DNA from: a virus
Strand: one strand, 5' to 3'
IMG/VR virus record: IMGVR_UViG_3300009159_000048
Coordinates: 1-64,000 of that record
DNA length: 64,000 bases
Shown: positions 1-64,000 of the stretch, in pieces
Position numbering within the stretch: position 1 is the first letter of the stretch
Layout of the letters: each line of letters opens with the position of its first letter
Notes under the pieces: generated by a model
Seen by the model: the letters and a program-made list of their open reading frames with translations, nothing else
The model's database searches: none
Told to the model about the DNA's origin: nothing
Translations under genes and position numbers: made by a program

Positions 1-921
1 GATATCGAAGGTATCTCTAAAATGGGTATTGATAACTCACCAGAAAAATTCAGATTAATTAGATCTAATAAAGTTGAAGATATAAATATTACATTAACAC
101 AATTATTAGATGAATTAAAAAATCAAAAAATGGCAGGATATGAAATTCCAAAGATTTTAATAGTATTAGACTCTATTGGTATGATGTCTTCTAACAAAGA
201 AAAAGCGGACTTACTAAAAGGTGATATGAAACAAGATATGACTAGAGCTAAACAACTAAATGCTCTTTTCAGAAGTATCAGTTCAGACCTTGGATATTTA
301 GACATCCCCATGGTATGCTGCAACCATACATACTTGACACAAGATTTATTTCCAAGAGAAATAAGTAAGGGAGGTATGGGTCTAGTTTATTCAGCTTCAG
401 TTTTAGGATTTCTATCTAAATCAAAATTAAAAACAGGTGAAGAAGATGATATGGATTTAGGTCAATCAGGTATTTCAGTTTTATTCAAAACTCAAAAGAA
501 CCGTTTAGCTAAACCTAAAAAGATTAGATTTGATATTTCTTTTCTAAATGGTTTAAATCCATACACCGGATTAGATGCTTTTTGTCGTCCAGAATATATG
601 GAACAAATTGGAATCGCTAAAGGTAAAATGGATGTAGATAAAAAAACAGGTGAAATGACTTTTGTTCCAGGTGGTAACAGATGGTATATTAACCACTTAA
701 ACAAATCAATTACAACAAAACAATTATTTACATCAGAAGTATTTACTCAAGAAGTTCTTGAAAAAATGGCACCAATTGTAAATGATTATTTTAGATTTAG
801 ATCGTTGGATGAGATTGAAGATGTTGAGAAGCAATTTAATAGTGTAATCGGAGATGATGAAGATGAAGATGATACAAACGGATTTACAGATTCGGCTGAC
901 GCAGATGATATCTTCGGATAA
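1..921 (+). CDS. uvsX: UvsX/RecA-like recombinase (5' truncated by window edge)
   Basis: The reading frame is open from base 1, so the true start lies to the left; the first internal ATG is at 22. The product is the C-terminal part of a RecA-fold strand-exchange protein of the T4 UvsX type, which pairs single-stranded DNA with homologous duplex in phage recombination-dependent replication. A Walker B-like strand (ILIVLDSIG) is followed by MKQDMTRAKQLNALFR and a strand ending in CCNHTY, then a DNA-binding-loop-like stretch with GGMGLVYSASV and KTQKNRLAKPKK. The Walker A loop is missing because of the truncation. The tail is very acidic (DDEDEDD), as in UvsX and single-strand-binding proteins, and may contact replication partners. 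It lies head to tail with small genes. Confidence 0.85.
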   Translation, partial: DIEGISKMGIDNSPEKFRLIRSNKVEDINITLTQLLDELKNQKMAGYEIPKILIVLDSIGMMSSNKEKADLLKGDMKQDMTRAKQLNALFRSISSDLGYLDIPMVCCNHTYLTQDLFPREISKGGMGLVYSASVLGFLSKSKLKTGEEDDMDLGQSGISVLFKTQKNRLAKPKKIRFDISFLNGLNPYTGLDAFCRPEYMEQIGIAKGKMDVDKKTGEMTFVPGGNRWYINHLNKSITTKQLFTSEVFTQEVLEKMAPIVNDYFRFRSLDEIEDVEKQFNSVIGDDEDEDDTNGFTDSADADDIFG

Positions 922-972
922 TAAAGAAAAAGTTCAAGAGTACTTTAACTCTAAAAAATAAAATAAAATAAT

Positions 973-1143
973 ATGTCAAAACAAGAAATTTATGAACAAT
1001 TGAAAACCCTTTGGGAACAATTTGAAGCTGGTCACAATGGTACTACTAAAGTATCTGACAGTAGAGCTCGTAAAGCTTTAGGTGAAATTAAGAAATTAGT
1101 TACTCCTTATAGAACAGCTTCTACAGAAGAAGGTAAAAAATAA
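973..1143 (+). CDS. Histone H1-like small protein
   Basis: A 56-residue protein starting MSKQEIYEQLK. Its centre reads SDSRARKALGEIKKL followed by VTPYR, which resembles the small histone-H1-like (Hc1-type) proteins widespread in Bacteroidota, where an S/T-RARK-L-ELKKL motif recurs. Those proteins are thought to bind DNA or nucleoids. It sits 51 bp after uvsX on the same strand and just before another small gene, so it is probably part of the same transcript. The ATG follows an A-rich leader without a Shine-Dalgarno sequence, as is usual in Bacteroidota. The family call is from memory of the motif. Confidence 0.6.
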   Translation: MSKQEIYEQLKTLWEQFEAGHNGTTKVSDSRARKALGEIKKLVTPYRTASTEEGKK

Positions 1144-1153
1144 TTAAATTAAA

Positions 1154-1366
1154 ATGATTTACAGAATCAAGGAACTTTTAGATGAAAGAAATGTAAGAAG
1201 TGAAAACTTCCCTTTAGAAGAACTGTATAAAGTAGGAATGGAGAATGTTAAAGATAACATTGAATTCTATTTTGATAAAACGTATACCTGTGAATCAGTA
1301 ATTAAAGAACTTTTTGTTAGAGGTATAATCCAACATATCGAAACAAAAAATAGTTTCCTTGTTTAG
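1154..1366 (+). CDS. Small conserved-looking protein, function unknown
   Basis: A 70-residue soluble protein (MIYRIKELLDERN...) 10 bp downstream of the H1-like gene and ending in TAG before a strong hairpin at 1411-1438. It is predicted mostly helical, rich in E and K, with one cysteine and no recognisable motif. The position suggests it is the last gene of the uvsX transcript. I do not recognise a family. Confidence 0.6.
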   Translation: MIYRIKELLDERNVRSENFPLEELYKVGMENVKDNIEFYFDKTYTCESVIKELFVRGIIQHIETKNSFLV

Positions 1367-1410
1367 AAAAATAAGGTGGTGGACCCTCGACCTATCCAGT
1401 CGACCCTAGA

Positions 1411-1438
1411 AAACCCTCTCAATGAGAGGGTTTTTTTA
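1411..1438 (+). terminator. Intrinsic terminator after the uvsX-H1-like unit
   Basis: Stem AAACCCTCTC / GAGAGGGTTT with loop AAT, followed by a T run. A-rich on one side and T-rich on the other, so it could serve both the plus genes and the convergent minus gene whose stop lies at 1419. Confidence 0.8.
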
Positions 1439-1877
1439 TTGAAATAAGTTTATGTCTGTATATAGTGAGTATCCAATAAATAAGTAAAAAAGAATTATAA
1501 ATATAAGTAAACCACTTGATATCAAATACTAATTTAAGAGTGATGTCTATTATTAATAAAATTACTATTAAAAAAATAAAATAAATAAGTGGTTTATTAC
1601 TTGAAATTAAGTAAAACTTAAATTTGTTTACTAGTGATAACTTACCGTTAAATAATTTATTTATTTTCTCGTCTCGTTTACAAGATTCGCATAAGTTAAA
1701 TTTATTCTTTTTATCTAATAAAACATCAAAGTCGGTTACATCTGTATTTATCTCTTCCTTACAAGAGTAACATTTTTTTCCTATTTTTAAATCATATGTG
1801 ATATAATTTGTCTTTTTAAGTAAGACAGTATAGTAAAACAGAAAAATAAATGTAAATAAAGTAAAAAATATAGACAT
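1419..1877 (-). CDS. Membrane protein with paired CxxC motifs
   Basis: 152 residues. A hydrophobic N-terminal segment (residues 2-20) is followed by a short soluble part holding C36-x2-C39 and C63-x2-C66, which could bind one zinc ion, and then two more hydrophobic segments (about 97-117 and 121-140). The gene overlaps the stop of the upstream DUF6011-like gene by one base (stop TAA and start ATG share an A), so the two are translationally coupled. No family was recognised; a zinc-ribbon membrane protein of unknown role. Confidence 0.6.
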   Translation of the reverse strand: MSIFFTLFTFIFLFYYTVLLKKTNYITYDLKIGKKCYSCKEEINTDVTDFDVLLDKKNKFNLCESCKRDEKINKLFNGKLSLVNKFKFYLISSNKPLIYFIFLIVILLIIDITLKLVFDIKWFTYIYNSFLLIYWILTIYRHKLISIKKPSH

Positions 1878-2329
1878 TATGAAAGAATTAATTCAAGAAA
1901 TTTATCTCTTTTAGCTTGTCTAGAAAGTGTTTTGATACACTCTGGTCCTAAACCATTCTGAATAGAAGAAGGAACTGTTAATGTTTTACCACATTTACCA
2001 CAACGACCTTCATGCCAAACTTCCACAAATTCAGGTAAAGATTGAGACTTCAGTTTGTCGATAATATACTGAAATACTTTAACTGATTGAGCGTTTTCGG
2101 AAATATGAGACTTCTTACCCCAAGTAAACAAACCGTTGACAATGATTCCTATATAAGAATAAGTATCAGGTGAAGTTAACACACTAACAAAGTAAAAACC
2201 AGGTGTTTTAGATATTTTAACTTTGAATGTAAATCTATTACCAGTTTTATTATTTTCTACTGTAAAAATAGAATTACCAGCGAAGATGAATTTAAGAGCA
2301 TCTTTTTGAGTTAGTTTGTGACCTTTCAT
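1877..2329 (-). CDS. DUF6011-like zinc-finger protein
   Basis: 150 residues from the ATG at 2329 (an open frame continues to a TTG at 2344, but MKGHKLT is the better start). The C-terminal part carries the pattern W-HEGRCGKCGKTLTVP followed by GLGPEC, with cysteines 110, 113 and 131. This is typical of the DUF6011 family seen in phages and actinobacteria, whose function is unknown but which looks like a small zinc-binding module. The N-terminal 100 residues are beta-rich. It precedes and overlaps the membrane protein gene by one base. Confidence 0.65.
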   Translation of the reverse strand: MKGHKLTQKDALKFIFAGNSIFTVENNKTGNRFTFKVKISKTPGFYFVSVLTSPDTYSYIGIIVNGLFTWGKKSHISENAQSVKVFQYIIDKLKSQSLPEFVEVWHEGRCGKCGKTLTVPSSIQNGLGPECIKTLSRQAKRDKFLELILS

Positions 2330-2436
2330 ATAACAAATATACAAAAAAATAATTAAAAGTCAAAATGAAAATAAACATTATTGATATTGTTATTTTCATA
2401 AAAAATAGGAAAACATGAACTTATACTATATAAGTT

Positions 2437-3144
2437 ATGAATATAGTGGCAATAGATCCAAGTTTAATTTCAACAGCACTTGTTGTATCTTCAGGAGATA
2501 CATTTAAGATGTATAATTATTGTAGAGAATCATCAGCATTTGGTAAAACCGGAATCAAAAAATGGTTCAAACTGGCTGAACAATATGTCACATATAAATT
2601 TGTAGAATATAGAAGTTTTGAGGATTACTCAGAAGGAGAACTCACAAAACTAAAAGATTATGATAAAATCACGGATGATATTATTAAAGATATCTTAGAT
2701 AATATTGACCCTACTAAACAAACTAAGGTTGGAATTGAAGGGTATTCATTTTCATCAACAGCTGGTGATATTATTGACTTAGTTACATTCTCAACTCTTT
2801 TAAGAAAAAAACTATTTGATAAGATATCAGAGGACATTACTGTTCTTTCACCATCAACACTCAAATTAGAATCTTGTAAATTAACTTATCCGCCTATTAT
2901 TAAAGAAATTGGTGGTAAGAAGCCAAGACAAGAGTTTATCTGGAGAAATACTATTGGAATATCTGGTGGTAAATTTACCAAAACTGATATGTTTTTATCA
3001 ATAGTTGATAATAATGAAATAGATGACTTCTGGTCAAAACATTGTAAGTTATCAAAATCAGATATTCTTTCAGTTGCAACAATTCCTAAACCATATGAAG
3101 ATGTTAATGATTCTTATTTAATTTATAAGATATTACAAAAATAA
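2437..3144 (+). CDS. RuvC-like/RNase H-fold nuclease
   Basis: 235 residues beginning MNIVAIDPSL, the first beta-strand of RuvC-type Holliday-junction resolvases with the catalytic aspartate D7. A second acidic residue lies in KVGIEGYSFS (E101), and the C-terminal segment EDVNDSYLI resembles the last metal-binding helix (D-x-x-D-A/S). Known members resolve branched DNA before packaging, and here the enzyme could debranch concatemers. It is transcribed alone from the region after 2345 and ends at a bidirectional hairpin. The length is somewhat above bacterial RuvC. Other RNase-H-fold nucleases remain possible. Confidence 0.65.
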   Translation: MNIVAIDPSLISTALVVSSGDTFKMYNYCRESSAFGKTGIKKWFKLAEQYVTYKFVEYRSFEDYSEGELTKLKDYDKITDDIIKDILDNIDPTKQTKVGIEGYSFSSTAGDIIDLVTFSTLLRKKLFDKISEDITVLSPSTLKLESCKLTYPPIIKEIGGKKPRQEFIWRNTIGISGGKFTKTDMFLSIVDNNEIDDFWSKHCKLSKSDILSVATIPKPYEDVNDSYLIYKILQK

Positions 3145-3171
3145 AAAACCCACTTAATTAAGTGGGTTTTT
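3144..3171. terminator. Bidirectional terminator hairpin
   Basis: AAAAACCCACTT / AAGTGGGTTTTT with loop AATT, lying between the convergent RuvC-like gene and the ankyrin protein gene. Confidence 0.85.
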
Positions 3172-3173
3172 AG

Positions 3174-5222
3174 TTATTTACCAATTTTACTTTTCAAGTA
3201 ATTGTTTACTTCATCTTTTTTATCAGATGGTAATTTTTGAGAGTGTGCTATCCACAGAATAGCTTCATTCCAATCTTTTTCTTGGAATTTTCCAGAAAGA
3301 CCAGACTCATCTAAATAATTAAGAATATCCATTCTTCCATATTCAGCAGCCCATTTAACAATCATATTTCTACCTCTATCATCTTGTACTTTCGCACCAT
3401 ATTTTAATAATAGTAAAAAGGCATCATAATAAGACTCACCGATATCACTTACAGAGCGCCAAGTTCCTTTAGTTACTTTTCTCCAAGGTAAGAAATTATT
3501 AAAAGATGGATCTAATCCAGCTTTAAGACAGAAATCTAATGCATCTGGTTGACCCATTACTTGATTAAATACATCACCTGTCATATCAGATCCATATGTA
3601 ACAAGTAATTTAATCATTTCTAAGTCTTTAGCCTTTGATATAGAAGCGTCTGCTCCTTTTTTAAGATTCGGTGAAGCTCCTAACTCTAAACAAACTCTAG
3701 CCTTTTCAACATCACCTTCTTCAACAGCATTTTCAAGAGCTTTAGCATTATCTTTGTTTATGTCAGCACCGTCTTCCTTAACATATTTTTTAATTTGTTC
3801 AATAGTAAGACCTTTTCTAATAATCTCTCTTTCTGCAATTTTAGCTCTTTCTCTTCTGTCAATTTCTTCAGGAGTCATTGCTTTAAGACAATCATTAAAA
3901 ATATTAATTTCTAAATCATTTTCACTTTCAAATTTATTCAATACTGATTTAAAACTATCCGCGACATTTCCATCATTTTTTTGGTGACAAGCTCTACCAT
4001 AACCGTGACTATAAATTTCAGCACCACTATCTGAGCTTTTATATCTATCAGAAGTTGAAGACTTACCAGGAGCAATTGTAACACCAATAACAGATAAATT
4101 ATCTGTTTGTGAAATATTAAAGTTATAAACATAATATTGTTTATTATTATGATTAGATACATAACTTTGCCATTGAGACATAGAATCTTTTATACAGTGT
4201 CTTGTATGACCATTTAAGAATTGATTTGCTTGAAAAGACTTAACTTCTAAAACTAATATACCATTCTCATCAAATACAATATCAGCTCCCAATCGACCAA
4301 ACTTTTCATTACAAGAATTAATCTTATCATAAAATGCCATAATACTATCATTCTCAGAAGATTTTAAGTGGTTCTTAGCCGCTTTTATTAATTCTCTAAT
4401 AGGATTATCCATATGCTCAAATCTTCTTAAAGATGAAGACCAAACCATTTTATTAAAGTTAGGATTAGGTTTACCATCAGGTAAAACTGGATTAGTATCT
4501 AATTTCATTTCACCAAAGAATGACTTCCAAACTTTTTCTTTTTTATCAGCAGGTACTTGGTCAAAACCACCGGCAACCTCAGCCATTTGTTCTTTGAGAT
4601 TCTCAGGAGCCTTGTTATACTCAGATTTTAATTTAGATGAAAAAGTATCAATTATTTTTTTGACCTTTCTATATTCTTCTAAATAACTAAGACCATCAAT
4701 TAATATCTCAGCATTATTATCAACATTAGTATCGATAAAGTTAGCATCAAACTTCTTAGGTAATCTATCTAAAAGGCCTGAATAATCTATCAGTTTAGCA
4801 AAAATATTGGTCTCTTCTCCAGTAGCAACATCTTTGCTCGTAAATAAGTCTTCCATAGAAACCATTTCAACAAAGTAAAAGTAAGTAAATGCATAAGTCC
4901 ATCCAATATACTTAGAACCTAAGTATTCTCTGATTTTTAAGAAGTCTGGATCTCTCTCAACTCTTCTTACATCTTCATCAGGTAATCTTAGTTCTCTTAA
5001 CTTAGTTCTAATTTCAGTTTGTTCTTCTTCTGAAAAGTCTTTTAATTTAAGACTTCTTTTTTCTTTATGATCTAATTGGTCTTTTAATTCACCTTTAATA
5101 AGACCTAATTCATCAGATGCAACTTTTAATAGTTCTCTTTCTTTCAAGAATTTTTTAGCCTTATCAAGATTCTCATTAATTGATTTATCTCCTAAAAATT
5201 GATTATACTTATATAACTTCAT
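3174..5222 (-). CDS. N-terminally tagged protein with PcfJ-like centre and ankyrin-like C-terminus
   Basis: 682 residues. It starts MKLYKYNQFLGDKSINE, one of the many tag-like N-termini in this window (possible capsid-targeting peptide). The first ~280 residues are charged and helical. The middle (about 320-420) has NGHTRHCIKDSMSQWQ and later KQYYVYNFN, resembling the R-H-C-I/V motif region of PcfJ-like phage proteins. Residues about 480-660 contain degenerate ankyrin-type repeats (ARVCLELGASPN, MIKLLVTYGSDM, AFLLLLKYGA). Ankyrin repeats mediate protein binding, so a host-directed role is possible but is inference. It is the last gene of a three-gene minus-strand unit headed at 7040. Confidence 0.6.
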   Translation of the reverse strand: MKLYKYNQFLGDKSINENLDKAKKFLKERELLKVASDELGLIKGELKDQLDHKEKRSLKLKDFSEEEQTEIRTKLRELRLPDEDVRRVERDPDFLKIREYLGSKYIGWTYAFTYFYFVEMVSMEDLFTSKDVATGEETNIFAKLIDYSGLLDRLPKKFDANFIDTNVDNNAEILIDGLSYLEEYRKVKKIIDTFSSKLKSEYNKAPENLKEQMAEVAGGFDQVPADKKEKVWKSFFGEMKLDTNPVLPDGKPNPNFNKMVWSSSLRRFEHMDNPIRELIKAAKNHLKSSENDSIMAFYDKINSCNEKFGRLGADIVFDENGILVLEVKSFQANQFLNGHTRHCIKDSMSQWQSYVSNHNNKQYYVYNFNISQTDNLSVIGVTIAPGKSSTSDRYKSSDSGAEIYSHGYGRACHQKNDGNVADSFKSVLNKFESENDLEINIFNDCLKAMTPEEIDRRERAKIAEREIIRKGLTIEQIKKYVKEDGADINKDNAKALENAVEEGDVEKARVCLELGASPNLKKGADASISKAKDLEMIKLLVTYGSDMTGDVFNQVMGQPDALDFCLKAGLDPSFNNFLPWRKVTKGTWRSVSDIGESYYDAFLLLLKYGAKVQDDRGRNMIVKWAAEYGRMDILNYLDESGLSGKFQEKDWNEAILWIAHSQKLPSDKKDEVNNYLKSKIGK

Positions 5223-5232
5223 CTTATTACTA

Positions 5233-6786
5233 TTATTTTATTCTTCTATGAATTGAATGAGATTCATTAATTCTTAATAATTCTCTTTCCCATATTTTTT
5301 TAGACTCACCTTTAAGATATTTTTTAGTAAGTTCAGCTGCTAATTCATAATTTTCTTCTTCAACAGCTTTTTCTATCTCATCTTGTATCTCACTTATTGT
5401 CATATCATCATAAGACTTTTTAGATACAGGTTCTTCTTCTCCTTCTCCATATAATGTTTGTTTAACAAGTTTATCAATATCAGATTCTTCTTCATCAGTC
5501 ATCTGTCTATTATCTTTTTTGCTATTTTCCCATTCACTAACTTGTCTCTCATATTCTTCTAATTCATCAACCGATTCTTTAATTAAATCATCGATAAGTT
5601 TTCTACCTCTCGGACTTTCAAGAAAAACATTTTTAAGATTCTCTAAACAATCTTCATCAGACCATCTATCAGAATCTATAAGTTTACCAAAAACAAATTC
5701 TTTGATATTAGGATACTTTTGAGCATCAGGGTTTTTCATCACAAAGTCATTTAAATCTTGTGCTAAATAAGGACCATATCTGAAATCCTCAGCCTCGTCT
5801 AAAAATGTAGAAGTTTGTCTATGAACTTCCTCAGCCATTTCTTTATCTCTACTCATACCAACATCAGCAATTAATTCGTAAATTCCTTTAACTGCTTCAT
5901 GTAGTAACATCGGAAAATCAATAGCTCTTACTTTAACAGTAGGATTAAGATGACCAAGTACTTCAGAAATTTTCTCTTGCATTTCTTTATCTTTGATATC
6001 TTTACCTTCTTCGATAGCTTGATTAATCTCTTTTATTAAGTCTTCTTGTTCTTTTTTCTTTTTCTTACTATGAGCTTTCTTCTTAAATCTACCAGAACAA
6101 GCACCAGCCATTCCCTGTGGGGATCTCTCCATCATATCAGCTTTATCTTGAATAGGAATAACCCAGTCTAATTTATCAGCGATTTTAGAAATATCATTCC
6201 ATATTCTAATTGCCTCAGTAGATCTATCTCCATAAATTTCTCTTAAACCATTTGTTGTAACTTCTTGGTGTAAAATAAATTTAGTGTTTTTAGCTTCTCC
6301 TTGAATTATATTATTAGCAAACTTTCTCTTATCTAAAGCCAATCTAAGAGCTTCTTTATCTAATTCTCTCTTAGGTTCTTCTTGTTGGTCATCTTCTTGT
6401 CCTTCTTCCTCTTCTTCAGATTGATTTTTATCTTCTTCCTCTTCTTGAATTTCCTTTTTCTTTTCCTCTTCTTCTTTTTTCATGAACTCATGTACTTTCA
6501 TACCATCAGTAACAAGTTGTAAATCTAAATCTACATTTTTTAGAATTAGTGGATAAGTGTCTTTAAGAACTTCTTCAGCAAGTTTTTCTAACTTTTTTTG
6601 ATTACCAGTAATGAATCTACCAGAATCACGCATTAAACCCATAATCTGACCGATTAAACCACCAGGATTTTCACCTCTGATTTTCTCAGCACCTTTTCTT
6701 TCGATATCTCTTAATTTCTCTTCTGGTAATCCTTTATTACCTTTAATGGAGATTTCTTCTTTTAAAAATTCTGAAAAACTTTTCAT
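5233..6786 (-). CDS. Tagged, highly charged protein of unknown function
   Basis: 517 residues. The N-terminus MKSFSEFLKEE is close to the T4 internal-protein tag (MKTYQEFIAEA). Residues about 105-145 are an almost uninterrupted E/K/Q/D stretch, probably a flexible acidic linker or coiled coil. After it comes a folded part with HQEVTTNGLREIYGDRS, then a basic patch (KKKAHSKKKKKEQ) and a long helical C-terminus. I do not recognise the fold. Size, charge and tag would suit a scaffold or internal head protein, but this is inference. Its ATG overlaps the stop of the upstream gene (ATGA), indicating coupled translation. Confidence 0.6.
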   Translation of the reverse strand: MKSFSEFLKEEISIKGNKGLPEEKLRDIERKGAEKIRGENPGGLIGQIMGLMRDSGRFITGNQKKLEKLAEEVLKDTYPLILKNVDLDLQLVTDGMKVHEFMKKEEEEKKKEIQEEEEDKNQSEEEEEGQEDDQQEEPKRELDKEALRLALDKRKFANNIIQGEAKNTKFILHQEVTTNGLREIYGDRSTEAIRIWNDISKIADKLDWVIPIQDKADMMERSPQGMAGACSGRFKKKAHSKKKKKEQEDLIKEINQAIEEGKDIKDKEMQEKISEVLGHLNPTVKVRAIDFPMLLHEAVKGIYELIADVGMSRDKEMAEEVHRQTSTFLDEAEDFRYGPYLAQDLNDFVMKNPDAQKYPNIKEFVFGKLIDSDRWSDEDCLENLKNVFLESPRGRKLIDDLIKESVDELEEYERQVSEWENSKKDNRQMTDEEESDIDKLVKQTLYGEGEEEPVSKKSYDDMTISEIQDEIEKAVEEENYELAAELTKKYLKGESKKIWERELLRINESHSIHRRIK

Positions 6787-7040
6787 TTCTTTTCTACATA
6801 TTTTTTTACGTCATCTCCTGCTTTATGAGCAAGTTCGATAAATCTATGAGCAACATCTTCTGCTGTAGCCTTTTTCAACTCAGCCTTAGCTGGTGACGGC
6901 ACTGGAGATGTTCTGTCTCTTCTAATTGGATTAGGTGGTTGTGGCTTTTCAATGGTACCTGGTTTAACATCAGGCTTAACATCGGGTTTAACAGTTGGTT
7001 CGGCAAATGTAAACTCTTCATATTTTCTTACATATTTCAT
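6783..7040 (-). CDS. Small tagged proline-rich protein
   Basis: 85 residues starting MKYVRKYEEFTFAE, then three tandem VKPD/VKPG units and further proline-rich sequence, then a short helical C-terminus. First gene of the minus-strand unit 7040-3174, with a TTAATATATA element 24 bases upstream of its ATG. The tag followed by a Pro-rich spacer resembles an exported or packaged peptide rather than an enzyme. Function unknown. Confidence 0.6.
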   Translation of the reverse strand: MKYVRKYEEFTFAEPTVKPDVKPDVKPGTIEKPQPPNPIRRDRTSPVPSPAKAELKKATAEDVAHRFIELAHKAGDDVKKYVEKK

Positions 7041-7063
7041 AAATATAGATTATTTTAAGTGAT

Positions 7064-7074
7064 TTATATATTAA
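7064..7074 (-). promoter_or_regulatory. TTAATATATAA element, candidate phage late promoter
   Basis: Reads TTAATATATAA on the minus strand, 24 bases before the ATG of the proline-rich tagged gene. The same element stands before most tagged and tail genes here. Confidence 0.45.
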
Positions 7075-7111
7075 AAATTAAAATTTACTTTTAGTATTTG
7101 ATAATCTCAAA

Positions 7112-7121
7112 TTAATATATA
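7112..7121 (+). promoter_or_regulatory. TTAATATATA element, candidate phage late promoter
   Basis: Exact TTAATATATA five bases upstream of the ATG at 7127. If it is a -10 element the message would be almost leaderless. Confidence 0.35.
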
Positions 7122-7126
7122 CTAAG

Positions 7127-8236
7127 ATGATAATTTGTAAATTTAACGAGTTTATGCCATTAAATGAAAAAATGGGAGTGGCCTTACCAGCCATTTGCTA
7201 TGCAGAACCTATACACGATTTAACTATTTCGGAATTTTCTAAATATTTAGAATCTGGTTCTAAAAAATCTAATTTGAAATTTGAGATATCAAGTAATAAT
7301 TTTTCTGATTTTATATCAAATAAAGAAGATTATAAAAAGTTTCCAGTAGTCAGTATTTTAATTAATTTATTTTTTACTAAAATATCTGATGATAAATTTA
7401 TTAAAGAATATCCAAATAAGTCTAGAAATAATATACCACACACAGTTGGTGGAGCGGCTTATAAATTTGGTCACAAAAATTGGAAAGAATACTCAAAGAA
7501 AACAGAATCAATAATAGAAGATTTAGACTTTGGTATAATTATTAAATTAGATGTTGCTATAATAATACCAGAAAGTTATGGTAAGATATCAGATGATATT
7601 ACTTTATCAGATGATGTAAACGAAACTATTTGGCATGAGTTAAATCACCTTTACGAATACTATGGTAGACTACTTTCACAAAAAAATATTCCTTTATATA
7701 AAAGAGCTCCAAAATTATCTATAACATTTTCAGATGAAAACAAATGGGGAATACCAAAGGGAATATTTAAGACTTGGTCTAGTTTTATTTTTTATTTTTA
7801 TCTATCCGAACCTTATGAAATAAGTGCTCAAGTTCAAGAAGCTTCCTATTTTGTTATAAAATACGGATTTGATAAATTATTTGAGACAACAGCTTGGAAA
7901 TACGCAAATGATATGGTGAATTTTAACCCAGATGATTTTATTGATATATTAGAAAATGATATAGATGATTATATCTCAAGTAAACCAGAAGAAAAGACAG
8001 CTCTTTATAGTGGTGTCTTATCAAAACCACTAAAAGAAAGATTAAAATCAATGTGGTTAAGTGTTTATAAGAAAGAATTAGCTCTAAATAAAGAAGAATC
8101 TAAAATAGATATTGAAAAACTTGAGAAAAACGATTGTGACTACTTTATTAATTATATGTCAAGAAGAGTCAATAGAGGTGGTAATAAGTTAAAAAGAAAG
8201 TTAACCAAACTATACGACTTTGGATCAAAAAAATAA
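7127..8236 (+). CDS. Tagged zinc metallopeptidase-like protein (HExxH)
   Basis: 369 residues. The N-terminus MIICKFNEFMPLNEK fits the tag pattern with a possible cleavage after LNE. The decisive motif is HELNH at residues 170-174 in the context ETIWHELNHLYEYY, a zincin HExxH active site, followed about 60 residues later by EPYEISAQVQEAS, where E231 or E238 could be the third zinc ligand. Such proteins hydrolyse peptide bonds using a zinc-activated water. The target is unknown. With the tag, it might be carried in the head and delivered into the host (inference). A small tagged gene follows 7 bp downstream. Confidence 0.6.
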   Translation: MIICKFNEFMPLNEKMGVALPAICYAEPIHDLTISEFSKYLESGSKKSNLKFEISSNNFSDFISNKEDYKKFPVVSILINLFFTKISDDKFIKEYPNKSRNNIPHTVGGAAYKFGHKNWKEYSKKTESIIEDLDFGIIIKLDVAIIIPESYGKISDDITLSDDVNETIWHELNHLYEYYGRLLSQKNIPLYKRAPKLSITFSDENKWGIPKGIFKTWSSFIFYFYLSEPYEISAQVQEASYFVIKYGFDKLFETTAWKYANDMVNFNPDDFIDILENDIDDYISSKPEEKTALYSGVLSKPLKERLKSMWLSVYKKELALNKEESKIDIEKLEKNDCDYFINYMSRRVNRGGNKLKRKLTKLYDFGSKK

Positions 8237-8243
8237 ATTATAA

Positions 8244-8477
8244 ATGAAGAAATTTAGTAAAATATTAGAATCCAAAAGTGAAAAATCACTAAAGGTAAAA
8301 ATAAAGTCAGAACTAGAAGATAATAATGACTATCAAATGGTTTCTGGTATTATAGATATACTCAAGAAAGTAAAGGATAAAGAAAATAGAATGGAAATAG
8401 CAAATGATATGGTCGCTCAATTTAAAAGAGAGAAAATTAAATTTGACTATGATAACTTTATAAACACTCTAAAGTAA
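8244..8477 (+). CDS. Small tagged protein
   Basis: 77 residues, MKKFSKILESKSEK then a lysine-rich helical body. The ILE-S at residues 7-10 matches the L/I-x-E | A/G/S cleavage rule known for the T4 prohead protease. It lies 7 bp after the HExxH gene and is probably co-transcribed. No family recognised. Confidence 0.55.
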   Translation: MKKFSKILESKSEKSLKVKIKSELEDNNDYQMVSGIIDILKKVKDKENRMEIANDMVAQFKREKIKFDYDNFINTLK

Positions 8478-8486
8478 TTTATAAAA

Positions 8487-8496
8487 TTAATATATA
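8487..8496 (+). promoter_or_regulatory. TTAATATATA element, candidate phage late promoter
   Basis: Exact TTAATATATA ending 23 bases before the ATG of the Dps-like gene. Confidence 0.45.
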
Positions 8497-8519
8497 AACC
8501 ATAAAATTAAAATTAGAAT

Positions 8520-9107
8520 ATGAAAAGATTTTCTGAAATACAAAAAAACTCCAAAAGTATCAAAAGAGTATTCGAAGCAGAAGGAGATGAACTAAAGTCA
8601 AACTTACCTTCAAATTATGAAGATATGTCTAAAGAAGAGTTAATAAAATTAATGTCTGGTAAACAAAAATCAGAAGAAGAGAGAGAAGAAAAATCAGAGG
8701 AAAAAGAAGAAGTTCAAGTTTCTGAAGGTGGAGATGTTTCTAAATTCATTTCTAAATTATTAGAATCAAGAGAAATGGCTCAAGTTTATCACTGGACTGT
8801 TAAAGGTGATATGGGTTCACACGCAGCTCACTTAGCTTTACAAACTTATTATGAAGAAGTTATTGAATTTATTGATGACATCGTTGAAATCTATCAAGGT
8901 CAATATGGTCTTATTGAAGAATATGATGTAATTGACACAACAGATTCTAAATCAAAAGATAAATTAGACTATTTTAAGGAAACTGTTGAGTATGTTAAAA
9001 GTGAAAGAACCTGTATTAAATCGGAAGACACACACATTCACAATATTATTGATGAATTAATTGCTTTACAATATAAGACAATTTACAAATTAACTTACAA
9101 TAAATAA
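8520..9107 (+). CDS. Tagged Dps/ferritin-like protein (DUF5856-type)
   Basis: 195 residues. Residues 1-21 (MKRFSEIQ...RVFEAE, then GDE) look like a targeting tag ending in a possible E|G cleavage site. Residues 25-70 are an acidic linker. The rest is a four-helix ferritin-like fold: MAQVYHWTVKGDMGSHAAH, then YYEEVIEFIDDIVEIYQG. Candidate ferroxidase ligands are H91, H101 or H104, E112/E113, D119 and E123, comparable to Dps H-W...H...D-x3-E. Dps proteins oxidise iron, sequester it and protect DNA. A tagged version might be packaged with the genome. The N-terminal extension is unusual for Dps. The gene ends at a bidirectional hairpin. Confidence 0.65.
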   Translation: MKRFSEIQKNSKSIKRVFEAEGDELKSNLPSNYEDMSKEELIKLMSGKQKSEEEREEKSEEKEEVQVSEGGDVSKFISKLLESREMAQVYHWTVKGDMGSHAAHLALQTYYEEVIEFIDDIVEIYQGQYGLIEEYDVIDTTDSKSKDKLDYFKETVEYVKSERTCIKSEDTHIHNIIDELIALQYKTIYKLTYNK

Positions 9108-9120
9108 ATTACTTTTAATA

Positions 9121-9150
9121 AAAAAACCACTCTTAAAGAGTGGTTTTTTT
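9121..9150. terminator. Bidirectional terminator hairpin
   Basis: AAAAAACCACTCTT / AAGAGTGGTTTTTT between the convergent Dps-like gene and the 105-aa tagged gene. Confidence 0.85.
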
Positions 9151-9466
9151 ATTTAGTTTCAGTGTATAAGTATTTCCTTCCACTATCATTATAATCTTTA
9201 AGATTAGAAACAACATTATCTAATTTATCTAAAATATTATCAACATCTTTTTTAGCAACTTGTAAAGAAGCTATAGAATCGTCGATTTGGTCATTTCCTT
9301 TACTTGATTCATTTTTATAGTTATTTAACTCATTTAATAACGACTCTAAAAAATCACTTTTATCATCAATAAAAGCCATCATTTCTTTAACACTCTCAAC
9401 AATCTCACCTATTCTTTCTATAGAAATATCTAATTGTTCCGATTCATTAAATCTTTTAATTTTCAT
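9149..9466 (-). CDS. Small tagged coiled-coil protein
   Basis: 105 residues, starting MKIKRFNESEQLD (F-N-E | S fits the cleavage rule), followed by heptad-like helices with regular I/L/V spacing (VDNILDKLDNVVSNLK). Probably a coiled coil. Divergent from the gene at 9501 with a shared palindromic AT element between them. No family recognised. Confidence 0.55.
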   Translation of the reverse strand: MKIKRFNESEQLDISIERIGEIVESVKEMMAFIDDKSDFLESLLNELNNYKNESSKGNDQIDDSIASLQVAKKDVDNILDKLDNVVSNLKDYNDSGRKYLYTETK

Positions 9467-9482
9467 AATATACTTTTAGGAT

Positions 9483-9498
9483 TTAATATATATATTAA
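9483..9498. promoter_or_regulatory. Palindromic TTAATATATATATTAA element between divergent genes
   Basis: A perfect 16-base palindrome that presents the TTAATATATA element to both strands, 16 bases from the minus start (9466) and 2 bases from the plus start (9501). Confidence 0.45.
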
Positions 9499-9500
9499 TT

Positions 9501-10181
9501 ATGAAAATTAGAAATAGACTTATTCTTGAGTTTACAGAATTCAACATACAAAGAATGAATCCAGATTCAGCAAGAGCTTCTATTCATGTCGATGATCCAC
9601 AATTATCAATTGATGCTTTTGATAAACACCAAGATGGTATCAGACAAGCACTTTCTAGAATTAATGATATCCTTTATAAGGTAAAAGGATCTACCGCTTA
9701 TAGTAACTTAAGAAGTAAATTATCATTAGATGATCAAGATATTCAAAGTATGAAAATACTTAGAATTGTAAAAAATGAAACTCTAAAATACACAGCTTAC
9801 ATTACATTAGTAATTGATGACGAGGAATATTGGGGAGAAGTAGAAGATGTTGTTGGCCTAAATCCAATTTTCTCATCTGAATTGTTTAAGGATTTTGATT
9901 TATTACAACCAAAAGAATGGGTTATCAAAATAAAAGGGTTAGTAATTAAAACTTTAAGAACTTGGTTAAAACCAGAAAATGGTAATTATAAATTATTAAA
10001 TAATGAAGTAATTTGTTACTCTACAGAAACTGGTAGACAATTAAGTATGCAACAAGGTATCGAAATAGAGGTATTAAAGTCATATGATAACAAAATTGTT
10101 ATTAAACACGAATCTGATACATATAACCTAATCGGAGATAATTTTATTTACTTTAATTGGTGGTTTGAAAAAGTAGATTAA
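9501..10181 (+). CDS. Tagged protein of unknown function
   Basis: 226 residues. The start MKIRNRLILEFTEFN is a divergent version of the tag, with LILE as a possible cleavage context. The body is mixed alpha/beta (YTAYITLVIDDEEYWGEVEDV, then EWVIKIKGLVIKTLRTWLKPENG) without recognisable catalytic motifs. The C-terminal 70 residues are beta-rich. Its stop overlaps the stop of the convergent 66-aa gene by four bases. It may be a virion protein, judged only from the tag and position. Confidence 0.55.
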   Translation: MKIRNRLILEFTEFNIQRMNPDSARASIHVDDPQLSIDAFDKHQDGIRQALSRINDILYKVKGSTAYSNLRSKLSLDDQDIQSMKILRIVKNETLKYTAYITLVIDDEEYWGEVEDVVGLNPIFSSELFKDFDLLQPKEWVIKIKGLVIKTLRTWLKPENGNYKLLNNEVICYSTETGRQLSMQQGIEIEVLKSYDNKIVIKHESDTYNLIGDNFIYFNWWFEKVD

Positions 10182-10378
10182 TCTAATCTTCCTTCTCTTA
10201 TTACTATTTTTGAGAACCCCATTTCAGCACCAATAATTGGTAAATCAATAAACTCTGGTTTTATATCTAGTAAAAACCCAATTTCATTTACTTCTATAAT
10301 TATACCCTCTGCATATTTTTTATCCCAATTAAAATACACCTCGTCACCAACAATACAATCAATAGTTAATTTTTTCAT
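10178..10378 (-). CDS. Small beta-rich protein
   Basis: 66 residues (MKKLTIDCIVGDEVYFNWDKKYAEG...), probably a small beta-barrel; the VGDEVYFNWD and EGIIIEV segments resemble SH3/KOW-like barrels. Located 3' of the tail fibre genes on the same strand and 15 bp after the fibre gene stop, so it may be translated from the same message. No family recognised. Confidence 0.5.
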   Translation of the reverse strand: MKKLTIDCIVGDEVYFNWDKKYAEGIIIEVNEIGFLLDIKPEFIDLPIIGAEMGFSKIVIREGRLD

Positions 10379-10393
10379 TTTAATTTAATTTTT

Positions 10394-11956
10394 TTATATA
10401 CTAAAAACAGCAACTGATATACCAACCGGGTCATTATTATCCCAGTCAGTAGTACCTCCATTAATCCTAGCTGAAGCGATTATTATTATCTCAATATATG
10501 TAGTAGTTTTGAGTTTAACCAAAGTTTGAAATTTATAGTCGTTAACATTACCATTATTGTTATCACAATTAACAAAACAAAAATAATTTGTATTAGGTAA
10601 AGCTGTTGGAAAAGTCAACCTAAATGTAAGACTTTGATCTGTCACAGCACTCAAGTATGTGTAGGTAACAACACCACCAAGATAATCGGATCCGGTTGTA
10701 TTAGCAACACCATATGCAGCATTAGCTGCATTTCGTTTTACTTCTGTATGAATTATATAAGTATTTTTTACAACAGTACCAACTCCAGTTGATAAACCAG
10801 AAACTAAATGAGCTCTTCCATTTAATACAGTTTTTCCATTCACATAAAAACCATTACCACCAATAAGTGGTAAGTCACTTCTACCACTCATATACATTCT
10901 AAATTCATATCCACCAGGAGCACCACCAATATTTATAACACCAGATGTTGAATGAGTATTAATATAGTGTGTATCTCTAACTTGATAAACTGAATAGGTA
11001 TCATAGTTCTGAAAAGTTAACCTAAGTGAAGATCCAGCAACTGAATTATAGATAGCAAAACTAACACCACCACCAGTAAATGGGAAAAACTCAAATTGTT
11101 TTGATCCACCTATCTGAACAGCACCAGAATTATATGCACCGTTAGTACCAAGTGGAACGGAGTTAAACCAACATCTATTTGCACCACCTGTTATTGCAAC
11201 ATTTGATCCAACAGTAAGAGATCCATCTACAGTTAATTTATTAGCGGGTGTTGTATATCCCAAACCAAGAGATCCATAAACATATAAATTACCAGAACTA
11301 GGGATAAATTGTAATCTACTAGATGATACTTTATTAGTACCACCAGAAACAGCTGAAAAGAAAGAAATATAATGTGTAGTAGCAGAAGCGGTATCATTAG
11401 TGACCGCAATATATGATGCGGTTCCAACACTTATCTGTGAAGTATTTTCCCATTGAGGGGAACTAGCTCCAGTTATTAAAACTTTACCAAGAGAATCATT
11501 TTGAATTCTTGCAATCGCTAATGCACCAGTTGCTACATTGGTAGCATTTAATTGTGTAATACTTCCACCAAATCCTATAAATCCAGTCACACCGTTTGAT
11601 TTTATATTACCATTGACATCTAATTTTTCAGATGCAAGTGTTTCATTTGCATACCCAATACCAACATAAGTACCATTATCAGTCATTAATGAATCACCTA
11701 ATCCAGTAGTAAGTGTAAATTTAGGTATTCTAGCTACTGTACCATTACCTGTAATGGCAACAGTGTTCTCACTTGAATAGGTAGTACCAGTCCAATAATA
11801 CGGCAATGTGTCATTTAAGTCCCAAATTCTCATACCGGCATATTTATAAGGAATCAAATCTCTATGTGTATAGAAACATGATGGACCAACTACAAATCTA
11901 TTATCGATTGGATTGGCCGTGTTTACTTGAAAATTATCTACTAATTGTATTGACAT
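10394..11956 (-). CDS. Tail fibre-like protein
   Basis: 520 residues rich in G, S, T, N and aromatic residues with few charges, typical of trimeric fibres. The segment YVGIGYANETLASEKLDVNGNI is the kind of repeat seen in distal fibre and baseplate-fibre proteins ahead of a shaft of short beta repeats (KLTVDGSLTVGSNVAITG). The C-terminal 110 residues (TYIIHTEVKR... YTYLSAVTDQSLTFRLTFP) may form the receptor-binding head. It recognises the host surface at the start of infection. It follows two paralogous structural genes on the same strand, 18 bp after the nearer one. Confidence 0.7.
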   Translation of the reverse strand: MSIQLVDNFQVNTANPIDNRFVVGPSCFYTHRDLIPYKYAGMRIWDLNDTLPYYWTGTTYSSENTVAITGNGTVARIPKFTLTTGLGDSLMTDNGTYVGIGYANETLASEKLDVNGNIKSNGVTGFIGFGGSITQLNATNVATGALAIARIQNDSLGKVLITGASSPQWENTSQISVGTASYIAVTNDTASATTHYISFFSAVSGGTNKVSSSRLQFIPSSGNLYVYGSLGLGYTTPANKLTVDGSLTVGSNVAITGGANRCWFNSVPLGTNGAYNSGAVQIGGSKQFEFFPFTGGGVSFAIYNSVAGSSLRLTFQNYDTYSVYQVRDTHYINTHSTSGVINIGGAPGGYEFRMYMSGRSDLPLIGGNGFYVNGKTVLNGRAHLVSGLSTGVGTVVKNTYIIHTEVKRNAANAAYGVANTTGSDYLGGVVTYTYLSAVTDQSLTFRLTFPTALPNTNYFCFVNCDNNNGNVNDYKFQTLVKLKTTTYIEIIIIASARINGGTTDWDNNDPVGISVAVFSI

Positions 11957-11974
11957 AAACTATATATAAAATTT

Positions 11975-13477
11975 TTAGAACATGAATTGAAAATTTTGTG
12001 ATGGTGGTCCTATCTGAGGAACAGAACTCCATTTATAAACATAAAAGTCTTTACCAGCCCATAAACCAGTAGGTGATGATAATATAGAATAAGTTGCTGA
12101 GAAAGAAGCTGAGCAAGTATTTCCTAAACCATCATAAATATTTGATAAGGTTCCATAATCAAAATCATAAATAAAGTAATAGTTTCCGATTCCAGAAATA
12201 TCAATAAGTTTATCACTCTTAGGTTCAACTATTTTACTTAAATTAATAAGTTCTATTGATGTCATATTGTTAACTGAGCTAAATCCATAAAAGAATGGAT
12301 AAACTCCACTAATACTTGTAGTAGCACTATTGGACTGAGTACCATCAGAGACAGTAATTGTAAAATTAGTAGTACTGGCAGTAATTGGAGAAATTACTAT
12401 TCCATTAGATGTTGATGTAACACTTGTTGGTGTGTAACCAGCAACTGGTGGATAAATACCAGGTATCATATTTGATAATGATGTTGTTAATGTAGGATGA
12501 GTTCTCTTTTTAATAGTAAACTCAAGAGTTGGAGTAGGAAATGTACCAACTTCAACATAACCAGAATTATAAGGGGGTAAAAGTTTTATTAAACACAATG
12601 GAGGTAAGTAAGGATAAACAACTCTTCTAACCATATCAGATAAAGACTCAACGCTAAAAGTCTCTCCTATTAATACACCATTAACTTGTTGGGGTACTTT
12701 ACGAGAGTCTGAAAACTCAATTGGAAATCCATTTAAGTTTACTGGAGAACCATAAATATTTATTGATGATCCAGTTGTTCCGATATAACTCAACGAAGGA
12801 AGTAATACATCACCCCATTCTAATATACCATTTTGATAAAATAATGTTTTACTATTTGATGCGGACGCACTTGATTCCAAAATTGTTGGTAAACTAAATG
12901 TATTTATTTTAACATAATCATAATCACTTTGTAAAGTAATATCACCATTAACAGATACAAAGTCCAAAGACAATGATTGACTAAAACCAATTACAAGTTG
13001 TGAACGAAAATAAGGAGCAAATTCATAAAGAGCAGATGATGTACCAGCTAAAATAGAAACTTTTGTTGTGTCATTATCTACTGAATCAGTTTTAGTATTG
13101 TATAGAAAAATATCAACATCACTATTTAATAAAGAACTATTCATTATATCGTGTAGTTCAAAATAACTATATGTTCCAGAAAAAGCTCTTTTACCTAAAA
13201 ATATTTTTCTTTTCTGGTCTTTATTTGATGAATCTAAAGTATCAATACCAATATACTCAATATTTGATCCAGAAGCGGTTGTTTCTTTAAATGGAACACT
13301 TGAATATAAAGATAAAATTGTACTTCTTAAAGCATATGGTGATATTTGTTTATTATTATTGTCTTCTAAAGAATTTAAGATATCATTTATATAATCAGGA
13401 GACGGACCAGTTCCGCCCACAAGAGAGTAAGCCAAACTTTCAGTTGAGGTTCCGTTATTTATACTAAATGTTGCCAT
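11975..13477 (-). CDS. Tail/baseplate fibre-associated structural protein (paralogue 1)
   Basis: 500 residues, beta-rich. The N-terminal 270 residues are clearly paralogous to the gene directly upstream (13481-15094): both contain ISP-x2-(L/V)R, EYIGID, K-I-L/F-LGKR, STKISILAGT-like, YAPY and N-x-YGSP-x-N(L/V)NG(F/Y). The C-terminal half contains an immunoglobulin-like stretch (PTLEFTIKKRTHPTLTTSLS, SNGIVISPITASTTNFTITVSDGTQ). Probably a fibre, fibre connector or baseplate decoration. The pair is separated by only 3 bp, so it arose by tandem duplication and is co-translated. Confidence 0.65.
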   Translation of the reverse strand: MATFSINNGTSTESLAYSLVGGTGPSPDYINDILNSLEDNNNKQISPYALRSTILSLYSSVPFKETTASGSNIEYIGIDTLDSSNKDQKRKIFLGKRAFSGTYSYFELHDIMNSSLLNSDVDIFLYNTKTDSVDNDTTKVSILAGTSSALYEFAPYFRSQLVIGFSQSLSLDFVSVNGDITLQSDYDYVKINTFSLPTILESSASASNSKTLFYQNGILEWGDVLLPSLSYIGTTGSSINIYGSPVNLNGFPIEFSDSRKVPQQVNGVLIGETFSVESLSDMVRRVVYPYLPPLCLIKLLPPYNSGYVEVGTFPTPTLEFTIKKRTHPTLTTSLSNMIPGIYPPVAGYTPTSVTSTSNGIVISPITASTTNFTITVSDGTQSNSATTSISGVYPFFYGFSSVNNMTSIELINLSKIVEPKSDKLIDISGIGNYYFIYDFDYGTLSNIYDGLGNTCSASFSATYSILSSPTGLWAGKDFYVYKWSSVPQIGPPSQNFQFMF

Positions 13478-13480
13478 ATA

Positions 13481-15094
13481 TTAAAAAATAAATTCAAATT
13501 GACCATTACCTGTATAACTACAAGTTGCCATAGTTCTGTAAATTCTATAAGTTGTATAAAAAGAAGACAACCCAGCGGTAGAGTAAGTAAATGCTGAAAA
13601 AGTAAGAGAACTCACATCATGTATTATAAATCCATTTCCATCTTTTATTAAAGATAATTCTGGATAACTATATGGATAAGCAAAATATAAATATCCACCA
13701 CCAACAGCAGGCATAACAACCGACTGAGAAGGTCCTGTATAAGGAAAAATAGTTCTACTGGATGTTTGACTAATATGTATATCTTGAATCATATTACTAT
13801 TAAAAACACTACCATAATCACCAAATAAAAGTAAAAACGGATGAACAAATTGTATAGAAGCAGTAGCACTATGTGAGAATCCTGTAGGATAACCAGATGC
13901 AGTAAAGACAGTAGGTACCCACTGGTCAGATGCTGAAAAAACATAATCAATTACACCTGATGCTAAACTCGAAGTAGTACCAGCAGCAGTTCCGCTAAAT
14001 CCATTACCTGGACTTGCTGAAAATGAAAATCCTCCAAATGGAGCAGAATATGTAGTACCAGATATAACAAAATCAGCAATATATTCATTATCATCTCTAG
14101 CATATGAAGTCAAATTATAAGTAACCACTACAGAAGGAGTTGTACCTACTTCTGCAAATGTCGTACCAGTAAAAGGATTCACAACACTAAGGCTTAAAAC
14201 GGGAGGCACATAGGGATAAAGTAATTTTCTCATAACCTCTACAATAGGCCAATTCTGGTAATTACCAGTTACTGATGTAGCGTCATAAGTAAAAGCCGAA
14301 AAAGAAGATCCTATTCCAATACCACCAACTGTTTGAGGTACCATTGCATCTTCAATAAATTCTAAAGAATATCCATTAACATTACTTGGACTACCATAGA
14401 TATTAGTAACTGCCGTTGGACTACCTATATTAGCAATTGTAACATTTGTATCATCCCATCTAAGATATCCATTTGGATAAGTTCCATAATATCTTAAAAT
14501 TCTACCATTAGAAGCAGAAGCAGCAGTTTCTGCAATTGTTGGAAATACAATACCATTAATAGCGACTCTACCTTGTTGAGAAACTATACTTATTGGTCCC
14601 TCAAATAAAGAAGGATTTCTTATCTCTAAATTTATACCTAATGATGATGTTCCAACAACAGATTCTATATAAGGAGCATATGTATGTAAATTTGAATTAG
14701 TACCAGCTAAAATTGAAATCTTGGTTGAACTTTGTGTGGCTGAGTCATCTTTAGTATTAAAGAAATAAATATCAGAACCTAAGGTACTAAGTAAAGTATT
14801 ATCTAAAATATCTAAATTACCAAAAGACCTCTTACCTAGAAGTATCTTTTTCTTGATATCTCTATCATCTGGATTACCAGAATCAATTCCTATATACTCA
14901 TTACTTGTTAATATACCGGGAGTTGTTATCTTAAATGCCGAATTAGCCCATGCTGATAAAAAAGCATCTCTCACATCTCTTGGTGATATTAACTTTTGTG
15001 TATTATCTGGTAATTCTTGAACAACAGAAAAAACATTCTGTTTTCTCACACTCTCGATAATTGTTCCTACGTTTATACTATAAGTAGCCGGCAT
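13481..15094 (-). CDS. Tail/baseplate fibre-associated structural protein (paralogue 2)
   Basis: 537 residues, first gene of the fibre operon, with a TTAATATATA element 18 bases upstream and an AAAGGAAT stretch before the ATG. The N-terminal half matches the downstream paralogue motif by motif (LISPRDVRDAFLS, EYIGIDSG, KKILLGKRSFG, STKISILAGTNS, NIYGSPSNVNGYSLEF). The C-terminal half diverges and contains Ig-like beta sequence. The conserved N-terminal part probably attaches to the same virion site, while the C-terminal part varies. Exact tail location cannot be read from sequence. Confidence 0.65.
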   Translation of the reverse strand: MPATYSINVGTIIESVRKQNVFSVVQELPDNTQKLISPRDVRDAFLSAWANSAFKITTPGILTSNEYIGIDSGNPDDRDIKKKILLGKRSFGNLDILDNTLLSTLGSDIYFFNTKDDSATQSSTKISILAGTNSNLHTYAPYIESVVGTSSLGINLEIRNPSLFEGPISIVSQQGRVAINGIVFPTIAETAASASNGRILRYYGTYPNGYLRWDDTNVTIANIGSPTAVTNIYGSPSNVNGYSLEFIEDAMVPQTVGGIGIGSSFSAFTYDATSVTGNYQNWPIVEVMRKLLYPYVPPVLSLSVVNPFTGTTFAEVGTTPSVVVTYNLTSYARDDNEYIADFVISGTTYSAPFGGFSFSASPGNGFSGTAAGTTSSLASGVIDYVFSASDQWVPTVFTASGYPTGFSHSATASIQFVHPFLLLFGDYGSVFNSNMIQDIHISQTSSRTIFPYTGPSQSVVMPAVGGGYLYFAYPYSYPELSLIKDGNGFIIHDVSSLTFSAFTYSTAGLSSFYTTYRIYRTMATCSYTGNGQFEFIF

Positions 15095-15112
15095 TAATAT
15101 ATTCCTTTTTTG

Positions 15113-15122
15113 TATATATTAA
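15113..15122 (-). promoter_or_regulatory. TTAATATATA element before the fibre operon
   Basis: Minus-strand TTAATATATA 18 bases upstream of the ATG at 15094. Same element as before the tagged genes. Confidence 0.45.
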
Positions 15123-15145
15123 AATATCCAACTACAAATAAAAAA

Positions 15146-15170
15146 GTCTGATAATTAATTACCAGACTTT
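15146..15170 (-). terminator. Weak hairpin ahead of the fibre operon
   Basis: AAGTCTG / CAGACTT around an AT-rich loop. On the minus strand it is followed by T residues. It overlaps the 3' end of the possible 32-aa gene and could end the upstream (15658-15155) transcript. Confidence 0.5.
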
Positions 15171-15253
15171 CTAAATATTTTTTCAATTGATTTTTTTCTT
15201 CTATTTACTCTTAGAATAGAATTATACCAGACTCTAAAATATGGTAAAGGCAT
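15155..15253 (-). CDS. Possible 32-residue basic peptide
   Basis: ATG at 15253 and TAA at 15155 encode MPLPYFRVWYNSILRVNRRK and twelve further residues (ending SGN), a basic peptide with aromatic residues. It fills an otherwise empty gap between the 133-aa gene and the fibre operon. The gene before it stops at 15257, only 3 bp upstream, which favours a real co-transcribed gene. Too short to judge by composition. Confidence 0.35.
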   Translation of the reverse strand: MPLPYFRVWYNSILRVNRRKKSIEKIFRKSGN

Positions 15254-15256
15254 AAT

Positions 15257-15658
15257 TTAATTAAATAAAAAATCTATTCTTAATAAATCTTTTACTTTTG
15301 CTGTTGATAAATTCAAGTCATCAAAGTTAACCCTATCGTGATTAATAGTGATATCAATATCCATCAACTCACTCATTTCTTTTGTGAAACCATCAGGATT
15401 ATTCAAATTTACAGCTCCTTGTATAATATTATTATCTTTGTCTTTAGCAACAGTAGGATTACCATCCTCATCTTTTTCTGTATATTTTTCTAAAATTCTT
15501 TTTTCAGCCTTTAATTTATCCTCAACAATAGAAGAGATTTCTTTTAAAATTCTAGTAAGCCTAAAAGCAGAACCCGCATTTATATCCATTTCAATTAACT
15601 GATTAAGAGCTTCAATAGTTTCAGCGTTTAATTGTGAATTTTTTATTATTATAGACAT
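15257..15658 (-). CDS. Small phage protein, DUF1617-like
   Basis: 133 residues. The start MSIIIKNSQLNAETIEALNQL and the helical LTRILKEISSIVEDKLKAEK region resemble the DUF1617 phage family (small proteins near tail genes, function unknown), followed by DFDDLNLS-type acidic sequence. Lies upstream of the fibre operon and downstream of the methyltransferase on the same strand. The family assignment is tentative. Confidence 0.5.
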   Translation of the reverse strand: MSIIIKNSQLNAETIEALNQLIEMDINAGSAFRLTRILKEISSIVEDKLKAEKRILEKYTEKDEDGNPTVAKDKDNNIIQGAVNLNNPDGFTKEMSELMDIDITINHDRVNFDDLNLSTAKVKDLLRIDFLFN

Positions 15659-15680
15659 AGTTTTTGTTTTATTTTTTATA

Positions 15681-16388
15681 TTATAAATTATTTAATAGGT
15701 TTAATCTTTTATCAATAATGTCAAAATAATTTTTATCCTTTTCGATTAAAATAAAATTTCTATTAAGATTAACACAAGCATGGCCGGTTGTACCAGTACC
15801 AGCAAAACAATCCAAAACAATATCTCCTTCATTACTGTGTTTTTTTATTAAATCAGAAATTAAACTTAAAGGTTTTTGTGTTGGATGTGAATATCTTTCT
15901 TTACCATGACATATTGGATAACTATAATAACCATTATCATATTCAGAGTTAAAAGTTGGTTTTTTTCCCTTTACGAATGTAAAGAAGTACTCAGCAGCAT
16001 TAGATAAATAATTGATTTTAGAATTAACAGGAACAGGATTTGTTTTCATCCAACAACAAACTCTGTGTTGATTGAACTTATATTTATCAGCACATTCTTT
16101 AAGTTCAGTAGATTTCCAAACATCATAAAAAATTACTAAAGTTCCACTGTTTTTTAATACTCTTTTAAATTGTAAAAATAAATTTTCCCAATCAATTTCT
16201 TTTTTATCCCAATCACCAAAATCTATCGAGATATTATATTTAGTCTTTAATTCATCAGGTGTGTTTAAAGAATGTTTTTTAAAATTAGAAGACTTTGATA
16301 TGTTATAAGGAGGGTCAATAATAATAAGACTTACTGAATTATCGTCTACTTTAAGAATTTCTTCATAACAATCACCAAAAATAATCAT
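15681..16388 (-). CDS. N6-adenine/N4-cytosine-type DNA methyltransferase
   Basis: 235 residues with the beta-class order of motifs: catalytic motif IV DPPY at residues 25-28 (LIIIDPPYNISK) near the N-terminus and the SAM-binding motif I FAGTGTTG at 195-202 near the C-terminus, with SHPTQKPLSL just before it. These enzymes transfer methyl groups from SAM to adenine N6 or cytosine N4. DPPY favours adenine. No restriction partner is nearby, so it probably protects phage DNA from host restriction or acts in regulation. A CTAATATATA element lies 4 bases upstream of the ATG. Confidence 0.85.
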   Translation of the reverse strand: MIIFGDCYEEILKVDDNSVSLIIIDPPYNISKSSNFKKHSLNTPDELKTKYNISIDFGDWDKKEIDWENLFLQFKRVLKNSGTLVIFYDVWKSTELKECADKYKFNQHRVCCWMKTNPVPVNSKINYLSNAAEYFFTFVKGKKPTFNSEYDNGYYSYPICHGKERYSHPTQKPLSLISDLIKKHSNEGDIVLDCFAGTGTTGHACVNLNRNFILIEKDKNYFDIIDKRLNLLNNL

Positions 16389-16450
16389 AATTTATATATT
16401 AGACGACATGAGGCTTCTATAAAAAAATATATAAAATAAAAATATACTAT

Positions 16451-17215
16451 ATGAGTATATCAGGATTCTTAAAAGGAATTTTAAACTTACAAAAGAAAGT
16501 AGATTTGAAATTACTACCTTCACAAGGTTTATTTTATAAAGATGATTTTCAACTTTACATAAAGAAGGTAGATTTAACAGATATAATCGAATACGAATAT
16601 AAATATGTAAAAGAAGATTTAGGATTAATCATATCCAAAGTAAAAAAAATTGTTGAGAAAAGTATAATTATAAAAAATGATTATACATTTGATGATATAA
16701 AAAGCGTTGATATTATTTTTTTATTCTTAGAAATAGTTAGATTCTCAAAAGGTAAACCAATAGAAATAGATTATATAGATTCAGGAATAGATAAGAAAAT
16801 TGAATTTAACCCAATATTTTTTAATTACTACAAAATTGATGAATCTACAATGAATCATTATGATGAGGTAAACAAAGAATTTTTTATTGATGATTATAAA
16901 TATTCATTACCAACTATCGGAGTTGAGAACTCACTTACTAACTTTTTAATACACAAGTCAAAATCAATAGACTCAGCATCATACAATAACTATTCATATG
17001 ACTTTACATTTTTTGTTAACGGTAAAAATGTACTATCGTTTTCGGAAATTGAAAATCTAATACAAATATTTAACTTTGATTTAGAAGAAGATGAGAAATT
17101 GAAAATTAAAAAAATAGTAAATAAATTCCAACCTTTACAAAAATACTCACTTATCAAAAATGGAAAATTTATTGATATAAATTCTAAAATAGATTTAGAA
17201 AATATTTGGAAATAA
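16451..17215 (+). CDS. Baseplate hub protein, T4 gp26-like
   Basis: 254 residues. The N-terminal LKLLPSQGLFYKDDFQLYIKK followed by VDLTDIIEYE resembles the LPS-x-G-x-x-Y signature of the T4-like baseplate hub subunit gp26/gp51 group. The rest is alpha/beta and acidic. In T4 these proteins take part in assembling the central baseplate hub. It stands alone on the plus strand between minus-strand genes and ends at a bidirectional hairpin. The assignment rests on the N-terminal signature. Confidence 0.5.
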   Translation: MSISGFLKGILNLQKKVDLKLLPSQGLFYKDDFQLYIKKVDLTDIIEYEYKYVKEDLGLIISKVKKIVEKSIIIKNDYTFDDIKSVDIIFLFLEIVRFSKGKPIEIDYIDSGIDKKIEFNPIFFNYYKIDESTMNHYDEVNKEFFIDDYKYSLPTIGVENSLTNFLIHKSKSIDSASYNNYSYDFTFFVNGKNVLSFSEIENLIQIFNFDLEEDEKLKIKKIVNKFQPLQKYSLIKNGKFIDINSKIDLENIWK

Positions 17216-17217
17216 AA

Positions 17218-17238
17218 AAACCCACTAATAGTGGGTTT
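17218..17238. terminator. Bidirectional terminator hairpin
   Basis: AAACCCACTA / TAGTGGGTTT between the convergent baseplate gene and the Ro60-like gene. Confidence 0.8.
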
Positions 17239-17242
17239 AATT

Positions 17243-18697
17243 TTAGTTAAGTTTAATAGCATTAATCTCATTGTAAAGAGCCTTCTTGTCTAACTCCATC
17301 ATCTTCATTATATCAAAGACTTTGTCGCTGAAGCCAGCTAAAGCAAAGACGTTTTGTTCTGGAAATTGAAGTGTAGAATATCCAGCCAAATCCCAAGAAT
17401 AAACATAAGGATTAGCTCCAAACTTACTCTTATAAGACTTAAACTCAGAAGCTGGTGAAGTATAACCAACCCAACCTTGCATATCAGAAAGGATTATAAT
17501 TCGGTCGTACTTTTTGTTAGCCTTTTGGAAAATAGAACGGAAGTTTGTACCACCACCAGAATATCTGAATGAGTTTCTAATAGTCATAACAGAATCCATT
17601 GGATTATAAGACTTATAATCAGCATTGGTAGCAAATGTCATAACATCACAGCTATTAGCCTTTGCAACAATAGATCCAAATAATGAATCTATTTCAGAAG
17701 GTCTACCACTCATAGAACCAGAAACGTCCATAACAAGTAATGTTTCACCATCAAATTTAGGAACATTCTGGACCGAAACTTCAAGTGCTCCATTAATAGC
17801 AACAAGAACGTCACGAACTTCTTTAGAAGAACCAATTTTGTTGATTTCTTCATAAGCGGTCGCAAAACGGAATGGTAAAACTCTAGATGATTTAATCATC
17901 TTTTCATCTACCAACATTTCACAAGCCGCCTTTACAGAAGAAGGTGATTGATTAATAATATTTCTTAGATTTCTAAGAAGTGCAAAATAACCAATCTTTC
18001 TTGTTGAAATAAGTTCAGACCAAGCATCTGACTTCAACTGAGCCAAATCTTGTTCGGAATCGGATTGTTGACCTACAGCAGATAACTTAGATTCCCAAGT
18101 ATCTGTTGATTTCAACTCACCTTTTATAAGAAGTTCAAGAGCTTCTTTATTTCTTTGAGTTGGAACAGGATGAACGATGTTAACAATGTCAACCAACTTA
18201 ACTTCTTTATTCTCTCCTTTATATTTGGACAATTGATATCCATCAAATTTATCAAAAGCTTTAGCAAATCCTTTCTTTAAGGAGTTTGGAAACTTTGGAT
18301 TTTCTTTATCGGTTTTATAAGCCAAATAGTAAGAAAGAATCTCAGTCATATCATCAACACGAACAACTACTTTGTTGTAAAAATCTTTACCCCACTCAGC
18401 TCCATTCAATTGTGAAGTTAATTCAGCAGCAAGTGCATGTGTCACAGAACGCATTCCGAATTTGTCTCTTGCAAAAATAGCAGATTTAGCAATAAATTCC
18501 TTGTCTTTAATCTTTTCTGATAATTTTTTCAAATCACTCAATGTTGTTTGAGCATTTTTGTAGAATTGGTCATTAACAAAAGAAGTTAGCAATAAAGATA
18601 CAAGAGCCAATTCATTTGACTGTGAATAAGCTTGACCACCGGCTAAGTTTTCGGTAAGTGTTTTTTGCTTTGGTAATGTTGTGTTAAATTTTGACAT
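17243..18697 (-). CDS. Ro60/TROVE-domain RNA-binding protein
   Basis: 484 residues. The N-terminal ~300 residues form the all-helical TROVE ring (FARDKFGMRSVTHALAAEL, HPVPTQRNKEALELLIKG, LRNLRNIINQSP). The C-terminal part is a vWA domain with an intact MIDAS: DVSGS at 324-328, T384 in GGGTNF and D405 in LSDMQG. Ro60 orthologues bind misfolded RNAs in the ring cavity and Y RNAs on the outer surface, and in bacteria Rsr can tether PNPase. The gene lies 50 bp downstream, in the same orientation, of a ~400-nt structured RNA. No promoter is visible between them. Orthologues are known in some mycobacteriophages. Confidence 0.9.
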   Translation of the reverse strand: MSKFNTTLPKQKTLTENLAGGQAYSQSNELALVSLLLTSFVNDQFYKNAQTTLSDLKKLSEKIKDKEFIAKSAIFARDKFGMRSVTHALAAELTSQLNGAEWGKDFYNKVVVRVDDMTEILSYYLAYKTDKENPKFPNSLKKGFAKAFDKFDGYQLSKYKGENKEVKLVDIVNIVHPVPTQRNKEALELLIKGELKSTDTWESKLSAVGQQSDSEQDLAQLKSDAWSELISTRKIGYFALLRNLRNIINQSPSSVKAACEMLVDEKMIKSSRVLPFRFATAYEEINKIGSSKEVRDVLVAINGALEVSVQNVPKFDGETLLVMDVSGSMSGRPSEIDSLFGSIVAKANSCDVMTFATNADYKSYNPMDSVMTIRNSFRYSGGGTNFRSIFQKANKKYDRIIILSDMQGWVGYTSPASEFKSYKSKFGANPYVYSWDLAGYSTLQFPEQNVFALAGFSDKVFDIMKMMELDKKALYNEINAIKLN

Positions 18698-18746
18698 AAC
18701 TTTTATTTATTTTTATTAATTTTATTTTTGTTCTTAAACTTTTTAT

Positions 18747-18789
18747 AAAAAAAAAGACCAGACTAACATCTCTGTTAAATCTGGTCTTT
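18747..18789 (-). terminator. GNRA-capped terminator of the noncoding RNA
   Basis: On the minus strand a 10-bp stem AAAGACCAGA / TCTGGTCTTT encloses TAACA-GAGA-TGTTA (a GNRA tetraloop) and is followed by nine T residues. Confidence 0.85.
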
Positions 18790-19144
18790 ATATAATGTTG
18801 CAAACAAGATAATTTAGCCTGAGCGTTACAAAGAATTCTCCCAAAAACTTTGCCGATAGTTAGTGACCATCTCACTTGACCCTTACGTGGTATCTTTCGG
18901 ACTTTTTCACCTCAGTCCATCTTTCAGGATCTTTTCGGTAGTCTTAGCTGTCGCCATAGACACTCTTCATCATAGTTGTAAATTTAAGTACGAAGTATCT
19001 CAAACTATCGCTATGTTTGCTTAATAAACTATATATTGACCAGAGTAAACTGATAAAGAGTGTTTTTTCAATCCGCGAAGTAACTCTCTATCTCACTACT
19101 GGAGTAGTTTCTTTTATTAGTATGTTAAAGAACGTTTTACTTTT
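18747..19144 (-). ncRNA. Structured noncoding RNA upstream of Ro60, candidate Y-type partner RNA
   Basis: No convincing gene lies between 18698 and 19310. A host-type promoter (19151-19182) should start a transcript near 19144, and a strong terminator ends it near 18747. The RNA is less AT-rich than its surroundings and can fold: 13-bp long-range helix (19051-19063 with 18960-18972, one G-U pair), hairpins 19095-19108, 19001-19019, 18899-18918, 18862-18876 and 18829-18852, plus a GNRA-capped terminator stem. The best coding frame (63 aa) crosses the terminator and is not gene-like. Position next to Ro60 suggests a Y RNA or another Ro60 client. It is longer than ordinary bacterial Y RNAs, and a phage large-RNA class of the GOLLD/ROOL kind is an alternative. 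Confidence 0.7.
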
Positions 19145-19150
19145 AGTTGA

Positions 19151-19182
19151 CAAAATTAAAAAGTTTAATCAACGTTGACAAA
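19151..19182 (-). promoter_or_regulatory. Bacteroidota-type promoter for the noncoding RNA
   Basis: On the minus strand TTTG (19182-19179), a 20-base spacer, then TAATTTTG (19158-19151), matching TTTG-N17-23-TAnnTTTG. It overlaps two direct copies of GTTGACAAAAT on the plus strand (from about 19146 and 19174), which might be an operator. Confidence 0.6.
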
Positions 19183-19220
19183 ATTTTTAATTTTTTTTCT
19201 TAAAAGTAGATTATATATCA

Positions 19221-19258
19221 ACCCTCAAAATTTCGATTTTTTCGAGGGTGGATTTTTT
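19221..19258 (+). terminator. UUCG-capped hairpin oriented as a plus-strand terminator
   Basis: ACCCTC-AAAAT-TTCG-ATTTT-TTC-GAGGGT, then GGATTTTTTA. The T tract is on the plus side only, although no plus-strand gene is seen upstream; it may stop antisense transcription. Confidence 0.5.
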
Positions 19259-19265
19259 ATAGCAC

Positions 19266-19292
19266 AAAAAAAGGAGAAAGTTTTTTCTCCTT
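19266..19292 (-). terminator. Terminator of the 129-aa tagged gene
   Basis: AAGGAGAAA / TTTCTCCTT stem followed on the minus strand by a run of seven T residues, 19 bases past the stop codon. Confidence 0.75.
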
Positions 19293-19310
19293 AAATATTT
19301 TATTTTAATT

Positions 19311-19700
19311 TTATTCAAAATTCTTTAATATAGAATCTAAAAGAGGACTATCAAATTGACTATCAATATAAGCCATTTCAATTAAACCACCTCTATAATC
19401 ATCCACCTCATTAAAAAGGTTAATCAAAGCAGGTGAAGCATTACCAGCATATTCATCATCTAAAGAAGCTCCTGTTTTTGATTTGAATTCATCTTTTGAT
19501 GAATAGATATCAAATTTTTTATTACCGGCTCTTCTTTCATATATCTCACCATTATTCATTAATAAGATAAGGTTTGTATCAGAAAGTAAATCAGTTAAAA
19601 AAACATTAATTCTAACTCCATTATTTAAGAATTCATTTATTTCGTTTTCATTGATTTCTTCGTCTTCAATTGATTCATTGAATTTTCTCAAGTGTTTCAT
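19311..19700 (-). CDS. Tagged acidic protein of unknown function
   Basis: 129 residues starting MKHLRKFNESIEDEEINE, a clear member of the tagged set, with I-N-E at a possible cleavage site. The remaining ~110 residues are acidic, with GVRINVFLTDLLSDTNLILLMNNGEIYERR forming probable beta strands. No family recognised. Monocistronic: a TTAATATATA element lies 25 bases upstream and its own terminator downstream. Confidence 0.6.
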   Translation of the reverse strand: MKHLRKFNESIEDEEINENEINEFLNNGVRINVFLTDLLSDTNLILLMNNGEIYERRAGNKKFDIYSSKDEFKSKTGASLDDEYAGNASPALINLFNEVDDYRGGLIEMAYIDSQFDSPLLDSILKNFE

Positions 19701-19725
19701 ATTTATAATTGTTTTTTATAAGAGT

Positions 19726-19735
19726 ATATATTAAA
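19726..19735 (-). promoter_or_regulatory. TTAATATATA element, candidate phage late promoter
   Basis: Exact minus-strand TTAATATATA 25 bases before the ATG at 19700, directly after the nrdA terminator. Confidence 0.45.
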
Positions 19736-19767
19736 AAAAAAGAGAGACTTTTCAGTCTCTCTTTTTT
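19734..19767 (-). terminator. Terminator after nrdA
   Basis: AAAAAAGAGAGACT / AGTCTCTCTTTTTT with loop TTTC, immediately downstream of the nrdA stop. Confidence 0.85.
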
Positions 19768-19772
19768 AATGA

Positions 19773-22319
19773 TTAAGCTCCACAAGCCAAACAATCGTCT
19801 GGGTTATCAAGTGAACACGAGATTTCAGACATTTGGTCTTCAACTGATTTCTTAGACTCTTCTTGAACAGTGAACTTAACAGCATCTGATGCTGATTTGT
19901 TTCTCAAGTAGTAGATACCAGTTTTTAGATTGTTTTTCTTTTCTCTATAGAATCTTGGTTTACCATCTTTATCATAAACAACTTCAATATTATCTCCTTG
20001 TGGAATAATTGGTTGTCCATTAGAATCCATCATAAAGTTTCTACGACCCCATCCATAAAAGTGCATTGAAGTTAATTTAGCAAAATTAGGAGAATCCATA
20101 AAGATATTCATTGATTGTGTTTGGTCAATGAAAGCTCCTCTATCAGCAGCCATATCAATAACATCTTTTTGTTTAATCTCATAAACAGTTTTGTAAATCT
20201 CTTTCAAACTAGTTGGTACTTCTTGAATATTCTGAACAGATCCATTTTCAACAACAATCTTTCTTCTTAAATCATCACTCCAAACTCCTAACTTAACTAA
20301 TTCCTTAACTAAGTATTTGTTTACTAAGATAAATGTACCAGAAAGAACACCTCTTGTGTACATATTTGATGTTTGTGCCTCACAAGATGCTTCATTACCT
20401 AAGATAGATGCTGTAGAAGCAGTTGGCATGATACAAGTTGTTAAAGAGTTTCTAACACCGTGTTTCTTAATGTCTTCTCTTAATTTATCCCAATCCCATC
20501 TTTTAGTAGGTTTAGTATGCCATAAATCAAATTGGAAATTACCTTGAGAAATTGGAGAACCTTTATATGTTGGATAAACACCTTGTTCTTTAGCTAAATC
20601 ACAAGAAGCTTTCATCGTAGCGTAATAGATAGTTTCAAATATCTCTTTGTTTATAACTTTTGCTTCTTCTGAATCATAAGAAATACCAGTCATAAAGAAT
20701 ACGTCTGCTAATCCTTGAACACCTAATCCAATAGGTCTGTGTAATAGGTTAGAGAATCTAGCCGCCTCAGATGGATAATAATTAACATCAATTACATTAT
20801 TCAAGTTAATAGTAGCTGAATAAGCAACTTCATACAATTTATTGTGATTATAAGTTTTATTTTTATTAACAAACTTAGGGAGAGCGATTGAAGCCAAGTT
20901 ACAAACAGCAGTTTCATTCACAGATTCTCTACCATAGAAATCACCTAATCCAATACTTTCAAGTAATTCTTTATTATTAAGAATTTCTTTTTGTATTTTG
21001 GTGACACCTGTTGCCTCAACGATTTCAGCACATAAGTTAGAACTTCTAACAATACCAATGTTAGATTGATTAGATTTCTCATTGATAGAATCTTTATAAA
21101 GAATATAAGGAGTTCCTGTTTCAATTTGAGATTCTAAAATTTTATTCCAAACTTCTCTAGCTTTAAGAGTTCTCTTAACTTTACCTTCTTGTTCATACTT
21201 AATGTAAAGATTTCTAAATTCTTCACCGTAAGTTTCATTCAATCCAGCACACTCATGAGGACACATTAAAGACCAATCTTCATCTAAGTCAACTCTTTCC
21301 ATAAATAGGTCATTCATCCACATAGCTAAGAAAAGGTCACGAGCTCTAATCTCATCTTTACCTTGATTTTTTCTTAAATCTAAGAATTCCATAATATCAC
21401 CATGCCAAGGTTCCATATAAATAGCGATTGAACCTTTTCTTTTACCACCTCCTTGGTCAACCGCTCTTGCAGTTTCATTGAAGATTTTCAAGAAAGGTAT
21501 AATACCATTTGATGAACCATTTGTACCAGCGATATAAGTTCCCTTAGATCTAACTTTATTGAAAGAAATACCAATACCACCCGCGTTTTTAGAAATCTGA
21601 GCTGATTCTTTAAGAGTATTGAAAATACCTTCGATTGAATCAGATTCTGTGTCTAATAAGAAACAAGAAGACAATTGAGGTCTACCTGTACCAGAGTTGA
21701 ATAATGTTGGAGTTGCATGTGTGTAAAATCCTTCTGATAATGTGTTATATGTTTCGATAACTTTTTCAAGATTCTCACCCCATATCTGTAGAGCGGTTCT
21801 CATATACATATATTGAGGACGCTCAGCGACTCTGCCATTGATTTTCAACAAGTAAGATTTCTCTAAAGTTTTAAATCCAAAGTAGTCAAAGTTGTGGTCT
21901 CTAGAGTGAACGATCGCAGAGTCTAATTCATCAGCGTGTTTTTTGACAATGTTACGAAAATCCTCAGATACAATTGGTGAGTGTTTACCCGTATTAGGAT
22001 CCACATACTTATACAAATCAGAAACTGTTTCCGAAAAACTCTTCTTTGTTTCTTTGTGTAAAGCGGTGATTGCTAATCGAGCTGCCAATACCGAATAATC
22101 TGGGTGTTTTGTAGTCAACGAAGCCGCTGTTTCCATTGCTAATTGGTCTAACGTAGATGTTAAAATATCTGGAGCTACTCCCGCGATTACTTTTTGTGCT
22201 ACATCAAAAGGTGAAATCCACTTCTGATCCAATCCATAAGTTTGTTGAGTAATTCTGTCTAAAATTTTGTCTAACATTACCGGTTCTTTCTTTCCATTTC
22301 TTTTTATTACTTTTATCAT
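19773..22319 (-). CDS. nrdA: Ribonucleoside-diphosphate reductase, large (alpha) subunit
   Basis: 848 residues. Reduces ribonucleoside diphosphates to deoxyribonucleotides together with a radical-bearing NrdB subunit, which is not in this window. The N-terminus MIKVIKRNGKKEP begins an ATP-cone allosteric domain. The three active-site cysteines are in LSSCFLLDTESDS, SNLCAEIVEAT and ETAVCNLASIALP, matching C225, C439 and C462 of the E. coli enzyme. The radical-transfer and catalytic loop NAGGIGISFNKVRSKG is intact. The C-terminal tail ends CLACGA, the shuttle cysteine pair. No intron or intein is visible. It lies at the 3' side of the helicase operon with 121 bp between it and the acidic protein gene. 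Confidence 0.95.
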   Translation of the reverse strand: MIKVIKRNGKKEPVMLDKILDRITQQTYGLDQKWISPFDVAQKVIAGVAPDILTSTLDQLAMETAASLTTKHPDYSVLAARLAITALHKETKKSFSETVSDLYKYVDPNTGKHSPIVSEDFRNIVKKHADELDSAIVHSRDHNFDYFGFKTLEKSYLLKINGRVAERPQYMYMRTALQIWGENLEKVIETYNTLSEGFYTHATPTLFNSGTGRPQLSSCFLLDTESDSIEGIFNTLKESAQISKNAGGIGISFNKVRSKGTYIAGTNGSSNGIIPFLKIFNETARAVDQGGGKRKGSIAIYMEPWHGDIMEFLDLRKNQGKDEIRARDLFLAMWMNDLFMERVDLDEDWSLMCPHECAGLNETYGEEFRNLYIKYEQEGKVKRTLKAREVWNKILESQIETGTPYILYKDSINEKSNQSNIGIVRSSNLCAEIVEATGVTKIQKEILNNKELLESIGLGDFYGRESVNETAVCNLASIALPKFVNKNKTYNHNKLYEVAYSATINLNNVIDVNYYPSEAARFSNLLHRPIGLGVQGLADVFFMTGISYDSEEAKVINKEIFETIYYATMKASCDLAKEQGVYPTYKGSPISQGNFQFDLWHTKPTKRWDWDKLREDIKKHGVRNSLTTCIMPTASTASILGNEASCEAQTSNMYTRGVLSGTFILVNKYLVKELVKLGVWSDDLRRKIVVENGSVQNIQEVPTSLKEIYKTVYEIKQKDVIDMAADRGAFIDQTQSMNIFMDSPNFAKLTSMHFYGWGRRNFMMDSNGQPIIPQGDNIEVVYDKDGKPRFYREKKNNLKTGIYYLRNKSASDAVKFTVQEESKKSVEDQMSEISCSLDNPDDCLACGA

Positions 22320-22440
22320 GCTTATTATTTAATTTTTTTTGTTTGTTATATATTGTTGTTGTTTTATATCCAAAAAACTTCAAAATTGATTTTTAAGAGG
22401 TTTTTTATATTGACAATTTTTAATTTTTTTCAATTAGTTT

Positions 22441-23403
22441 TTACAAAAAGTCTATGTTGTTTAATTTATTTAAGTTATACTTAAATTTAGTATTATTTAA
22501 AATTTTTGTTATTTTTTCCAATTCAACTTCATAAATATTTTCATAAGAATCTACTTTAAATACTGAAGATTCATAATCAGTTTCTATCACAACTCCAGTG
22601 ATAAGTTTCTCTTCTTCAAACTCATCAATCCAAAGAAATTCTATTTCTGTACCTTGGTAAATATTTCTATTTGTAATTTCTTTTGAGTTTTGAGTTTTAC
22701 CAATATGGTCTTGTAATTCTGAAATAATTAAATTTCTCCATTTGTTATCTAATAACTTAAACATATTGAATAGATTATCAGAGAAGTAAATAGCTAACTC
22801 ATTGAATAATTCAATATTTGTAAAACTCTCATCTTTTAAGTCACCTTTTAATAACGAGTAATAATTGTTAAAATCGACTCTAGATGGCTTTCTTCTATTA
22901 TTAAGAAAGTTAATAGAAGTGTTTTGTTTTAATACATCATAAACTCTTTCTTTAACCAACTTAGCTCTTACATAAGACTCATTGTCAATAGATTCGGTGT
23001 GATAAGATGATGATTTATCTACTTCAATGCTATCTTTTCGATAGTTAACATAACCATCCAAAGAATCATCTTCTGTATTTTCTTCTTTTTTACCCTTAAA
23101 AATAGAATCATATTTTAATGAGTGTTTACCTTCGATTTTGTGTTTAGATAAAACAATACTCTCATCCTCTTCTGTGGTCGGTTTTGGTTCATCTTCCTCG
23201 GTTAATTCCAATTCATCTTCATCAATTTCAATTATGATATCCATATCAGAATCATCCTCTAGTAGTAAAGAATCACTATCCGAGTCTTCATCTTCCGATT
23301 CATCAGAATCCGGTTCATCCACAAATTCAGAACTTGATTCTTCATTTTCATTATCGAAGTCAGAGTCGAAGTCTTCTTCATCGTCTATACGCTTTTTTGC
23401 CAT
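22441..23403 (-). CDS. Acidic protein between helicase and nrdA
   Basis: 320 residues. The first ~95 are almost entirely D, E and S (DFDSDFDNENEESSSEF and similar), a long disordered acidic tail like those that bind single-strand-binding proteins or mimic DNA. The C-terminal ~190 residues look folded: RVYDVLKQNTSINFLNNRRKP, then a helical region and a beta-rich end. Forty-one bases after the helicase stop on the same strand, so a helicase accessory or loader role is plausible but not shown by motif. Confidence 0.55.
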   Translation of the reverse strand: MAKKRIDDEEDFDSDFDNENEESSSEFVDEPDSDESEDEDSDSDSLLLEDDSDMDIIIEIDEDELELTEEDEPKPTTEEDESIVLSKHKIEGKHSLKYDSIFKGKKEENTEDDSLDGYVNYRKDSIEVDKSSSYHTESIDNESYVRAKLVKERVYDVLKQNTSINFLNNRRKPSRVDFNNYYSLLKGDLKDESFTNIELFNELAIYFSDNLFNMFKLLDNKWRNLIISELQDHIGKTQNSKEITNRNIYQGTEIEFLWIDEFEEEKLITGVVIETDYESSVFKVDSYENIYEVELEKITKILNNTKFKYNLNKLNNIDFL

Positions 23404-23444
23404 AGAAAAATTTTTATTTTTATATAATCCTAAAATTATTTTGT

Positions 23445-24773
23445 TTATTGATCTAAAAACTGATCATTCTCAAGTGTTAGGTAAGTTGAGTTGAGATTAA
23501 TCCTTATCTGTGATTTCAAGAAATCACCATCTCTTTGTTTCAGTAATTTAAATCTGAATAAATTTTGCCTTTTCATTTCTTCTGTTCTAATTATAGCAAA
23601 AAATGTATCAGCAGTCTCAGCAATTGCCTTAGATTCAGGAACACTTTCTAATGTAATATCAGATGAGTTCCAAGCATCTTTTGCAACTTGAACACCAGTA
23701 ATAACTGGACATTGATATTTTGCTCCTAATGCTCTTAATCCCTCTGCTAAGTGTTTACCCTTAGTGTAAAGATTATCAGCACCTAATCCTTTAGGAGCAG
23801 CGACTAATGTTATATAATCAACTATGATTAAGTCTATCTTTATATCTCTTTTTTCTTTTAACTTCTGAATATAATTATCAAAGTCAGCAACTGTAGCCGT
23901 ACCAGCCGCCCAAAATTTACTCATAATCTTACCAACTTTCTTATCAAAAATATCACCACCTTCTGAATGACTCAAAGCAGTGATTTTCTTTTTGATTAAA
24001 TCAGTATCTTTTGATACTGTATCATAATCATTGATAGGAATTTTAAGTCTCATAGCTCCTAATCTTTTCATGACCTTTCTCTCACTCATTTCAAGTGTTA
24101 TGTAAAGAACATTATAACCAGAATCTGCTGATTTAACAGCAAAATTTTGCATCCATAAAGACTTACCATTATTAGTTTCAGCCATAATACAATTAAGTGT
24201 TTGTATATCCCAACCACCACCTAACATATGGTCTAATGTTTCAAAACCACTTCTGATTTTAAATTTAGAACTATCCTGAACGTGTACCTCCGGGTCGTCA
24301 AAGTCAGCACCCATATCTTCATCTTGTACGAAATTTAATGAAGACATTTCATTAACGATAGATTTTATTTTATCAGCGGCTTCAATTGCCTTTTCAAAGT
24401 CAGAGATACTATCAAGATTTCGAGTCTCATCAATAATATCAACAGTTCCAGTTTTTAGTCTATTAGAAAGAACCCAAGCATTAAACTTAGGCTCGATGAA
24501 TTGTTTTTCATCGTATTCTTTTAAGTCTACATGAAGTATTGATTTTAAGATTTCTTTTGTGATGATTCCTTCTTTATCTTCTAAGTTGACCATGTCAAGT
24601 ATCTGTCTAGGAGTAGGAACAGCAATATCAGATGACTGAACCATATAACTTCTAACAACACCATAAACAAATTGTATTTCAGAATTTCTGAAAAAATATG
24701 GTTTAACTACATCAAAAAACTTTTTGTACTTTAGAATATAATTGAAGAAAACTTTCTCTAACTGAGGGGTCAT
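23445..24773 (-). CDS. DnaB-family replicative helicase (T4 gp41-like)
   Basis: 442 residues. The RecA-type helicase core follows a ~165-residue N-terminal domain. The Walker A loop is AETNNGKS (198-205), where the first glycine is replaced by alanine. Walker B is IDLIIVDYITL. Typical DnaB segments are SGFETLDHMLGGGW ahead of the P-loop, LYITLEMSERKVMKRL after it, and a C-terminal LLKQRDGD-type motif. It unwinds the fork 5' to 3' and would contact a primase, which is not in the window. T4 gp41 is 475 residues, so the length is normal. Confidence 0.88.
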   Translation of the reverse strand: MTPQLEKVFFNYILKYKKFFDVVKPYFFRNSEIQFVYGVVRSYMVQSSDIAVPTPRQILDMVNLEDKEGIITKEILKSILHVDLKEYDEKQFIEPKFNAWVLSNRLKTGTVDIIDETRNLDSISDFEKAIEAADKIKSIVNEMSSLNFVQDEDMGADFDDPEVHVQDSSKFKIRSGFETLDHMLGGGWDIQTLNCIMAETNNGKSLWMQNFAVKSADSGYNVLYITLEMSERKVMKRLGAMRLKIPINDYDTVSKDTDLIKKKITALSHSEGGDIFDKKVGKIMSKFWAAGTATVADFDNYIQKLKEKRDIKIDLIIVDYITLVAAPKGLGADNLYTKGKHLAEGLRALGAKYQCPVITGVQVAKDAWNSSDITLESVPESKAIAETADTFFAIIRTEEMKRQNLFRFKLLKQRDGDFLKSQIRINLNSTYLTLENDQFLDQ

Positions 24774-24825
24774 TAATTAATAATTTTTTCTTATTGTTAT
24801 ATGAAATCAAATTATTAAGTTTATT

Positions 24826-25629
24826 TTATTGCTCTTTGATTAAGTCACCCTCTTCAGAACTCGTTGCATCTCCAAAAGTCATGTCTCCAAATTTTTGTAT
24901 TAATGGCGTCTCGATCTCATCAATGACTTCTTTAGCTACTTTATCTCCAATTCCTAGTTTAGACTTAATTTTTTTAATCAAATCAATTATACCATGTTTA
25001 GCAATTATTGTACCAACACCTACACCAAGACCAATAAAGTTCTGAGGTAAAGTTTCTAAATTTAAATCATATTTACCTATCAAATAAAGTACACCATTCA
25101 TTATTGGAATAAACATTGAAGTATAAGCAAACATATCAATAAATCCACCAACAACAGCTCCTATGTGTTTCGTGATTAAGTAAAATATTGGTTTTACAGA
25201 TTTTAGAGATTTAATAAGCTTTTTAATTATACCATTACCAACTCCTCTCATTTTTAGTTCTTCGAGTAATGATTTAGAATCATTGGTAATAGAATCCTCT
25301 TCTTTCTCATCTTTGTATTTTCTTTCTTCAAGATATATAATAGAAATTGCAGCAATTGTCATCATTACTATAATCTCTGGTGTCTTTTCTATTTCTAGTG
25401 AAGTATTTCTGATTATAGCGTCTACAATAGGATAAAAAGATCCAATACCAGCACCAAAAGTTGCAATAAGTCTAAAGTTTAATTTTAAATCTGAAATGAT
25501 TTTGTTTTGGAGGCTAACATATTCATTATCTAAATTATCTGATTCATTTAATAAACCATCCAAAGCATTTATAAATTCCAACGCTAATTCTTCATTATGT
25601 AAGTCGCTATATCTTTTTATCCTATTCAT
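24826..25629 (-). CDS. Tagged multi-pass membrane protein
   Basis: 267 residues starting MNRIKRYSDLHNEE, a weaker version of the tag. Hydrophobic segments at about 53-72, 84-101, 155-185 and 196-215, separated by charged loops. The last 50 residues are amphipathic and acidic. A membrane protein carrying the head-targeting-like tag could act at DNA ejection, but this is inference. Follows the 317-aa tagged gene by 26 bp on the same strand with its own TTAATATATA element 5 bases upstream. Confidence 0.55.
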   Translation of the reverse strand: MNRIKRYSDLHNEELALEFINALDGLLNESDNLDNEYVSLQNKIISDLKLNFRLIATFGAGIGSFYPIVDAIIRNTSLEIEKTPEIIVMMTIAAISIIYLEERKYKDEKEEDSITNDSKSLLEELKMRGVGNGIIKKLIKSLKSVKPIFYLITKHIGAVVGGFIDMFAYTSMFIPIMNGVLYLIGKYDLNLETLPQNFIGLGVGVGTIIAKHGIIDLIKKIKSKLGIGDKVAKEVIDEIETPLIQKFGDMTFGDATSSEEGDLIKEQ

Positions 25630-25633
25630 AAAC

Positions 25634-25643
25634 TATATATTAA
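25634..25643 (-). promoter_or_regulatory. TTAATATATA element
   Basis: Minus-strand TTAATATATA four to five bases before the ATG at 25629. Confidence 0.35.
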
Positions 25644-25655
25644 TTTCAATTTTTA

Positions 25656-26609
25656 TTAATCTACTTCTTCATAATCTGAGTTAAATTCCTCATATCCACC
25701 TTCAACGTCAGTTAACTTAAAGTATTTACCTTCTGGTTCGTAATTCATAGCCCACTCACCTTGAGCATAATAAAATGTATCCATATAAGGAAATCCATCT
25801 TCACTAAATTTAAATACATCAGGAACTCTTATTTTAGTTAATAAATGATTTTCTTCTCCATCTTTAACAAAGGCAGAACAACCACTTATATTTCTTTTTT
25901 TATAATACCAACCATTATTTTGAGCATATCTAACAAATTTATGATAATCTTTATCATACACATAATAAACTCTATCCATAATAGTTCTATTCATATGGTC
26001 TATCCAAAATAAAGCTCTTCCTAAAATCTCATCGTTATCATTTAATAAAACCAAAATACTACAAGTAGGACAATATCCATAAAACTCAACCAGATTTAGT
26101 TCATCATTCATACAAGAGTTTATAAGAGGATTAGATCTATCTTCACCAAAGTGATAAAAATTAGACTTGTATGTGTTTTTAATATCTGTTCCTGTGAATA
26201 TTTCAAATCTTGAATTATCATCTACTGAAGACTTCCATTTATTTACAAAATCTTCAACAGATTTATCCGTGAATGTACTCGGAAAAAACTTATGTATAAA
26301 TCTACCGACTTTTATATCAGTTCGATTTTTTTCCCATAACTCATCATTAGACTTTATTGTTCTAATATCACCTTGATATGATGATAACTTATGAGAGTCT
26401 GTGTAAGATATTGTATCATCTGTGTTACCAACAGATATCAAAGTATATTCTTTATAAGCATTAGAATCATATAGTTGCTTAAATGCGGATGATATAAAAG
26501 AATTTCCAATGTTGTCCAATTTTATCATAAATTCATCCGAAAATACTACTGGTAAAACTATTTTTGTTTTTGATTCACTGATAAAGTCTAAATATCTGAA
26601 CAATTTCAT
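25656..26609 (-). CDS. Tagged phage protein with an SCM/GRALFW-type domain
   Basis: 317 residues beginning MKLFRYLDFISESK (I-S-E | S is a good cleavage match). The middle contains NPLINSCMNDELNLVEFYG and then LVLLNDNDEILGRALFWI, a pattern recurrent in uncharacterised proteins of large phages (S-C-M ... G-R-A-L-x-W). Several cysteines and aromatic residues are conserved-looking. Function unknown; the domain is recognised as a recurring phage type but not named. Divergent from the 197-aa tagged gene, each with its own AT element. Confidence 0.55.
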   Translation of the reverse strand: MKLFRYLDFISESKTKIVLPVVFSDEFMIKLDNIGNSFISSAFKQLYDSNAYKEYTLISVGNTDDTISYTDSHKLSSYQGDIRTIKSNDELWEKNRTDIKVGRFIHKFFPSTFTDKSVEDFVNKWKSSVDDNSRFEIFTGTDIKNTYKSNFYHFGEDRSNPLINSCMNDELNLVEFYGYCPTCSILVLLNDNDEILGRALFWIDHMNRTIMDRVYYVYDKDYHKFVRYAQNNGWYYKKRNISGCSAFVKDGEENHLLTKIRVPDVFKFSEDGFPYMDTFYYAQGEWAMNYEPEGKYFKLTDVEGGYEEFNSDYEEVD

Positions 26610-26613
26610 ATTA

Positions 26614-26623
26614 TATATATTAA
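26614..26623 (-). promoter_or_regulatory. TTAATATATA element
   Basis: Minus-strand TTAATATATA ending four bases before the ATG at 26609. Confidence 0.35.
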
Positions 26624-26646
26624 ATACAGAAAAATGAAATTAAAAC

Positions 26647-26656
26647 TTAATATATA
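26647..26656 (+). promoter_or_regulatory. TTAATATATA element, candidate phage late promoter
   Basis: Exact TTAATATATA 27 bases before the ATG at 26684. Confidence 0.45.
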
Positions 26657-26683
26657 TAATTACAGAAAAAAATAATACACCTT

Positions 26684-27277
26684 ATGAAATACCTTAAAAA
26701 ATTCGAAAGCTTTGACCAATCACTGAATCTTGGAAGATTCTCCGAAGAGGAAGAAGAGTTAAACATGAATCCTAACATGATGGAAGAAGAGGAAGAAGAG
26801 TGTGCAACTTGTTCTGATGATGAGGATGAAGATGATAATTATGATGAATACACTTTTTCAAGTGAACTTGAAAATGATGATGATAATGACGATGAGGATG
26901 AAGATGATGAGGATGTACAAGCTCATAGAATCAGAAGATGGGGTGACGAAGTTGTTGAAAAGAAAAAGGTAAATGCGGGTCTTCAAGCTTATTTAGATAA
27001 GAAAGCAGGTAAAAAAGAAGATAAGAAAGAAGATAAGAAAGAAACCGGAAAATCAACTGAAAAAGAAACAACTTATGGTAAATCAGAACTCAAAAATCCA
27101 GAAAAGGCGGATTTAAACAAGAATAAAAAAATATCTGGTTACGAAAAAGCGAGAGGAAAAGCTATTCAGAACGCAGTTCAGGATGAAAAAGAAGAAAAAA
27201 GTGGTAAAGGTTTGACTGCAGCACAAAAGAAACTTCCAGCTGGTTTACAAAAAGCTATCGCGGCTAAAAAGAAATAA
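26684..27277 (+). CDS. Tagged acidic/basic protein with an EF-hand-like loop
   Basis: 197 residues. Tag MKYLKKFESFDQS, then about 60 residues almost all D and E with one CATC motif, then a basic, lysine-rich second half. Near residues 143-156 the sequence KADLNKNKKISGYEKARG has the D-x-N-x-N-x-x-I-S-x-x-E spacing of a calcium-binding EF-hand/dockerin loop, a motif often seen in phage structural proteins. The polar halves suggest a scaffold-like or DNA-condensing internal protein, by analogy only. Ends at a bidirectional hairpin. Confidence 0.6.
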   Translation: MKYLKKFESFDQSLNLGRFSEEEEELNMNPNMMEEEEEECATCSDDEDEDDNYDEYTFSSELENDDDNDDEDEDDEDVQAHRIRRWGDEVVEKKKVNAGLQAYLDKKAGKKEDKKEDKKETGKSTEKETTYGKSELKNPEKADLNKNKKISGYEKARGKAIQNAVQDEKEEKSGKGLTAAQKKLPAGLQKAIAAKKK

Positions 27278-27292
27278 TCTTAATATAAAATT

Positions 27293-27320
27293 AAAAACCC
27301 ACCAATCGGTGGGTTTTTTT
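27293..27320. terminator. Bidirectional terminator hairpin
   Basis: AAAAACCCACC / GGTGGGTTTTT between convergent genes. The stop codon of the DinG-like gene starts at 27320. Confidence 0.85.
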
Positions 27321-28987
27321 TATGCCTTAACATTAACATTTATCTTTTTAATAGCTTCTTGAATCCATTCAGGAATAAAATGAGAAGAGTGTTTCATCAC
27401 ATCACCAAATCCACCATCAATAATAATAGTATCTGCGTAATCCATATCAGATCTAACAGGACGACCAGTCATTTGTATCAAACCAGCAACTGTTTTCCAA
27501 GAATACCAATCAGGATTATTAGACTGTCTTAGTTTATTTTTTTGAGAACCAAGACTTGGATAAGGAACTTTAGCAATAATCTGAAATCGAGCATCATCAT
27601 TATCAAAACTAACACCGGTATCCATCGACGGACTAACAATAACTGTTGGTTTATCAGACTCTTTATGAAATTTCAACATTTCGTCTTTATTAGAAGAATC
27701 ATGAAATATCAATCTAGGATCCTTAATTGAGTTTTCTATCCATTTAGCCAACTCAAATGAGTTAGTATGAATAATACCTTTTTTATTCTTATACTTATCC
27801 AATAACTTCTTTATATAAGGAATATATTTCTTAAATGTTTCTTCTTTTGACTTATAAGACATCTTACCCAATGGCATATAAAAGATAGGTCTGTTTCTTA
27901 ATGGAAAAGGAGATGGTATAGAGTAGTAAACTGCTTTACTAACATCAAGACCATTAAGTTGACAAAATAAATTTTTATCAAGTATTGTACCAGACATTAA
28001 AAAAACCATATCATACTGAGAGAAAACATACTTATCAAGGTAATCGTAAGCCCAAATAGGCTCAAGTGATAACTCTTTTTGTCTTGTCTTTTCATTCCAA
28101 TTAGATTCAAGTACCCAATTATTTGTATTTTCTTTATACTCTTTAAGAAAAACCTCAATCTTCAACTGATACTGTTTTAAGTCAGTAACCAATTGCATCA
28201 CCTTAACATCGGTATTTTTTGTTTTCAATAATTTAGATATCTTTAGATCTCGTTTATCTTCTCTTATGTTTCTTCTTTGAGTAGAAAGACCACCTTCCAT
28301 TTGTTCAACAGTTGTAACAATCTCACCAGATAAGTATTTTAGAAAATCGACATAATCCAAGATAGAAGACACAGATTTAAGTTTTTTAATAACTTCACTT
28401 TCATTTGAGAACTTAAACTTCTTTACGACTGTTTCGGTTATCTTGATACTAATAAAGTCAGACATAACATCATCAAACTCGTGAGATTCATCTACAATCA
28501 AAACTCTAGCATCTCTACTTTCCATTAATTTTGGATTATAAATAGAATAAAGAATGTATAAATAGAAATTGGTTAGTGAAATACCACCACTAATAAAATT
28601 TTCTCTAGAGTATGAGTAAGGACAAGACTCACAAGAAGTTTTATTTAATCTATTAAATTCCGAACCCTGAGCACAAGAACAAGAATAAGACTCACATTCG
28701 TAATTATCTTTACCTTTTAAGTCAGAAATTGATTCATAAGTACCAGAATATTGGTCTTGTAAAATCTTACTATTTGTAATTATATCTACTCTAGCTGTTT
28801 TATTAACATTTCTTTTATACCAATCAGATATCATAAGAGCCAAATGACTTTTACCAGAACCTACAGGTAAGTTCAGTAAAAAGAATTTGTTTGTTTTATT
28901 CTTTTGATACTCTGATTCTATGAAACTTAGGGCGTCTTTTTGTTCTTTTCGAGGTTTGTACTTAGACAAGTCTTTCTTTAATGACAT
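27320..28987 (-). CDS. DinG/XPD-like superfamily 2 helicase with Fe-S cysteines
   Basis: 555 residues. Walker A in PVGSGKSH (41-48), DEAH-like DESH at 166-169 (LIVDESHEFDD), and a C-terminal motif VI region GLIQMTGRPVRS. Between motifs Ia and II are cysteines C98, C103, C105, C119 and C122, the arrangement of the iron-sulphur domain of DinG and XPD helicases. Such enzymes unwind DNA 5' to 3' and process R-loops or damaged ends. It follows no other gene on its strand closely, and no TTAATATATA element precedes it, consistent with early expression. Confidence 0.8.
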   Translation of the reverse strand: MSLKKDLSKYKPRKEQKDALSFIESEYQKNKTNKFFLLNLPVGSGKSHLALMISDWYKRNVNKTARVDIITNSKILQDQYSGTYESISDLKGKDNYECESYSCSCAQGSEFNRLNKTSCESCPYSYSRENFISGGISLTNFYLYILYSIYNPKLMESRDARVLIVDESHEFDDVMSDFISIKITETVVKKFKFSNESEVIKKLKSVSSILDYVDFLKYLSGEIVTTVEQMEGGLSTQRRNIREDKRDLKISKLLKTKNTDVKVMQLVTDLKQYQLKIEVFLKEYKENTNNWVLESNWNEKTRQKELSLEPIWAYDYLDKYVFSQYDMVFLMSGTILDKNLFCQLNGLDVSKAVYYSIPSPFPLRNRPIFYMPLGKMSYKSKEETFKKYIPYIKKLLDKYKNKKGIIHTNSFELAKWIENSIKDPRLIFHDSSNKDEMLKFHKESDKPTVIVSPSMDTGVSFDNDDARFQIIAKVPYPSLGSQKNKLRQSNNPDWYSWKTVAGLIQMTGRPVRSDMDYADTIIIDGGFGDVMKHSSHFIPEWIQEAIKKINVNVKA

Positions 28988-29064
28988 TAAATATAATTTT
29001 TTTTACATGAATTATACTTTTTTTTAGGTTTTTGTTTGGAAAATCGATTATTTGATGGTTTTTT

Positions 29065-29074
29065 ATAATATATA
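29065..29074 (+). promoter_or_regulatory. ATAATATATA element
   Basis: One-base variant of the TTAATATATA element, 20 bases before the ATG at 29095. Confidence 0.3.
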
Positions 29075-29094
29075 AGTAAAACATCCTCAAAACC

Positions 29095-29274
29095 ATGATT
29101 ATACTACATTATGATGAGTTCGGCTCATATCTGACAACAGAAGACATCAGAGATTACATAATTTCACTTTTTAATGAAGGAATTAATACTGAAGAAGAAA
29201 TTTTAGATATGTGTATAGAAAACTTCGGATTCATGCATTTGTCTATGATAGAATCGGCATTATATGAAGACTAA
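29095..29274 (+). CDS. Small acidic protein upstream of the HAD gene
   Basis: 59 residues (MIILHYDEFGSYLTTEDIRD...) from the ATG at 29095. Acidic and helical, no known motif. Its last eleven bases overlap the start of the HAD-like gene (29264), which implies coupled translation and supports it as a real gene. Confidence 0.55.
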   Translation: MIILHYDEFGSYLTTEDIRDYIISLFNEGINTEEEILDMCIENFGFMHLSMIESALYED

Positions 29275-29917
29275 CATATTAAACTTCACAGATTTTAGTA
29301 ATAATCAAACTTTATACGTCTTTGACTTTGACGATACATTAGTAAATACTCCAAGTTTTGAGGATAAAGCTAAAGAGTTTATTGGTGAAAATTTATCAAC
29401 AAAAGATCTTCTTATCAAAGCAGTAGATGAAATTGGTGTAAATCTTCTACAATTGAATTATCAAGATGGTAGAATTTACTTAAATGATCCAAAGGAACAA
29501 ATACCAGTAGGTAGAAATTGGGTGAGAAAAGGAAGTAGAATATATCTAATCACACCAGATGAATTTTGTTATACCGAAGATAGTTTACCAAATACATTAA
29601 AAGAATGGTCTGAACTTTATAAAAAAGTAGAAAACAAATGTATAGTTACAGCTAGACCAGAAGGTGTTAGACAAATGATAATTGATACACTTAGTAAGTT
29701 AGGATTAGAGTTACCAAAATATGGACTACATATGTTACCAAAAGGCAGATCGAATTCAGGAATTTGGAAAGGTGAGAAAATCGTTGAAATAGTAAACCAA
29801 ACAGAATTCAAAAAGGTTATATTCTTAGATGATAATCCTAAATATATTAAAAAAGCGACTAAGGTAGTAAAAGAAAAACTCCCAAATTTAATCTGGGAGC
29901 CAATAAGAGTTCATTAA
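29264..29917 (+). CDS. HAD-superfamily phosphatase-like protein
   Basis: 217 residues. The HAD motif I FDFDDTL has the nucleophile D21 and acid/base D23. Motif II is probably CIVTARPEG, and motif IV is IFLDDNPKY near residue 190. HAD enzymes hydrolyse phosphate esters through an aspartyl-phosphate. The substrate cannot be read, though nucleotide or polynucleotide 3'-phosphatases are common in phages. The N-terminus MKTNILNFTDFSNN weakly resembles the tag. The stop overlaps the polymerase gene stop by 4 bases. Confidence 0.7.
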   Translation: MKTNILNFTDFSNNQTLYVFDFDDTLVNTPSFEDKAKEFIGENLSTKDLLIKAVDEIGVNLLQLNYQDGRIYLNDPKEQIPVGRNWVRKGSRIYLITPDEFCYTEDSLPNTLKEWSELYKKVENKCIVTARPEGVRQMIIDTLSKLGLELPKYGLHMLPKGRSNSGIWKGEKIVEIVNQTEFKKVIFLDDNPKYIKKATKVVKEKLPNLIWEPIRVH

Positions 29918-31440
29918 ATCTCAGCTTCTAGTTTCTTAATCTCATCTAGAATTTCTTTTAACTCTTCTTTTTTATTCATCATAATCTTCTTGTTCTTTTT
30001 ACGATCAGCGTAAACATCCTCCAACATCCTCAAAGTTGGTGATGGTCTTTTTTCAAAAACAACACCATTGACACAAACAACGTGCTTATCCAAATCAATA
30101 GGTCGATTATTTGAGCATTTAGATTTATCCTTTTCATCTTGAACACCCACAAATGTTTCAGGTGCTATAAAGAATTGTCTTTGTGTTGTAGGATACAAAG
30201 AAGCAAAGTCATAACAAACAACCCACTGATTCAACCCAACAACTGGATCCTTTACCCAACCACCAGCAATTGTGGATTCTGCATCTCCTTTCTCATCTCT
30301 AAAAAGAACAATGTTATCCATCTCACGGAATCTGTTTCTTAAAACGCCTTCTGTAATAGCAAGTGAACCTAGGGCATTATTCATTTGTGAAACAACATCA
30401 ACAATTCTAATACGAGCCAATGATGAAATCGCATAAATAATTGAAATGTAGTTACGAGATTCATGAATCTTTTGCACTAGAACCGAATCGACCGCGTTAT
30501 AATACATAAAAGTCTCAAAATCATCTTCATAAAGTTTCTGTAAAGATCCGTTATATTTAATCTTTTCAACACCAACAAGTTTACTAGCAACAAAGTCTAA
30601 TGATGATGACTCTTTTACTTTAATAGAAGTATCACAGATTTCATATAACTGCATGTAATCAAAAATCATTCTATGAGCAGGTACCTCAAATTCAGTAGAC
30701 CATATTTTATTCATCTTTTTAGTTAAAGAAGAAACAGCAGGATCGATTTTATATTCTTTGCCATTAACCCATTTAGATATCTTTCTAGAACGATTTACTA
30801 AATATAACCAGTCATATTTAAGGAAGTTCCATCCAGTTAAAATAGGCATTTTAGGAATCATCTTATAAAAGAAAGAATACAACATATCAAATTCATCATC
30901 GTATTTGATGTATTTAAATTTGTACTCAGTGCCAAACTTCTCAAAATACTTATTAGTATTTTTTGTGATTCTGTCTTGCATATCTTCTGGCATATCTTTC
31001 AACCCAAGAAGTATTATTTTATCATCATAAACAATAGAAATAGAAAGAACTTGTGTAGAAGCTCCTTCTTTTGTTACATTACCGTTTATGTCTTTTATAT
31101 CAGCTGCTTCCGGAAAACCATCAACGATTTCCGTTTCAATATCTATAAAATATATCTTAGGTAAATTGAACTCAAAGATTTCATCTTTTTCATGCTCAGG
31201 TAAAGCATCTAAAAACTCATAAATTGCATATCTATCTGGGTGATTTACTTCAATCTGTTTAACCGACTTATCATCCCAAGAACGGAAAGTAGGATGTCTC
31301 TGAGGATCATTATCTTCACAGGAAACATATTTCATTGGATTATCCCAAGAAAAATATTTTAATTTAATATCACCAGTTTTATCAACATAACTAACTACTA
31401 GTTTTTTACTATTCGATAAATATTGTGTTTCTACAAGCAT
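29914..31440 (-). CDS. DNA polymerase family B, N-terminal half only (split gp43-like)
   Basis: 508 residues. It has the 3'-5' exonuclease domain with FIDIET (D100, E102) and the palm motif A YDFASLYPTTQRQF (starting at 410), at almost the same position as in T4 gp43 (D112/E114 and D408). The reading frame stops about 95 residues after motif A, at the end of a charged helix (KKEELKEILDEIKKLEAEI) that corresponds to the fingers. Motif B (K-x3-NSLYG) and motif C (DTD) are absent from this gene and not seen elsewhere in the window. Either the polymerase is split into two subunits, as in some T4-like Aeromonas phages, or the gene is truncated. Confidence 0.85.
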   Translation of the reverse strand: MLVETQYLSNSKKLVVSYVDKTGDIKLKYFSWDNPMKYVSCEDNDPQRHPTFRSWDDKSVKQIEVNHPDRYAIYEFLDALPEHEKDEIFEFNLPKIYFIDIETEIVDGFPEAADIKDINGNVTKEGASTQVLSISIVYDDKIILLGLKDMPEDMQDRITKNTNKYFEKFGTEYKFKYIKYDDEFDMLYSFFYKMIPKMPILTGWNFLKYDWLYLVNRSRKISKWVNGKEYKIDPAVSSLTKKMNKIWSTEFEVPAHRMIFDYMQLYEICDTSIKVKESSSLDFVASKLVGVEKIKYNGSLQKLYEDDFETFMYYNAVDSVLVQKIHESRNYISIIYAISSLARIRIVDVVSQMNNALGSLAITEGVLRNRFREMDNIVLFRDEKGDAESTIAGGWVKDPVVGLNQWVVCYDFASLYPTTQRQFFIAPETFVGVQDEKDKSKCSNNRPIDLDKHVVCVNGVVFEKRPSPTLRMLEDVYADRKKNKKIMMNKKEELKEILDEIKKLEAEI

Positions 31441-31528
31441 TTTAATTTGTATTATTTTTATAAATATTATACAATTTAATGAGATTAAGTTTTTAATAGA
31501 TACTCAATATTAAAAAAGTTATTATAAT

Positions 31529-31559
31529 TTTGATTATTAGATAAAATAGCTTATCTTTG
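31529..31559 (+). promoter_or_regulatory. Bacteroidota-type promoter
   Basis: TTTG (31529-31532), 19-base spacer, TATCTTTG (31552-31559): the consensus recognised by the primary sigma factor of Bacteroidota. Expected start near 31566, 20 bases before the ATG of the 106-aa membrane protein, suggesting early transcription by the host polymerase. Confidence 0.75.
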
Positions 31560-31585
31560 TTAGACAATTAAAAAATCACTACGAC

Positions 31586-31906
31586 ATGAAAACACTTTTT
31601 GAAATCAAACAAAGTCTTTTAGAAAAAAATTACACAAAGAAAAATCTTAAAGTTAAGATTAATTTGGCTAAATTAGCAATCTTAATCACTTCTGAAATGA
31701 CTATCACATTGATTACCACAATTCCATTTATTATTGGATTCTCATTTTTTGAATTCAATACACAAATTGCTATCATTTATGTAGTTGCTCACTTTTTATT
31801 TTATGCTCTTTACTTAAAGAAGTCATACAAAAAAGAATTATTACCAACTCACTTAGAAGCTAAATTAGAACTTCAAGCTTTGAGAGAAATCAAATCTACC
31901 AAATAA
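31586..31906 (+). CDS. Small two-span membrane protein
   Basis: 106 residues with two hydrophobic segments (about 30-53 and 58-78) and a charged C-terminus rich in E and K. It is the only protein gene in the window with a clear host-type promoter directly upstream, so it is probably expressed immediately after infection. Early membrane proteins of phages often act in superinfection exclusion or host takeover, but there is no motif to show this here. Ends at a strong hairpin. Confidence 0.6.
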   Translation: MKTLFEIKQSLLEKNYTKKNLKVKINLAKLAILITSEMTITLITTIPFIIGFSFFEFNTQIAIIYVVAHFLFYALYLKKSYKKELLPTHLEAKLELQALREIKSTK

Positions 31907-31938
31907 AAAAAACCCCACTATAAATAGTGGGGTTTTTT
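31907..31938. terminator. Bidirectional terminator hairpin
   Basis: AAAAAACCCCACTA / TAGTGGGGTTTTTT with loop TAAA, between convergent membrane protein genes. Confidence 0.88.
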
Positions 31939-31952
31939 AATATTAAAATTAA

Positions 31953-32516
31953 TTATAATTCACCAGATAACGAAGCACCAGTAGTAATTAAAATTGGACC
32001 AACTAAAACAGCTGTAATAACAGCAACAACAGGAACCCAAGCAACTGAATATAACATCACACCACCAATAGCACCTAACATACCATATCCTTGTAAACAA
32101 GCAACTCCCCATGTTAATAAACCAGCTAAAGAAGCACTTAATCCCAAATATCTAATAACTCTACCAGTAATAAACTTCCAGTCAATTTCTTCATTTAATC
32201 GAAGACTTTCAGTGACTTCGTCTTGTACTTCTTTAAGAGCTTCAATAGTTTCTTGTGGATTACTTTTCATTTCTTCAAGTTTAGCTTTATCTTCAGCAGG
32301 TAGATCGCTAATTCTTTTTTGTAATTCTTTTAAGAATTCTTGAATTTTAGGGTCTTCTTTTCTACTTTCTAACTCGGATTTAATTTTTTCACCAACTTCT
32401 TGAGCAGCTTTATCTTTTAAGCCTGAAAAAAAGTTTTTAATTTTTTGGTAAATATCACCAAAAAATCCTTCTTCTTCATTAATTGAGAAATTTTCAAAAG
32501 TTTTAACATATTTCAT
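31953..32516 (-). CDS. Tagged membrane protein with amphipathic helices
   Basis: 187 residues. Tag MKYVKTFENFSINEEEG (S-I-N-E as possible cleavage site), then an amphipathic helix (IYQKIKNFFSGLKDKAAQE), a highly charged helical region to about 110, and two long hydrophobic segments (118-140 and 144-180) rich in G, A and V. The layout resembles ejected, membrane-inserting phage proteins. No family recognised. A CTAATATATA element is 26 bases upstream. Confidence 0.58.
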   Translation of the reverse strand: MKYVKTFENFSINEEEGFFGDIYQKIKNFFSGLKDKAAQEVGEKIKSELESRKEDPKIQEFLKELQKRISDLPAEDKAKLEEMKSNPQETIEALKEVQDEVTESLRLNEEIDWKFITGRVIRYLGLSASLAGLLTWGVACLQGYGMLGAIGGVMLYSVAWVPVVAVITAVLVGPILITTGASLSGEL

Positions 32517-32541
32517 GTCTAATAGTTTAATTTTTATAATG

Positions 32542-32551
32542 TATATATTAG
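32542..32551 (-). promoter_or_regulatory. CTAATATATA element, candidate phage late promoter
   Basis: Minus-strand CTAATATATA 26 bases before the ATG at 32516. Confidence 0.42.
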
Positions 32552-32582
32552 ATTGAAAAAGTCATTTTTTATAATTAAGTTA

Positions 32583-33086
32583 TTAGAAAGTACAATCAAA
32601 GTAATCTAACGTGATATCATTTTTTTTATCAATAAATAATAGTTCTGTTCTACGCATTATCTGATACTCATAATGATAACCGGTTTTAAATAATGTTCTA
32701 ATGAATGGAATCTCATCACTAAAATTAACTTTGGAACTGTCTATCATCAAACAAAGACATTTTTCGTCATCTTCAGAGTTATAACCAGTAATTTCACCTT
32801 CATAATCTCTATCCATGTTTTTCTTACCGAAACAAATAAATTTAGTTTCTAATTCCTCGACTACATCTTCACTACGATTTGGTTTGTGACAAATAGTAAT
32901 ATCAGAACCTACTTCAACAGAAGGAGAATTTTCCGTCAAATAAAGTCTAATCCAAAAATAAACTTTTTGTTCTTCTATTACTTTTGTAATAGACCCTTCT
33001 TCGTAATTCCAATCACTTGTAGTATCTATATCTTTAATAGATTCTAATAACTGTTCTCTATAATCACCTTTAACTAACTGATTCAT
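32583..33086 (-). CDS. Unknown protein downstream of thyA
   Basis: 167 residues, soluble, acidic, with seven cysteines or so dispersed (ICHKPNRSEDVVEEL, FICFGKKNMDRDYEGE, CLCLMIDSS). Predicted alpha/beta, no recognised motif. It follows thyA by 16 bp on the same strand and so belongs to the Fpg-ATPase-ThyA transcript. Confidence 0.5.
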   Translation of the reverse strand: MNQLVKGDYREQLLESIKDIDTTSDWNYEEGSITKVIEEQKVYFWIRLYLTENSPSVEVGSDITICHKPNRSEDVVEELETKFICFGKKNMDRDYEGEITGYNSEDDEKCLCLMIDSSKVNFSDEIPFIRTLFKTGYHYEYQIMRRTELLFIDKKNDITLDYFDCTF

Positions 33087-33102
33087 ATATTTAATTTATT
33101 TT

Positions 33103-34200
33103 TTAATTTGATAATGGGAATTTAACCGTTTTAGAAGAGTTATATCCCACAACTTTTATATCATCATACCTTAATTCATCAATAGAAGAATTTGATAATT
33201 CTAACTTTGGGAGCTTAAATGTCTCATTATTTAATTGTTCCTCAACTCCACTTACTTGATTCGAGTAGATATGACAATCACCTCCAGAAAAAATTAGTTG
33301 GTTTGGAATCATATTGACTTCTCTACATAGTAAGTGTAATAACAAACCATAAGATGCAATATTATAAGGAATACCCAAAGGAACATCACAAGATCTCTGA
33401 GTCCATTTAAGACTTAACTTTCTTTTTGGAACATTAAGTTCATCTAATCTATCACTACTCAAATCTTCAGCGTAGCTTATATGTTTATCTAACGAATCAC
33501 ACAAAAGTTTTTTTCTTTCTTCTAAATCAATTTCGGTTGTATAACACTGAAAACCGTAATGACAAGGTGGAAGAACCATTTGGTCTAATTCACCTACATT
33601 CCAAGCTGAAACCATTAATCGTCTACTATCAGGATTTGTTTTAAGATCGTTGATTAGGTTTGCGATTTGGTCTATACTCGATTCATATACTCCAGGTTCA
33701 ACAATCTTTTCAACTCGTGTAGTTTTTCTAACCCAACTTCTCCATTGCTTACCATACACTGGACCTAAATCACCCCACTTCTTAGCAAACTCCGTATCTG
33801 TTTTGATTTTGTTGATAAATTCTTCTTGTGTATATGCTCTATTAGAAGAACCATTCATTCCATTAATAACAACATCTTCTTTTACATTATCTTTATTAGA
33901 AAACCTATCTCTAGTCTTTAAATAATTGGAGAAGCAGTCACCATCCCAGATATGAACACCATTATCAACAAGATATTTAATGTTTGTATCTCCACGTAAA
34001 AACCAAATAAGTTCATGGAAAATTCCCTTAATAAACATTTTCTTCGATGTTAAAAGAGGAAATCCTTCAGACATATCAAATTTCATAGTATAATCAAAAA
34101 CAGAAATAGTTCCTGTTCCTGTTCTATCTTTTTTTAACACACCATTATCTAAAATGTATTTTAAGAATTTTAGATATTGTTTATCTACATTATTTTTCAT
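33103..34200 (-). CDS. thyA: Thymidylate synthase with two insertions
   Basis: 365 residues. Makes dTMP from dUMP with methylene-tetrahydrofolate. The folate/dUMP signature regions are intact: DRTGTGT, the catalytic C213 in LPPCHYGFQCY, QRSCDVPLGIPYNIASY and FSGGDCHIYSNQ. The usual length is about 264 residues; the excess lies in insertions at about 98-136 and 224-259, the second of which follows the catalytic loop. Overlaps the upstream ATPase gene by 11 bases. Fits with NrdA in a phage dNTP supply. Confidence 0.93.
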   Translation of the reverse strand: MKNNVDKQYLKFLKYILDNGVLKKDRTGTGTISVFDYTMKFDMSEGFPLLTSKKMFIKGIFHELIWFLRGDTNIKYLVDNGVHIWDGDCFSNYLKTRDRFSNKDNVKEDVVINGMNGSSNRAYTQEEFINKIKTDTEFAKKWGDLGPVYGKQWRSWVRKTTRVEKIVEPGVYESSIDQIANLINDLKTNPDSRRLMVSAWNVGELDQMVLPPCHYGFQCYTTEIDLEERKKLLCDSLDKHISYAEDLSSDRLDELNVPKRKLSLKWTQRSCDVPLGIPYNIASYGLLLHLLCREVNMIPNQLIFSGGDCHIYSNQVSGVEEQLNNETFKLPKLELSNSSIDELRYDDIKVVGYNSSKTVKFPLSN

Positions 34201-34648
34201 CCAATAATAAATTTATTTTTTTATCTCTTATTTTTTCTTTAAGCAATTCAGACACAGATGAAATTTGCAAAGGTTCTATGTCTAATTCTTTTGGCTTATT
34301 TAGAATTACAAACTCAGTAAATGTGAATAGTTTCTTCACCGGAATTTTAATAAGCTCTAAAATGCAATCTTTTGTTAAAAAGTCTATGTCATCCACTACT
34401 AAATAATCAAATCTTCCATCTTTAACCAATTCATCAATTACCTGAATAGTCTTTTTATTATTATATTCTGTTGAATAAAGACTTTTAGTTGTATCAAATA
34501 TTTTACCCATATAATCTACACTATCAGAACAACTAACAAAACAAATTTTTGATCCAATAGAATTAAGATACTTAGCAAACTCGTAAATAAATATACTTTT
34601 ACCTGAGTTTCTTTCTCCTTGAATCAATATCAAATCTTCATCAAACAT
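34190..34648 (-). CDS. Small P-loop ATPase
   Basis: 152 residues. Walker A GERNSGKS near residue 11 and Walker B YLVVDDIDFL near residue 85 define a compact RecA/DnaC-like ATPase. No further domain, so the partner and substrate are unknown. Encoded between the glycosylase and thyA with overlaps on both sides (8 and 11 bases), which indicates coupled translation and perhaps a shared role in DNA metabolism. Confidence 0.6.
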   Translation of the reverse strand: MFDEDLILIQGERNSGKSIFIYEFAKYLNSIGSKICFVSCSDSVDYMGKIFDTTKSLYSTEYNNKKTIQVIDELVKDGRFDYLVVDDIDFLTKDCILELIKIPVKKLFTFTEFVILNKPKELDIEPLQISSVSELLKEKIRDKKINLLLDEK

Positions 34649-35465
34649 TAAGACTTATATTAGACTTTGATAAATTAGTTTTATATGGACAACTATCTAT
34701 CCATTTTTCTTGAAACCAAAATGTTCTACCAGTTGAATCTTTACAGGAAACTCCCTTTTGATAATAAACCCATTTTATAAATTCATCATAGTCGGTATCA
34801 AAAGGATTTTTCCAATCAGATAATTGACCACCGTTTAGATTATAAGCCATAATCGGAATATCTCTACACATAGATAATATCTTATCATTATTTTCTATAA
34901 CATCTCTAGCTTTTAAGAATGGATCGATATCTAAATAATAAAGTATTGTACTTCTTAAGTAATTACCTATACCATTAAAATACTTTTGATTTAACAGAAC
35001 TTCACAAATTGGACCATCAAAATCTTTTCTGTGTAAATTAGATTTGACATTCTCATAGAAATCTGAAAATTCCTTTGTAGGGTCTGGTCCTCTTTTAACA
35101 CCAGTAAATTCACCAATTCTATATTTAGGACCCATATATGATCCATAAAGAAGTAGTGAATAACCATCAGTTGAGTCTAATCTCATTCTAACAAATTTAG
35201 TATCACTCCAACTTTCGGTAGGCACCCACTTCCAGTTACCAGACATACCCATAAAAACTGAAATTTTATGAATTTCAGAATCATTATAAAATCTTAATTT
35301 TAGTTCTTTACCAAATGATTCAGCATCGATGTTAAAATTTTCTAATAAAGTGAATTGCTCAGGATTATTTCCTTTTAGAACGTGGTATGATTTGTTAAAT
35401 GTTTTTCTTTTAGTATTATGATTGATATAATCAGCCATAATTTTTAATTCTGGTCCTTCCGGCAT
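34641..35465 (-). CDS. Fpg/Nei-family DNA glycosylase
   Basis: 274 residues. The N-terminus MPEGPELK matches Fpg/Nei/NEIL enzymes (catalytic P2 and E3), which excise oxidised bases and cut the strand by beta,delta-elimination. The helix-two-turn-helix motif is LNQKYFNGIGNYLRSTILY. The C-terminal zinc finger is replaced by GVSCKDSTGRTFWFQEKW, similar to the zincless finger of NEIL1-type and plant enzymes. Such a repair enzyme is unusual in phages and would protect the genome from oxidative damage. First gene of the thyA unit. Confidence 0.88.
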   Translation of the reverse strand: MPEGPELKIMADYINHNTKRKTFNKSYHVLKGNNPEQFTLLENFNIDAESFGKELKLRFYNDSEIHKISVFMGMSGNWKWVPTESWSDTKFVRMRLDSTDGYSLLLYGSYMGPKYRIGEFTGVKRGPDPTKEFSDFYENVKSNLHRKDFDGPICEVLLNQKYFNGIGNYLRSTILYYLDIDPFLKARDVIENNDKILSMCRDIPIMAYNLNGGQLSDWKNPFDTDYDEFIKWVYYQKGVSCKDSTGRTFWFQEKWIDSCPYKTNLSKSNISLNV

Positions 35466-35514
35466 ATCATTATTTTAATAATCATGATATGAATTAAATA
35501 ATAAATTGTTTAGA

Positions 35515-35940
35515 TTATTTTAGACCTTTAAGACAAGCTACTACATTTGATATAATGTAAGCAATAACAGCTACTTTCAACACAGTCATATTATCGACTC
35601 CAAAACCGAAATAACCTACTAATCCACCAATGAAGGTCACTATACTTGCGATTCTTAGGTACTTACTTACTTTATCTACAACCGTATACCAATTTTTAGA
35701 AAACCATTCACCAAATCCCTCATCAACTCCTAAAAGTAACGATTTAACCAACTCAGGATCTTGTAGATCATCAAAAGTAACACCATGGTCTTTTGCAAAT
35801 TTCTCTAAATCTTGTTTTATTTTGTTTTTATCAACACCATCTAATAAGTTAAAATACTCAGATGTTTTATTTTCGATATTAGAAAGATCAGTAGTTGGAA
35901 TTTCTTGATTATATGATTCAAATTTTGATAAATATTTCAT
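35515..35940 (-). CDS. Tagged small membrane protein
   Basis: 141 residues starting MKYLSKFESYNQE, then a helical charged region and two hydrophobic segments near the C-terminus (96-114, 119-136). The same architecture as the 187-aa tagged protein at 31953-32516 (tag, amphipathic helices, C-terminal membrane pair), so they may be functional cousins. Shares a palindromic AT element with the divergent 363-aa tagged gene. Confidence 0.57.
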   Translation of the reverse strand: MKYLSKFESYNQEIPTTDLSNIENKTSEYFNLLDGVDKNKIKQDLEKFAKDHGVTFDDLQDPELVKSLLLGVDEGFGEWFSKNWYTVVDKVSKYLRIASIVTFIGGLVGYFGFGVDNMTVLKVAVIAYIISNVVACLKGLK

Positions 35941-35955
35941 AAAAACAAATTTAAG

Positions 35956-35973
35956 TTTTAATATATATTAAAA
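35956..35973. promoter_or_regulatory. 18-base palindrome between divergent tagged genes
   Basis: TTTTAATATATATTAAAA is a perfect palindrome giving both strands the TTAATATATA element, 16 bases from each of the starts at 35940 and 35989. Confidence 0.5.
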
Positions 35974-35988
35974 TTTTAATTAAAAAAT

Positions 35989-37080
35989 ATGAAAAGACTA
36001 AATAGTTATCAAAAGTTTTTTGAACAAAAACAATTAGAATCAATTCTGGAAGAATTTGGTAGTATTTTAGAATCCGATGAAGCGGCTGCCGCGACCCCAA
36101 AAGAGTCTCAGTCAGAAAAAGAGATTTTAGAAGAAATGCCAGAAGACCAAAAAACTAAAATAGAAGATATTTTAGCTAAACACTTTCCGGAAAGCAAAGG
36201 AAAACTAGATGTTGATGATTTAACAAAAGGTGAAGGTGAGAAAAAAGAAGGTGAGAAAAAAGAAGGTGAAGAATCTGAGAAAACAAATGAAGGAGCTATT
36301 CTATTAGCTATCACAATAGCATCACTAATACCAGTGTGTATGGAAGCAGTTGGAGGTTTATCTAATCTTCTAAAACAAAAGTTCTCAATAAATCTAGATG
36401 ATAAACAAATAGCTAATCTAAAAAGAATGAATGATGCAATAGCAACATACAATAAAATATTATCAAAAGGTACTGGTAAGTTTTCAGGTAAAGAATATGA
36501 TATGAAAACATTTTCAGAAATTTCTAACATATTATCTAAAGAATTAACGAATCCAGAATTAGCATTTGGTAAAGGATATGAAGATGACCATGGACATGGG
36601 TCAAAAACAAATGAAGAGGCTGAAGTAGCTACTGAAGAAACAAAACCTGAAGGAGATGATACAGAGTCATCAGTCAATAAACTAAAAAGTGTTGAATCTC
36701 AAATTAAAAAAGAAATAGCTAAATTAAAAAAATTCAGAGACAAAATCTTTGGAAGTAACTTTGGAAACTGGATGAAAGAAAAAGGACATGCTTTACATCA
36801 CGCATACACAGCTCCAATAAGAGCCGTACTTTGGACTATATCTAAAGCAACTAAAAGTTCAAGTAAATTGAGAGATGAAAAGTTTAGAGAAAAAGCGGCT
36901 AATGTTATCTATGCAATCACAATGGTTGGTTTAGCTGGATATGGAATATGGGCGACACTTGGACATATGGCTGGTGTTGGTGAAGTAGCACAAATTGTAC
37001 TAAAAGGATTAGAAAGTGGTGTAAACACAAAAGAACTAATAAAAACTGCACTTACAGCTCTTATGGGAGGAACAGCTTAA
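35989..37080 (+). CDS. Tagged membrane-associated protein with charged repeats
   Basis: 363 residues. N-terminus MKRLNSYQKFFEQKQLES. Residues 20-100 are acidic with the tandem GEKKEGEKKEGE. Hydrophobic segments lie at about 102-121 (GAILLAITIASLIPV) and 305-330 (VIYAITMVGLAGYGIW). Between them are helices, another acidic linker, and a His-rich patch (DDHGHGSK, HALHHAY). No catalytic motif. Possibly a head-packaged protein that enters the membrane. Ends at a palindromic terminator. Confidence 0.57.
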   Translation: MKRLNSYQKFFEQKQLESILEEFGSILESDEAAAATPKESQSEKEILEEMPEDQKTKIEDILAKHFPESKGKLDVDDLTKGEGEKKEGEKKEGEESEKTNEGAILLAITIASLIPVCMEAVGGLSNLLKQKFSINLDDKQIANLKRMNDAIATYNKILSKGTGKFSGKEYDMKTFSEISNILSKELTNPELAFGKGYEDDHGHGSKTNEEAEVATEETKPEGDDTESSVNKLKSVESQIKKEIAKLKKFRDKIFGSNFGNWMKEKGHALHHAYTAPIRAVLWTISKATKSSSKLRDEKFREKAANVIYAITMVGLAGYGIWATLGHMAGVGEVAQIVLKGLESGVNTKELIKTALTALMGGTA

Positions 37081-37100
37081 TCTTTACAAAATATCTAATA

Positions 37101-37131
37101 AAAAAGTCTTATCATATGATAAGACTTTTTT
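37101..37131. terminator. Bidirectional terminator palindrome
   Basis: AAAAAGTCTTATCA / TGATAAGACTTTTT, a near-perfect palindrome between convergent genes. Confidence 0.88.
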
Positions 37132-37133
37132 AT

Positions 37134-37484
37134 TTAATTACATTTTATTTTAACCCACTTAACTAGTATATCTCCGTGACATGATTTACCACCACCTCCT
37201 AAATTTTTACACCAACATCCAAGAACTTTATCTTTTAATTCGTGTAAATCATTCATTAGGTCTTCATTAGAAAGTAAATACTGTTCATAAGCATCTACAA
37301 TGACTTTTCTTGAAGTTCCTTCTGGAAAACTTTCACGTAATTCTTTTGGATAAGCCCATTTATTGTATTTACCACCAGGTAGACGACCAATATAAATATC
37401 AAAATCTTCCTTCTTAAAATGAACTACTCTGACTTTATGTTCGTATTTAGGATTACCCTTGAAGCTATCAAAAAAATCATCCAT
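37134..37484 (-). CDS. DUF4326-type protein
   Basis: 116 residues. The pattern FDIYIGRLPGGKYNKWAYP, then YEQYLLSNEDLM, then LKDKVLGCWCKNLGG with SCHGDIL, is the DUF4326 family signature found in many phages (function unknown; the C-W-C ... C-H-G-D cysteines and histidine may bind metal). Starts 3 bp after the 2H-phosphoesterase-like gene, so the two are co-expressed. Confidence 0.7.
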   Translation of the reverse strand: MDDFFDSFKGNPKYEHKVRVVHFKKEDFDIYIGRLPGGKYNKWAYPKELRESFPEGTSRKVIVDAYEQYLLSNEDLMNDLHELKDKVLGCWCKNLGGGGKSCHGDILVKWVKIKCN

Positions 37485-37487
37485 ATT

Positions 37488-37961
37488 TTACAGATTGAAT
37501 CTTATACATTGGTCTAAAATATATTTAGAGTGTTCTAATTGTAAGTGAGTAGCCAAACCAATAGTAATGTGGTAACCAAAATAAGGGTCAGGATTTAATC
37601 CAATAACACTTCTGATATTTCTAGCATCATCACTATCAGCTTTTATCCACCAGTGACCTTTGTCATTAGCTCTAATGATAGCAGGATCATACATTACTGT
37701 AATTTCTTTACCATGAAAAAGTTCCCGAGCTTGTCTGTAAAGTTCATCACTTTCAAATTTATCATTGATAATAGTTAAGTGAGTTCCTCTAAGTGGTTTA
37801 TTTAGTTTTAGATTAAATCTTTTTTCAAGAAACCAAGAGTAGTAAGCGAAAAGATCACAATCAAAGCGAACCATAGCAGTTCTCTTCCAAGAAGACTGAG
37901 ATAAGTGCTTCTTAGTCACGTTAACTGGGTCAAATTCTAATATACCTTTCAATTCAAACAT
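37488..37961 (-). CDS. 2H phosphoesterase-like protein, candidate anti-CBASS (Acb1-like)
   Basis: 157 residues from the ATG at 37961 (the frame extends to a TTG at 37967). Two H-x-T motifs are visible: HLTI at residues 61-64 in RGTHLTIIND and HITI at 131-134 in FGYHITIGLA. This pair defines the 2H phosphoesterase superfamily, which cleaves 2'-5' or cyclic phosphodiesters. T4 Acb1, which degrades cyclic oligonucleotides of CBASS immunity, has about the same size (near 150 residues) and, as I recall, histidines separated by 69 residues; here the separation is 70. RNA-ligase-type LigT enzymes are the alternative. Confidence 0.6.
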   Translation of the reverse strand: MFELKGILEFDPVNVTKKHLSQSSWKRTAMVRFDCDLFAYYSWFLEKRFNLKLNKPLRGTHLTIINDKFESDELYRQARELFHGKEITVMYDPAIIRANDKGHWWIKADSDDARNIRSVIGLNPDPYFGYHITIGLATHLQLEHSKYILDQCIRFNL

Positions 37962-37983
37962 ATACAAATATAAGAAAAAAAAT

Positions 37984-37993
37984 TTAATATATA
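37984..37993 (+). promoter_or_regulatory. TTAATATATA element
   Basis: Exact TTAATATATA five bases before the ATG at 37999. Confidence 0.35.
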
Positions 37994-37998
37994 AAATA

Positions 37999-38433
37999 AT
38001 GATACTAACAACATTGATAATAACTAATCTTCTTTGGATAATATATTCAATTACTGAAGGAGTAAGAGAGGGTTTCTACTGGAATTATGAAAATAAAAGC
38101 AAAAGAGTTTGTGATTTTAACATAAATCCTGTTTTTAATTTACAAAGAATTATAGTTCTTACACTTATGGGTGGATTTTTAGTTCACTCACTTGGATTGT
38201 TTTCATTACTTTCATTAGCATGTATGATATTAATGTTTAGTTTTTTTCACAATGGAACTTATTACTATACAAGAAATAAACTACAAAGTGGAGTTTATCC
38301 AAAAGGTTGGTTTGACGAATCAAAAAGTTTTCCACCATTTCACACATCACTATACACATATAAGAAAAGAACAATTTCTTTAATATTAGGATTGGCAACT
38401 CAGATTTTTGTATATATATTCTTATTATCTTAA
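37999..38433 (+). CDS. Membrane protein, unknown
   Basis: 144 residues with hydrophobic segments at about 1-16, 48-80 (probably two spans) and 124-143. Between them is an aromatic, H/Y-rich loop (SFFHNGTYYYTRNKL). No family recognised. A 51-aa gene follows 2 bp downstream. Confidence 0.55.
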   Translation: MILTTLIITNLLWIIYSITEGVREGFYWNYENKSKRVCDFNINPVFNLQRIIVLTLMGGFLVHSLGLFSLLSLACMILMFSFFHNGTYYYTRNKLQSGVYPKGWFDESKSFPPFHTSLYTYKKRTISLILGLATQIFVYIFLLS

Positions 38434-38435
38434 TT

Positions 38436-38591
38436 ATGAGCAAACAACAACAAAATAAAGAAAGAGTCAGAATCTCAAAAGAAAAATTCATCTACGAGTT
38501 CTGTAAACAACGAGGATGGAATCCTAAAGAACTGACCACAGGTCAAATGTTATTTATTATAACACAATCTGATTTTAAGAACATCAAGTAA
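38436..38591 (+). CDS. Small basic protein
   Basis: 51 residues (MSKQQQNKERVRISKEKFIY...), basic N-terminus and a short helix pair. ATG two bases after the membrane protein stop, TAA adjoining the stop of the convergent peptidase-like gene. No motif. Confidence 0.5.
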   Translation: MSKQQQNKERVRISKEKFIYEFCKQRGWNPKELTTGQMLFIITQSDFKNIK

Positions 38592-39680
38592 TTAACTGAT
38601 TATAAAAATCTCCTCCATTGGAATTTGAGATAAATCCTCAATGTAAGTAGATAAATCACCACGATTACCAATCATTTCTTCATGTCCACTTTGCTTAACA
38701 CCATATAGTATATCACCATTCCAATTAACATCAGAATACTCAATTAATCCAAAATGTATCATCCAAGATCTAATCTGAGATTTTTCATCTTCAATTTGTC
38801 TATCAGAAATCAAAGCCTTTACAGTTTTATCGTTATACATAACATATGTATAATTTGACTCAGTAAATCCAAGTGGATAAGCATCATCACCACCAGGAGC
38901 GTCAAAGTCAAAATCATCATCCTCATCGTAATAATCATATGATAATTCTTGATTTCTTTTAATTGGAAGTGTTTCCCAGTCTATTTTACAAACAGCTTTA
39001 CAAAGTTTTCGTAAGTGATTCAAATCTTGAAGTTCAGAATAACCATGTTCACCATAATAACCAACAGAAATATTTGTACATTCTTGAACCGAACTCATAA
39101 ACTGAGCAGAGTCGGTGTAAATACCAGTTGGGTCAGGTTTGTAATTAAATGTAGAGTCTACTGAATTTAATCTTTTTGACAACTCAACAGCGAAGTCATT
39201 TGAGCAACAAACTCCAGTCCATTGTTCAGTAATAACAGAATCTGTACCTCGTCTATCAAATGAAACGACTTTTGTAATATTTTTTGATAATGGATTACCA
39301 GACCAAACTCTAGAAACTTGTTTCGATCCGACACAACCACACTCTTCACCAATAAAAAAGTAATAAAGACCTGGAATACCTTTTTCAATCATATAAAGTA
39401 TAACAGTCATACCTGCCTTATCATCAGCCGAAAGAACAGTAGTACCATCAGTAGTAACTAAATCTTTCTCCTTAAAAACGTGGTTTATTTTTGATTGTGT
39501 AGAACAAGCGGTGTCTAAGTGACAAGTAAACATTGTAGAAGGATTATCACCTATTAGAATATAATAGTTTCCGAATTCATCTTTTGTATATCCTTGTGGT
39601 AAATAACTCTCGAGTTGAGACTCGGTCCCGTGCGGGTATGTTTTTTTTGTTAATTGTAAAAATTTTCTCGTAATACGCAT
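38592..39680 (-). CDS. Zinc aminopeptidase-like protein (M28/M42/M20 fold)
   Basis: 362 residues. Motifs of the di-zinc peptidase fold are present in order: H54-x-D56 in FTCHLDTA, ADDKAG at 85-90 (bridging aspartate), the glutamate pair in FFIGEECGCVGS (about 112-113), a later aspartate in SFDRRGTDS and a histidine in DLNHLRKL. Known members release N-terminal amino acids or hydrolyse related amides. It is rare in phages and may act on host peptides or cell-wall fragments. The C-terminal 100 residues are acidic and appear family-specific. Confidence 0.7.
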   Translation of the reverse strand: MRITRKFLQLTKKTYPHGTESQLESYLPQGYTKDEFGNYYILIGDNPSTMFTCHLDTACSTQSKINHVFKEKDLVTTDGTTVLSADDKAGMTVILYMIEKGIPGLYYFFIGEECGCVGSKQVSRVWSGNPLSKNITKVVSFDRRGTDSVITEQWTGVCCSNDFAVELSKRLNSVDSTFNYKPDPTGIYTDSAQFMSSVQECTNISVGYYGEHGYSELQDLNHLRKLCKAVCKIDWETLPIKRNQELSYDYYDEDDDFDFDAPGGDDAYPLGFTESNYTYVMYNDKTVKALISDRQIEDEKSQIRSWMIHFGLIEYSDVNWNGDILYGVKQSGHEEMIGNRGDLSTYIEDLSQIPMEEIFIIS

Positions 39681-39713
39681 GTTATATAGATTTAAGCAAA
39701 TATAGTGATTAAA

Positions 39714-40247
39714 TTACAAATTTCCAAATAAATGCTCAATTTTTTTATCTCTGATATAAGACTTTTTAAGAGAATCAATAGTTGCGGTTGATCCATTTAT
39801 TCTATCAGTGAGCCAAATATCACTTTTATGTAACTCTTTATACTCAGTTTGTAATAAGAAGTCATTGACATCATCGGTTGACTTATATTGAAATTCTTTA
39901 CTAACTATTATAAAATTTTGAGGTAGGTCTTTTATAACTTCTAAATAAAAACCCCAATTCATTTTTCTTTTACTCCAAAAATCAAATACAATTAAATCAA
40001 CACGAAATAAATTAGATTTATCAAGAATACTTTCCTTGAAATCATCAATATTATCAAATTCTATTTTATTATTTAAATAATGATATAAACAAAGATCGTG
40101 TATTTTATTTGATTCGGATGGCTTTGGTGGAGTAAAAAGTATATAATTATAACCAGCTAGGTCTAAAAAGTTCACAATGCTACTAACACCAGAAGCAACT
40201 GATGAAACGTCACCGGTGAAATAGTTATATTTTTTCAGATCTATCAT
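39714..40247 (-). CDS. Unknown protein paired with the retropepsin-like gene
   Basis: 177 residues. The N-terminal GDVSSVASGVSSIVNFLDLAG resembles a degenerate P-loop (glycine-rich loop, no GKS/T), followed by YNYILFTPP and VDLIVFDFWS, strands of a Rossmann/P-loop-like fold. It may be an inactive ATPase. Overlaps the end of the upstream gene by 23 bases, so both are translated together. Confidence 0.45.
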   Translation of the reverse strand: MIDLKKYNYFTGDVSSVASGVSSIVNFLDLAGYNYILFTPPKPSESNKIHDLCLYHYLNNKIEFDNIDDFKESILDKSNLFRVDLIVFDFWSKRKMNWGFYLEVIKDLPQNFIIVSKEFQYKSTDDVNDFLLQTEYKELHKSDIWLTDRINGSTATIDSLKKSYIRDKKIEHLFGNL

Positions 40248-40629
40248 GTATGTTCTTTTTCTTTACATCAACGATGTAGTTATATTTATATAAAAATCTT
40301 CTTCCAATTAAACAAGGAAATTTCATACCTTTTCTATTTGTCAAAGATATAAAAACTTTATGAGATTTTTCACCTAGTGTTAATTTTGTTTTAATCAAAA
40401 ATCTTTTCTGAACTCTACCAAAAGAACTTTTAACTTTAACCTCTTTAAAGTTATCAAAACATATTTTTTCACCCCCCTCAAACCAAAAGAATAGTTTATC
40501 TTCATCCACTTGAAATCCATCAACATGTAGTGCAATATTGAATGCACCAGTATCTACTTTAGCGTCTAAAGAACTTATTCCAAGTTCAGGTAATGAAATT
40601 TTTTCAAATCTTCCTACTTTTTTACTCAT
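40225..40629 (-). CDS. Retropepsin-like protease (ATP-grasp-associated zinc protease family)
   Basis: 134 residues from the ATG at 40629; the frame extends to 40695 but that would run into the divergent gene at 40684. The sequence VGRFEKISLPELGISSLDAK followed by VDTGAFNIALHV, then VKSSFGRVQKRFLIKT and SLTNRKGMKFPCLIGRRFL, matches the family once called putative ATP-dependent zinc proteases (RimK-associated), now known to have a retropepsin-like aspartic fold with the D-T-G triad. Usually encoded beside RimK-type ATP-grasp ligases; none is here. Confidence 0.7.
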   Translation of the reverse strand: MSKKVGRFEKISLPELGISSLDAKVDTGAFNIALHVDGFQVDEDKLFFWFEGGEKICFDNFKEVKVKSSFGRVQKRFLIKTKLTLGEKSHKVFISLTNRKGMKFPCLIGRRFLYKYNYIVDVKKKNIHDRSEKI

Positions 40630-40683
40630 TAGAGATGATTTTTTATGATATATATTACATAAGTAATAATAAAGTTTAATTTT

Positions 40684-43341
40684 ATGTCTAGACATCTCGA
40701 ATTACAAAAAAAATATAATGAGTTAAACGCTCAGAATAAAAAGGAAGGAAGGGAAAAATTTTCTAAAGATCTTGGAAAGCCAAAAGTTAAAATTACCAAA
40801 GGAACAACACCAACATCAACAAAAGTAATTAGAAACAAAAAGTTAGATGTGGTTATAGTCTCTGTAAACTACAACGATTATTTATCAGTCACTTTATCAC
40901 ATAATAGTAAAATATTTGATAATATAACAGTTGTTACCTCATCAGAAGACATACTTTGTCAAAAAATGTGTGAAAAATTTGGTGTAAATTATGTAGTTAC
41001 TGATATTATGTATGATGGTAATGCAAAATTCAATAAGGGGAAAGCCATAAATGAAGGAGTAAGAAGTATTGAAAATCCTGATTTTATACTTTTAATAGAT
41101 GCTGATATTATTGTTAGTGACAAAATAGATTTAGACTCAATTGATAAAGATTATCTTTACACCTCAAATAGACATATTTGTAAGTCTTATAATCTACTAC
41201 AAAGTTATATTAATGGTGAGAAAAAAATTGAAGATGTATTTAAGTGTGAAATTGATAAAGGAATGGGATTTTTTCAACTTTTTAATATAAATCACAATTC
41301 AATTGATAAAGATAAAGTATATCCAGAATTCTCCAATGACGCATCATGGGATGATTTATTATTCAGAGATAAATTTCCAAAAAGAGTAACTCTCGGTAAT
41401 ACAATAATTCACTTAGGAGATCCATATCAGAATTGGACAGGAAGAGTAACTAGCAGATTTTTATCAGATGAGGAACTTTTTAAGATTATCAACTCATATG
41501 TAGATAAAAAAGAATTAAGTCAAAATGATTGGGGTACATTTGATAAAAACATAAATACTTCAAGATATGGAAAATTCAATATAGTAAACACAATATCATT
41601 TGATTATCACTACTCAGGATGGTCATACTGCTTAGAACAAATATCAATATTAAACTCAAAAGATGGAATAGATTTTGACCCATATCTAGAAAAAAACTTT
41701 TGTTGGTATGGATCAGAAAAAAAAATATATCAAAATCCTTGGGTTGGTATACTACACACACCGATAAACACAGATAAAGAATATATCAAAAAGGTGAATA
41801 ATGTAGAAATTTTTAATATTCCAGAATTCATTGAAAGTCTAAAATACTGCGTGGGTCTTTATACATTTAGTGACTATGAAAAATCAAAAATTGAAGATAA
41901 AATTAAAAAATTAGAAATTAATTTAGATATAAATGTTATTAGACACACAACAAGAGAAAGTAATAATAAATGGAGTATTAATCTTTACAAAAAAGATAAA
42001 AAAATACTACATGTTGGTTGGTGGTTAAGAAATATTGACAGTTTCTATAATCTTAAGGTAGATTTAAAAAAGATAAGATTAAAGTTAAAAAATCCAATAG
42101 AAAAAACAATAAGTAGAATATTTAATATGCAAGGAAATTGTCAGGAACTTTCATATCTAAATAAAGATGAATATGAAAGTATATTGAACTCATCAGTTTT
42201 ATTTTTAGATTTAATAGACTCTGTTGCTGTTAATACTTTAATTGAATGTATCGAAAATAACGTACCTATTATAGTAAATAAAACAAAATCAGTAGAGGAA
42301 TATCTAGGAAAAGATTATCCACTATATTATCAAAATTTAGATGAGGTAAACGATCTACTAAATGATGATAAGATTTTAGAAGCATCTGAATACTTGTCAA
42401 AAATACCAAGATTTGATAGTCTAGGAAAACAAATTCAAATGTCAAATATTTATAAAAAGATAGATGGCTTACAAACTTACAATATTTTTAACCCTGGAGA
42501 TTTAGGATTAGATTCATTAGGTGGAATTTATAATCCAGGCTATATAAAATTTAATAATAAAGAGTATATTTTACCAAGAGTTGAAAAATTTACCGAAAAC
42601 GAGAGAGGTCAAAACAATCTCTGGAGAAAAACCAGTTCTGTACCATACTTAATAGAAATTGATAATGAATTTAATATTAAGGAAATAAACAAACTAAAAC
42701 TAATTGGATTCAGTGAAAAAAGAATAGAAGATTTTAGAATATTTGAATATAAAAACGAATTATACACAAATCATATATTAGTTGATGATGATAGTATTTA
42801 TCCAGTAATATCGAAAATAGATATAAAAAATAATAAATTACATTTTATAGGAAAAATAAAAATACCAATTGACATAAAAAATGTAGAAAAAAATTGGACC
42901 TTTATTTCTATGAATGATGAACTTTTTTTAATCTACAATATAAGTACTATGACAATATTCAAGGTCAATTTAGATAATTTAACTTCCGAATTATACAAAA
43001 ATATTGATAGTAATATTGAGTGGTCAATAAGAGGATATGTATCAGCAAGTACAAATCCTATAAAAATAAATAAAGATTCATATATAATGGGGTTTCACAC
43101 TAGAGATAAAAATCTTATTTATCATCAAGGATTTTTGGAATTTGACTCAAACTTCAATATAATAAATTACTCAAAAAAACCTGTTATATCATCAGGTGAT
43201 TATCAAACTATAAATCCAAAAGTAATTTACACAATGTCATTAAAATTAAATAAAAAAGACGAGGAAATTGAATGTTTTTGTGGAGATGGTGATAGTAAAA
43301 CAACAGTGATATCATATAAAATAAAAGAATTATTTAGATGA
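40684..43341 (+). CDS. Three-domain glycan enzyme: GT-A + GT-B + GH130-like propeller
   Basis: 885 residues. Domain 1 (about 52-290) is a GT-A glycosyltransferase: KLDVVIVSVNYNDYLS, the ILLIDADI metal-binding D-A-D at 139-141, then GMGFFQLFNI and DDLLFRDKF. Domain 2 (about 300-560) is GT-B-like: KILHVGWWLRNID and a C-terminal SVAVNTLIECIENNVPIIVN sugar-nucleotide segment. Domain 3 (about 590-885) reads like a GH130-type five-bladed propeller (NPGYIKFNNKEYILPR, RIEDFRIFEYKNELYTNH, SYIMGFHTR). Known relatives transfer sugars or phosphorolyse mannosides. The fusion is unusual. First gene of the glycan cassette. Confidence 0.65.
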   Translation: MSRHLELQKKYNELNAQNKKEGREKFSKDLGKPKVKITKGTTPTSTKVIRNKKLDVVIVSVNYNDYLSVTLSHNSKIFDNITVVTSSEDILCQKMCEKFGVNYVVTDIMYDGNAKFNKGKAINEGVRSIENPDFILLIDADIIVSDKIDLDSIDKDYLYTSNRHICKSYNLLQSYINGEKKIEDVFKCEIDKGMGFFQLFNINHNSIDKDKVYPEFSNDASWDDLLFRDKFPKRVTLGNTIIHLGDPYQNWTGRVTSRFLSDEELFKIINSYVDKKELSQNDWGTFDKNINTSRYGKFNIVNTISFDYHYSGWSYCLEQISILNSKDGIDFDPYLEKNFCWYGSEKKIYQNPWVGILHTPINTDKEYIKKVNNVEIFNIPEFIESLKYCVGLYTFSDYEKSKIEDKIKKLEINLDINVIRHTTRESNNKWSINLYKKDKKILHVGWWLRNIDSFYNLKVDLKKIRLKLKNPIEKTISRIFNMQGNCQELSYLNKDEYESILNSSVLFLDLIDSVAVNTLIECIENNVPIIVNKTKSVEEYLGKDYPLYYQNLDEVNDLLNDDKILEASEYLSKIPRFDSLGKQIQMSNIYKKIDGLQTYNIFNPGDLGLDSLGGIYNPGYIKFNNKEYILPRVEKFTENERGQNNLWRKTSSVPYLIEIDNEFNIKEINKLKLIGFSEKRIEDFRIFEYKNELYTNHILVDDDSIYPVISKIDIKNNKLHFIGKIKIPIDIKNVEKNWTFISMNDELFLIYNISTMTIFKVNLDNLTSELYKNIDSNIEWSIRGYVSASTNPIKINKDSYIMGFHTRDKNLIYHQGFLEFDSNFNIINYSKKPVISSGDYQTINPKVIYTMSLKLNKKDEEIECFCGDGDSKTTVISYKIKELFR

Positions 43342-44372
43342 AAAGAATTATTATAAATGGTTTCTTCGGAAAGGGCAATTGCGGAGATGAGGCAATTTTA
43401 CAAACATGGCATGAAAAGTTATCTAACAGATTTAGGATAGTAGCTTCTATGGATTCTAATGTTGTTGATCAAAAAGAATATGTAGATTTTGATTTTTATA
43501 GTGAAATCGATGTAATACAAAATAGAAGAGTTGACATATTTTGAAGAGAGGACATATACGCATACATAATAGGTGGTGGAGGCTTAGGATTAGGATTCGG
43601 GGTAGAACAATGGCTACACACCATATTAAGAAGTAAAAAAAGACTTTATCTAGGAACAATTGTACATAATGAGTTCTTTAATAATAATCAAGATTTGATA
43701 AACATTAATAAGTTATTTTTTAAGTCATTCGATATGATTTCCGTAAGAGATAAAAAATCAAAGGAAAATCTGAAAGATATATTTGACACCGAATCAAGTT
43801 TCTATCCAGATATAGCAACTGCTTTATCACTAGAAGAAGAAGAAATAAAAACTAATAAAAGATTTATAACAGTAACTGTAAGAGATAACAATGTAAATGA
43901 TTTAGTGTCAATAAAAAAATGGATAGATAAAATTAAAAAATACGCAATTAAAAATAAGTTTGATATTATTTATTTACCATTTGACAAGACAGACGAAAAA
44001 CTGATGGAATCTTTATCTCTAGATATTAAATACGAAAAGATATATTGGTATCCTAAAAAGACAAAATATATCATATCAAAATCAGAAATGTGTTTTTCAA
44101 TTGGTAGATTTCATCCGATAGTTTTTGGTCTATCAACCGGAGTAACTTCATACTTTATAAATTGCCAGGAACAAGATAGTAAGTGGAGATATATCGATGG
44201 GGATAAAGATAAAAACTTTGAGATTCTTAATGATTACAACTCGTTGGAATTTTATCTAACAAATGATGATATTAAGAAAGAATTCAAGAAAAATTCAAGA
44301 TCGAAGGAAATATCAAAAGAAATACAAAATAATATAAATGAATTCTTTGAGAAACTAAATGAAATATTATGA
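43338..44372 (+). pseudogene. Polysaccharide pyruvyltransferase-like gene interrupted by an in-frame TGA
   Basis: The ATG at 43338 overlaps the upstream stop (ATGA). The frame reads MKRIIINGFFGKGNCGDEAI, typical of the CsaB/polysaccharide pyruvyltransferase family, to a TGA at 43542-43544 (codon 69), and continues in the same frame with AYIIGGGGLGLGFG, the glycine-rich loop of that family, to 44372. The restored length of 344 residues is normal, so only one codon is wrong. The second half alone has an ATG at 43695 but would lack the loop. TGA is a genuine stop in neighbouring genes (43341, 44372), so this is a nonsense mutation, sequencing error or readthrough site. Family members add ketal pyruvate to sugars. 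Confidence 0.75.
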
Positions 44373-45592
44373 CAGTACACCAAATAAAATCTGAGATAAA
44401 CTATAGTTTTTTAATGTCTCCATTTTATTTGATAGGAGACGATGAGTTATTGAAATCTCAACTACTAAATTTAAATAATCAAACTGATAAATCATTTGAG
44501 GTTATAATTCCAGATCCACATTATTCTAAAAGAGAATGGATAAAAGATTTTTGTAAGAATCTTGATTATAATCTAATACACTATAAATACGAAACAAACT
44601 TTAAAATACCAAGAACATTCGATTATGGAATATTTAACAATTCTTCTTTGATAAGCAATTCCGAAAATCTCATAATTTTTCAAGACTGGAGATTTTGTCA
44701 TCATGAACTAGTAGAAAGACTTAAAAAAACTAATTATGAATTTGTAGGATTTAACTGGCAGATTCTTTATACAGAGGAAATTCCACTCAACTCTTGCGAT
44801 CCTCTTGGGAACTCTCAAGAATCGACGGTCACACATCACCCAAAATCAACAATAGAAATATCAATAGTAGAATCTAAGATACTTTATGAGAATGGTATAT
44901 TTCCAATTATAAATATAGAAGAAAGTCTAGTAAACACATTTCATAATAGTTGTTGGGGTCATTATTGCATCTCAAAAAAACTTTGGATGGAAATAAACGG
45001 GATAGATGAAGTAGTAACAGGCACAAGACATTATGCAGATTTAGATATTAACGCAAGATTACAGGAATATTTTAGAAGAAATAATAAAATTATTGAAATT
45101 CCAATGTTGAAAAATGCAATGGTTAGATTAGCGCACATTAGAGGAAACTTCTTTGGTGGTTCAAATGTAGAATTGGATTACAAAGTAAATATTGAACACA
45201 CAAAGTGTTGTTTTGTCGCAACACCAAATATAAGTATCGACGAATTTACACATAATAAAAAATTTACACACTACGTTGTCGATAAAATTAAAAATGGAGA
45301 ATATTCTAAATTATATGAAATAGAATATTCAGAATATTTTAGAAATAATAATAAGAATGAAAGTTTGGATGATGAGTATTGTATCATAGGATTTCAATGT
45401 AATAAATGTAAAGTAGTAGGTGAGACACCACACTGGTATGATAAATCACCAAATTGTAGAGTAGAAGCTATGTTTGATATTGGTACTGAAAACTTTAAAA
45501 TTGGAAAAAATATTAAATCTATAAATAATAATCTATTAGGCGAAACAATTCAGAAAAAAATAGAATTAGTCACTAATTACTGGAATGAATAA
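44369..45592 (+). CDS. Glycosyltransferase, GT-A-like
   Basis: 407 residues. FLMSPFYLIGDDELLKSQLL then LNNQTDKSFEVIIPDPHYSK is the nucleotide-sugar-binding N-terminal half of a family-2-like transferase. LIIFQDWRFCHHELVE stands where the D-x-D is normally found. A later GGSNVELDYK and the C-terminal cysteines (CNKCKVVGETPHWYDKSPNC), which may hold zinc, are unusual. Start ATG overlaps the previous stop (ATGA). The specific sugar cannot be read. Confidence 0.6.
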   Translation: MTVHQIKSEINYSFLMSPFYLIGDDELLKSQLLNLNNQTDKSFEVIIPDPHYSKREWIKDFCKNLDYNLIHYKYETNFKIPRTFDYGIFNNSSLISNSENLIIFQDWRFCHHELVERLKKTNYEFVGFNWQILYTEEIPLNSCDPLGNSQESTVTHHPKSTIEISIVESKILYENGIFPIINIEESLVNTFHNSCWGHYCISKKLWMEINGIDEVVTGTRHYADLDINARLQEYFRRNNKIIEIPMLKNAMVRLAHIRGNFFGGSNVELDYKVNIEHTKCCFVATPNISIDEFTHNKKFTHYVVDKIKNGEYSKLYEIEYSEYFRNNNKNESLDDEYCIIGFQCNKCKVVGETPHWYDKSPNCRVEAMFDIGTENFKIGKNIKSINNNLLGETIQKKIELVTNYWNE

Positions 45593-45641
45593 TTTTTGAC
45601 TAGAATAAAAACTTTCATAATAATTAAAAATACAATCAAAT

Positions 45642-46271
45642 ATGGCACACGGAGTTTATAAAGTAACAGAAGAATTTGAAAAAGCATTAGGAGACTACAC
45701 AGGAGCTTCCTATGTTGTAACGGTAGACAATCAGAGCAATGCTCTTTTTCTATCCATGATGTATGAAAATGTAAAGGGTAAAGAACTAACAATTCCATCC
45801 AGAACATATCCATCAGTACCTTGTGAAATTATACACGCAGGAGCTAAGGTAAAATTTAAACCAGTTCAGGGAAAAACAATTAAAGGAGCTTACCAACTAG
45901 AAGGTTCCAATGTCTGGGATTCTGCTTTAAGATTCACTGCTGATATGTATATACCAGGAACTCATATGTGTGTATCATTCACTGGACCATATAAACACTT
46001 CAAGTTATCAAAGGGAGGAGCTATACTAACCGATAATTACGAAGCCTATCTTTGGTTTAAGAGAGCAAGATATTCAGGTAGAAGAGAGTGTTCTTATCAT
46101 GACGACCACTTTGATATGTTAGGTTGGAATTTTTATATGATGCCTGAATTAGCAGCGAGAGGTCTACTTCTGATGAGTCAATTTTATAACACTGATGGTA
46201 CAAAAAAGATTAATGAAGATTTAGAATTACCTTATCCAGACTTATCAAAATTTGATATTTATAAACAGTGA
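45642..46271 (+). CDS. Miniature DegT/DnrJ-type aminotransferase (copy 1)
   Basis: 209 residues, only the large PLP domain of the DegT/DnrJ/EryC1 sugar aminotransferase fold: EFEKALGDYTGASYVVTVDNQSNALFL, LTIPSRTYPSVPCEIIHAGA, VWDSALRF and the PLP-lysine region YKHFKLSKGGAILTDN. Normal members have about 370 residues; the C-terminal small domain is absent. It may act as a dimer with its paralogue at 48362 or may have lost catalysis. Such enzymes aminate keto-sugars to amino-sugars. Stop TGA overlaps the GTG start of the next gene. Confidence 0.65.
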   Translation: MAHGVYKVTEEFEKALGDYTGASYVVTVDNQSNALFLSMMYENVKGKELTIPSRTYPSVPCEIIHAGAKVKFKPVQGKTIKGAYQLEGSNVWDSALRFTADMYIPGTHMCVSFTGPYKHFKLSKGGAILTDNYEAYLWFKRARYSGRRECSYHDDHFDMLGWNFYMMPELAARGLLLMSQFYNTDGTKKINEDLELPYPDLSKFDIYKQ

Positions 46272-47038
46272 AAATAGAACAATTTATAACGTGTCCCTCT
46301 ATAGGATTCTTTGAATATGAGTTTCAAAAAAAATGGAGTTTGTCAAAATATTTTGATGATGATAAACCATTATTCTTCTTTGGATTTAGTGGGCTAGAAA
46401 ATATTTTTGAATCCCACAAAGGATATAAAGTAGTTTTACCATCTACACCGACTGACTTACCAAACTTTGGAATACTTAAAAATATAGAAAAGACTATACT
46501 TATAACCGAATGTTCTTTACCGAAAGACTATTATCTACCAGAAAATGTAATTCACAAACAAGAGGTTATAGAAATAAAAGACTATAACATGTTTAATCCT
46601 AGTACATTAGGAGACAAAATATATTATTACTCTGGATTTTCAAATGGTTGGACTCCAAGCCCAAAAGAAAAAATAGATTATATTCAATCTAAAATAGACT
46701 ATGAAATTATAACAACTCAACATATCAACAAGTCAGATATGTATAACATAGAATTTTTAATTGAAAATTATTATAGAAAATGTTTTCTAAATCTCAACTT
46801 TTCACAAGGACACGGAATGACAACTACAAGAGAATTTTCATTAATGGGTGTAAAAACATTGACATTTGAAAATCCATATCCATACGAATCATTAATTAAA
46901 TGTAAAGATGTTGATGAAGTCTTAGAGAATATAAAACTTGAGTCTAAAAAAATAAACACAATACAACCAAGCATTAATCCACACACAACAGGAAAAGACT
47001 GGTTGGAACTAGACTACTGGATAAAAAATAAAAGATAA
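46268..47038 (+). CDS. GT-B-like glycosyltransferase fragment or small glycosyltransferase
   Basis: 256 residues starting at a GTG that overlaps the previous TGA stop (GTGA). The C-terminal half has RKCFLNLNFSQGHGMTTTRE followed by FSLMGVKTLTFENPYPYES, similar to the donor-binding region of GT-B enzymes. The N-terminal half is beta/alpha without a clear motif. The pattern of overlap with neighbours shows it is part of the cassette. The exact family is uncertain. Confidence 0.5.
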   Translation: MKIEQFITCPSIGFFEYEFQKKWSLSKYFDDDKPLFFFGFSGLENIFESHKGYKVVLPSTPTDLPNFGILKNIEKTILITECSLPKDYYLPENVIHKQEVIEIKDYNMFNPSTLGDKIYYYSGFSNGWTPSPKEKIDYIQSKIDYEIITTQHINKSDMYNIEFLIENYYRKCFLNLNFSQGHGMTTTREFSLMGVKTLTFENPYPYESLIKCKDVDEVLENIKLESKKINTIQPSINPHTTGKDWLELDYWIKNKR

Positions 47039-47043
47039 AAACT

Positions 47044-47565
47044 ATGATATTGAAAATGAGAGGAAGTTCTAACACAAAAGGTCTATTAGACTTAATTGAC
47101 TACATACCTAATAATTTAATAATGGCTGAAGTAGGTTGTTACGCAGGCGAAAGTACTAAAATGTTTTTAGAATCAGGTAAAATTACCTTACTATATGCAA
47201 TAGATATTTGGAAAGACGAAATGGACAACTTTAAAAAGATACAACCAAGTCACGACTTTTCAATCGTTGAGAAAACTTTTGACGAATCTATGAAAGAATT
47301 CAATATAAAAAAACTTAAAATGTATTTCTCAGAGGCATTAGAATCTCTACCAACACTAGATTTTATATATATCGATGCAAATCATGATTATGAATTTGTT
47401 AAAGATGATATTACCAATGCTCTAAAAAAAATTAAAAAAGATGGTTTGATAGCTGGACATGATTACAACAATGAAAGTCCTGGTGTTATAAAAGCAGTTA
47501 ATGAATTTTTTGGTAAACCAGATATCATTTTTTCAGACTCTAGTTGGTTAGTAAAAATAAATTGA
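47044..47565 (+). CDS. SAM-dependent methyltransferase (class I, Methyltransf_24-like)
   Basis: 173 residues. Motif I AEVGCYAGEST, a second strand ending YAIDIWKD, motif DFIYIDANHDYEFVKDDI and then DGLIAGHDYNNESPGV, the order of small class I methyltransferases found in glycan clusters. It probably methylates a sugar hydroxyl. The metal-coordinating D/H residues (ANHDY, GHDY) are like those of the macrocin/TylF-type enzymes. Located 5 bp after the GT-B-like gene. Confidence 0.7.
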   Translation: MILKMRGSSNTKGLLDLIDYIPNNLIMAEVGCYAGESTKMFLESGKITLLYAIDIWKDEMDNFKKIQPSHDFSIVEKTFDESMKEFNIKKLKMYFSEALESLPTLDFIYIDANHDYEFVKDDITNALKKIKKDGLIAGHDYNNESPGVIKAVNEFFGKPDIIFSDSSWLVKIN

Positions 47566-47573
47566 AAAAATGT

Positions 47574-48344
47574 ATGATAGAAGCTGAAGAAATAATTATT
47601 GGTAAAAATGTGATTATATCACCAACTGCAAAAATAAGAGGTATAAACGGTAAAGCAAAAAAAATCGTAATTGGTGATAACACTTTTATAGGTGATGATG
47701 TACAAATAATAGTAGACGAATTCCAGATAGGAGACTACTGTAAAGTGCAACATCACACAAACATACATGGATATAAACCAATAAACATAGGACATAATGC
47801 ATGGATAGGCCAGTATACAATAATAGATGGAATCGGAGGGACAACTATAGGAAACAATTGTGGAATCGGAGCTCACTCACAACTCTGGTCTCACATTTTA
47901 TATGGAGATGATTTAGAAGGTTGTAACTACAACTCGTCAAGTGAACTTAGAATAGGAAATGACTGTTGGTTTGTTGGACATTGTATAGTTTCACCAATAG
48001 TAGCAGAAGACAAATCGATGGCATTAGTTGGTTCTGTCATAACAAAAGATATGAAGAGCAATCACATATACGGAGGATCACCCGCAAAAGATTTGACTGA
48101 TAAAATAAAACCCCAGTTCAGTGAGGTTAAACTGGAGGACAAATTATTAAAAATGAACAAACATTATGAACAGTTTGGTTCACCAAAAAATATCAAAATA
48201 GTAACAGATTTTTCTGAAATAATAAGTGAACATTACACCTATTTTAATATATCAGATAGAAAATATACTAAGAGGTTGACAGAAGAGGAAATATCATTCA
48301 TGAAATTTCTATTACCAACTAAAGCTAAATTCACACCATATTAA
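47574..48344 (+). CDS. Left-handed beta-helix (hexapeptide repeat) acyltransferase
   Basis: 256 residues from the ATG at 47574; a TTG at 47562 overlapping the previous stop (TTGA) is an alternative start. The hexapeptide pattern [LIV]-G-x4 is evident: KIVIGDNTFIGDDVQIIVDE, INIGHNAWIGQYTIIDGI, LRIGNDCWFVGHCIVSP. The C-terminal 70 residues form an appended helical region. These trimeric enzymes transfer acetyl or succinyl groups to sugars. Works downstream of the aminotransferases if the product is an acetamido sugar. Confidence 0.75.
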   Translation: MIEAEEIIIGKNVIISPTAKIRGINGKAKKIVIGDNTFIGDDVQIIVDEFQIGDYCKVQHHTNIHGYKPINIGHNAWIGQYTIIDGIGGTTIGNNCGIGAHSQLWSHILYGDDLEGCNYNSSSELRIGNDCWFVGHCIVSPIVAEDKSMALVGSVITKDMKSNHIYGGSPAKDLTDKIKPQFSEVKLEDKLLKMNKHYEQFGSPKNIKIVTDFSEIISEHYTYFNISDRKYTKRLTEEEISFMKFLLPTKAKFTPY

Positions 48345-48361
48345 AAAATATTATATAAATT

Positions 48362-48997
48362 ATGCCAATAAAAAAACATAACCCCTATAAAATTGTTCAG
48401 ATGTTTGAGGAAGAAATTGCTCTATACACAAATGCACCCTACGCTGTATCAATAGATAGTTGCACAAATGCTCTATTTTTGTGCTGTAAGTATTTAGAAG
48501 CCGAAGAAGTAACTATACCATCGAAGACTTATTTGTCAGTTCCAATGAGTATAATTCAGTCCGGTGCTCAATTAAGATTTGACAAAAGACCAGAATCAAA
48601 CCATTGGACTGGAATTTACCAACTAAAACCATATCCAATATATGACGCAGCTAAAAGACTTACTTCCAACATGTACATTCCAGGAACATTTATGTGTTTA
48701 TCTTTTCATATAAAGAAAAATCTTGGAATAGGAAAAGGGGGAATGATTCTCACTGATAATAAAGAAGCCGTTGATTGGTTCAAAAAGGCCAGATATGAAG
48801 GTAGAAGTGAAAAATACTACAAGGAGGACAATATATCATCTTTAGGTTGGAATATGTATATGACTCCACAAGAAGCCGCACAAGGACTTTGTTTATTACA
48901 AAATTATCCAGAACATATGTCCGATCAAGGAGAATTAAATGGATATAGAGATTTAACTGAATTTGATATATTTAAGAATTGTAAAACTATAGAATGA
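48362..48997 (+). CDS. Miniature DegT/DnrJ-type aminotransferase (copy 2)
   Basis: 211 residues, clearly paralogous to copy 1 (same order of NALF-, TIPS(R/K)TY-SVP, IYQLKPYPIYDAAKR, MYIPGTFMCLSF, GKGGMILTDNKEA, WFKKARYEGRSE, LGWNMYM). The small C-terminal domain is again missing. Two truncated paralogues in one cassette suggest that the short form is functional. ATG overlap with the next gene (ATGA). Confidence 0.65.
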   Translation: MPIKKHNPYKIVQMFEEEIALYTNAPYAVSIDSCTNALFLCCKYLEAEEVTIPSKTYLSVPMSIIQSGAQLRFDKRPESNHWTGIYQLKPYPIYDAAKRLTSNMYIPGTFMCLSFHIKKNLGIGKGGMILTDNKEAVDWFKKARYEGRSEKYYKEDNISSLGWNMYMTPQEAAQGLCLLQNYPEHMSDQGELNGYRDLTEFDIFKNCKTIE

Positions 48998-49578
48998 AAA
49001 AAGCTCTAATAGGATACGGTGGACATGCTAGAGAAGTAATGTGTCAGATGAATCAAAAACTAGATTGTTTTGTAGATGATGAATTTTTAGATTCTAATAC
49101 ACTTTCATTTTCTAAATTTGATCCAAACCTATATGAGGTAATGATTTGTATATCAAATCCAAAGGATAGATACGAAATAGTAAATAAGTTACCAAAAGAA
49201 ACAAAATACTTTTCATTTATACATCCAACTGCATTGATATTAAGTGACGATGTCTACATTGATGAAGGAAGTTTTATCGGAGCTTACAGTATACTCACAA
49301 CAAATATAAAAATTGGAAAACATTCAATATTAAATAGATACTGCCAAATAGGACACGATTCGCAATCAGGAGATTATCTAACAATGATGCCTGGTTCTGT
49401 AATTTCAGGTAATTGCAATATAGGAAACAGAGTTTATTTTGGAACAAATTCATCAGTAAAAGAAAAAATAAATATTTGTGATGATGTAACTATTGGATTA
49501 AACTCCGGAGTTGTTAAAAATATCAATGAATCAGGGATATATGGAGGAGTTCCTTGTAAGTTAATAAAACAAATCTAA
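48994..49578 (+). CDS. NeuD/PglD-family sugar O/N-acyltransferase
   Basis: 194 residues. The N-terminal Rossmann-like segment MKKALIGYGGHAREVM and FVDDEF precede hexapeptide repeats (DEGSFIGAYSILTTNIKIGKHS, GDYLTMMPGSVISGNCNIGNRVYF, GGVPCKLIKQI), the architecture of NeuD/PglD/FdtC acyltransferases that acetylate amino-sugars. Its closeness to the mini-aminotransferase supports an acetamido-sugar product. A catalytic histidine is likely in QIGHDSQSG. Confidence 0.8.
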   Translation: MKKALIGYGGHAREVMCQMNQKLDCFVDDEFLDSNTLSFSKFDPNLYEVMICISNPKDRYEIVNKLPKETKYFSFIHPTALILSDDVYIDEGSFIGAYSILTTNIKIGKHSILNRYCQIGHDSQSGDYLTMMPGSVISGNCNIGNRVYFGTNSSVKEKINICDDVTIGLNSGVVKNINESGIYGGVPCKLIKQI

Positions 49579-49613
49579 AACAAAAATCTATAATAAGAAA
49601 AATAATTATTAAA

Positions 49614-50375
49614 ATGACACCATTAAATTCTTTTACATACATAATCGGGTACAGACACTCAACAGAAAGACTAAATAATCTAAAAAGAGTTTTAGATTGG
49701 ATTAACGGATTTCAAGGAGTTGATGTTATTGTCATTGAACAAGATACACACAGTAAGATTTCTCATCTAAGTCTAAAATGTAGACATATATTTCTTAAAT
49801 CAAATTTACCATATAACAAATCTTGGGCATTCAATGTAGCAACTAAAATGTCAAGATCCAATATAATCGTGTTTGCAGACTCGGACTTAATTATGGATCC
49901 AAATAATTTTATTGAAGGTCTTAGATTACTAGAAAAATTTGAAATGGTAAATCCATATCAATCTGTAATAGATTTAGACCCACAAGAATCAGGTTCTCAA
50001 CTTGAACAAATGACAAAGATCGAAAGATCTGGTAGAGGAGAAACAGACCATCAAAAAGTTCCAATCTGTGGAGGCATTTGTATGTTTAGAAGAGAAGCAA
50101 TTATGAAAGTTGGTGGATGGAATGAAGACTTCATTGGTTGGGGAGCAGAAGATGATTTTGTATCTCATAAAGTAAAACAATTCTTAAATTGGCATCAATT
50201 GCCACATAAGTGCTATCATCTTTACCACACTAGAAATCAACCAGATATGACTGCATATCAAAGAAACTTACAATTACTAAATCAGTTAATTGCGCTTCCA
50301 AAAGAAGAACTTGTTAAAACAATTAACAAGTCTATTCCAAAACAAGCTATGTTAAATAAGTATGATAATTTCTAA
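49614..50375 (+). CDS. Family-2/7-like glycosyltransferase
   Basis: 253 residues. N-terminal FTYIIGYRHSTERLNNLKRV, the metal-binding D89-S-D91 in IIVFADSDLIMDPN, then CGGICMFRREAIMKVGGWNE and DFIGWGAEDDF, the acceptor-side motif shared by chondroitin-polymerase-like GT2 and galactosyltransferase GT7 C-terminal domains. Last gene of the glycan cassette; its 3' end overlaps the next gene by 14 bases. Confidence 0.8.
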   Translation: MTPLNSFTYIIGYRHSTERLNNLKRVLDWINGFQGVDVIVIEQDTHSKISHLSLKCRHIFLKSNLPYNKSWAFNVATKMSRSNIIVFADSDLIMDPNNFIEGLRLLEKFEMVNPYQSVIDLDPQESGSQLEQMTKIERSGRGETDHQKVPICGGICMFRREAIMKVGGWNEDFIGWGAEDDFVSHKVKQFLNWHQLPHKCYHLYHTRNQPDMTAYQRNLQLLNQLIALPKEELVKTINKSIPKQAMLNKYDNF

Positions 50376-51138
50376 GAATCATTTACAATCAATTTGTAAC
50401 TACACCGAAGTCAGTTCTATTAAAAATCCTCAATTTTCTTACATTGAAATGGAAGAGAGTAATTCTGATGATTATAAAAGAAGAATACAATCTATAAATA
50501 GAGGACTTGCGATTGATGCTCTCCTAGACAATAAAGAAGAAGAGTATAAAAATAGAGAAAATTATTTAGAAGAAGATTTTGATTCAGAGAGTTATGTAAG
50601 TACTGTAACCCCAAAGATTAAAACTATAAGTCTAAACAATCCTATTAAGTATAATTCATTAGATAGTATTTTTGATTACACTCTAAATCAATTAGAATCA
50701 CTAACATCAAATTCGATGACTGGTAAAAATATAGATTTAACACTATCAATAGATCCTTCTTTATCAGATTATGATAATTTTCAAGCAAACACTAGGAGAG
50801 TTTTGACTAGAATTATGTTAGTTAATAATATGATTACTCAGACATCCAGAATAGGACCTGCTTCATCTATAATATTAGGAGAAGATGTATTTAAAATTAT
50901 TTCTCAATCATCTAATTTCTCATATCAAGTATCAGGAACCGGACCGATAAACGGAACAATTGCTGGACTATCTGTTATTTTTTCAGAAAAATTAACAAAA
51001 AATAAAGTGATTTTAATTAGAACTAATTCCAACTCTGATAATGGACTAAATGTAATTAATGATACACAAAATGGTGAGTTTTATATAAAAGAAACACCTA
51101 ACTGGCAGAAAATGATACACTGGTTTAGTGTTATTTAA
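50362..51138 (+). CDS. Capsid-protein-like (gp23/gp24-type) C-terminal domain protein
   Basis: 258 residues. The C-terminal half (about 145-258: RRVLTRIMLVNNMITQTSRI followed by GPASSIILGEDVFKIIS, then IAGLSVIFSEKLTKNKVILIR, ending WQKMIHWFSVI) resembles the HK97-fold part of T4-type major capsid and vertex proteins, where G-x-G-N-x-I-V/I and a variable AG-x-L-x-V strand occur. The N-terminal half is charged and lacks a visible delta domain. It could be a minor capsid or decoy protein. The start lies inside the preceding glycosyltransferase gene. Confidence 0.4.
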   Translation: MIISKNHLQSICNYTEVSSIKNPQFSYIEMEESNSDDYKRRIQSINRGLAIDALLDNKEEEYKNRENYLEEDFDSESYVSTVTPKIKTISLNNPIKYNSLDSIFDYTLNQLESLTSNSMTGKNIDLTLSIDPSLSDYDNFQANTRRVLTRIMLVNNMITQTSRIGPASSIILGEDVFKIISQSSNFSYQVSGTGPINGTIAGLSVIFSEKLTKNKVILIRTNSNSDNGLNVINDTQNGEFYIKETPNWQKMIHWFSVI

Positions 51139-51667
51139 GAGCAACTCTTAACTTATCATACTTAGATAATAACTTAAACATACGATCCCACTCATCTCCA
51201 GGATTCTCAATCTTCTTTTCAAACCACTTGTTATTATTAAGATATTCAACTATCATACCAACCTTAAAGTCTTCTAACTTTGTTGGTTTCCAATATCTAA
51301 CTTGTTCAACAAAAGAAAATGAAAGTCCATTATAAAGGTAGGAAACATTATCAGAGTCTGTATTATATAAAACTATACCTAACGGTTTTTCAGAACCATC
51401 TCTGAATAGTTTCTTCGCTCCTGTCTCACCTTTATATTTTATTATACCACACTCTTGATTAAAATGATTCAGTAGAAAAATTAGTTCTTTTCTTAACACA
51501 TCATTATCAACATCAGAAAAAGCTAAAGCAGAATCTTCATATTGGTCTTTGTAGAATCCTTTTATAGGTAAAATTTGATAATCTTTAGCATATAGTATAG
51601 ATAACATACTTTCTATCTTATCAGAAGAAAGCAAAATAAAAGAAAGATTCTTATTAGTTAGATCCAT
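51131..51667 (-). CDS. Unknown protein
   Basis: 178 residues. MDLTNKNLSFILLSSDKIES and a mixed alpha/beta body with GIVLYNTDSDNVSYLYNGLS and a C-terminal KVGMIVEYLNNNKWFEKKI that looks like a small barrel. No known motif. TTAATATATA element 4 bases upstream of the ATG; its 3' end overlaps the convergent capsid-like gene by 8 bases. Confidence 0.5.
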   Translation of the reverse strand: MDLTNKNLSFILLSSDKIESMLSILYAKDYQILPIKGFYKDQYEDSALAFSDVDNDVLRKELIFLLNHFNQECGIIKYKGETGAKKLFRDGSEKPLGIVLYNTDSDNVSYLYNGLSFSFVEQVRYWKPTKLEDFKVGMIVEYLNNNKWFEKKIENPGDEWDRMFKLLSKYDKLRVALK

Positions 51668-51671
51668 ACTT

Positions 51672-51681
51672 TATATATTAA
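51672..51681 (-). promoter_or_regulatory. TTAATATATA element
   Basis: Minus-strand TTAATATATA four bases before the ATG at 51667. Confidence 0.35.
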
Positions 51682-51693
51682 AATATCAATATG

Positions 51694-52944
51694 CTAATTG
51701 ACATCGACAAGTCCAAACTCTTTTTGTATCTCAGAATTAAATAAATTTGATACTTCGTCTTTGTATTTTTTTGGATAAACTATACTATCATGTACAGTAA
51801 TGACTTTTATATCTGGATATAACACCATCATCTTTTTGATGACTTTATTATAAATTAATCTAGATTCAGCTCTTTGTAAATCATATGATAAAGATTTATA
51901 ATCACCTGAGTCTTTTTTGTATAATTTAATGAAATTATGTATGGTTGGGAAAATAGAAGCAAACTGTTTATCTATTTTACTATTTGATGAGTTTCTACCA
52001 AAAAGAACTTTATAAGTCATTTCCTTAACTAATTTTCTATCTTTGACATTAAGAGAAGTCATCATAAACTCATAGTAAGTTCCATTCAACGTAAGAGACT
52101 TAAAGAACTCAAATTCTTCTTTCTTAACCCATGATGTTTGTGTATCTTCTATCAAACGACAAAGGAATAAAGGTTGTGAATTTTTAATATCTATTTCGCA
52201 AGTTTCTTCACCGTCAATTAATAAACAATTTTTTCTAATAAAAGATCTTAATATTGTAAAATTCGTGTGCATTCTACCATATGAATCAAAATGAAAGAAT
52301 ATATGTTTATCTGAAATAGATTCAACCGAGTAAGAATTTCTATTATAAATATCGATATCTTTTCTTTTCAATCTATTTAGAAAATCCATAGATCTTTCTT
52401 TATCAATACCAACAGTATATAAATCAGATACTAACTTTTGCCTTACTTCTAAATTTATAGGACTTAAATCAACAGAATCATAATCAATTGTTTGTATGAT
52501 TTTATTCTTATATTTTTTCAACAATATCTTATCTTGATTATTGTATCTAAGAATTCTGTTTCTAAAAAATCTTGGATTAAGTGAATAAGTTCTACTTTTT
52601 TGACCAGCCTTATAATTTCTTTCCATTTTAATAAAACCTTTCTCAACTAAATATGAAATGTAAAAATTATAAAGATGACCATACTTCTTTTTAAGAATAG
52701 TTGCATTGAGTACAAATCCATTTTCTTTCTTAAAGAAATATTTTAATACCATATTGTGAACGATATCAATCAGATAATCTGATTTTAGTTTTTGATTATT
52801 GAAAAAAATATGTTTAGAATTTTTGAGGTATTCTAAATCTTCTGGTAAAAATTGCAATGAATTTTTTTTATTTTTTATCTTACTACTTATTAATCTTGTA
52901 TAGTCTATATATCGAATTTCTTCTATATTATCGTAATGTCTCAT
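51694..52944 (-). CDS. Family-A-polymerase-like protein
   Basis: 416 residues. Palm and fingers motifs appear in family A order: motif A CEIDIKNSQPLF with D252, motif B RKLVKEMTYKVLFG (R303, K307, then x7-F315-G316, the spacing of R-x3-K-x7-Y-G in Pol I), a helix YDLQRAESRLIY, and motif C TVHDSIV (H385-D386-S387). The ~240 N-terminal residues are helical with a winged-helix-like KMERNYKAGQKSRTYSLNP stretch. No exonuclease motifs. It could be a primer-independent or repair polymerase, or a single-subunit RNA-polymerase relative. Substrate cannot be read. Confidence 0.7.
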   Translation of the reverse strand: MRHYDNIEEIRYIDYTRLISSKIKNKKNSLQFLPEDLEYLKNSKHIFFNNQKLKSDYLIDIVHNMVLKYFFKKENGFVLNATILKKKYGHLYNFYISYLVEKGFIKMERNYKAGQKSRTYSLNPRFFRNRILRYNNQDKILLKKYKNKIIQTIDYDSVDLSPINLEVRQKLVSDLYTVGIDKERSMDFLNRLKRKDIDIYNRNSYSVESISDKHIFFHFDSYGRMHTNFTILRSFIRKNCLLIDGEETCEIDIKNSQPLFLCRLIEDTQTSWVKKEEFEFFKSLTLNGTYYEFMMTSLNVKDRKLVKEMTYKVLFGRNSSNSKIDKQFASIFPTIHNFIKLYKKDSGDYKSLSYDLQRAESRLIYNKVIKKMMVLYPDIKVITVHDSIVYPKKYKDEVSNLFNSEIQKEFGLVDVN

Positions 52945-52990
52945 ATAGATTTATATCAAAAATTAAAGTAGGTGTTTGTATAAAAAAAAA

Positions 52991-53191
52991 TTAATTATTA
53001 AAAATTTTGTTGATGGAATTTTTTCGATTTTGTCTTCTTAATTCCTTAGCAAAATATCCCTCAAAAGAACTAATGTCAATATCACTAAATACCTCTAAAT
53101 CTTTAGCCATCTCTCGAGTCCAAGAAGCCTTCAATGTTCTTGTTTGAGATTTAACTTCAACAGAAGTCATGCTAATATCAATCGATTTCAT
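52991..53191 (-). CDS. Small protein resembling the N-terminal conserved segment of gp23-type capsid proteins
   Basis: 66 residues. The core VKSQTRTLKASWTREMAKDL with DIDIS resembles the conserved block of T4-like major capsid proteins (K-x-R-x-L-K-A-x-W-T-x-E-x-x-Q-D-L ... D). Capsid proteins have several hundred residues after this block; here the gene ends 28 residues later. ATG shares one base with the stop of the upstream 447-aa gene. Either a capsid-binding mimic, an assembly factor or a fragment. Confidence 0.45.
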   Translation of the reverse strand: MKSIDISMTSVEVKSQTRTLKASWTREMAKDLEVFSDIDISSFEGYFAKELRRQNRKNSINKIFNN

Positions 53192-54534
53192 TACTTAGTT
53201 GGTGTTTTAGGAGTTTCTTCTTCGGTCTCAGGTACAATAGGTAGTTTACCACCTTTGCCTTTTTTCTTCTTATCAGATTCAACACCTTTCTCGAATTCAG
53301 AATAAACATCTGGATAAACTTGACCCTCAGCATCTTGGTCATATTGAATCTCAAAGAAATCACCAAAGTCTAAAAGACCAGCTCTACCAAGTTCAATTTG
53401 TTGCATCTTATTAAGATAAGTTGAAATATAACTATCTATATCTGCTACAAATTTATTAAATAAAGTTACTGTATTATCAGTAAATATACCAATTGCTTTT
53501 TTCTTCTTTTTATTGAATGATCCCAAAACAACCTTGAAGATATATTCTAATTTCTCATCTTCTTTTATGTAATCTTTTGTTAATTTATTATTAATTAACT
53601 CTGTATTAATTTTAAATTTATCTTTATCAAAAAAATCAGGAACAGTAAAATCAAAATTTAGTAAATCTTCTTTTACCTCAGAAACATAAATATTGAAAAG
53701 TTTACTAATCAAGTAAATATAGATATCGTCTTTTTTATCACCTTTTAATTTAATATCTTCTAAATTGACTGACTGACAGAAGTTTAAGAAGTTAATTAGA
53801 ATCAATGTGTATATTTCAACAAACTCTGTGTTATTTGTCTCACTTAATCTTTTATATAAAGGATTCAATAACTCAAATGACATATCTTTACTTTGACATC
53901 TTATTATCATTTTTTCCAAGTTTTTCTGAAAATCTTCATCCATTAAGAACGAATTATCAATTTTAGGATTTAATATCTTATAAAAGAAGTATGAGAATGA
54001 TTTTTCACCAAAGATATATTCTAAATCATTTTCTGATGTATTGATAAAATACTTTATAGCCTCTATCATATTTTCTGTTAATTTACCCTGATATATTATA
54101 GGAAGTAAATCCACGTTCAATAATCTTGAATACTCGGTGAGTTCATCAATGTTCAACTCATACTTATTTGATTTATAGATTCCAGTAAGAACTAATTGAT
54201 TTTTAGGAACTCTATTATACTCAATATTAGCTGGTTGATTGTCGGGAAAATACTCAAAACAAAACCACCACTTTTTATTTAATAATCCTTTTATTCTATC
54301 ATCTAAAGAATTAAAAAAGTCAATTGCTGGATTATAATAATTTTGCATAGCCAAGTCTATAAGATTTATAGACTGTGATGTTACTGACTTTGGTTTAATT
54401 TGAAATTCTTTCCCGTTCCAATTAACCCATATTTTACTACCTTGTACATCTTCATATACAAATATCTCATCAGCAAATAGGTCATTTAGAATTTGGTCAT
54501 CGGTTAGACCATTAAGTGTAATTAATTTACTCAT
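53191..54534 (-). CDS. Unknown protein, possibly nucleotidyltransferase-related
   Basis: 447 residues. The N-terminal third (GKEFQIKPKS, NPAIDFFNSLDDRIKGLLNK, WWFCFEYFPDNQPANI, PKNQLVLTGIY) faintly resembles phage RNA-ligase-like proteins, but the K-x-D-G nucleotide-binding motif is not seen, so this is not asserted. The middle is helical and acidic, and the C-terminal 50 residues are disordered (basic then E/T/P-rich). TTAATATATA element 27 bases upstream. Confidence 0.5.
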   Translation of the reverse strand: MSKLITLNGLTDDQILNDLFADEIFVYEDVQGSKIWVNWNGKEFQIKPKSVTSQSINLIDLAMQNYYNPAIDFFNSLDDRIKGLLNKKWWFCFEYFPDNQPANIEYNRVPKNQLVLTGIYKSNKYELNIDELTEYSRLLNVDLLPIIYQGKLTENMIEAIKYFINTSENDLEYIFGEKSFSYFFYKILNPKIDNSFLMDEDFQKNLEKMIIRCQSKDMSFELLNPLYKRLSETNNTEFVEIYTLILINFLNFCQSVNLEDIKLKGDKKDDIYIYLISKLFNIYVSEVKEDLLNFDFTVPDFFDKDKFKINTELINNKLTKDYIKEDEKLEYIFKVVLGSFNKKKKKAIGIFTDNTVTLFNKFVADIDSYISTYLNKMQQIELGRAGLLDFGDFFEIQYDQDAEGQVYPDVYSEFEKGVESDKKKKGKGGKLPIVPETEEETPKTPTK

Positions 54535-54560
54535 AAATTGATTTCTGTTTTTATCAAGTT

Positions 54561-54570
54561 TATATATTAA
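54561..54570 (-). promoter_or_regulatory. TTAATATATA element, candidate phage late promoter
   Basis: Exact minus-strand TTAATATATA 27 bases before the ATG at 54534. Confidence 0.42.
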
Positions 54571-54573
54571 AAG

Positions 54574-54855
54574 TTAGGAGTTCTGTAAAAAATCTAATAT
54601 TTTGTCAATATTTTCTTTACAATAACCTCCTTGAAATGGAATTCCACCTGATTTTAGATAGTTATTATAAAGATCATTAAATTCATCTTCACTGTAAAAT
54701 TTATTATCTAAATCTGAAAATACTACTGTAGTATCAGAAGCGTCTACTGTTTTATTTTGTAGTCTTGTTTCACCATATGCTGGACCAATCGGACCAACCA
54801 ATTCAGTACCAGAAATCTCTTCTGTGATAAATTTGTTAAATTTTTTAATCTTCAT
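54574..54855 (-). CDS. Small tagged protein
   Basis: 93 residues from the ATG at 54855 (an in-frame ATG lies three codons further upstream). MKIKKFNKFITEEISG is among the closest matches to the T4 internal-protein leader (M-K-x-x-x-x-F-I-x-E). The remainder is acidic with a G/P-rich GPIGPAYGE stretch. Overlaps the 3' end of the next tagged gene, so the two are co-expressed. No family recognised. Confidence 0.58.
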   Translation of the reverse strand: MKIKKFNKFITEEISGTELVGPIGPAYGETRLQNKTVDASDTTVVFSDLDNKFYSEDEFNDLYNNYLKSGGIPFQGGYCKENIDKILDFLQNS

Positions 54856-55303
54856 TACTAACATTTAATTTTTCAAAGTATTCATCTTGTTCTTGAAGAG
54901 AATATTGATTCTTCTTAATATTATATATTATATTATAAAGAAACTTATCATGCATTTTGTGTTTTTCATCAGACTTCATAATAATTAAAGACTCTTCACT
55001 TTCAAAATCGTCAGTGATATCAATTATTTGCAATCCAAACTTACCATTTCTATCATGTAAATCACAAATAATTTTTTTATCTTTTTCTAACAATTCTTTA
55101 ACTTTTTTAGAAGTTGAATTTTTAGAAAGCATCATATAATCTCTATCCTCTATCTTAGAAGTTTGATTATAAAGGTCAAGAAATTCTCTTTCTCTCTTCG
55201 TTATACGAACCCTTTTTGAGATTTTATCCAATATTCTATTCATCTCGATTTCTTTTATTGATTCACCAAGTATGTAGTATTTAAATAATTTAGATATCTT
55301 CAT
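54845..55303 (-). CDS. Tagged protein of unknown function
   Basis: 152 residues starting MKISKLFKYYILGES, where I-L-G-E | S matches the L/I-x-E | A/G/S cleavage rule. The body is charged (RITKREREFLDLYNQ, KKIICDLHDRNGKFGLQIIDI) with no recognised family. ATAATATATA lies 23 bases upstream. Confidence 0.57.
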   Translation of the reverse strand: MKISKLFKYYILGESIKEIEMNRILDKISKRVRITKREREFLDLYNQTSKIEDRDYMMLSKNSTSKKVKELLEKDKKIICDLHDRNGKFGLQIIDITDDFESEESLIIMKSDEKHKMHDKFLYNIIYNIKKNQYSLQEQDEYFEKLNVSNED

Positions 55304-55326
55304 CAGATTGGTAAATTTTTATAGTT

Positions 55327-55336
55327 TATATATTAT
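55327..55336 (-). promoter_or_regulatory. ATAATATATA element
   Basis: One-base variant of the TTAATATATA element 23 bases before the ATG at 55303. Confidence 0.35.
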
Positions 55337-55383
55337 ACATGTAATAACGGTTTTTATATATACTATCGAAATAAAAGTTTTTT

Positions 55384-58300
55384 ATGGATAAACAGTTATT
55401 AAAAGCTCTTGATAATTTAGGAAATGCTTTAGAACTTCTTACAGATGCTCTAGCGAGTAAAAAAGAAGCTAAGTCTGATACTGCTCAAGCCATTAGTGGC
55501 GGTGACTTTGGTAAACAATTGGAGTCCATAAACTCAGGTATAAAGTCTATTAAAGCAGACACTCAAGCAATACTTAATAATCAGAAGACAATTGTTGATT
55601 TACAGAAAAAAAAGAACTCAGATAAAAAAACAGATGAGTTTGAGTCAGCTGAAACAGACAAGAAAAAAGAATCAAATATAAAGAAAGGTGTTGGTACAAT
55701 ACTTTTAATAGCAATTGCGGTATTAGCAATCGGTATGGCATTTAAGATTGTCGGAAAAGTAGATTTTCTATCAGTAATAGGACTTAGTTTGGCGATATTA
55801 TTAATCGCAGTTGCTTTTGAGAGAATCGCAAAAAGTGGTCTTACTCCTAGATCAGCATTGGGTGCGTCTATAGTAATGGGAATAATTTCACTTGGAGTTC
55901 TCATATCATCATTTATTCTTTCTAAGATTCAGAAAATAACCATTATGCAGTTCCTAAGCGCGGTAATGATAGCTACACTATTTTACTTTATCGCACCAGT
56001 AATGGCAGATGTCATAAATAGACTTCAAGATGAAACTGAACTTTCGATGGATGATGGAAAGGGAGGTAAAACGAAGATGAGGACAAAAAAAATGTCTTGG
56101 GGTAAACTATTTGGCATGGTCATCGGGTTACCACTAATAATGCTTGCTATGTCAATAGGTATAACTGTATCATCTTGGATATTATCTAAAATAAGACCAA
56201 TGACTATTCCACAAATAATAACTGCTATTTTAATAGCAGGTATGTTTACTGTTGTCGCATCAGGCATAAAAGGTTTATTACACGCATTGACTGAAGAAAC
56301 TGAAGTACAAGCAAAAGGATTTGGAGGTAAACAAAAAGGTATTAATATGGGTAAACTATTCCAATTATGTTTGATTTTACCAGTATTAATGGCATCAATA
56401 GCAGCGGGTATAACTTTATCATCTTGGATATTAAGTTTAATTAAACCAATAAGTTTTAGTCAGGCTATAACTGCAATTGCGATTGGTTTTATGTTCGCTG
56501 TTATATCAATTGGTATTAAAGGTTTATTAACGGCTCTTGCTGTCGTACTACAATTATTCGGAATGGGAACTATGTTAAAACTAGCAGCTGTTGTAGTTTT
56601 GATACTACCAGCGATGGCATTGGCAATAACAGCCTCTTCTTGGATATTATCTAAAGTTAAACCGATGTCATTTATGCAAATATTTGTGGCTATCGTTATT
56701 ACGCTTATGTTCGCAATATTGAGTTATGTAATGCCTTATTTAGCAGCTGGTATTATCGCAATTGACAAAATACTCGGAACTAAAAAACTGTTCTTAATTC
56801 CACTAACACTTGTGGCCATCTCGACCGCGATTTGGTTATCATCTCACATATTAGCTGAGATGAAAGAGATTCCTTGGATGAAGATGTTAAAGATATTAGT
56901 TTATGGTATAATTATGGCACTTGTAGTAACCGCATTTACACCAGCGGTCATATTCCTGGGACTATTACCACTTAGTAGTTTAATAAAAGGTGTTGTTGGT
57001 ATTGTTCTTATATCAATGGCAATTGTAATAAGTTCAATGATACTAGCTAAAGGTAAATATGAAAAACCACCTAAATGGTCTTGGACTCTTCAAGTAGCTC
57101 TAGCATTTGCGGTATTCGCACCAGCAGTTGTTCTTTTAGGATTGTTACCACTTCCTGTTATTATACTCGGTCTAGTCGCAGTAGCTATTGTTGCAGTTGC
57201 AATAGTTCTTACTGATAAAATATTAGCAAAAGGTCAGTATAAAAAATATCCACCAACTAAATGGACGTTAGGTGTAGTCGCTGTACTAGCACCATTTGCT
57301 TTAGGAATGGCATATTTAGGTCCATTAATAATTCCAATAGTACTAGGAGCTGTAGCAATATTAGTAGTAGCAGCGAGTATAGTCGCGGTTTCTAAAATAA
57401 TATCAAAAGGTAGTTACGATAAATTCCCTCCTTTAGAGTGGACCAAATCAGTTACTCTAAGTATGGGAGTCTTTGGAGTTGCTATGTTAGGAATGGGTTC
57501 TCTTATTGTTGGGAGTTTAGGTTTAGGACTAGTAGCACTAGCAGCTGGTGGTGAAGCTGTACTGATGATAGCACAAACAGTCGTAGACACAGCAGCAGTT
57601 CTTGGAAGAGGTAGTTTTAATGGTGGACCAACAAAAGAATGGGCTCAAGGTGTATCAATAGCACTTGGTGCTTTCTCAATAGTTTATAAAATGTTAGCAG
57701 ATAATGCCTTCTGGTCATTCTTTGGAATGGGTGGAATAGGTCCAAATGAATTTGCTGCTGGTATTAAAGTAGTTACAAAAGGAATTATCGTGGCTGCAAA
57801 AGAATTTGAGTTAAACAAAGCGGCATTTAAGGAAGGTCCTTCAGAAAAATGGGCCAAAGGTGTTGCTATAGCAATCGGAGCATTCGCACCAGTTTATAAA
57901 GTTCTACTTGGTGAAGGAAGAAGTTTATTTGATAAAGTATTCGGAGGACCAGCACCTAAGCCAGAAGATATGGCCAAAGCAATTAGAACAATATCTTCTG
58001 GTATTATAGTTGCCGCTCAGTTCTTTGCGAAAAATAAAGTTGCATTTAAGGAAGGTAACTACCCATCTAAAAAATGGGGTGTTGGTGTAGGAAAAGCAAT
58101 TGGAGCATTCGCACCGGTTTTTCAATTATTATCAGGAAAAAGTTGGTATCAGTCAAGTGATGATGTGATACGTGGAATGGGCAAAGCAATAAAAGCGGTC
58201 AGTAAAGCGATTATTTCTTCAGGTGAAATATTTGGAAAAGCAGAGGATGGAGTTTTTAACTGGAAAAAAGCACCAAATAAAAAATGGGCATCGGGAGTAT

Positions 58301-59415
58301 CAGCAGCGATAGAAGCATTCGCTGGTGTATTCGAGTATATGTTTGCCAACTCAGGATGGTTCACAGATGGAGATGAGGTGATAGATAACATGACATATGC
58401 CATAAGAAAGATTTCTTATGCAATTGCTGATGTGGCAAGAGAATTTGGTTCCGTTGGTGAACAAAACTGGAAAGCTTATCCATCAGACTCTTGGGGATCA
58501 ACTATTAAATCATTAAATGAGACAATGACCTACTCCGCAAAGTTCTTAGTTGATCAATGGGGTGAAGGTGATTACGAAATAGGATGGGGTCTTTATACAA
58601 TGGCTAATAAAATGAAAAATGTAGCTCATGAATTTGATGGATCTGATAGTTGGCAGGCACCTGACAAGAAATGGGGAGCTTCAACATCATGGAATATGAA
58701 ATTCTTCTCAAAATTAGCAGGATGGATGATTGTTAATGGAAGTTTCGTTGGTACAGAAATGTTAGTTTACACTGCTGATAAGATGAGTAAAATAGCTAAT
58801 AAGTTATACTCAACTAGAAAAGCATTTGATTATAATATACCAGAAAATTTCATACCTAATCTAAGAAAAAACATGTTAGACTTCCAATCGTTGGTACATG
58901 AACTAGCTAAAAATGAAGAGAAAGGTATGTTAGAGTTGATGGGAGACGCATTTGGTAAAGCGATGGGTGAAAAAGATCCTATTATACAAATGGCTAATAG
59001 AATGGTGGCTCTCGCAAAAGGATATTCAGCCTTAGCTAGATCTCTTACTGAATTAGGATCAGCAATGAAATCAGTGAATGCTAAAAGTCTTACAGAACTT
59101 GGTTCTATAACAAAAGGTGTTGCTGGTAAACCAATAGAAGGTAAAAAAGAAGAAAAACAAGGTCTATTTCAAAGTATAAAATCTTCATTCACTAATTTTG
59201 GAGGAGATGATAAGAAAGAAAAATCTGGATTCCAACCACCACCTAAGAGTAAGAAAAACTCATTGGGTTATGTATCAGAAAAACTTGAGGAATTAATAAA
59301 AGTAATGCAAAGTATTAAGAAAGATACAAATAGCTTAGACGCTCAAGTAATGAAGATGGGTGATGGTAAAATCAAAACAGAGGTAGACAGTAGTGGGTTT
59401 GGATTAGACAATTAA
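55384..59415 (+). CDS. Probable tail tape-measure protein with hydrophobic repeats
   Basis: 1343 residues, the largest gene in the window. Residues ~1-95 are a helical charged head. About 100-700 hold repeated hydrophobic units with the pattern SSWILSKI-(R/K)-PM-(T/S)-F/I-x-Q-I followed by a membrane-like helix (IRPMTIPQIITAI, IKPISFSQAITAI, VKPMSFMQIFVAI). About 710-1000 hold soluble repeats with K-x-KWA-x-G-V-x-x-A-I-x-A-F-A-P-V-(Y/F). The C-terminus is a charged helix. Long repeats with hydrophobic helices are characteristic of tape-measure proteins that set tail length and form the ejection channel. A repetitive membrane protein is the alternative. Confidence 0.6.
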   Translation: MDKQLLKALDNLGNALELLTDALASKKEAKSDTAQAISGGDFGKQLESINSGIKSIKADTQAILNNQKTIVDLQKKKNSDKKTDEFESAETDKKKESNIKKGVGTILLIAIAVLAIGMAFKIVGKVDFLSVIGLSLAILLIAVAFERIAKSGLTPRSALGASIVMGIISLGVLISSFILSKIQKITIMQFLSAVMIATLFYFIAPVMADVINRLQDETELSMDDGKGGKTKMRTKKMSWGKLFGMVIGLPLIMLAMSIGITVSSWILSKIRPMTIPQIITAILIAGMFTVVASGIKGLLHALTEETEVQAKGFGGKQKGINMGKLFQLCLILPVLMASIAAGITLSSWILSLIKPISFSQAITAIAIGFMFAVISIGIKGLLTALAVVLQLFGMGTMLKLAAVVVLILPAMALAITASSWILSKVKPMSFMQIFVAIVITLMFAILSYVMPYLAAGIIAIDKILGTKKLFLIPLTLVAISTAIWLSSHILAEMKEIPWMKMLKILVYGIIMALVVTAFTPAVIFLGLLPLSSLIKGVVGIVLISMAIVISSMILAKGKYEKPPKWSWTLQVALAFAVFAPAVVLLGLLPLPVIILGLVAVAIVAVAIVLTDKILAKGQYKKYPPTKWTLGVVAVLAPFALGMAYLGPLIIPIVLGAVAILVVAASIVAVSKIISKGSYDKFPPLEWTKSVTLSMGVFGVAMLGMGSLIVGSLGLGLVALAAGGEAVLMIAQTVVDTAAVLGRGSFNGGPTKEWAQGVSIALGAFSIVYKMLADNAFWSFFGMGGIGPNEFAAGIKVVTKGIIVAAKEFELNKAAFKEGPSEKWAKGVAIAIGAFAPVYKVLLGEGRSLFDKVFGGPAPKPEDMAKAIRTISSGIIVAAQFFAKNKVAFKEGNYPSKKWGVGVGKAIGAFAPVFQLLSGKSWYQSSDDVIRGMGKAIKAVSKAIISSGEIFGKAEDGVFNWKKAPNKKWASGVSAAIEAFAGVFEYMFANSGWFTDGDEVIDNMTYAIRKISYAIADVAREFGSVGEQNWKAYPSDSWGSTIKSLNETMTYSAKFLVDQWGEGDYEIGWGLYTMANKMKNVAHEFDGSDSWQAPDKKWGASTSWNMKFFSKLAGWMIVNGSFVGTEMLVYTADKMSKIANKLYSTRKAFDYNIPENFIPNLRKNMLDFQSLVHELAKNEEKGMLELMGDAFGKAMGEKDPIIQMANRMVALAKGYSALARSLTELGSAMKSVNAKSLTELGSITKGVAGKPIEGKKEEKQGLFQSIKSSFTNFGGDDKKEKSGFQPPPKSKKNSLGYVSEKLEELIKVMQSIKKDTNSLDAQVMKMGDGKIKTEVDSSGFGLDN

Positions 59416-59456
59416 CGCAGTTACTAAACTTTGTTAATAAATTAAATATAAATGTT

Positions 59457-59885
59457 ATGGACGTTGGTTTTATAAAAAAATTAAAACTGTTTGGAACTTT
59501 TGGTAAAGTTCTTAGAAAAAACAAAGTTGAATTAAGAAGTAAATTCTTTATAAGAATAGATAATGCTCGTAGATTGTATACGGTTGTAAACATACCCGAA
59601 GAGTTAATAGGAGAAGCTTACTCTCTAAAAAAATCAGATATAGATAGAATATCACAAACCTATATTCAAGAATACACAAAGGATTTGGCAAAATTTCTAA
59701 ACGAAAAAGGATTTGGTGAGTTGTATGAGGTTTATGAAATAAAAAAAGTTGATAAATATTCTTATTTAGTAATTATTGGATTCAGTGGATTCAAATCAAC
59801 AATTTTCTTCAATTGGTTTTATTACGCTATTATTCCAGTAAGTATTTTATCTGGAATAATAATTTCTCTACTTTTATTAATATAA
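59457..59885 (+). CDS. Small protein with C-terminal membrane anchor
   Basis: 142 residues: a basic, helical soluble part and one long hydrophobic segment at about 113-141 ending in LLLLI. Tail-anchored topology. It follows the tape-measure candidate by 41 bases on the same strand. No family recognised. Confidence 0.55.
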   Translation: MDVGFIKKLKLFGTFGKVLRKNKVELRSKFFIRIDNARRLYTVVNIPEELIGEAYSLKKSDIDRISQTYIQEYTKDLAKFLNEKGFGELYEVYEIKKVDKYSYLVIIGFSGFKSTIFFNWFYYAIIPVSILSGIIISLLLLI

Positions 59886-59936
59886 ATCTAAACAATTCAA
59901 GTCAATTATATTATAATAAATAAAATAATTACTTAT

Positions 59937-60365
59937 ATGGATAATTTTTACGAGATATCAGAAGATACAACAGGTAAATTCTTTGAAATTTTTAACAAAA
60001 AATCATTTCCACTTTCAATTAAATTTCAATTTATTGGAGATGAAAAACAAAAGGAGCTTATTAAAGTTTCACTTATCAACCCAAAAATTTCTTTCCTTTT
60101 AGGAAAAGAGATTTTAATCTCAGTAAATGAGGACATCATGAACGCATTTGATGATGAATCAGTTACAATCTTAATGGAACAAGAAATTGACAAAATTTAC
60201 ATTAATATTGAAACTGGTAAAATGAAACTTATTAAGACCGACTTAAATACATTTTCTTCACTAGTAAACAAATACGGAGTAGAAAAAGTAGCAAGAGCTA
60301 ATAAAGTTGAAGAACTTTACCAAGATCAAAAAAGAGACGCAAGAGACGAAGAATTTATAGCTTAA
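59937..60365 (+). CDS. Conserved-looking protein, unknown
   Basis: 142 residues, acidic, alpha/beta (FLLGKEILISVNEDIMNAFDD, then ILMEQEIDKIYINIETGKMK and LVNKYGVEKVARANKVEE). The central ILMEQEID block resembles conserved phage proteins near head or neck genes, but no catalytic motif is present. First of three small plus-strand genes 59937-61281 that share closely spaced, A-rich leaders. Confidence 0.55.
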   Translation: MDNFYEISEDTTGKFFEIFNKKSFPLSIKFQFIGDEKQKELIKVSLINPKISFLLGKEILISVNEDIMNAFDDESVTILMEQEIDKIYINIETGKMKLIKTDLNTFSSLVNKYGVEKVARANKVEELYQDQKRDARDEEFIA

Positions 60366-60382
60366 AAATAATAATAATAAAC

Positions 60383-60613
60383 ATGATAACTAATAATCAA
60401 AATCACGGACAAAATTACGTTCAAGCACTTAAGAAAAAATATGAGTTTCAGATGGAAGAAGCTAAAGCAAATTTAGCTCTTTATTTTTCTAGCTCAAATT
60501 TAGCAGCAATTGGAGAACACTCTGATTTACTAGCTGAACATGACAGATGGGTTGAACAATATGCAAACGCAAAAGATAAACTAGAAGCTCTTATGAGCCT
60601 ATATGAAAATTAA
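60383..60613 (+). CDS. Small helical protein
   Basis: 76 residues (MITNNQNHGQNYVQALKKKY...), predicted as two helices with a heptad-like pattern (DRWVEQYANAKDKLEALMSL). Seventeen bases after the preceding gene. No family recognised. Confidence 0.55.
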   Translation: MITNNQNHGQNYVQALKKKYEFQMEEAKANLALYFSSSNLAAIGEHSDLLAEHDRWVEQYANAKDKLEALMSLYEN

Positions 60614-60627
60614 AAATAAAAAATAAC

Positions 60628-61281
60628 ATGGGACAATTAGAAAGTAACGTAGTAAAACCACAAGTTTCATTCGTAGAAAACGAACAAGAAATAAGAACAA
60701 TTGACTTAAATGTCGAGGAAAACTTAGATAGTAGGATAAGTGACATCAAACGTCATATTACTGATAAAAACGGAAAAGGGCAATCTGATAAAATTAAAGA
60801 TGAACTTTATTTAGAAGCACAAAGATTGTGGAAAGAATTCGCAACAACTTTAAAGGAATCTAAATACAATTTCTATTTAGACAGACCACAACACAAATTC
60901 TTAACCGATTTGATTCTTAATAAATTAGAATATGATATTAATTCAGTGTTCTTTGCAATTCAATTAAAAGATTTATTTGATGTTATGAAAGATTCTAAAT
61001 ATAAAGATGATAGTCAATTAATTAGTTACAATGTAAATGCAACTGAAATCACTTATATTTATCACTTGATTTCTACTCATAAAGTAAAAGGACTAACAAA
61101 AGATTCTTATCTTTTTGCTGAAATTCTTATGAAAATAGGAAACATCAGTAAAGTTATCAACTACTATGACGCAACTGGTAAAAACTTATCAGTAGAAATC
61201 AATGATTGGGTTGTAACATTCGAAGATGGAGTTATTAGAGAAGTTCGAGAAGAAGAATCAGTTTCTGGTGTATCTTTGTAA
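60628..61281 (+). CDS. Unknown helical protein
   Basis: 217 residues, helical and acidic (LDSRISDIKRHITDKNGKGQ, DELYLEAQRLWKEFATTLKE, then DRPQHKFLTDLILNKLEYDI). C-terminal beta hairpin EINDWVVTFEDGVIREV. No motif recognised. Ends at a bidirectional terminator facing the large structural gene. Confidence 0.55.
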   Translation: MGQLESNVVKPQVSFVENEQEIRTIDLNVEENLDSRISDIKRHITDKNGKGQSDKIKDELYLEAQRLWKEFATTLKESKYNFYLDRPQHKFLTDLILNKLEYDINSVFFAIQLKDLFDVMKDSKYKDDSQLISYNVNATEITYIYHLISTHKVKGLTKDSYLFAEILMKIGNISKVINYYDATGKNLSVEINDWVVTFEDGVIREVREEESVSGVSL

Positions 61282-61300
61282 TAAACGAATAACATAAATA

Positions 61301-61330
61301 AAAAAGACCAAAATTAATTTTGGTCTTTTT
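61301..61330. terminator. Bidirectional terminator hairpin
   Basis: AAAAAGACCAAAATT / AATTTTGGTCTTTTT, a perfect palindrome between convergent genes. Confidence 0.88.
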
Positions 61331-61336
61331 TTTGTT

Positions 61337-64000
61337 TTAATAAACTGGAGAAATTGGTTCAAAAGGACCAATAGGATCTATATAAGCATATTCTTCAGGT
61401 AAATCTTTTAACCCCTTTAAGTAATAACTTTTCTTATCAGTGTAAATTTGCCCATATCCATTATCAGACGTAACTTCAATTACTACAAATGGATCAATAT
61501 TACTATCTGCGGTAAAATTAAATGGTTTAAGACTCGTACCTTCTCTATACTCATGTATAGTTTGTACTGGTTCTAGACTAATTCTCTTCCATTCAGTTAC
61601 TTTTAACCAATTCTGAGGATCTAAATTAGGAGGAAAATTTGGAGTTGGTGGTACTGTTAAAGAAACAGAGGCTGTTGAACCAAGACCACTATAAACATAA
61701 AAATCATCTTCATATTTAACTACAGAACTGACCGAATAATTATCACTAGATGACCACAAAGCAGAATTTTCAAACTTTCTTGGATTCTTAACTCTATTAT
61801 TATCGATTACAGACTCATACAACAATTCAAAATAAATAACTTTATCTCCTTTTTCATATGTAGTAAAAGGAGCCCATTCTTTATATGTCTTATAAGTTCT
61901 AATTCTAACATTAAAGTAATCAGGAGCACTCAGTGTAGCTTCTCTATAAGGAGCAACCTCAGGTCTAGGAAACTCAAAGTATGGACTAGTCAAACCTGGA
62001 ATTATTGAATAAAAGTCAAGTACACAGTTATAAACAGTAGAACCACTATTAACCGGTGATAAATAAGCCTCATTCATTTTAAATGTAACCGGAGTCATCT
62101 CTTGTTTCATGTTGAATATAGAAACATCAAAAGTTTGGTGTTGAATAGATGATCCAGAATTTAAGTAAGTCCTACCAGTAACATCCATTATTTTATGAGT
62201 CAATGGTATTATATTTCTTTTTAACCAATACTTTAATCCTTGAAGTTTAATAATAATCTCATCGAGTGTATAGTCAAGTATAAAGTTACCGTCAAAATCT
62301 GTTATAAAATAAGTTAAATTAAATAAATTAGTATCCTCATAATTTGGATTAGGAAGAGTCATTTTTAGAAAATCTTTCTCATTCCAACCCTTTATAGTAT
62401 TATCAAAAATATCAGGAATTTCAACTTTAAATAACTGACCAAATTGTTTAGACTCAGCATTTATATTTCTATAATACTCATTTAATTGTAAATCATTATA
62501 ACCAAAGTAGTTTATAGCATTTATCAAAGATTTATAAGAACCTATATAAGGATAAATCTGTGATTTATTCATCAACATTTCCTTTCTCTTTTTATTCAAG
62601 AAAGGCCAATCAATACCACCTTCATTTATATCATATTCTTTGAATATGAATACCTCATCAGGACTTATTAACTTACCAAGATTAGATAACTCAATTTTAA
62701 ATCTGATATCTTCTTCTTCAGTTTGACCATATGTTACAAATCTTCCAACCTCTTTATCTTTTACCTTAAATGTACATTTCAGATAAGTAGTCTTACCAGT
62801 TTGTGGATAATTCTGTAAAACAGTATTTTCTTGCAACATAACATCAGTATTAACATTGAAGAAATCAACAATTAAATACTTAGTAAATACATTTCTTATT
62901 TTTACAATTATTGAATTATTTCTTGAGATGTATTGATTTTTATTATTTGTATTATCCCTTATATAAATAACTAAATTTTGACCAGGTTTTAATCCTCTTC
63001 CAGTAAAAGTCTCACTAGATGTTTCATTTATAAAAATCTCACCTCTTCTATCTCCGTTCACATCAGTAGTTCTAAATGTAATATTTGTATACTGATTTGA
63101 TAGTATATTAAATTCAATTGGTTCACTTTTGAATAGTTGCAATACTGTTCTTAAAGCTCCTTCATTTTCTGACCTATATCCTATAAAAGTCTCAAGTGCA
63201 ACTGGAGAAACCGTAGTATCATTACTATCATCAATATAACTCAATTCATACTCAACCTTATCAAAAATAGTTTGTTGATAAGCAGCATAGTTAACTTTTG
63301 TTATATCCTTATTAGCAATTCTATTTAGTACAGGACTATCCAACGGCTTCACACCGGTATAAGCATAAGAACCAGTAGCTGGTAGTAAATCTCCAGAAAA
63401 ATCATATAAAAAGAACTCAGTAGCTTGATCAGTAAGCCATCTCCAGTAGTATTTTACCTTTACATCACCCTCAAAATTTTCTCTAGGTCTTCTAAAGAAT
63501 TCTCTTGTTTGTAACCAAATACTTTCACGAGGAACATAAGTTGGGTCAAAAATACCATAAGATCCATCATCGATTGAAGAGAAAGTAGCTGGATTAATTA
63601 TTATAGAACCATTCAATACAACTTGAACTTCAGCAACTGAATTTATAGACGGTTGTATTGACCAAACCGAATCCCTTTCTGGATTGTATATTATTTTAGT
63701 TGTAGGAGCACCAGTTGATTGATTCCACTTTACAGTACCATCTAAAGCATCAACTGCGATTATTTGACCATTCGATCCTGTATATCCTTGTAACGAAACA
63801 TATACATCACCATCATGTTGATTTAATACTAAATATCCATGACCTGCTGTTCCTTGAATCTGAGTTGACGTATTTGACAATAAATCTAATCTATATAAAC
63901 CTGAGTTATTAGATACATTCATCTCACCAGTCAAATTATTAAAAATTATATCATTAAAGTTAGTAGTAGTAATTGATAATGACTGCGTAACTCCATTATC
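61337..64000 (-). CDS. Large tail/baseplate structural protein (5' truncated by window edge)
   Basis: At least 888 residues; the frame is open to base 64000, so the start lies to the right. The N-terminal visible part has beta-propeller-like repeats (QIIAVDALDGTVKWNQSTGA, PERDSVWSIQPSINS). The middle (about 440-620) has KKRKEMLMNKSQIYPYIGSY followed by KSLINAINYFGY, a signature recurrent in tail proteins of large Bacteroidota phages. The C-terminal part contains Ig-like or carbohydrate-module-like strands (WAPFTTYEKGDKVIY, ending YIDPIGPFEPISPVY). Probably a baseplate wedge or tail-surface protein. The exact T4 equivalent is not clear. Confidence 0.6.
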   Translation of the reverse strand, partial: DNGVTQSLSITTTNFNDIIFNNLTGEMNVSNNSGLYRLDLLSNTSTQIQGTAGHGYLVLNQHDGDVYVSLQGYTGSNGQIIAVDALDGTVKWNQSTGAPTTKIIYNPERDSVWSIQPSINSVAEVQVVLNGSIIINPATFSSIDDGSYGIFDPTYVPRESIWLQTREFFRRPRENFEGDVKVKYYWRWLTDQATEFFLYDFSGDLLPATGSYAYTGVKPLDSPVLNRIANKDITKVNYAAYQQTIFDKVEYELSYIDDSNDTTVSPVALETFIGYRSENEGALRTVLQLFKSEPIEFNILSNQYTNITFRTTDVNGDRRGEIFINETSSETFTGRGLKPGQNLVIYIRDNTNNKNQYISRNNSIIVKIRNVFTKYLIVDFFNVNTDVMLQENTVLQNYPQTGKTTYLKCTFKVKDKEVGRFVTYGQTEEEDIRFKIELSNLGKLISPDEVFIFKEYDINEGGIDWPFLNKKRKEMLMNKSQIYPYIGSYKSLINAINYFGYNDLQLNEYYRNINAESKQFGQLFKVEIPDIFDNTIKGWNEKDFLKMTLPNPNYEDTNLFNLTYFITDFDGNFILDYTLDEIIIKLQGLKYWLKRNIIPLTHKIMDVTGRTYLNSGSSIQHQTFDVSIFNMKQEMTPVTFKMNEAYLSPVNSGSTVYNCVLDFYSIIPGLTSPYFEFPRPEVAPYREATLSAPDYFNVRIRTYKTYKEWAPFTTYEKGDKVIYFELLYESVIDNNRVKNPRKFENSALWSSSDNYSVSSVVKYEDDFYVYSGLGSTASVSLTVPPTPNFPPNLDPQNWLKVTEWKRISLEPVQTIHEYREGTSLKPFNFTADSNIDPFVVIEVTSDNGYGQIYTDKKSYYLKGLKDLPEEYAYIDPIGPFEPISPVY

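What the first reader, a model, noticed from the sequence alone, without database searches (positions are those of the whole stretch)
17243..19182. Phage Ro60 protein with a co-oriented ~400-nt structured RNA
A complete Ro60/TROVE protein with an intact MIDAS lies 50 bp downstream of a noncoding region with its own host-type promoter (TTTG-N20-TAATTTTG), a 13-bp long-range helix (19051-19063 with 18960-18972), at least five further hairpins and a GNRA-capped terminator. Ro60 proteins work with Y RNAs, and bacterial rsr genes are often beside Y-RNA genes. This RNA is about three times longer than usual bacterial Y RNAs, so it may be a new class of Ro60 partner or a scaffold RNA.
Basis: partly seen in the sequence, partly recalled or inferred. 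Interest (0 to 1): 0.88.

Follow-up and report, generated by a model that had tools for sequence, protein, structure and literature searches.

The report
Tandem Y RNAs beside phage Ro60
A large phage carries its own copy of Ro60, a ring-shaped RNA-binding protein, and just upstream of it two small partner RNAs (Y RNAs) in tandem, one of which has replaced the usual tRNA look-alike part with a new knotted RNA fold, which suggests that phages re-tool this RNA-handling machine for other partners.

Summary
The ORF at 17243-18697 (-) is a full-length Ro60 with an intact MIDAS; its modelled fold matches solved Ro60s, the best being that of Thermus phage phiLo. The structured RNA upstream is not one 400-nt RNA of unknown class. 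It is two tandem bacterial-type Y RNA modules, Y1 (19102-19040) and Y2 (19020-18800), followed by one terminator. Both carry a Ro60-side signature (outer stem / URGYGA / stem / WUACUUCG ... / 8-nt NNUUNYCY) that recurs upstream of Ro60 in most phage and many bacterial relatives, with strong covariation. A covariance model built from phage Y1 finds Y RNAs beside bacterial Ro60 genes, all on the Ro60 strand. The proposed 13-bp helix exists only in this sequence and is rejected. The 'host-type' promoter is not conserved; a different upstream element is, and in related phages it also precedes head-protein genes. What is new: Y2 lacks the tRNA mimic of YrlA and carries a covarying, pseudoknotted 167-nt domain. 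Large relatives carry more Y modules in their tRNA arrays, including tRNA-Gln and tRNA-Asn genes interrupted by a circularly permuted Y hairpin. New variant of a known kind; binding and expression are untested.

The parts
17243..18697 (-). Ro60/TROVE protein, 484 aa, vWA domain with intact MIDAS
   Evidence: ORF; Pfam; PDB profile search; AlphaFold2 pLDDT 82.8; Foldseek
18746..18789 (-). Intrinsic terminator: stem capped by AACA-GAGA-UGUU, then U-tract; closes the Y RNA transcript
   Evidence: same GACCAGA..UCUGGUC hairpin in most close relatives
19040..19102 (-). Y1: hairpin-type Y RNA module. CCAG | UAGUGA | GAUAGAGAG | UUACUUCG-loop | CUCUUUAUC | AGUUUACU | CUGG
   Evidence: parse; covariation (45 both-side cells vs 9.6 in shuffles, 0/500); CM R1
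18800..19020 (-). Y2: Y RNA module with a large insert. GCAAACA | UAGCGA | UAGUUUGAG | A-UACUUCG | 167-nt insert | CUCAGGCUA | AAUUAUCU | UGUUUGC
   Evidence: parse; covariation of the closing core (0/500)
18824..18990 (-). Effector insert of Y2: pseudoknotted domain in place of the YrlA tRNA mimic
18938..18963 (-). Insert stem a: GUGUCU .. AGACUAC (one bulged U), capped around GGC-GACA-GCU
   Evidence: alignment: the pair next to the bulge is U-A, C-G or A-U in every member
18855..18876 (-). Insert pseudoknot PK-a: stem AGUGA/UCACU whose loop GAUGGU pairs with downstream ACUAUC
   Evidence: (window included): 19 both-side cells vs 4.3 in shuffles, 0/500 for the segment
18829..18852 (-). Insert 3' hairpin CAAAG-UUUUUGGGAGAAUU-CUUUG
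   Evidence: CAAAG/CUUUG, CGAAG/CUUCG, CAGAG/CUCUG, UAGAG/CUCUA among relatives
19212..19263 (-). Conserved upstream element CUAUAAAAAAUCCACC..hairpin..GGUUGAUAUAUA, probable phage promoter
   Evidence: also upstream of head maturation protease and major head protein genes in related phages

Best explanation
The locus is a phage-encoded Ro60 ribonucleoprotein: a Ro60 ring protein and, upstream on the same strand, one transcript unit that carries two Y RNA modules in tandem. Each module has a Ro60-side stem made by its own two ends: outer stem, conserved internal loop URGYGA / NNUUNYCY, inner stem, then WUACUUCG. Y1 ends in a short A-rich loop. Y2 continues into a pseudoknotted domain of 167 nt that stands where YrlA RNAs carry their tRNA mimic. 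Inferred mechanism: the Y stems dock on the Ro60 ring, as in known Ro60-Y complexes, and gate access of other RNAs to it. The Y2 domain acts as the tether that recruits a partner, either a host nuclease such as PNPase or another RNA-handling factor, so that structured RNAs of host or phage are processed during infection. Shown here by comparison: protein identity, modular RNA structure, association with Ro60, covariation, absence of the tRNA mimic from this transcript. Inferred: binding, expression, partner and function. The confidence given is for the identity and anatomy; I put the gate-and-tether mechanism itself at about 0.5.
For: Ro60: TROVE; PDB profile matches to Xenopus Ro60 5.9e-22 and D. 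radiodurans Rsr 8.5e-16; the model matches phage phiLo Ro60 at 5e-18, Xenopus, human and Rsr. The same two-module RNA lies upstream of Ro60 in about 20 distinct relatives, among them a 634,780-bp phage, LR745206. The signature is about 1.4 per kb upstream of phage Ro60 against 0.002 per kb on the opposite strand. The same signature occurs in 53 of 79 bacterial Ro60 loci (a few of these parses may be chance). A covariance model from phage Y1 gives 40 matches at E<0.1 in those bacterial loci, all 40 on the Ro60 strand; the best are 9e-8 and, in Hymenobacter, 2.7e-7. Rfam YrlA falls, below its cut-off, on tRNA-bearing members of the same module family (1e-5 to 0.015), and best-parsed examples show T-arm, acceptor hairpin and D-arm in the YrlA order (L058). 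Covariation: Y1, Y2 core, insert. DNA patterns specific for the insert or the Y2 5' side found only Ro60-bearing phages apart from clear coding matches. Role of Y RNAs as gate and tether in RYPER: PMC4726728, PMC8394870.
Against: No RNA-seq and no binding data. The window RNA itself reaches no Rfam family. Neither module carries the tRNA-like domain typical of YrlA. No PNPase/RNase PH or RtcB gene was found in 14 phage records, so any nuclease partner must come from the host. Several records are fragments. The window copy of Y2 is a reduced one: it lacks the second pseudoknot (PK-b) that most relatives have.
Confidence: 0.8

Rival explanations
1. The RNA is mainly a cis-acting 5' leader: Ro60 binds the Y modules in its own leader and controls read-through of the terminator, so the element is an autoregulatory attenuator rather than a free RNA partner.
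For: The terminator lies only about 56 nt before the ATG, on the same strand, in the window and most close relatives.
Against: In L010 and L011 over 100 nt of other sequence separate terminator and gene. Other phages carry modules downstream of Ro60 or far away in tRNA arrays. Bacterial Y RNAs beside Ro60 are known as free RNAs (PMC8394870). The insert pseudoknots are not near the terminator.
Confidence: 0.12
2. A single ~400-nt scaffold or ornate RNA of a new class that uses the 13-bp long-range helix.
For: 13/13 complementarity in this one sequence; z -2.43 with the terminator included.
Against: The helix is absent from all relatives. Its 5' arm belongs to the covarying Y1 stem. Without the terminator the fold is no better than many shuffles (z -0.83). 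No match to GOLLD, ROOL or HOLDH.
Confidence: 0.03
3. The Y2 insert is a degenerate, neutrally drifting remnant of the tRNA mimic, and only Y1 and the Ro60-side stem of Y2 are functional.
For: Large length variation (160-231 nt) and lineage-specific hairpins; the window copy lacks PK-b.
Against: Compensatory changes in two pseudoknots and the 3' hairpin far above shuffles; the near-invariant stretch GGGAGAAUUC in the 3' hairpin loop across many phages.
Confidence: 0.05

Closest known systems
Bacterial Y RNA YrlA (Rfam RF02553; Chen et al. 2014, cited in PMC12282133 and PMC8394870)
   Same: Gene beside Ro60/Rsr; a stem made by the two ends of the RNA with a conserved internal loop as Ro60 site; modular, with an effector domain beyond it. 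Members of the same module family in other phages and bacteria carry the tRNA mimic and match RF02553 below its cut-off.
   Different: Window Y1 and Y2 have no tRNA mimic. Y2 is 221 nt (YrlA 90-150 nt, PMC8394870) and bears a pseudoknotted domain. The two modules are tandem in one transcript unit.
D. radiodurans Rsr-Y RNA-PNPase (RYPER)
   Same: Ro60 fold (2nvo); the Y RNA as gate and tether is the model adopted here.
   Different: No PNPase in the phage records; the effector domain is unlike; no evidence of nuclease binding.
Thermus phage phiLo Ro60 (PDB 9l5y, 9kop)
   Same: Solved phage Ro60, best structural match.
   Different: 23% identity in the fold alignment; its RNA partner was not examined here.
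Listeria phage CKA15 Rsr-like protein and highly transcribed ncRNAs (PMC12282133)
   Same: Phage Rsr with abundant co-oriented ncRNAs nearby, which its authors propose to be Y RNAs.
   Different: Unrelated phage; those RNAs were not compared here.
Vertebrate Y RNAs
   Same: Stem-borne Ro60 site; a short GUAGUGAG-like wording in Y1.
   Different: No Rfam match; the likeness is short and recalled from memory, so a lead only.

Membership tests
Ro60/TROVE proteins | TROVE domain | tested here: met
   Pfam PF05731 70.1 bits, cut-off 23
Ro60/TROVE proteins | C-terminal vWA with MIDAS (DxSxS...T...D) | tested here: met
   D324, S326, S328, T384, D405 invariant in 18 sequences; the vWA_Ro60 HMM itself is below cut-off (23.6 vs 27.7)
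Ro60/TROVE proteins | Ring-shaped helical-repeat plus vWA fold | tested here: met
   AF2 model matches all solved Ro60s, TM 0.58-0.71 on the query
Ro60/TROVE proteins | Binds Y RNA | not testable with these tools
   needs a binding assay
Bacterial Y RNA (broad sense) | Encoded next to Ro60 | tested here: met
Bacterial Y RNA (broad sense) | Ro60-side stem from the two ends with the family's internal loop | tested here: met
   signature shared with bacterial Ro60 loci; CM R1 from phage Y1 finds them; covariation
Bacterial Y RNA (broad sense) | Is bound by Ro60 | not testable with these tools
   needs co-purification
YrlA (RF02553) | Score above the Rfam gathering cut-off | tested here: not met
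   no hit in the window; related tRNA-bearing modules reach 29-41 of 69 bits
YrlA (RF02553) | tRNA-like domain (D, T and acceptor arms) | tested here: not met
   ARAGORN none in the window; Y1 has a 15-nt insert, Y2 a pseudoknotted insert. Present in other Y modules of related phages
YrlA (RF02553) | 90-150 nt | tested here: not met
   Y1 63 nt, Y2 221 nt
GOLLD / ROOL / HOLDH ornate RNAs | Rfam match | tested here: not met
tmRNA / RNase P RNA | Rfam or ARAGORN match | tested here: not met

The most novel reading that the evidence does not exclude
In these large phages the Ro60-binding stem behaves as a plug-in module that has been joined to different cargo: a pseudoknot domain (window Y2), a short loop (Y1), a permuted tRNA (YrlA type, L216-L218), and whole tRNA genes. 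In tRNA-Gln(UUG), seen in seven phage contigs, and tRNA-Asn(GUU), seen in two, a circularly permuted Y hairpin sits between the D-arm and the anticodon arm. The order D-arm / stem2' / loop3 / outer stem / loop5 / stem2 / UUACUUCG / anticodon arm / T-arm is a circular permutation of YrlA, so YrlA and these tRNA-Y chimeras would be two linear forms of one composite fold. The phage could thereby bring Ro60 to tRNAs as well as to a new partner through Y2.
Probability: 0.35. Interest if true: 0.85.

Novelty: new variant of a known kind. Interest (0 to 1): 0.62.

Why it matters
Y RNAs are thought to make Ro60 useful by tethering it to other machines, and in bacteria the best-known effector part is a tRNA mimic. 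A phage lineage that keeps the Ro60 stem but swaps in a conserved pseudoknotted domain offers a direct way to find a second kind of Ro60 partner. Its use of a promoter-like element also found before head genes predicts late, strong expression. The tRNA genes that carry permuted Y hairpins bear on how YrlA RNAs arose from tRNA and on why Ro60 genes occur in phages rich in tRNAs.

Tried and rejected
Rfam search of the window and region at gathering and at E<=10: only terminator-like and chance matches. tmRNA, RNase P and group I intron readings, considered from short wordings such as AAAAGUCCG, had no support. The 13-bp long-range helix was tested on 24 relatives and rejected. Host-type promoter: the string is present but not conserved; the sigma-70 scan was uninformative. 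The RNAalifold consensus of the whole Y2 set was poor because pseudoknots and indels break it and one row, L067, was a wrong parse; segments were therefore aligned separately. Search for phage PNPase/RNase PH and RtcB: none in 14 records. RF02553 search of the own record: none. Papers describing bacterial Y RNAs in detail (PMC4201824, PMC10870794, PMC3866240) are not held, so the published bacterial Y consensus could not be compared letter by letter. The parser selects for pairing and some of its 95 parses (for example L067 with a 473-nt insert) are doubtful; covariation was counted on sequence-only alignments where possible, and Y2 cores were counted with the insert cut out.

Full report
The window is part of a 94,241-bp virus record. 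The ORF at 17243-18697 (-) encodes 484 aa with a TROVE domain (70.1 bits) and a weak vWA_Ro60 match. In an alignment of 18 phage and bacterial sequences the MIDAS residues D324, S326, S328, T384 and D405 are invariant. A profile finds Xenopus Ro60 (5.9e-22) and D. radiodurans Rsr (8.5e-16) in the PDB. An AlphaFold2 model (pLDDT 82.8, pTM 0.75) matches, by fold, Thermus phage phiLo Ro60 (5e-18), Xenopus and human Ro60 and Rsr. The protein half of the finding is confirmed.

Close relatives of this Ro60 (67-87% identity) exist in many IMG/VR contigs and in the 634,780-bp phage LR745206. The upstream regions of these close relatives carry a related noncoding stretch. Reading them side by side showed that the window RNA is two modules of one kind. 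Y1 is CCAG | UAGUGA | GAUAGAGAG | UUACUUCG..15 nt.. | CUCUUUAUC | AGUUUACU | CUGG (19102-19040). Y2 is GCAAACA | UAGCGA | UAGUUUGAG | AUACUUCG..167 nt.. | CUCAGGCUA | AAUUAUCU | UGUUUGC (19020-18800). The 5' internal loop is 6 nt and the 3' one 8 nt in both.

The same module recurs 1-5 times near Ro60 in most other phage loci, at about 1.4 signatures per kb upstream against 0.002 per kb on the opposite strand. It also recurs in 53 of 79 bacterial Ro60 loci, mostly Verrucomicrobiota and Bacteroidota. The motif was learned from phage loci, so the opposite strand is the fair control. A second test is less circular: a covariance model built only from phage Y1 sequences gave 40 matches at E<0.1 in the bacterial loci, all on the Ro60 strand, and 40 in other phage sequences.

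These modules are bacterial Y RNAs. In several phages and bacteria the insert after UACUUCG is a tRNA mimic. L058 (2241-2500) folds as outer stem, loop UAGUGA/GAUUAUCU, inner stem, UUACUUCG, T-arm, closed acceptor-like hairpin and D-arm, the arms that define YrlA (PMC8394870). Rfam YrlA falls on such modules below its cut-off (1e-5 to 0.015). In phage csAssE-Sib two of three Y modules upstream of Ro60 are annotated in GenBank as tRNA-Tyr and tRNA-Lys. Earlier work had already reported Y RNAs beside Ro60 in bacteria and mycobacteriophages (Chen et al. 2014, as cited in PMC12282133).

Covariation was counted with shuffled and slid controls. Y1: 93.4% of cells paired, 45 cells changed on both sides against 9.6 in shuffles, 0/500. 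Y2 closing core: 98.6% paired, 8 against 1.5, 0/500. The Y2 insert holds three further supported elements. PK-a is a stem whose loop pairs with a downstream strand: in the window GAUGGU with ACUAUC, elsewhere AAUGGU/ACCAUU, UAUGGU/ACUAUA, GAUGU/ACAUC. PK-b, absent from the window but present in most relatives, is a hairpin AAGGAA..UUCCUU whose loop pairs just upstream of PK-a. The third is a 3' hairpin. With PK-b: 45 both-side cells against 14.6, 0/500. Without it but with the window: 19 against 4.3, 0/500. Another insert stem shows U-A, C-G and A-U at one pair in every member. The insert is therefore a maintained domain, not drift. Patterns taken from it found no other home than Y2 upstream of Ro60, apart from coding matches recognisable as such.

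Its first arm is the 3' strand of the Y1 stem. The TTTG-N20-TAATTTTG string lies at 19182-19151 and is not conserved. What is conserved is CTATAAAnAATCCACC..(G)ATATATA, here 19263-19212. In LR745206 a copy lies upstream of a major-head-protein-like gene, in LR756502 upstream of a gene whose product begins very similarly, and in three other phages of the set upstream of a head maturation protease gene (PHROG tests were run on the LR745206 gene and two of the protease genes). So the Y RNA probably uses a phage promoter shared with head genes. This is inference from position only.

A pattern search of whole relatives showed more Y modules far from Ro60, inside the phage tRNA arrays. Three kinds were seen. 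(i) YrlA-type RNAs with a permuted tRNA (L216, L217, L218). (ii) Modules with a T-arm-like hairpin between tRNA genes (L211, L213, L214, L215; similar in L212). (iii) tRNA genes that contain the Y hairpin. In tRNA-Gln(UUG) the parse is GGGGAUG|UA|GCUC|AGUGGUA|GAGA|AAACUAU|CUCUUUUGA|AAUUUUAC|CUC|GUAA|GAG|UGUUGA|UUGAGAGAG|UUACUUCG|UAUAU|UUUGAAA|UUAUA|AGGUC|GUUGG|UUCGAAU|CCAAC|CAUCCCC, seen in seven contigs. A tRNA-Asn(GUU) version is in two. This order is a circular permutation of YrlA. The intended fold is 3.5-7 kcal/mol above the minimum found by the folding program, so chemical probing is needed. The window record itself shows only Y1 and Y2, but it is a fragment.

Mechanism. Established knowledge: Ro60 is a ring that binds Y RNAs by their end stem; in D. 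radiodurans the Y RNA tethers Rsr to PNPase and gates substrate entry (PMC4726728). Applied here: Y1 and the Ro60-side stem of Y2 load onto phage Ro60, and the Y2 domain recruits a partner. The phage records hold no PNPase/RNase PH or RtcB, so a nuclease partner would be the host's. The identity of the RNA is well supported; the partner and the function are open.

Verdict: a known kind of ribonucleoprotein in phages, with a new RNA variant (pseudoknotted effector domain, tandem layout), and a broader and more surprising Y RNA repertoire in the same phages.

Noticed in passing
L202/L210 (G008), L205/L196 (G002), L206 (G001), L201 (G003), L207 (G004), L224, L226: tRNA-Gln(UUG) genes, and in G002 and G008 also tRNA-Asn(GUU), interrupted between D-arm and anticodon arm by a circularly permuted Y RNA hairpin; ARAGORN does not call them.
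   Followed up: partly
L216:613-750, L217:536-671, L218:566-703; L211-L215: Further Y RNA modules inside the tRNA arrays of large relatives, including YrlA-type RNAs with a circularly permuted tRNA.
   Followed up: partly
window 19212-19263 (-); L230, L234, L235, L240, L229: Conserved element CTATAAAnAATCCACC..ATATATA upstream of the Y RNAs, and in related phages upstream of head maturation protease genes and apparent major head protein genes: probable phage promoter.
   Followed up: partly
L019 (phage csAssE-Sib) 1990-2480: GenBank tRNA-Tyr and tRNA-Lys just upstream of Ro60 sit inside Y RNA modules, so they are probably not free tRNAs.
   Followed up: partly
L193:5900-7150, L191:5850-7100: Hymenobacter Ro60 loci with arrays of 6 to 9 parsed Y-like modules downstream of Ro60, with a variant loop (UGCCGU).
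   Followed up: no
L054, L056, L068, L080 Y modules: After UACUUCG several YrlA-type modules continue into what reads as an anticodon-like stem-loop (UCGA-7 nt-UCGA) with different triplets, for example L056 CUGUGGA, L080 CUUGUAA.
   Followed up: no
L010 about 4880-5000, L011 about 4900-5000: Extra 100-140 nt between the Y RNA terminator and Ro60 in two relatives, possibly another small RNA.
   Followed up: no
window 15681-24773: Neighbours: N4/N6 DNA methylase (15681-16388), ribonucleotide reductase large subunit (19773-22319), DnaB-like helicase (23445-24773).
   Followed up: no
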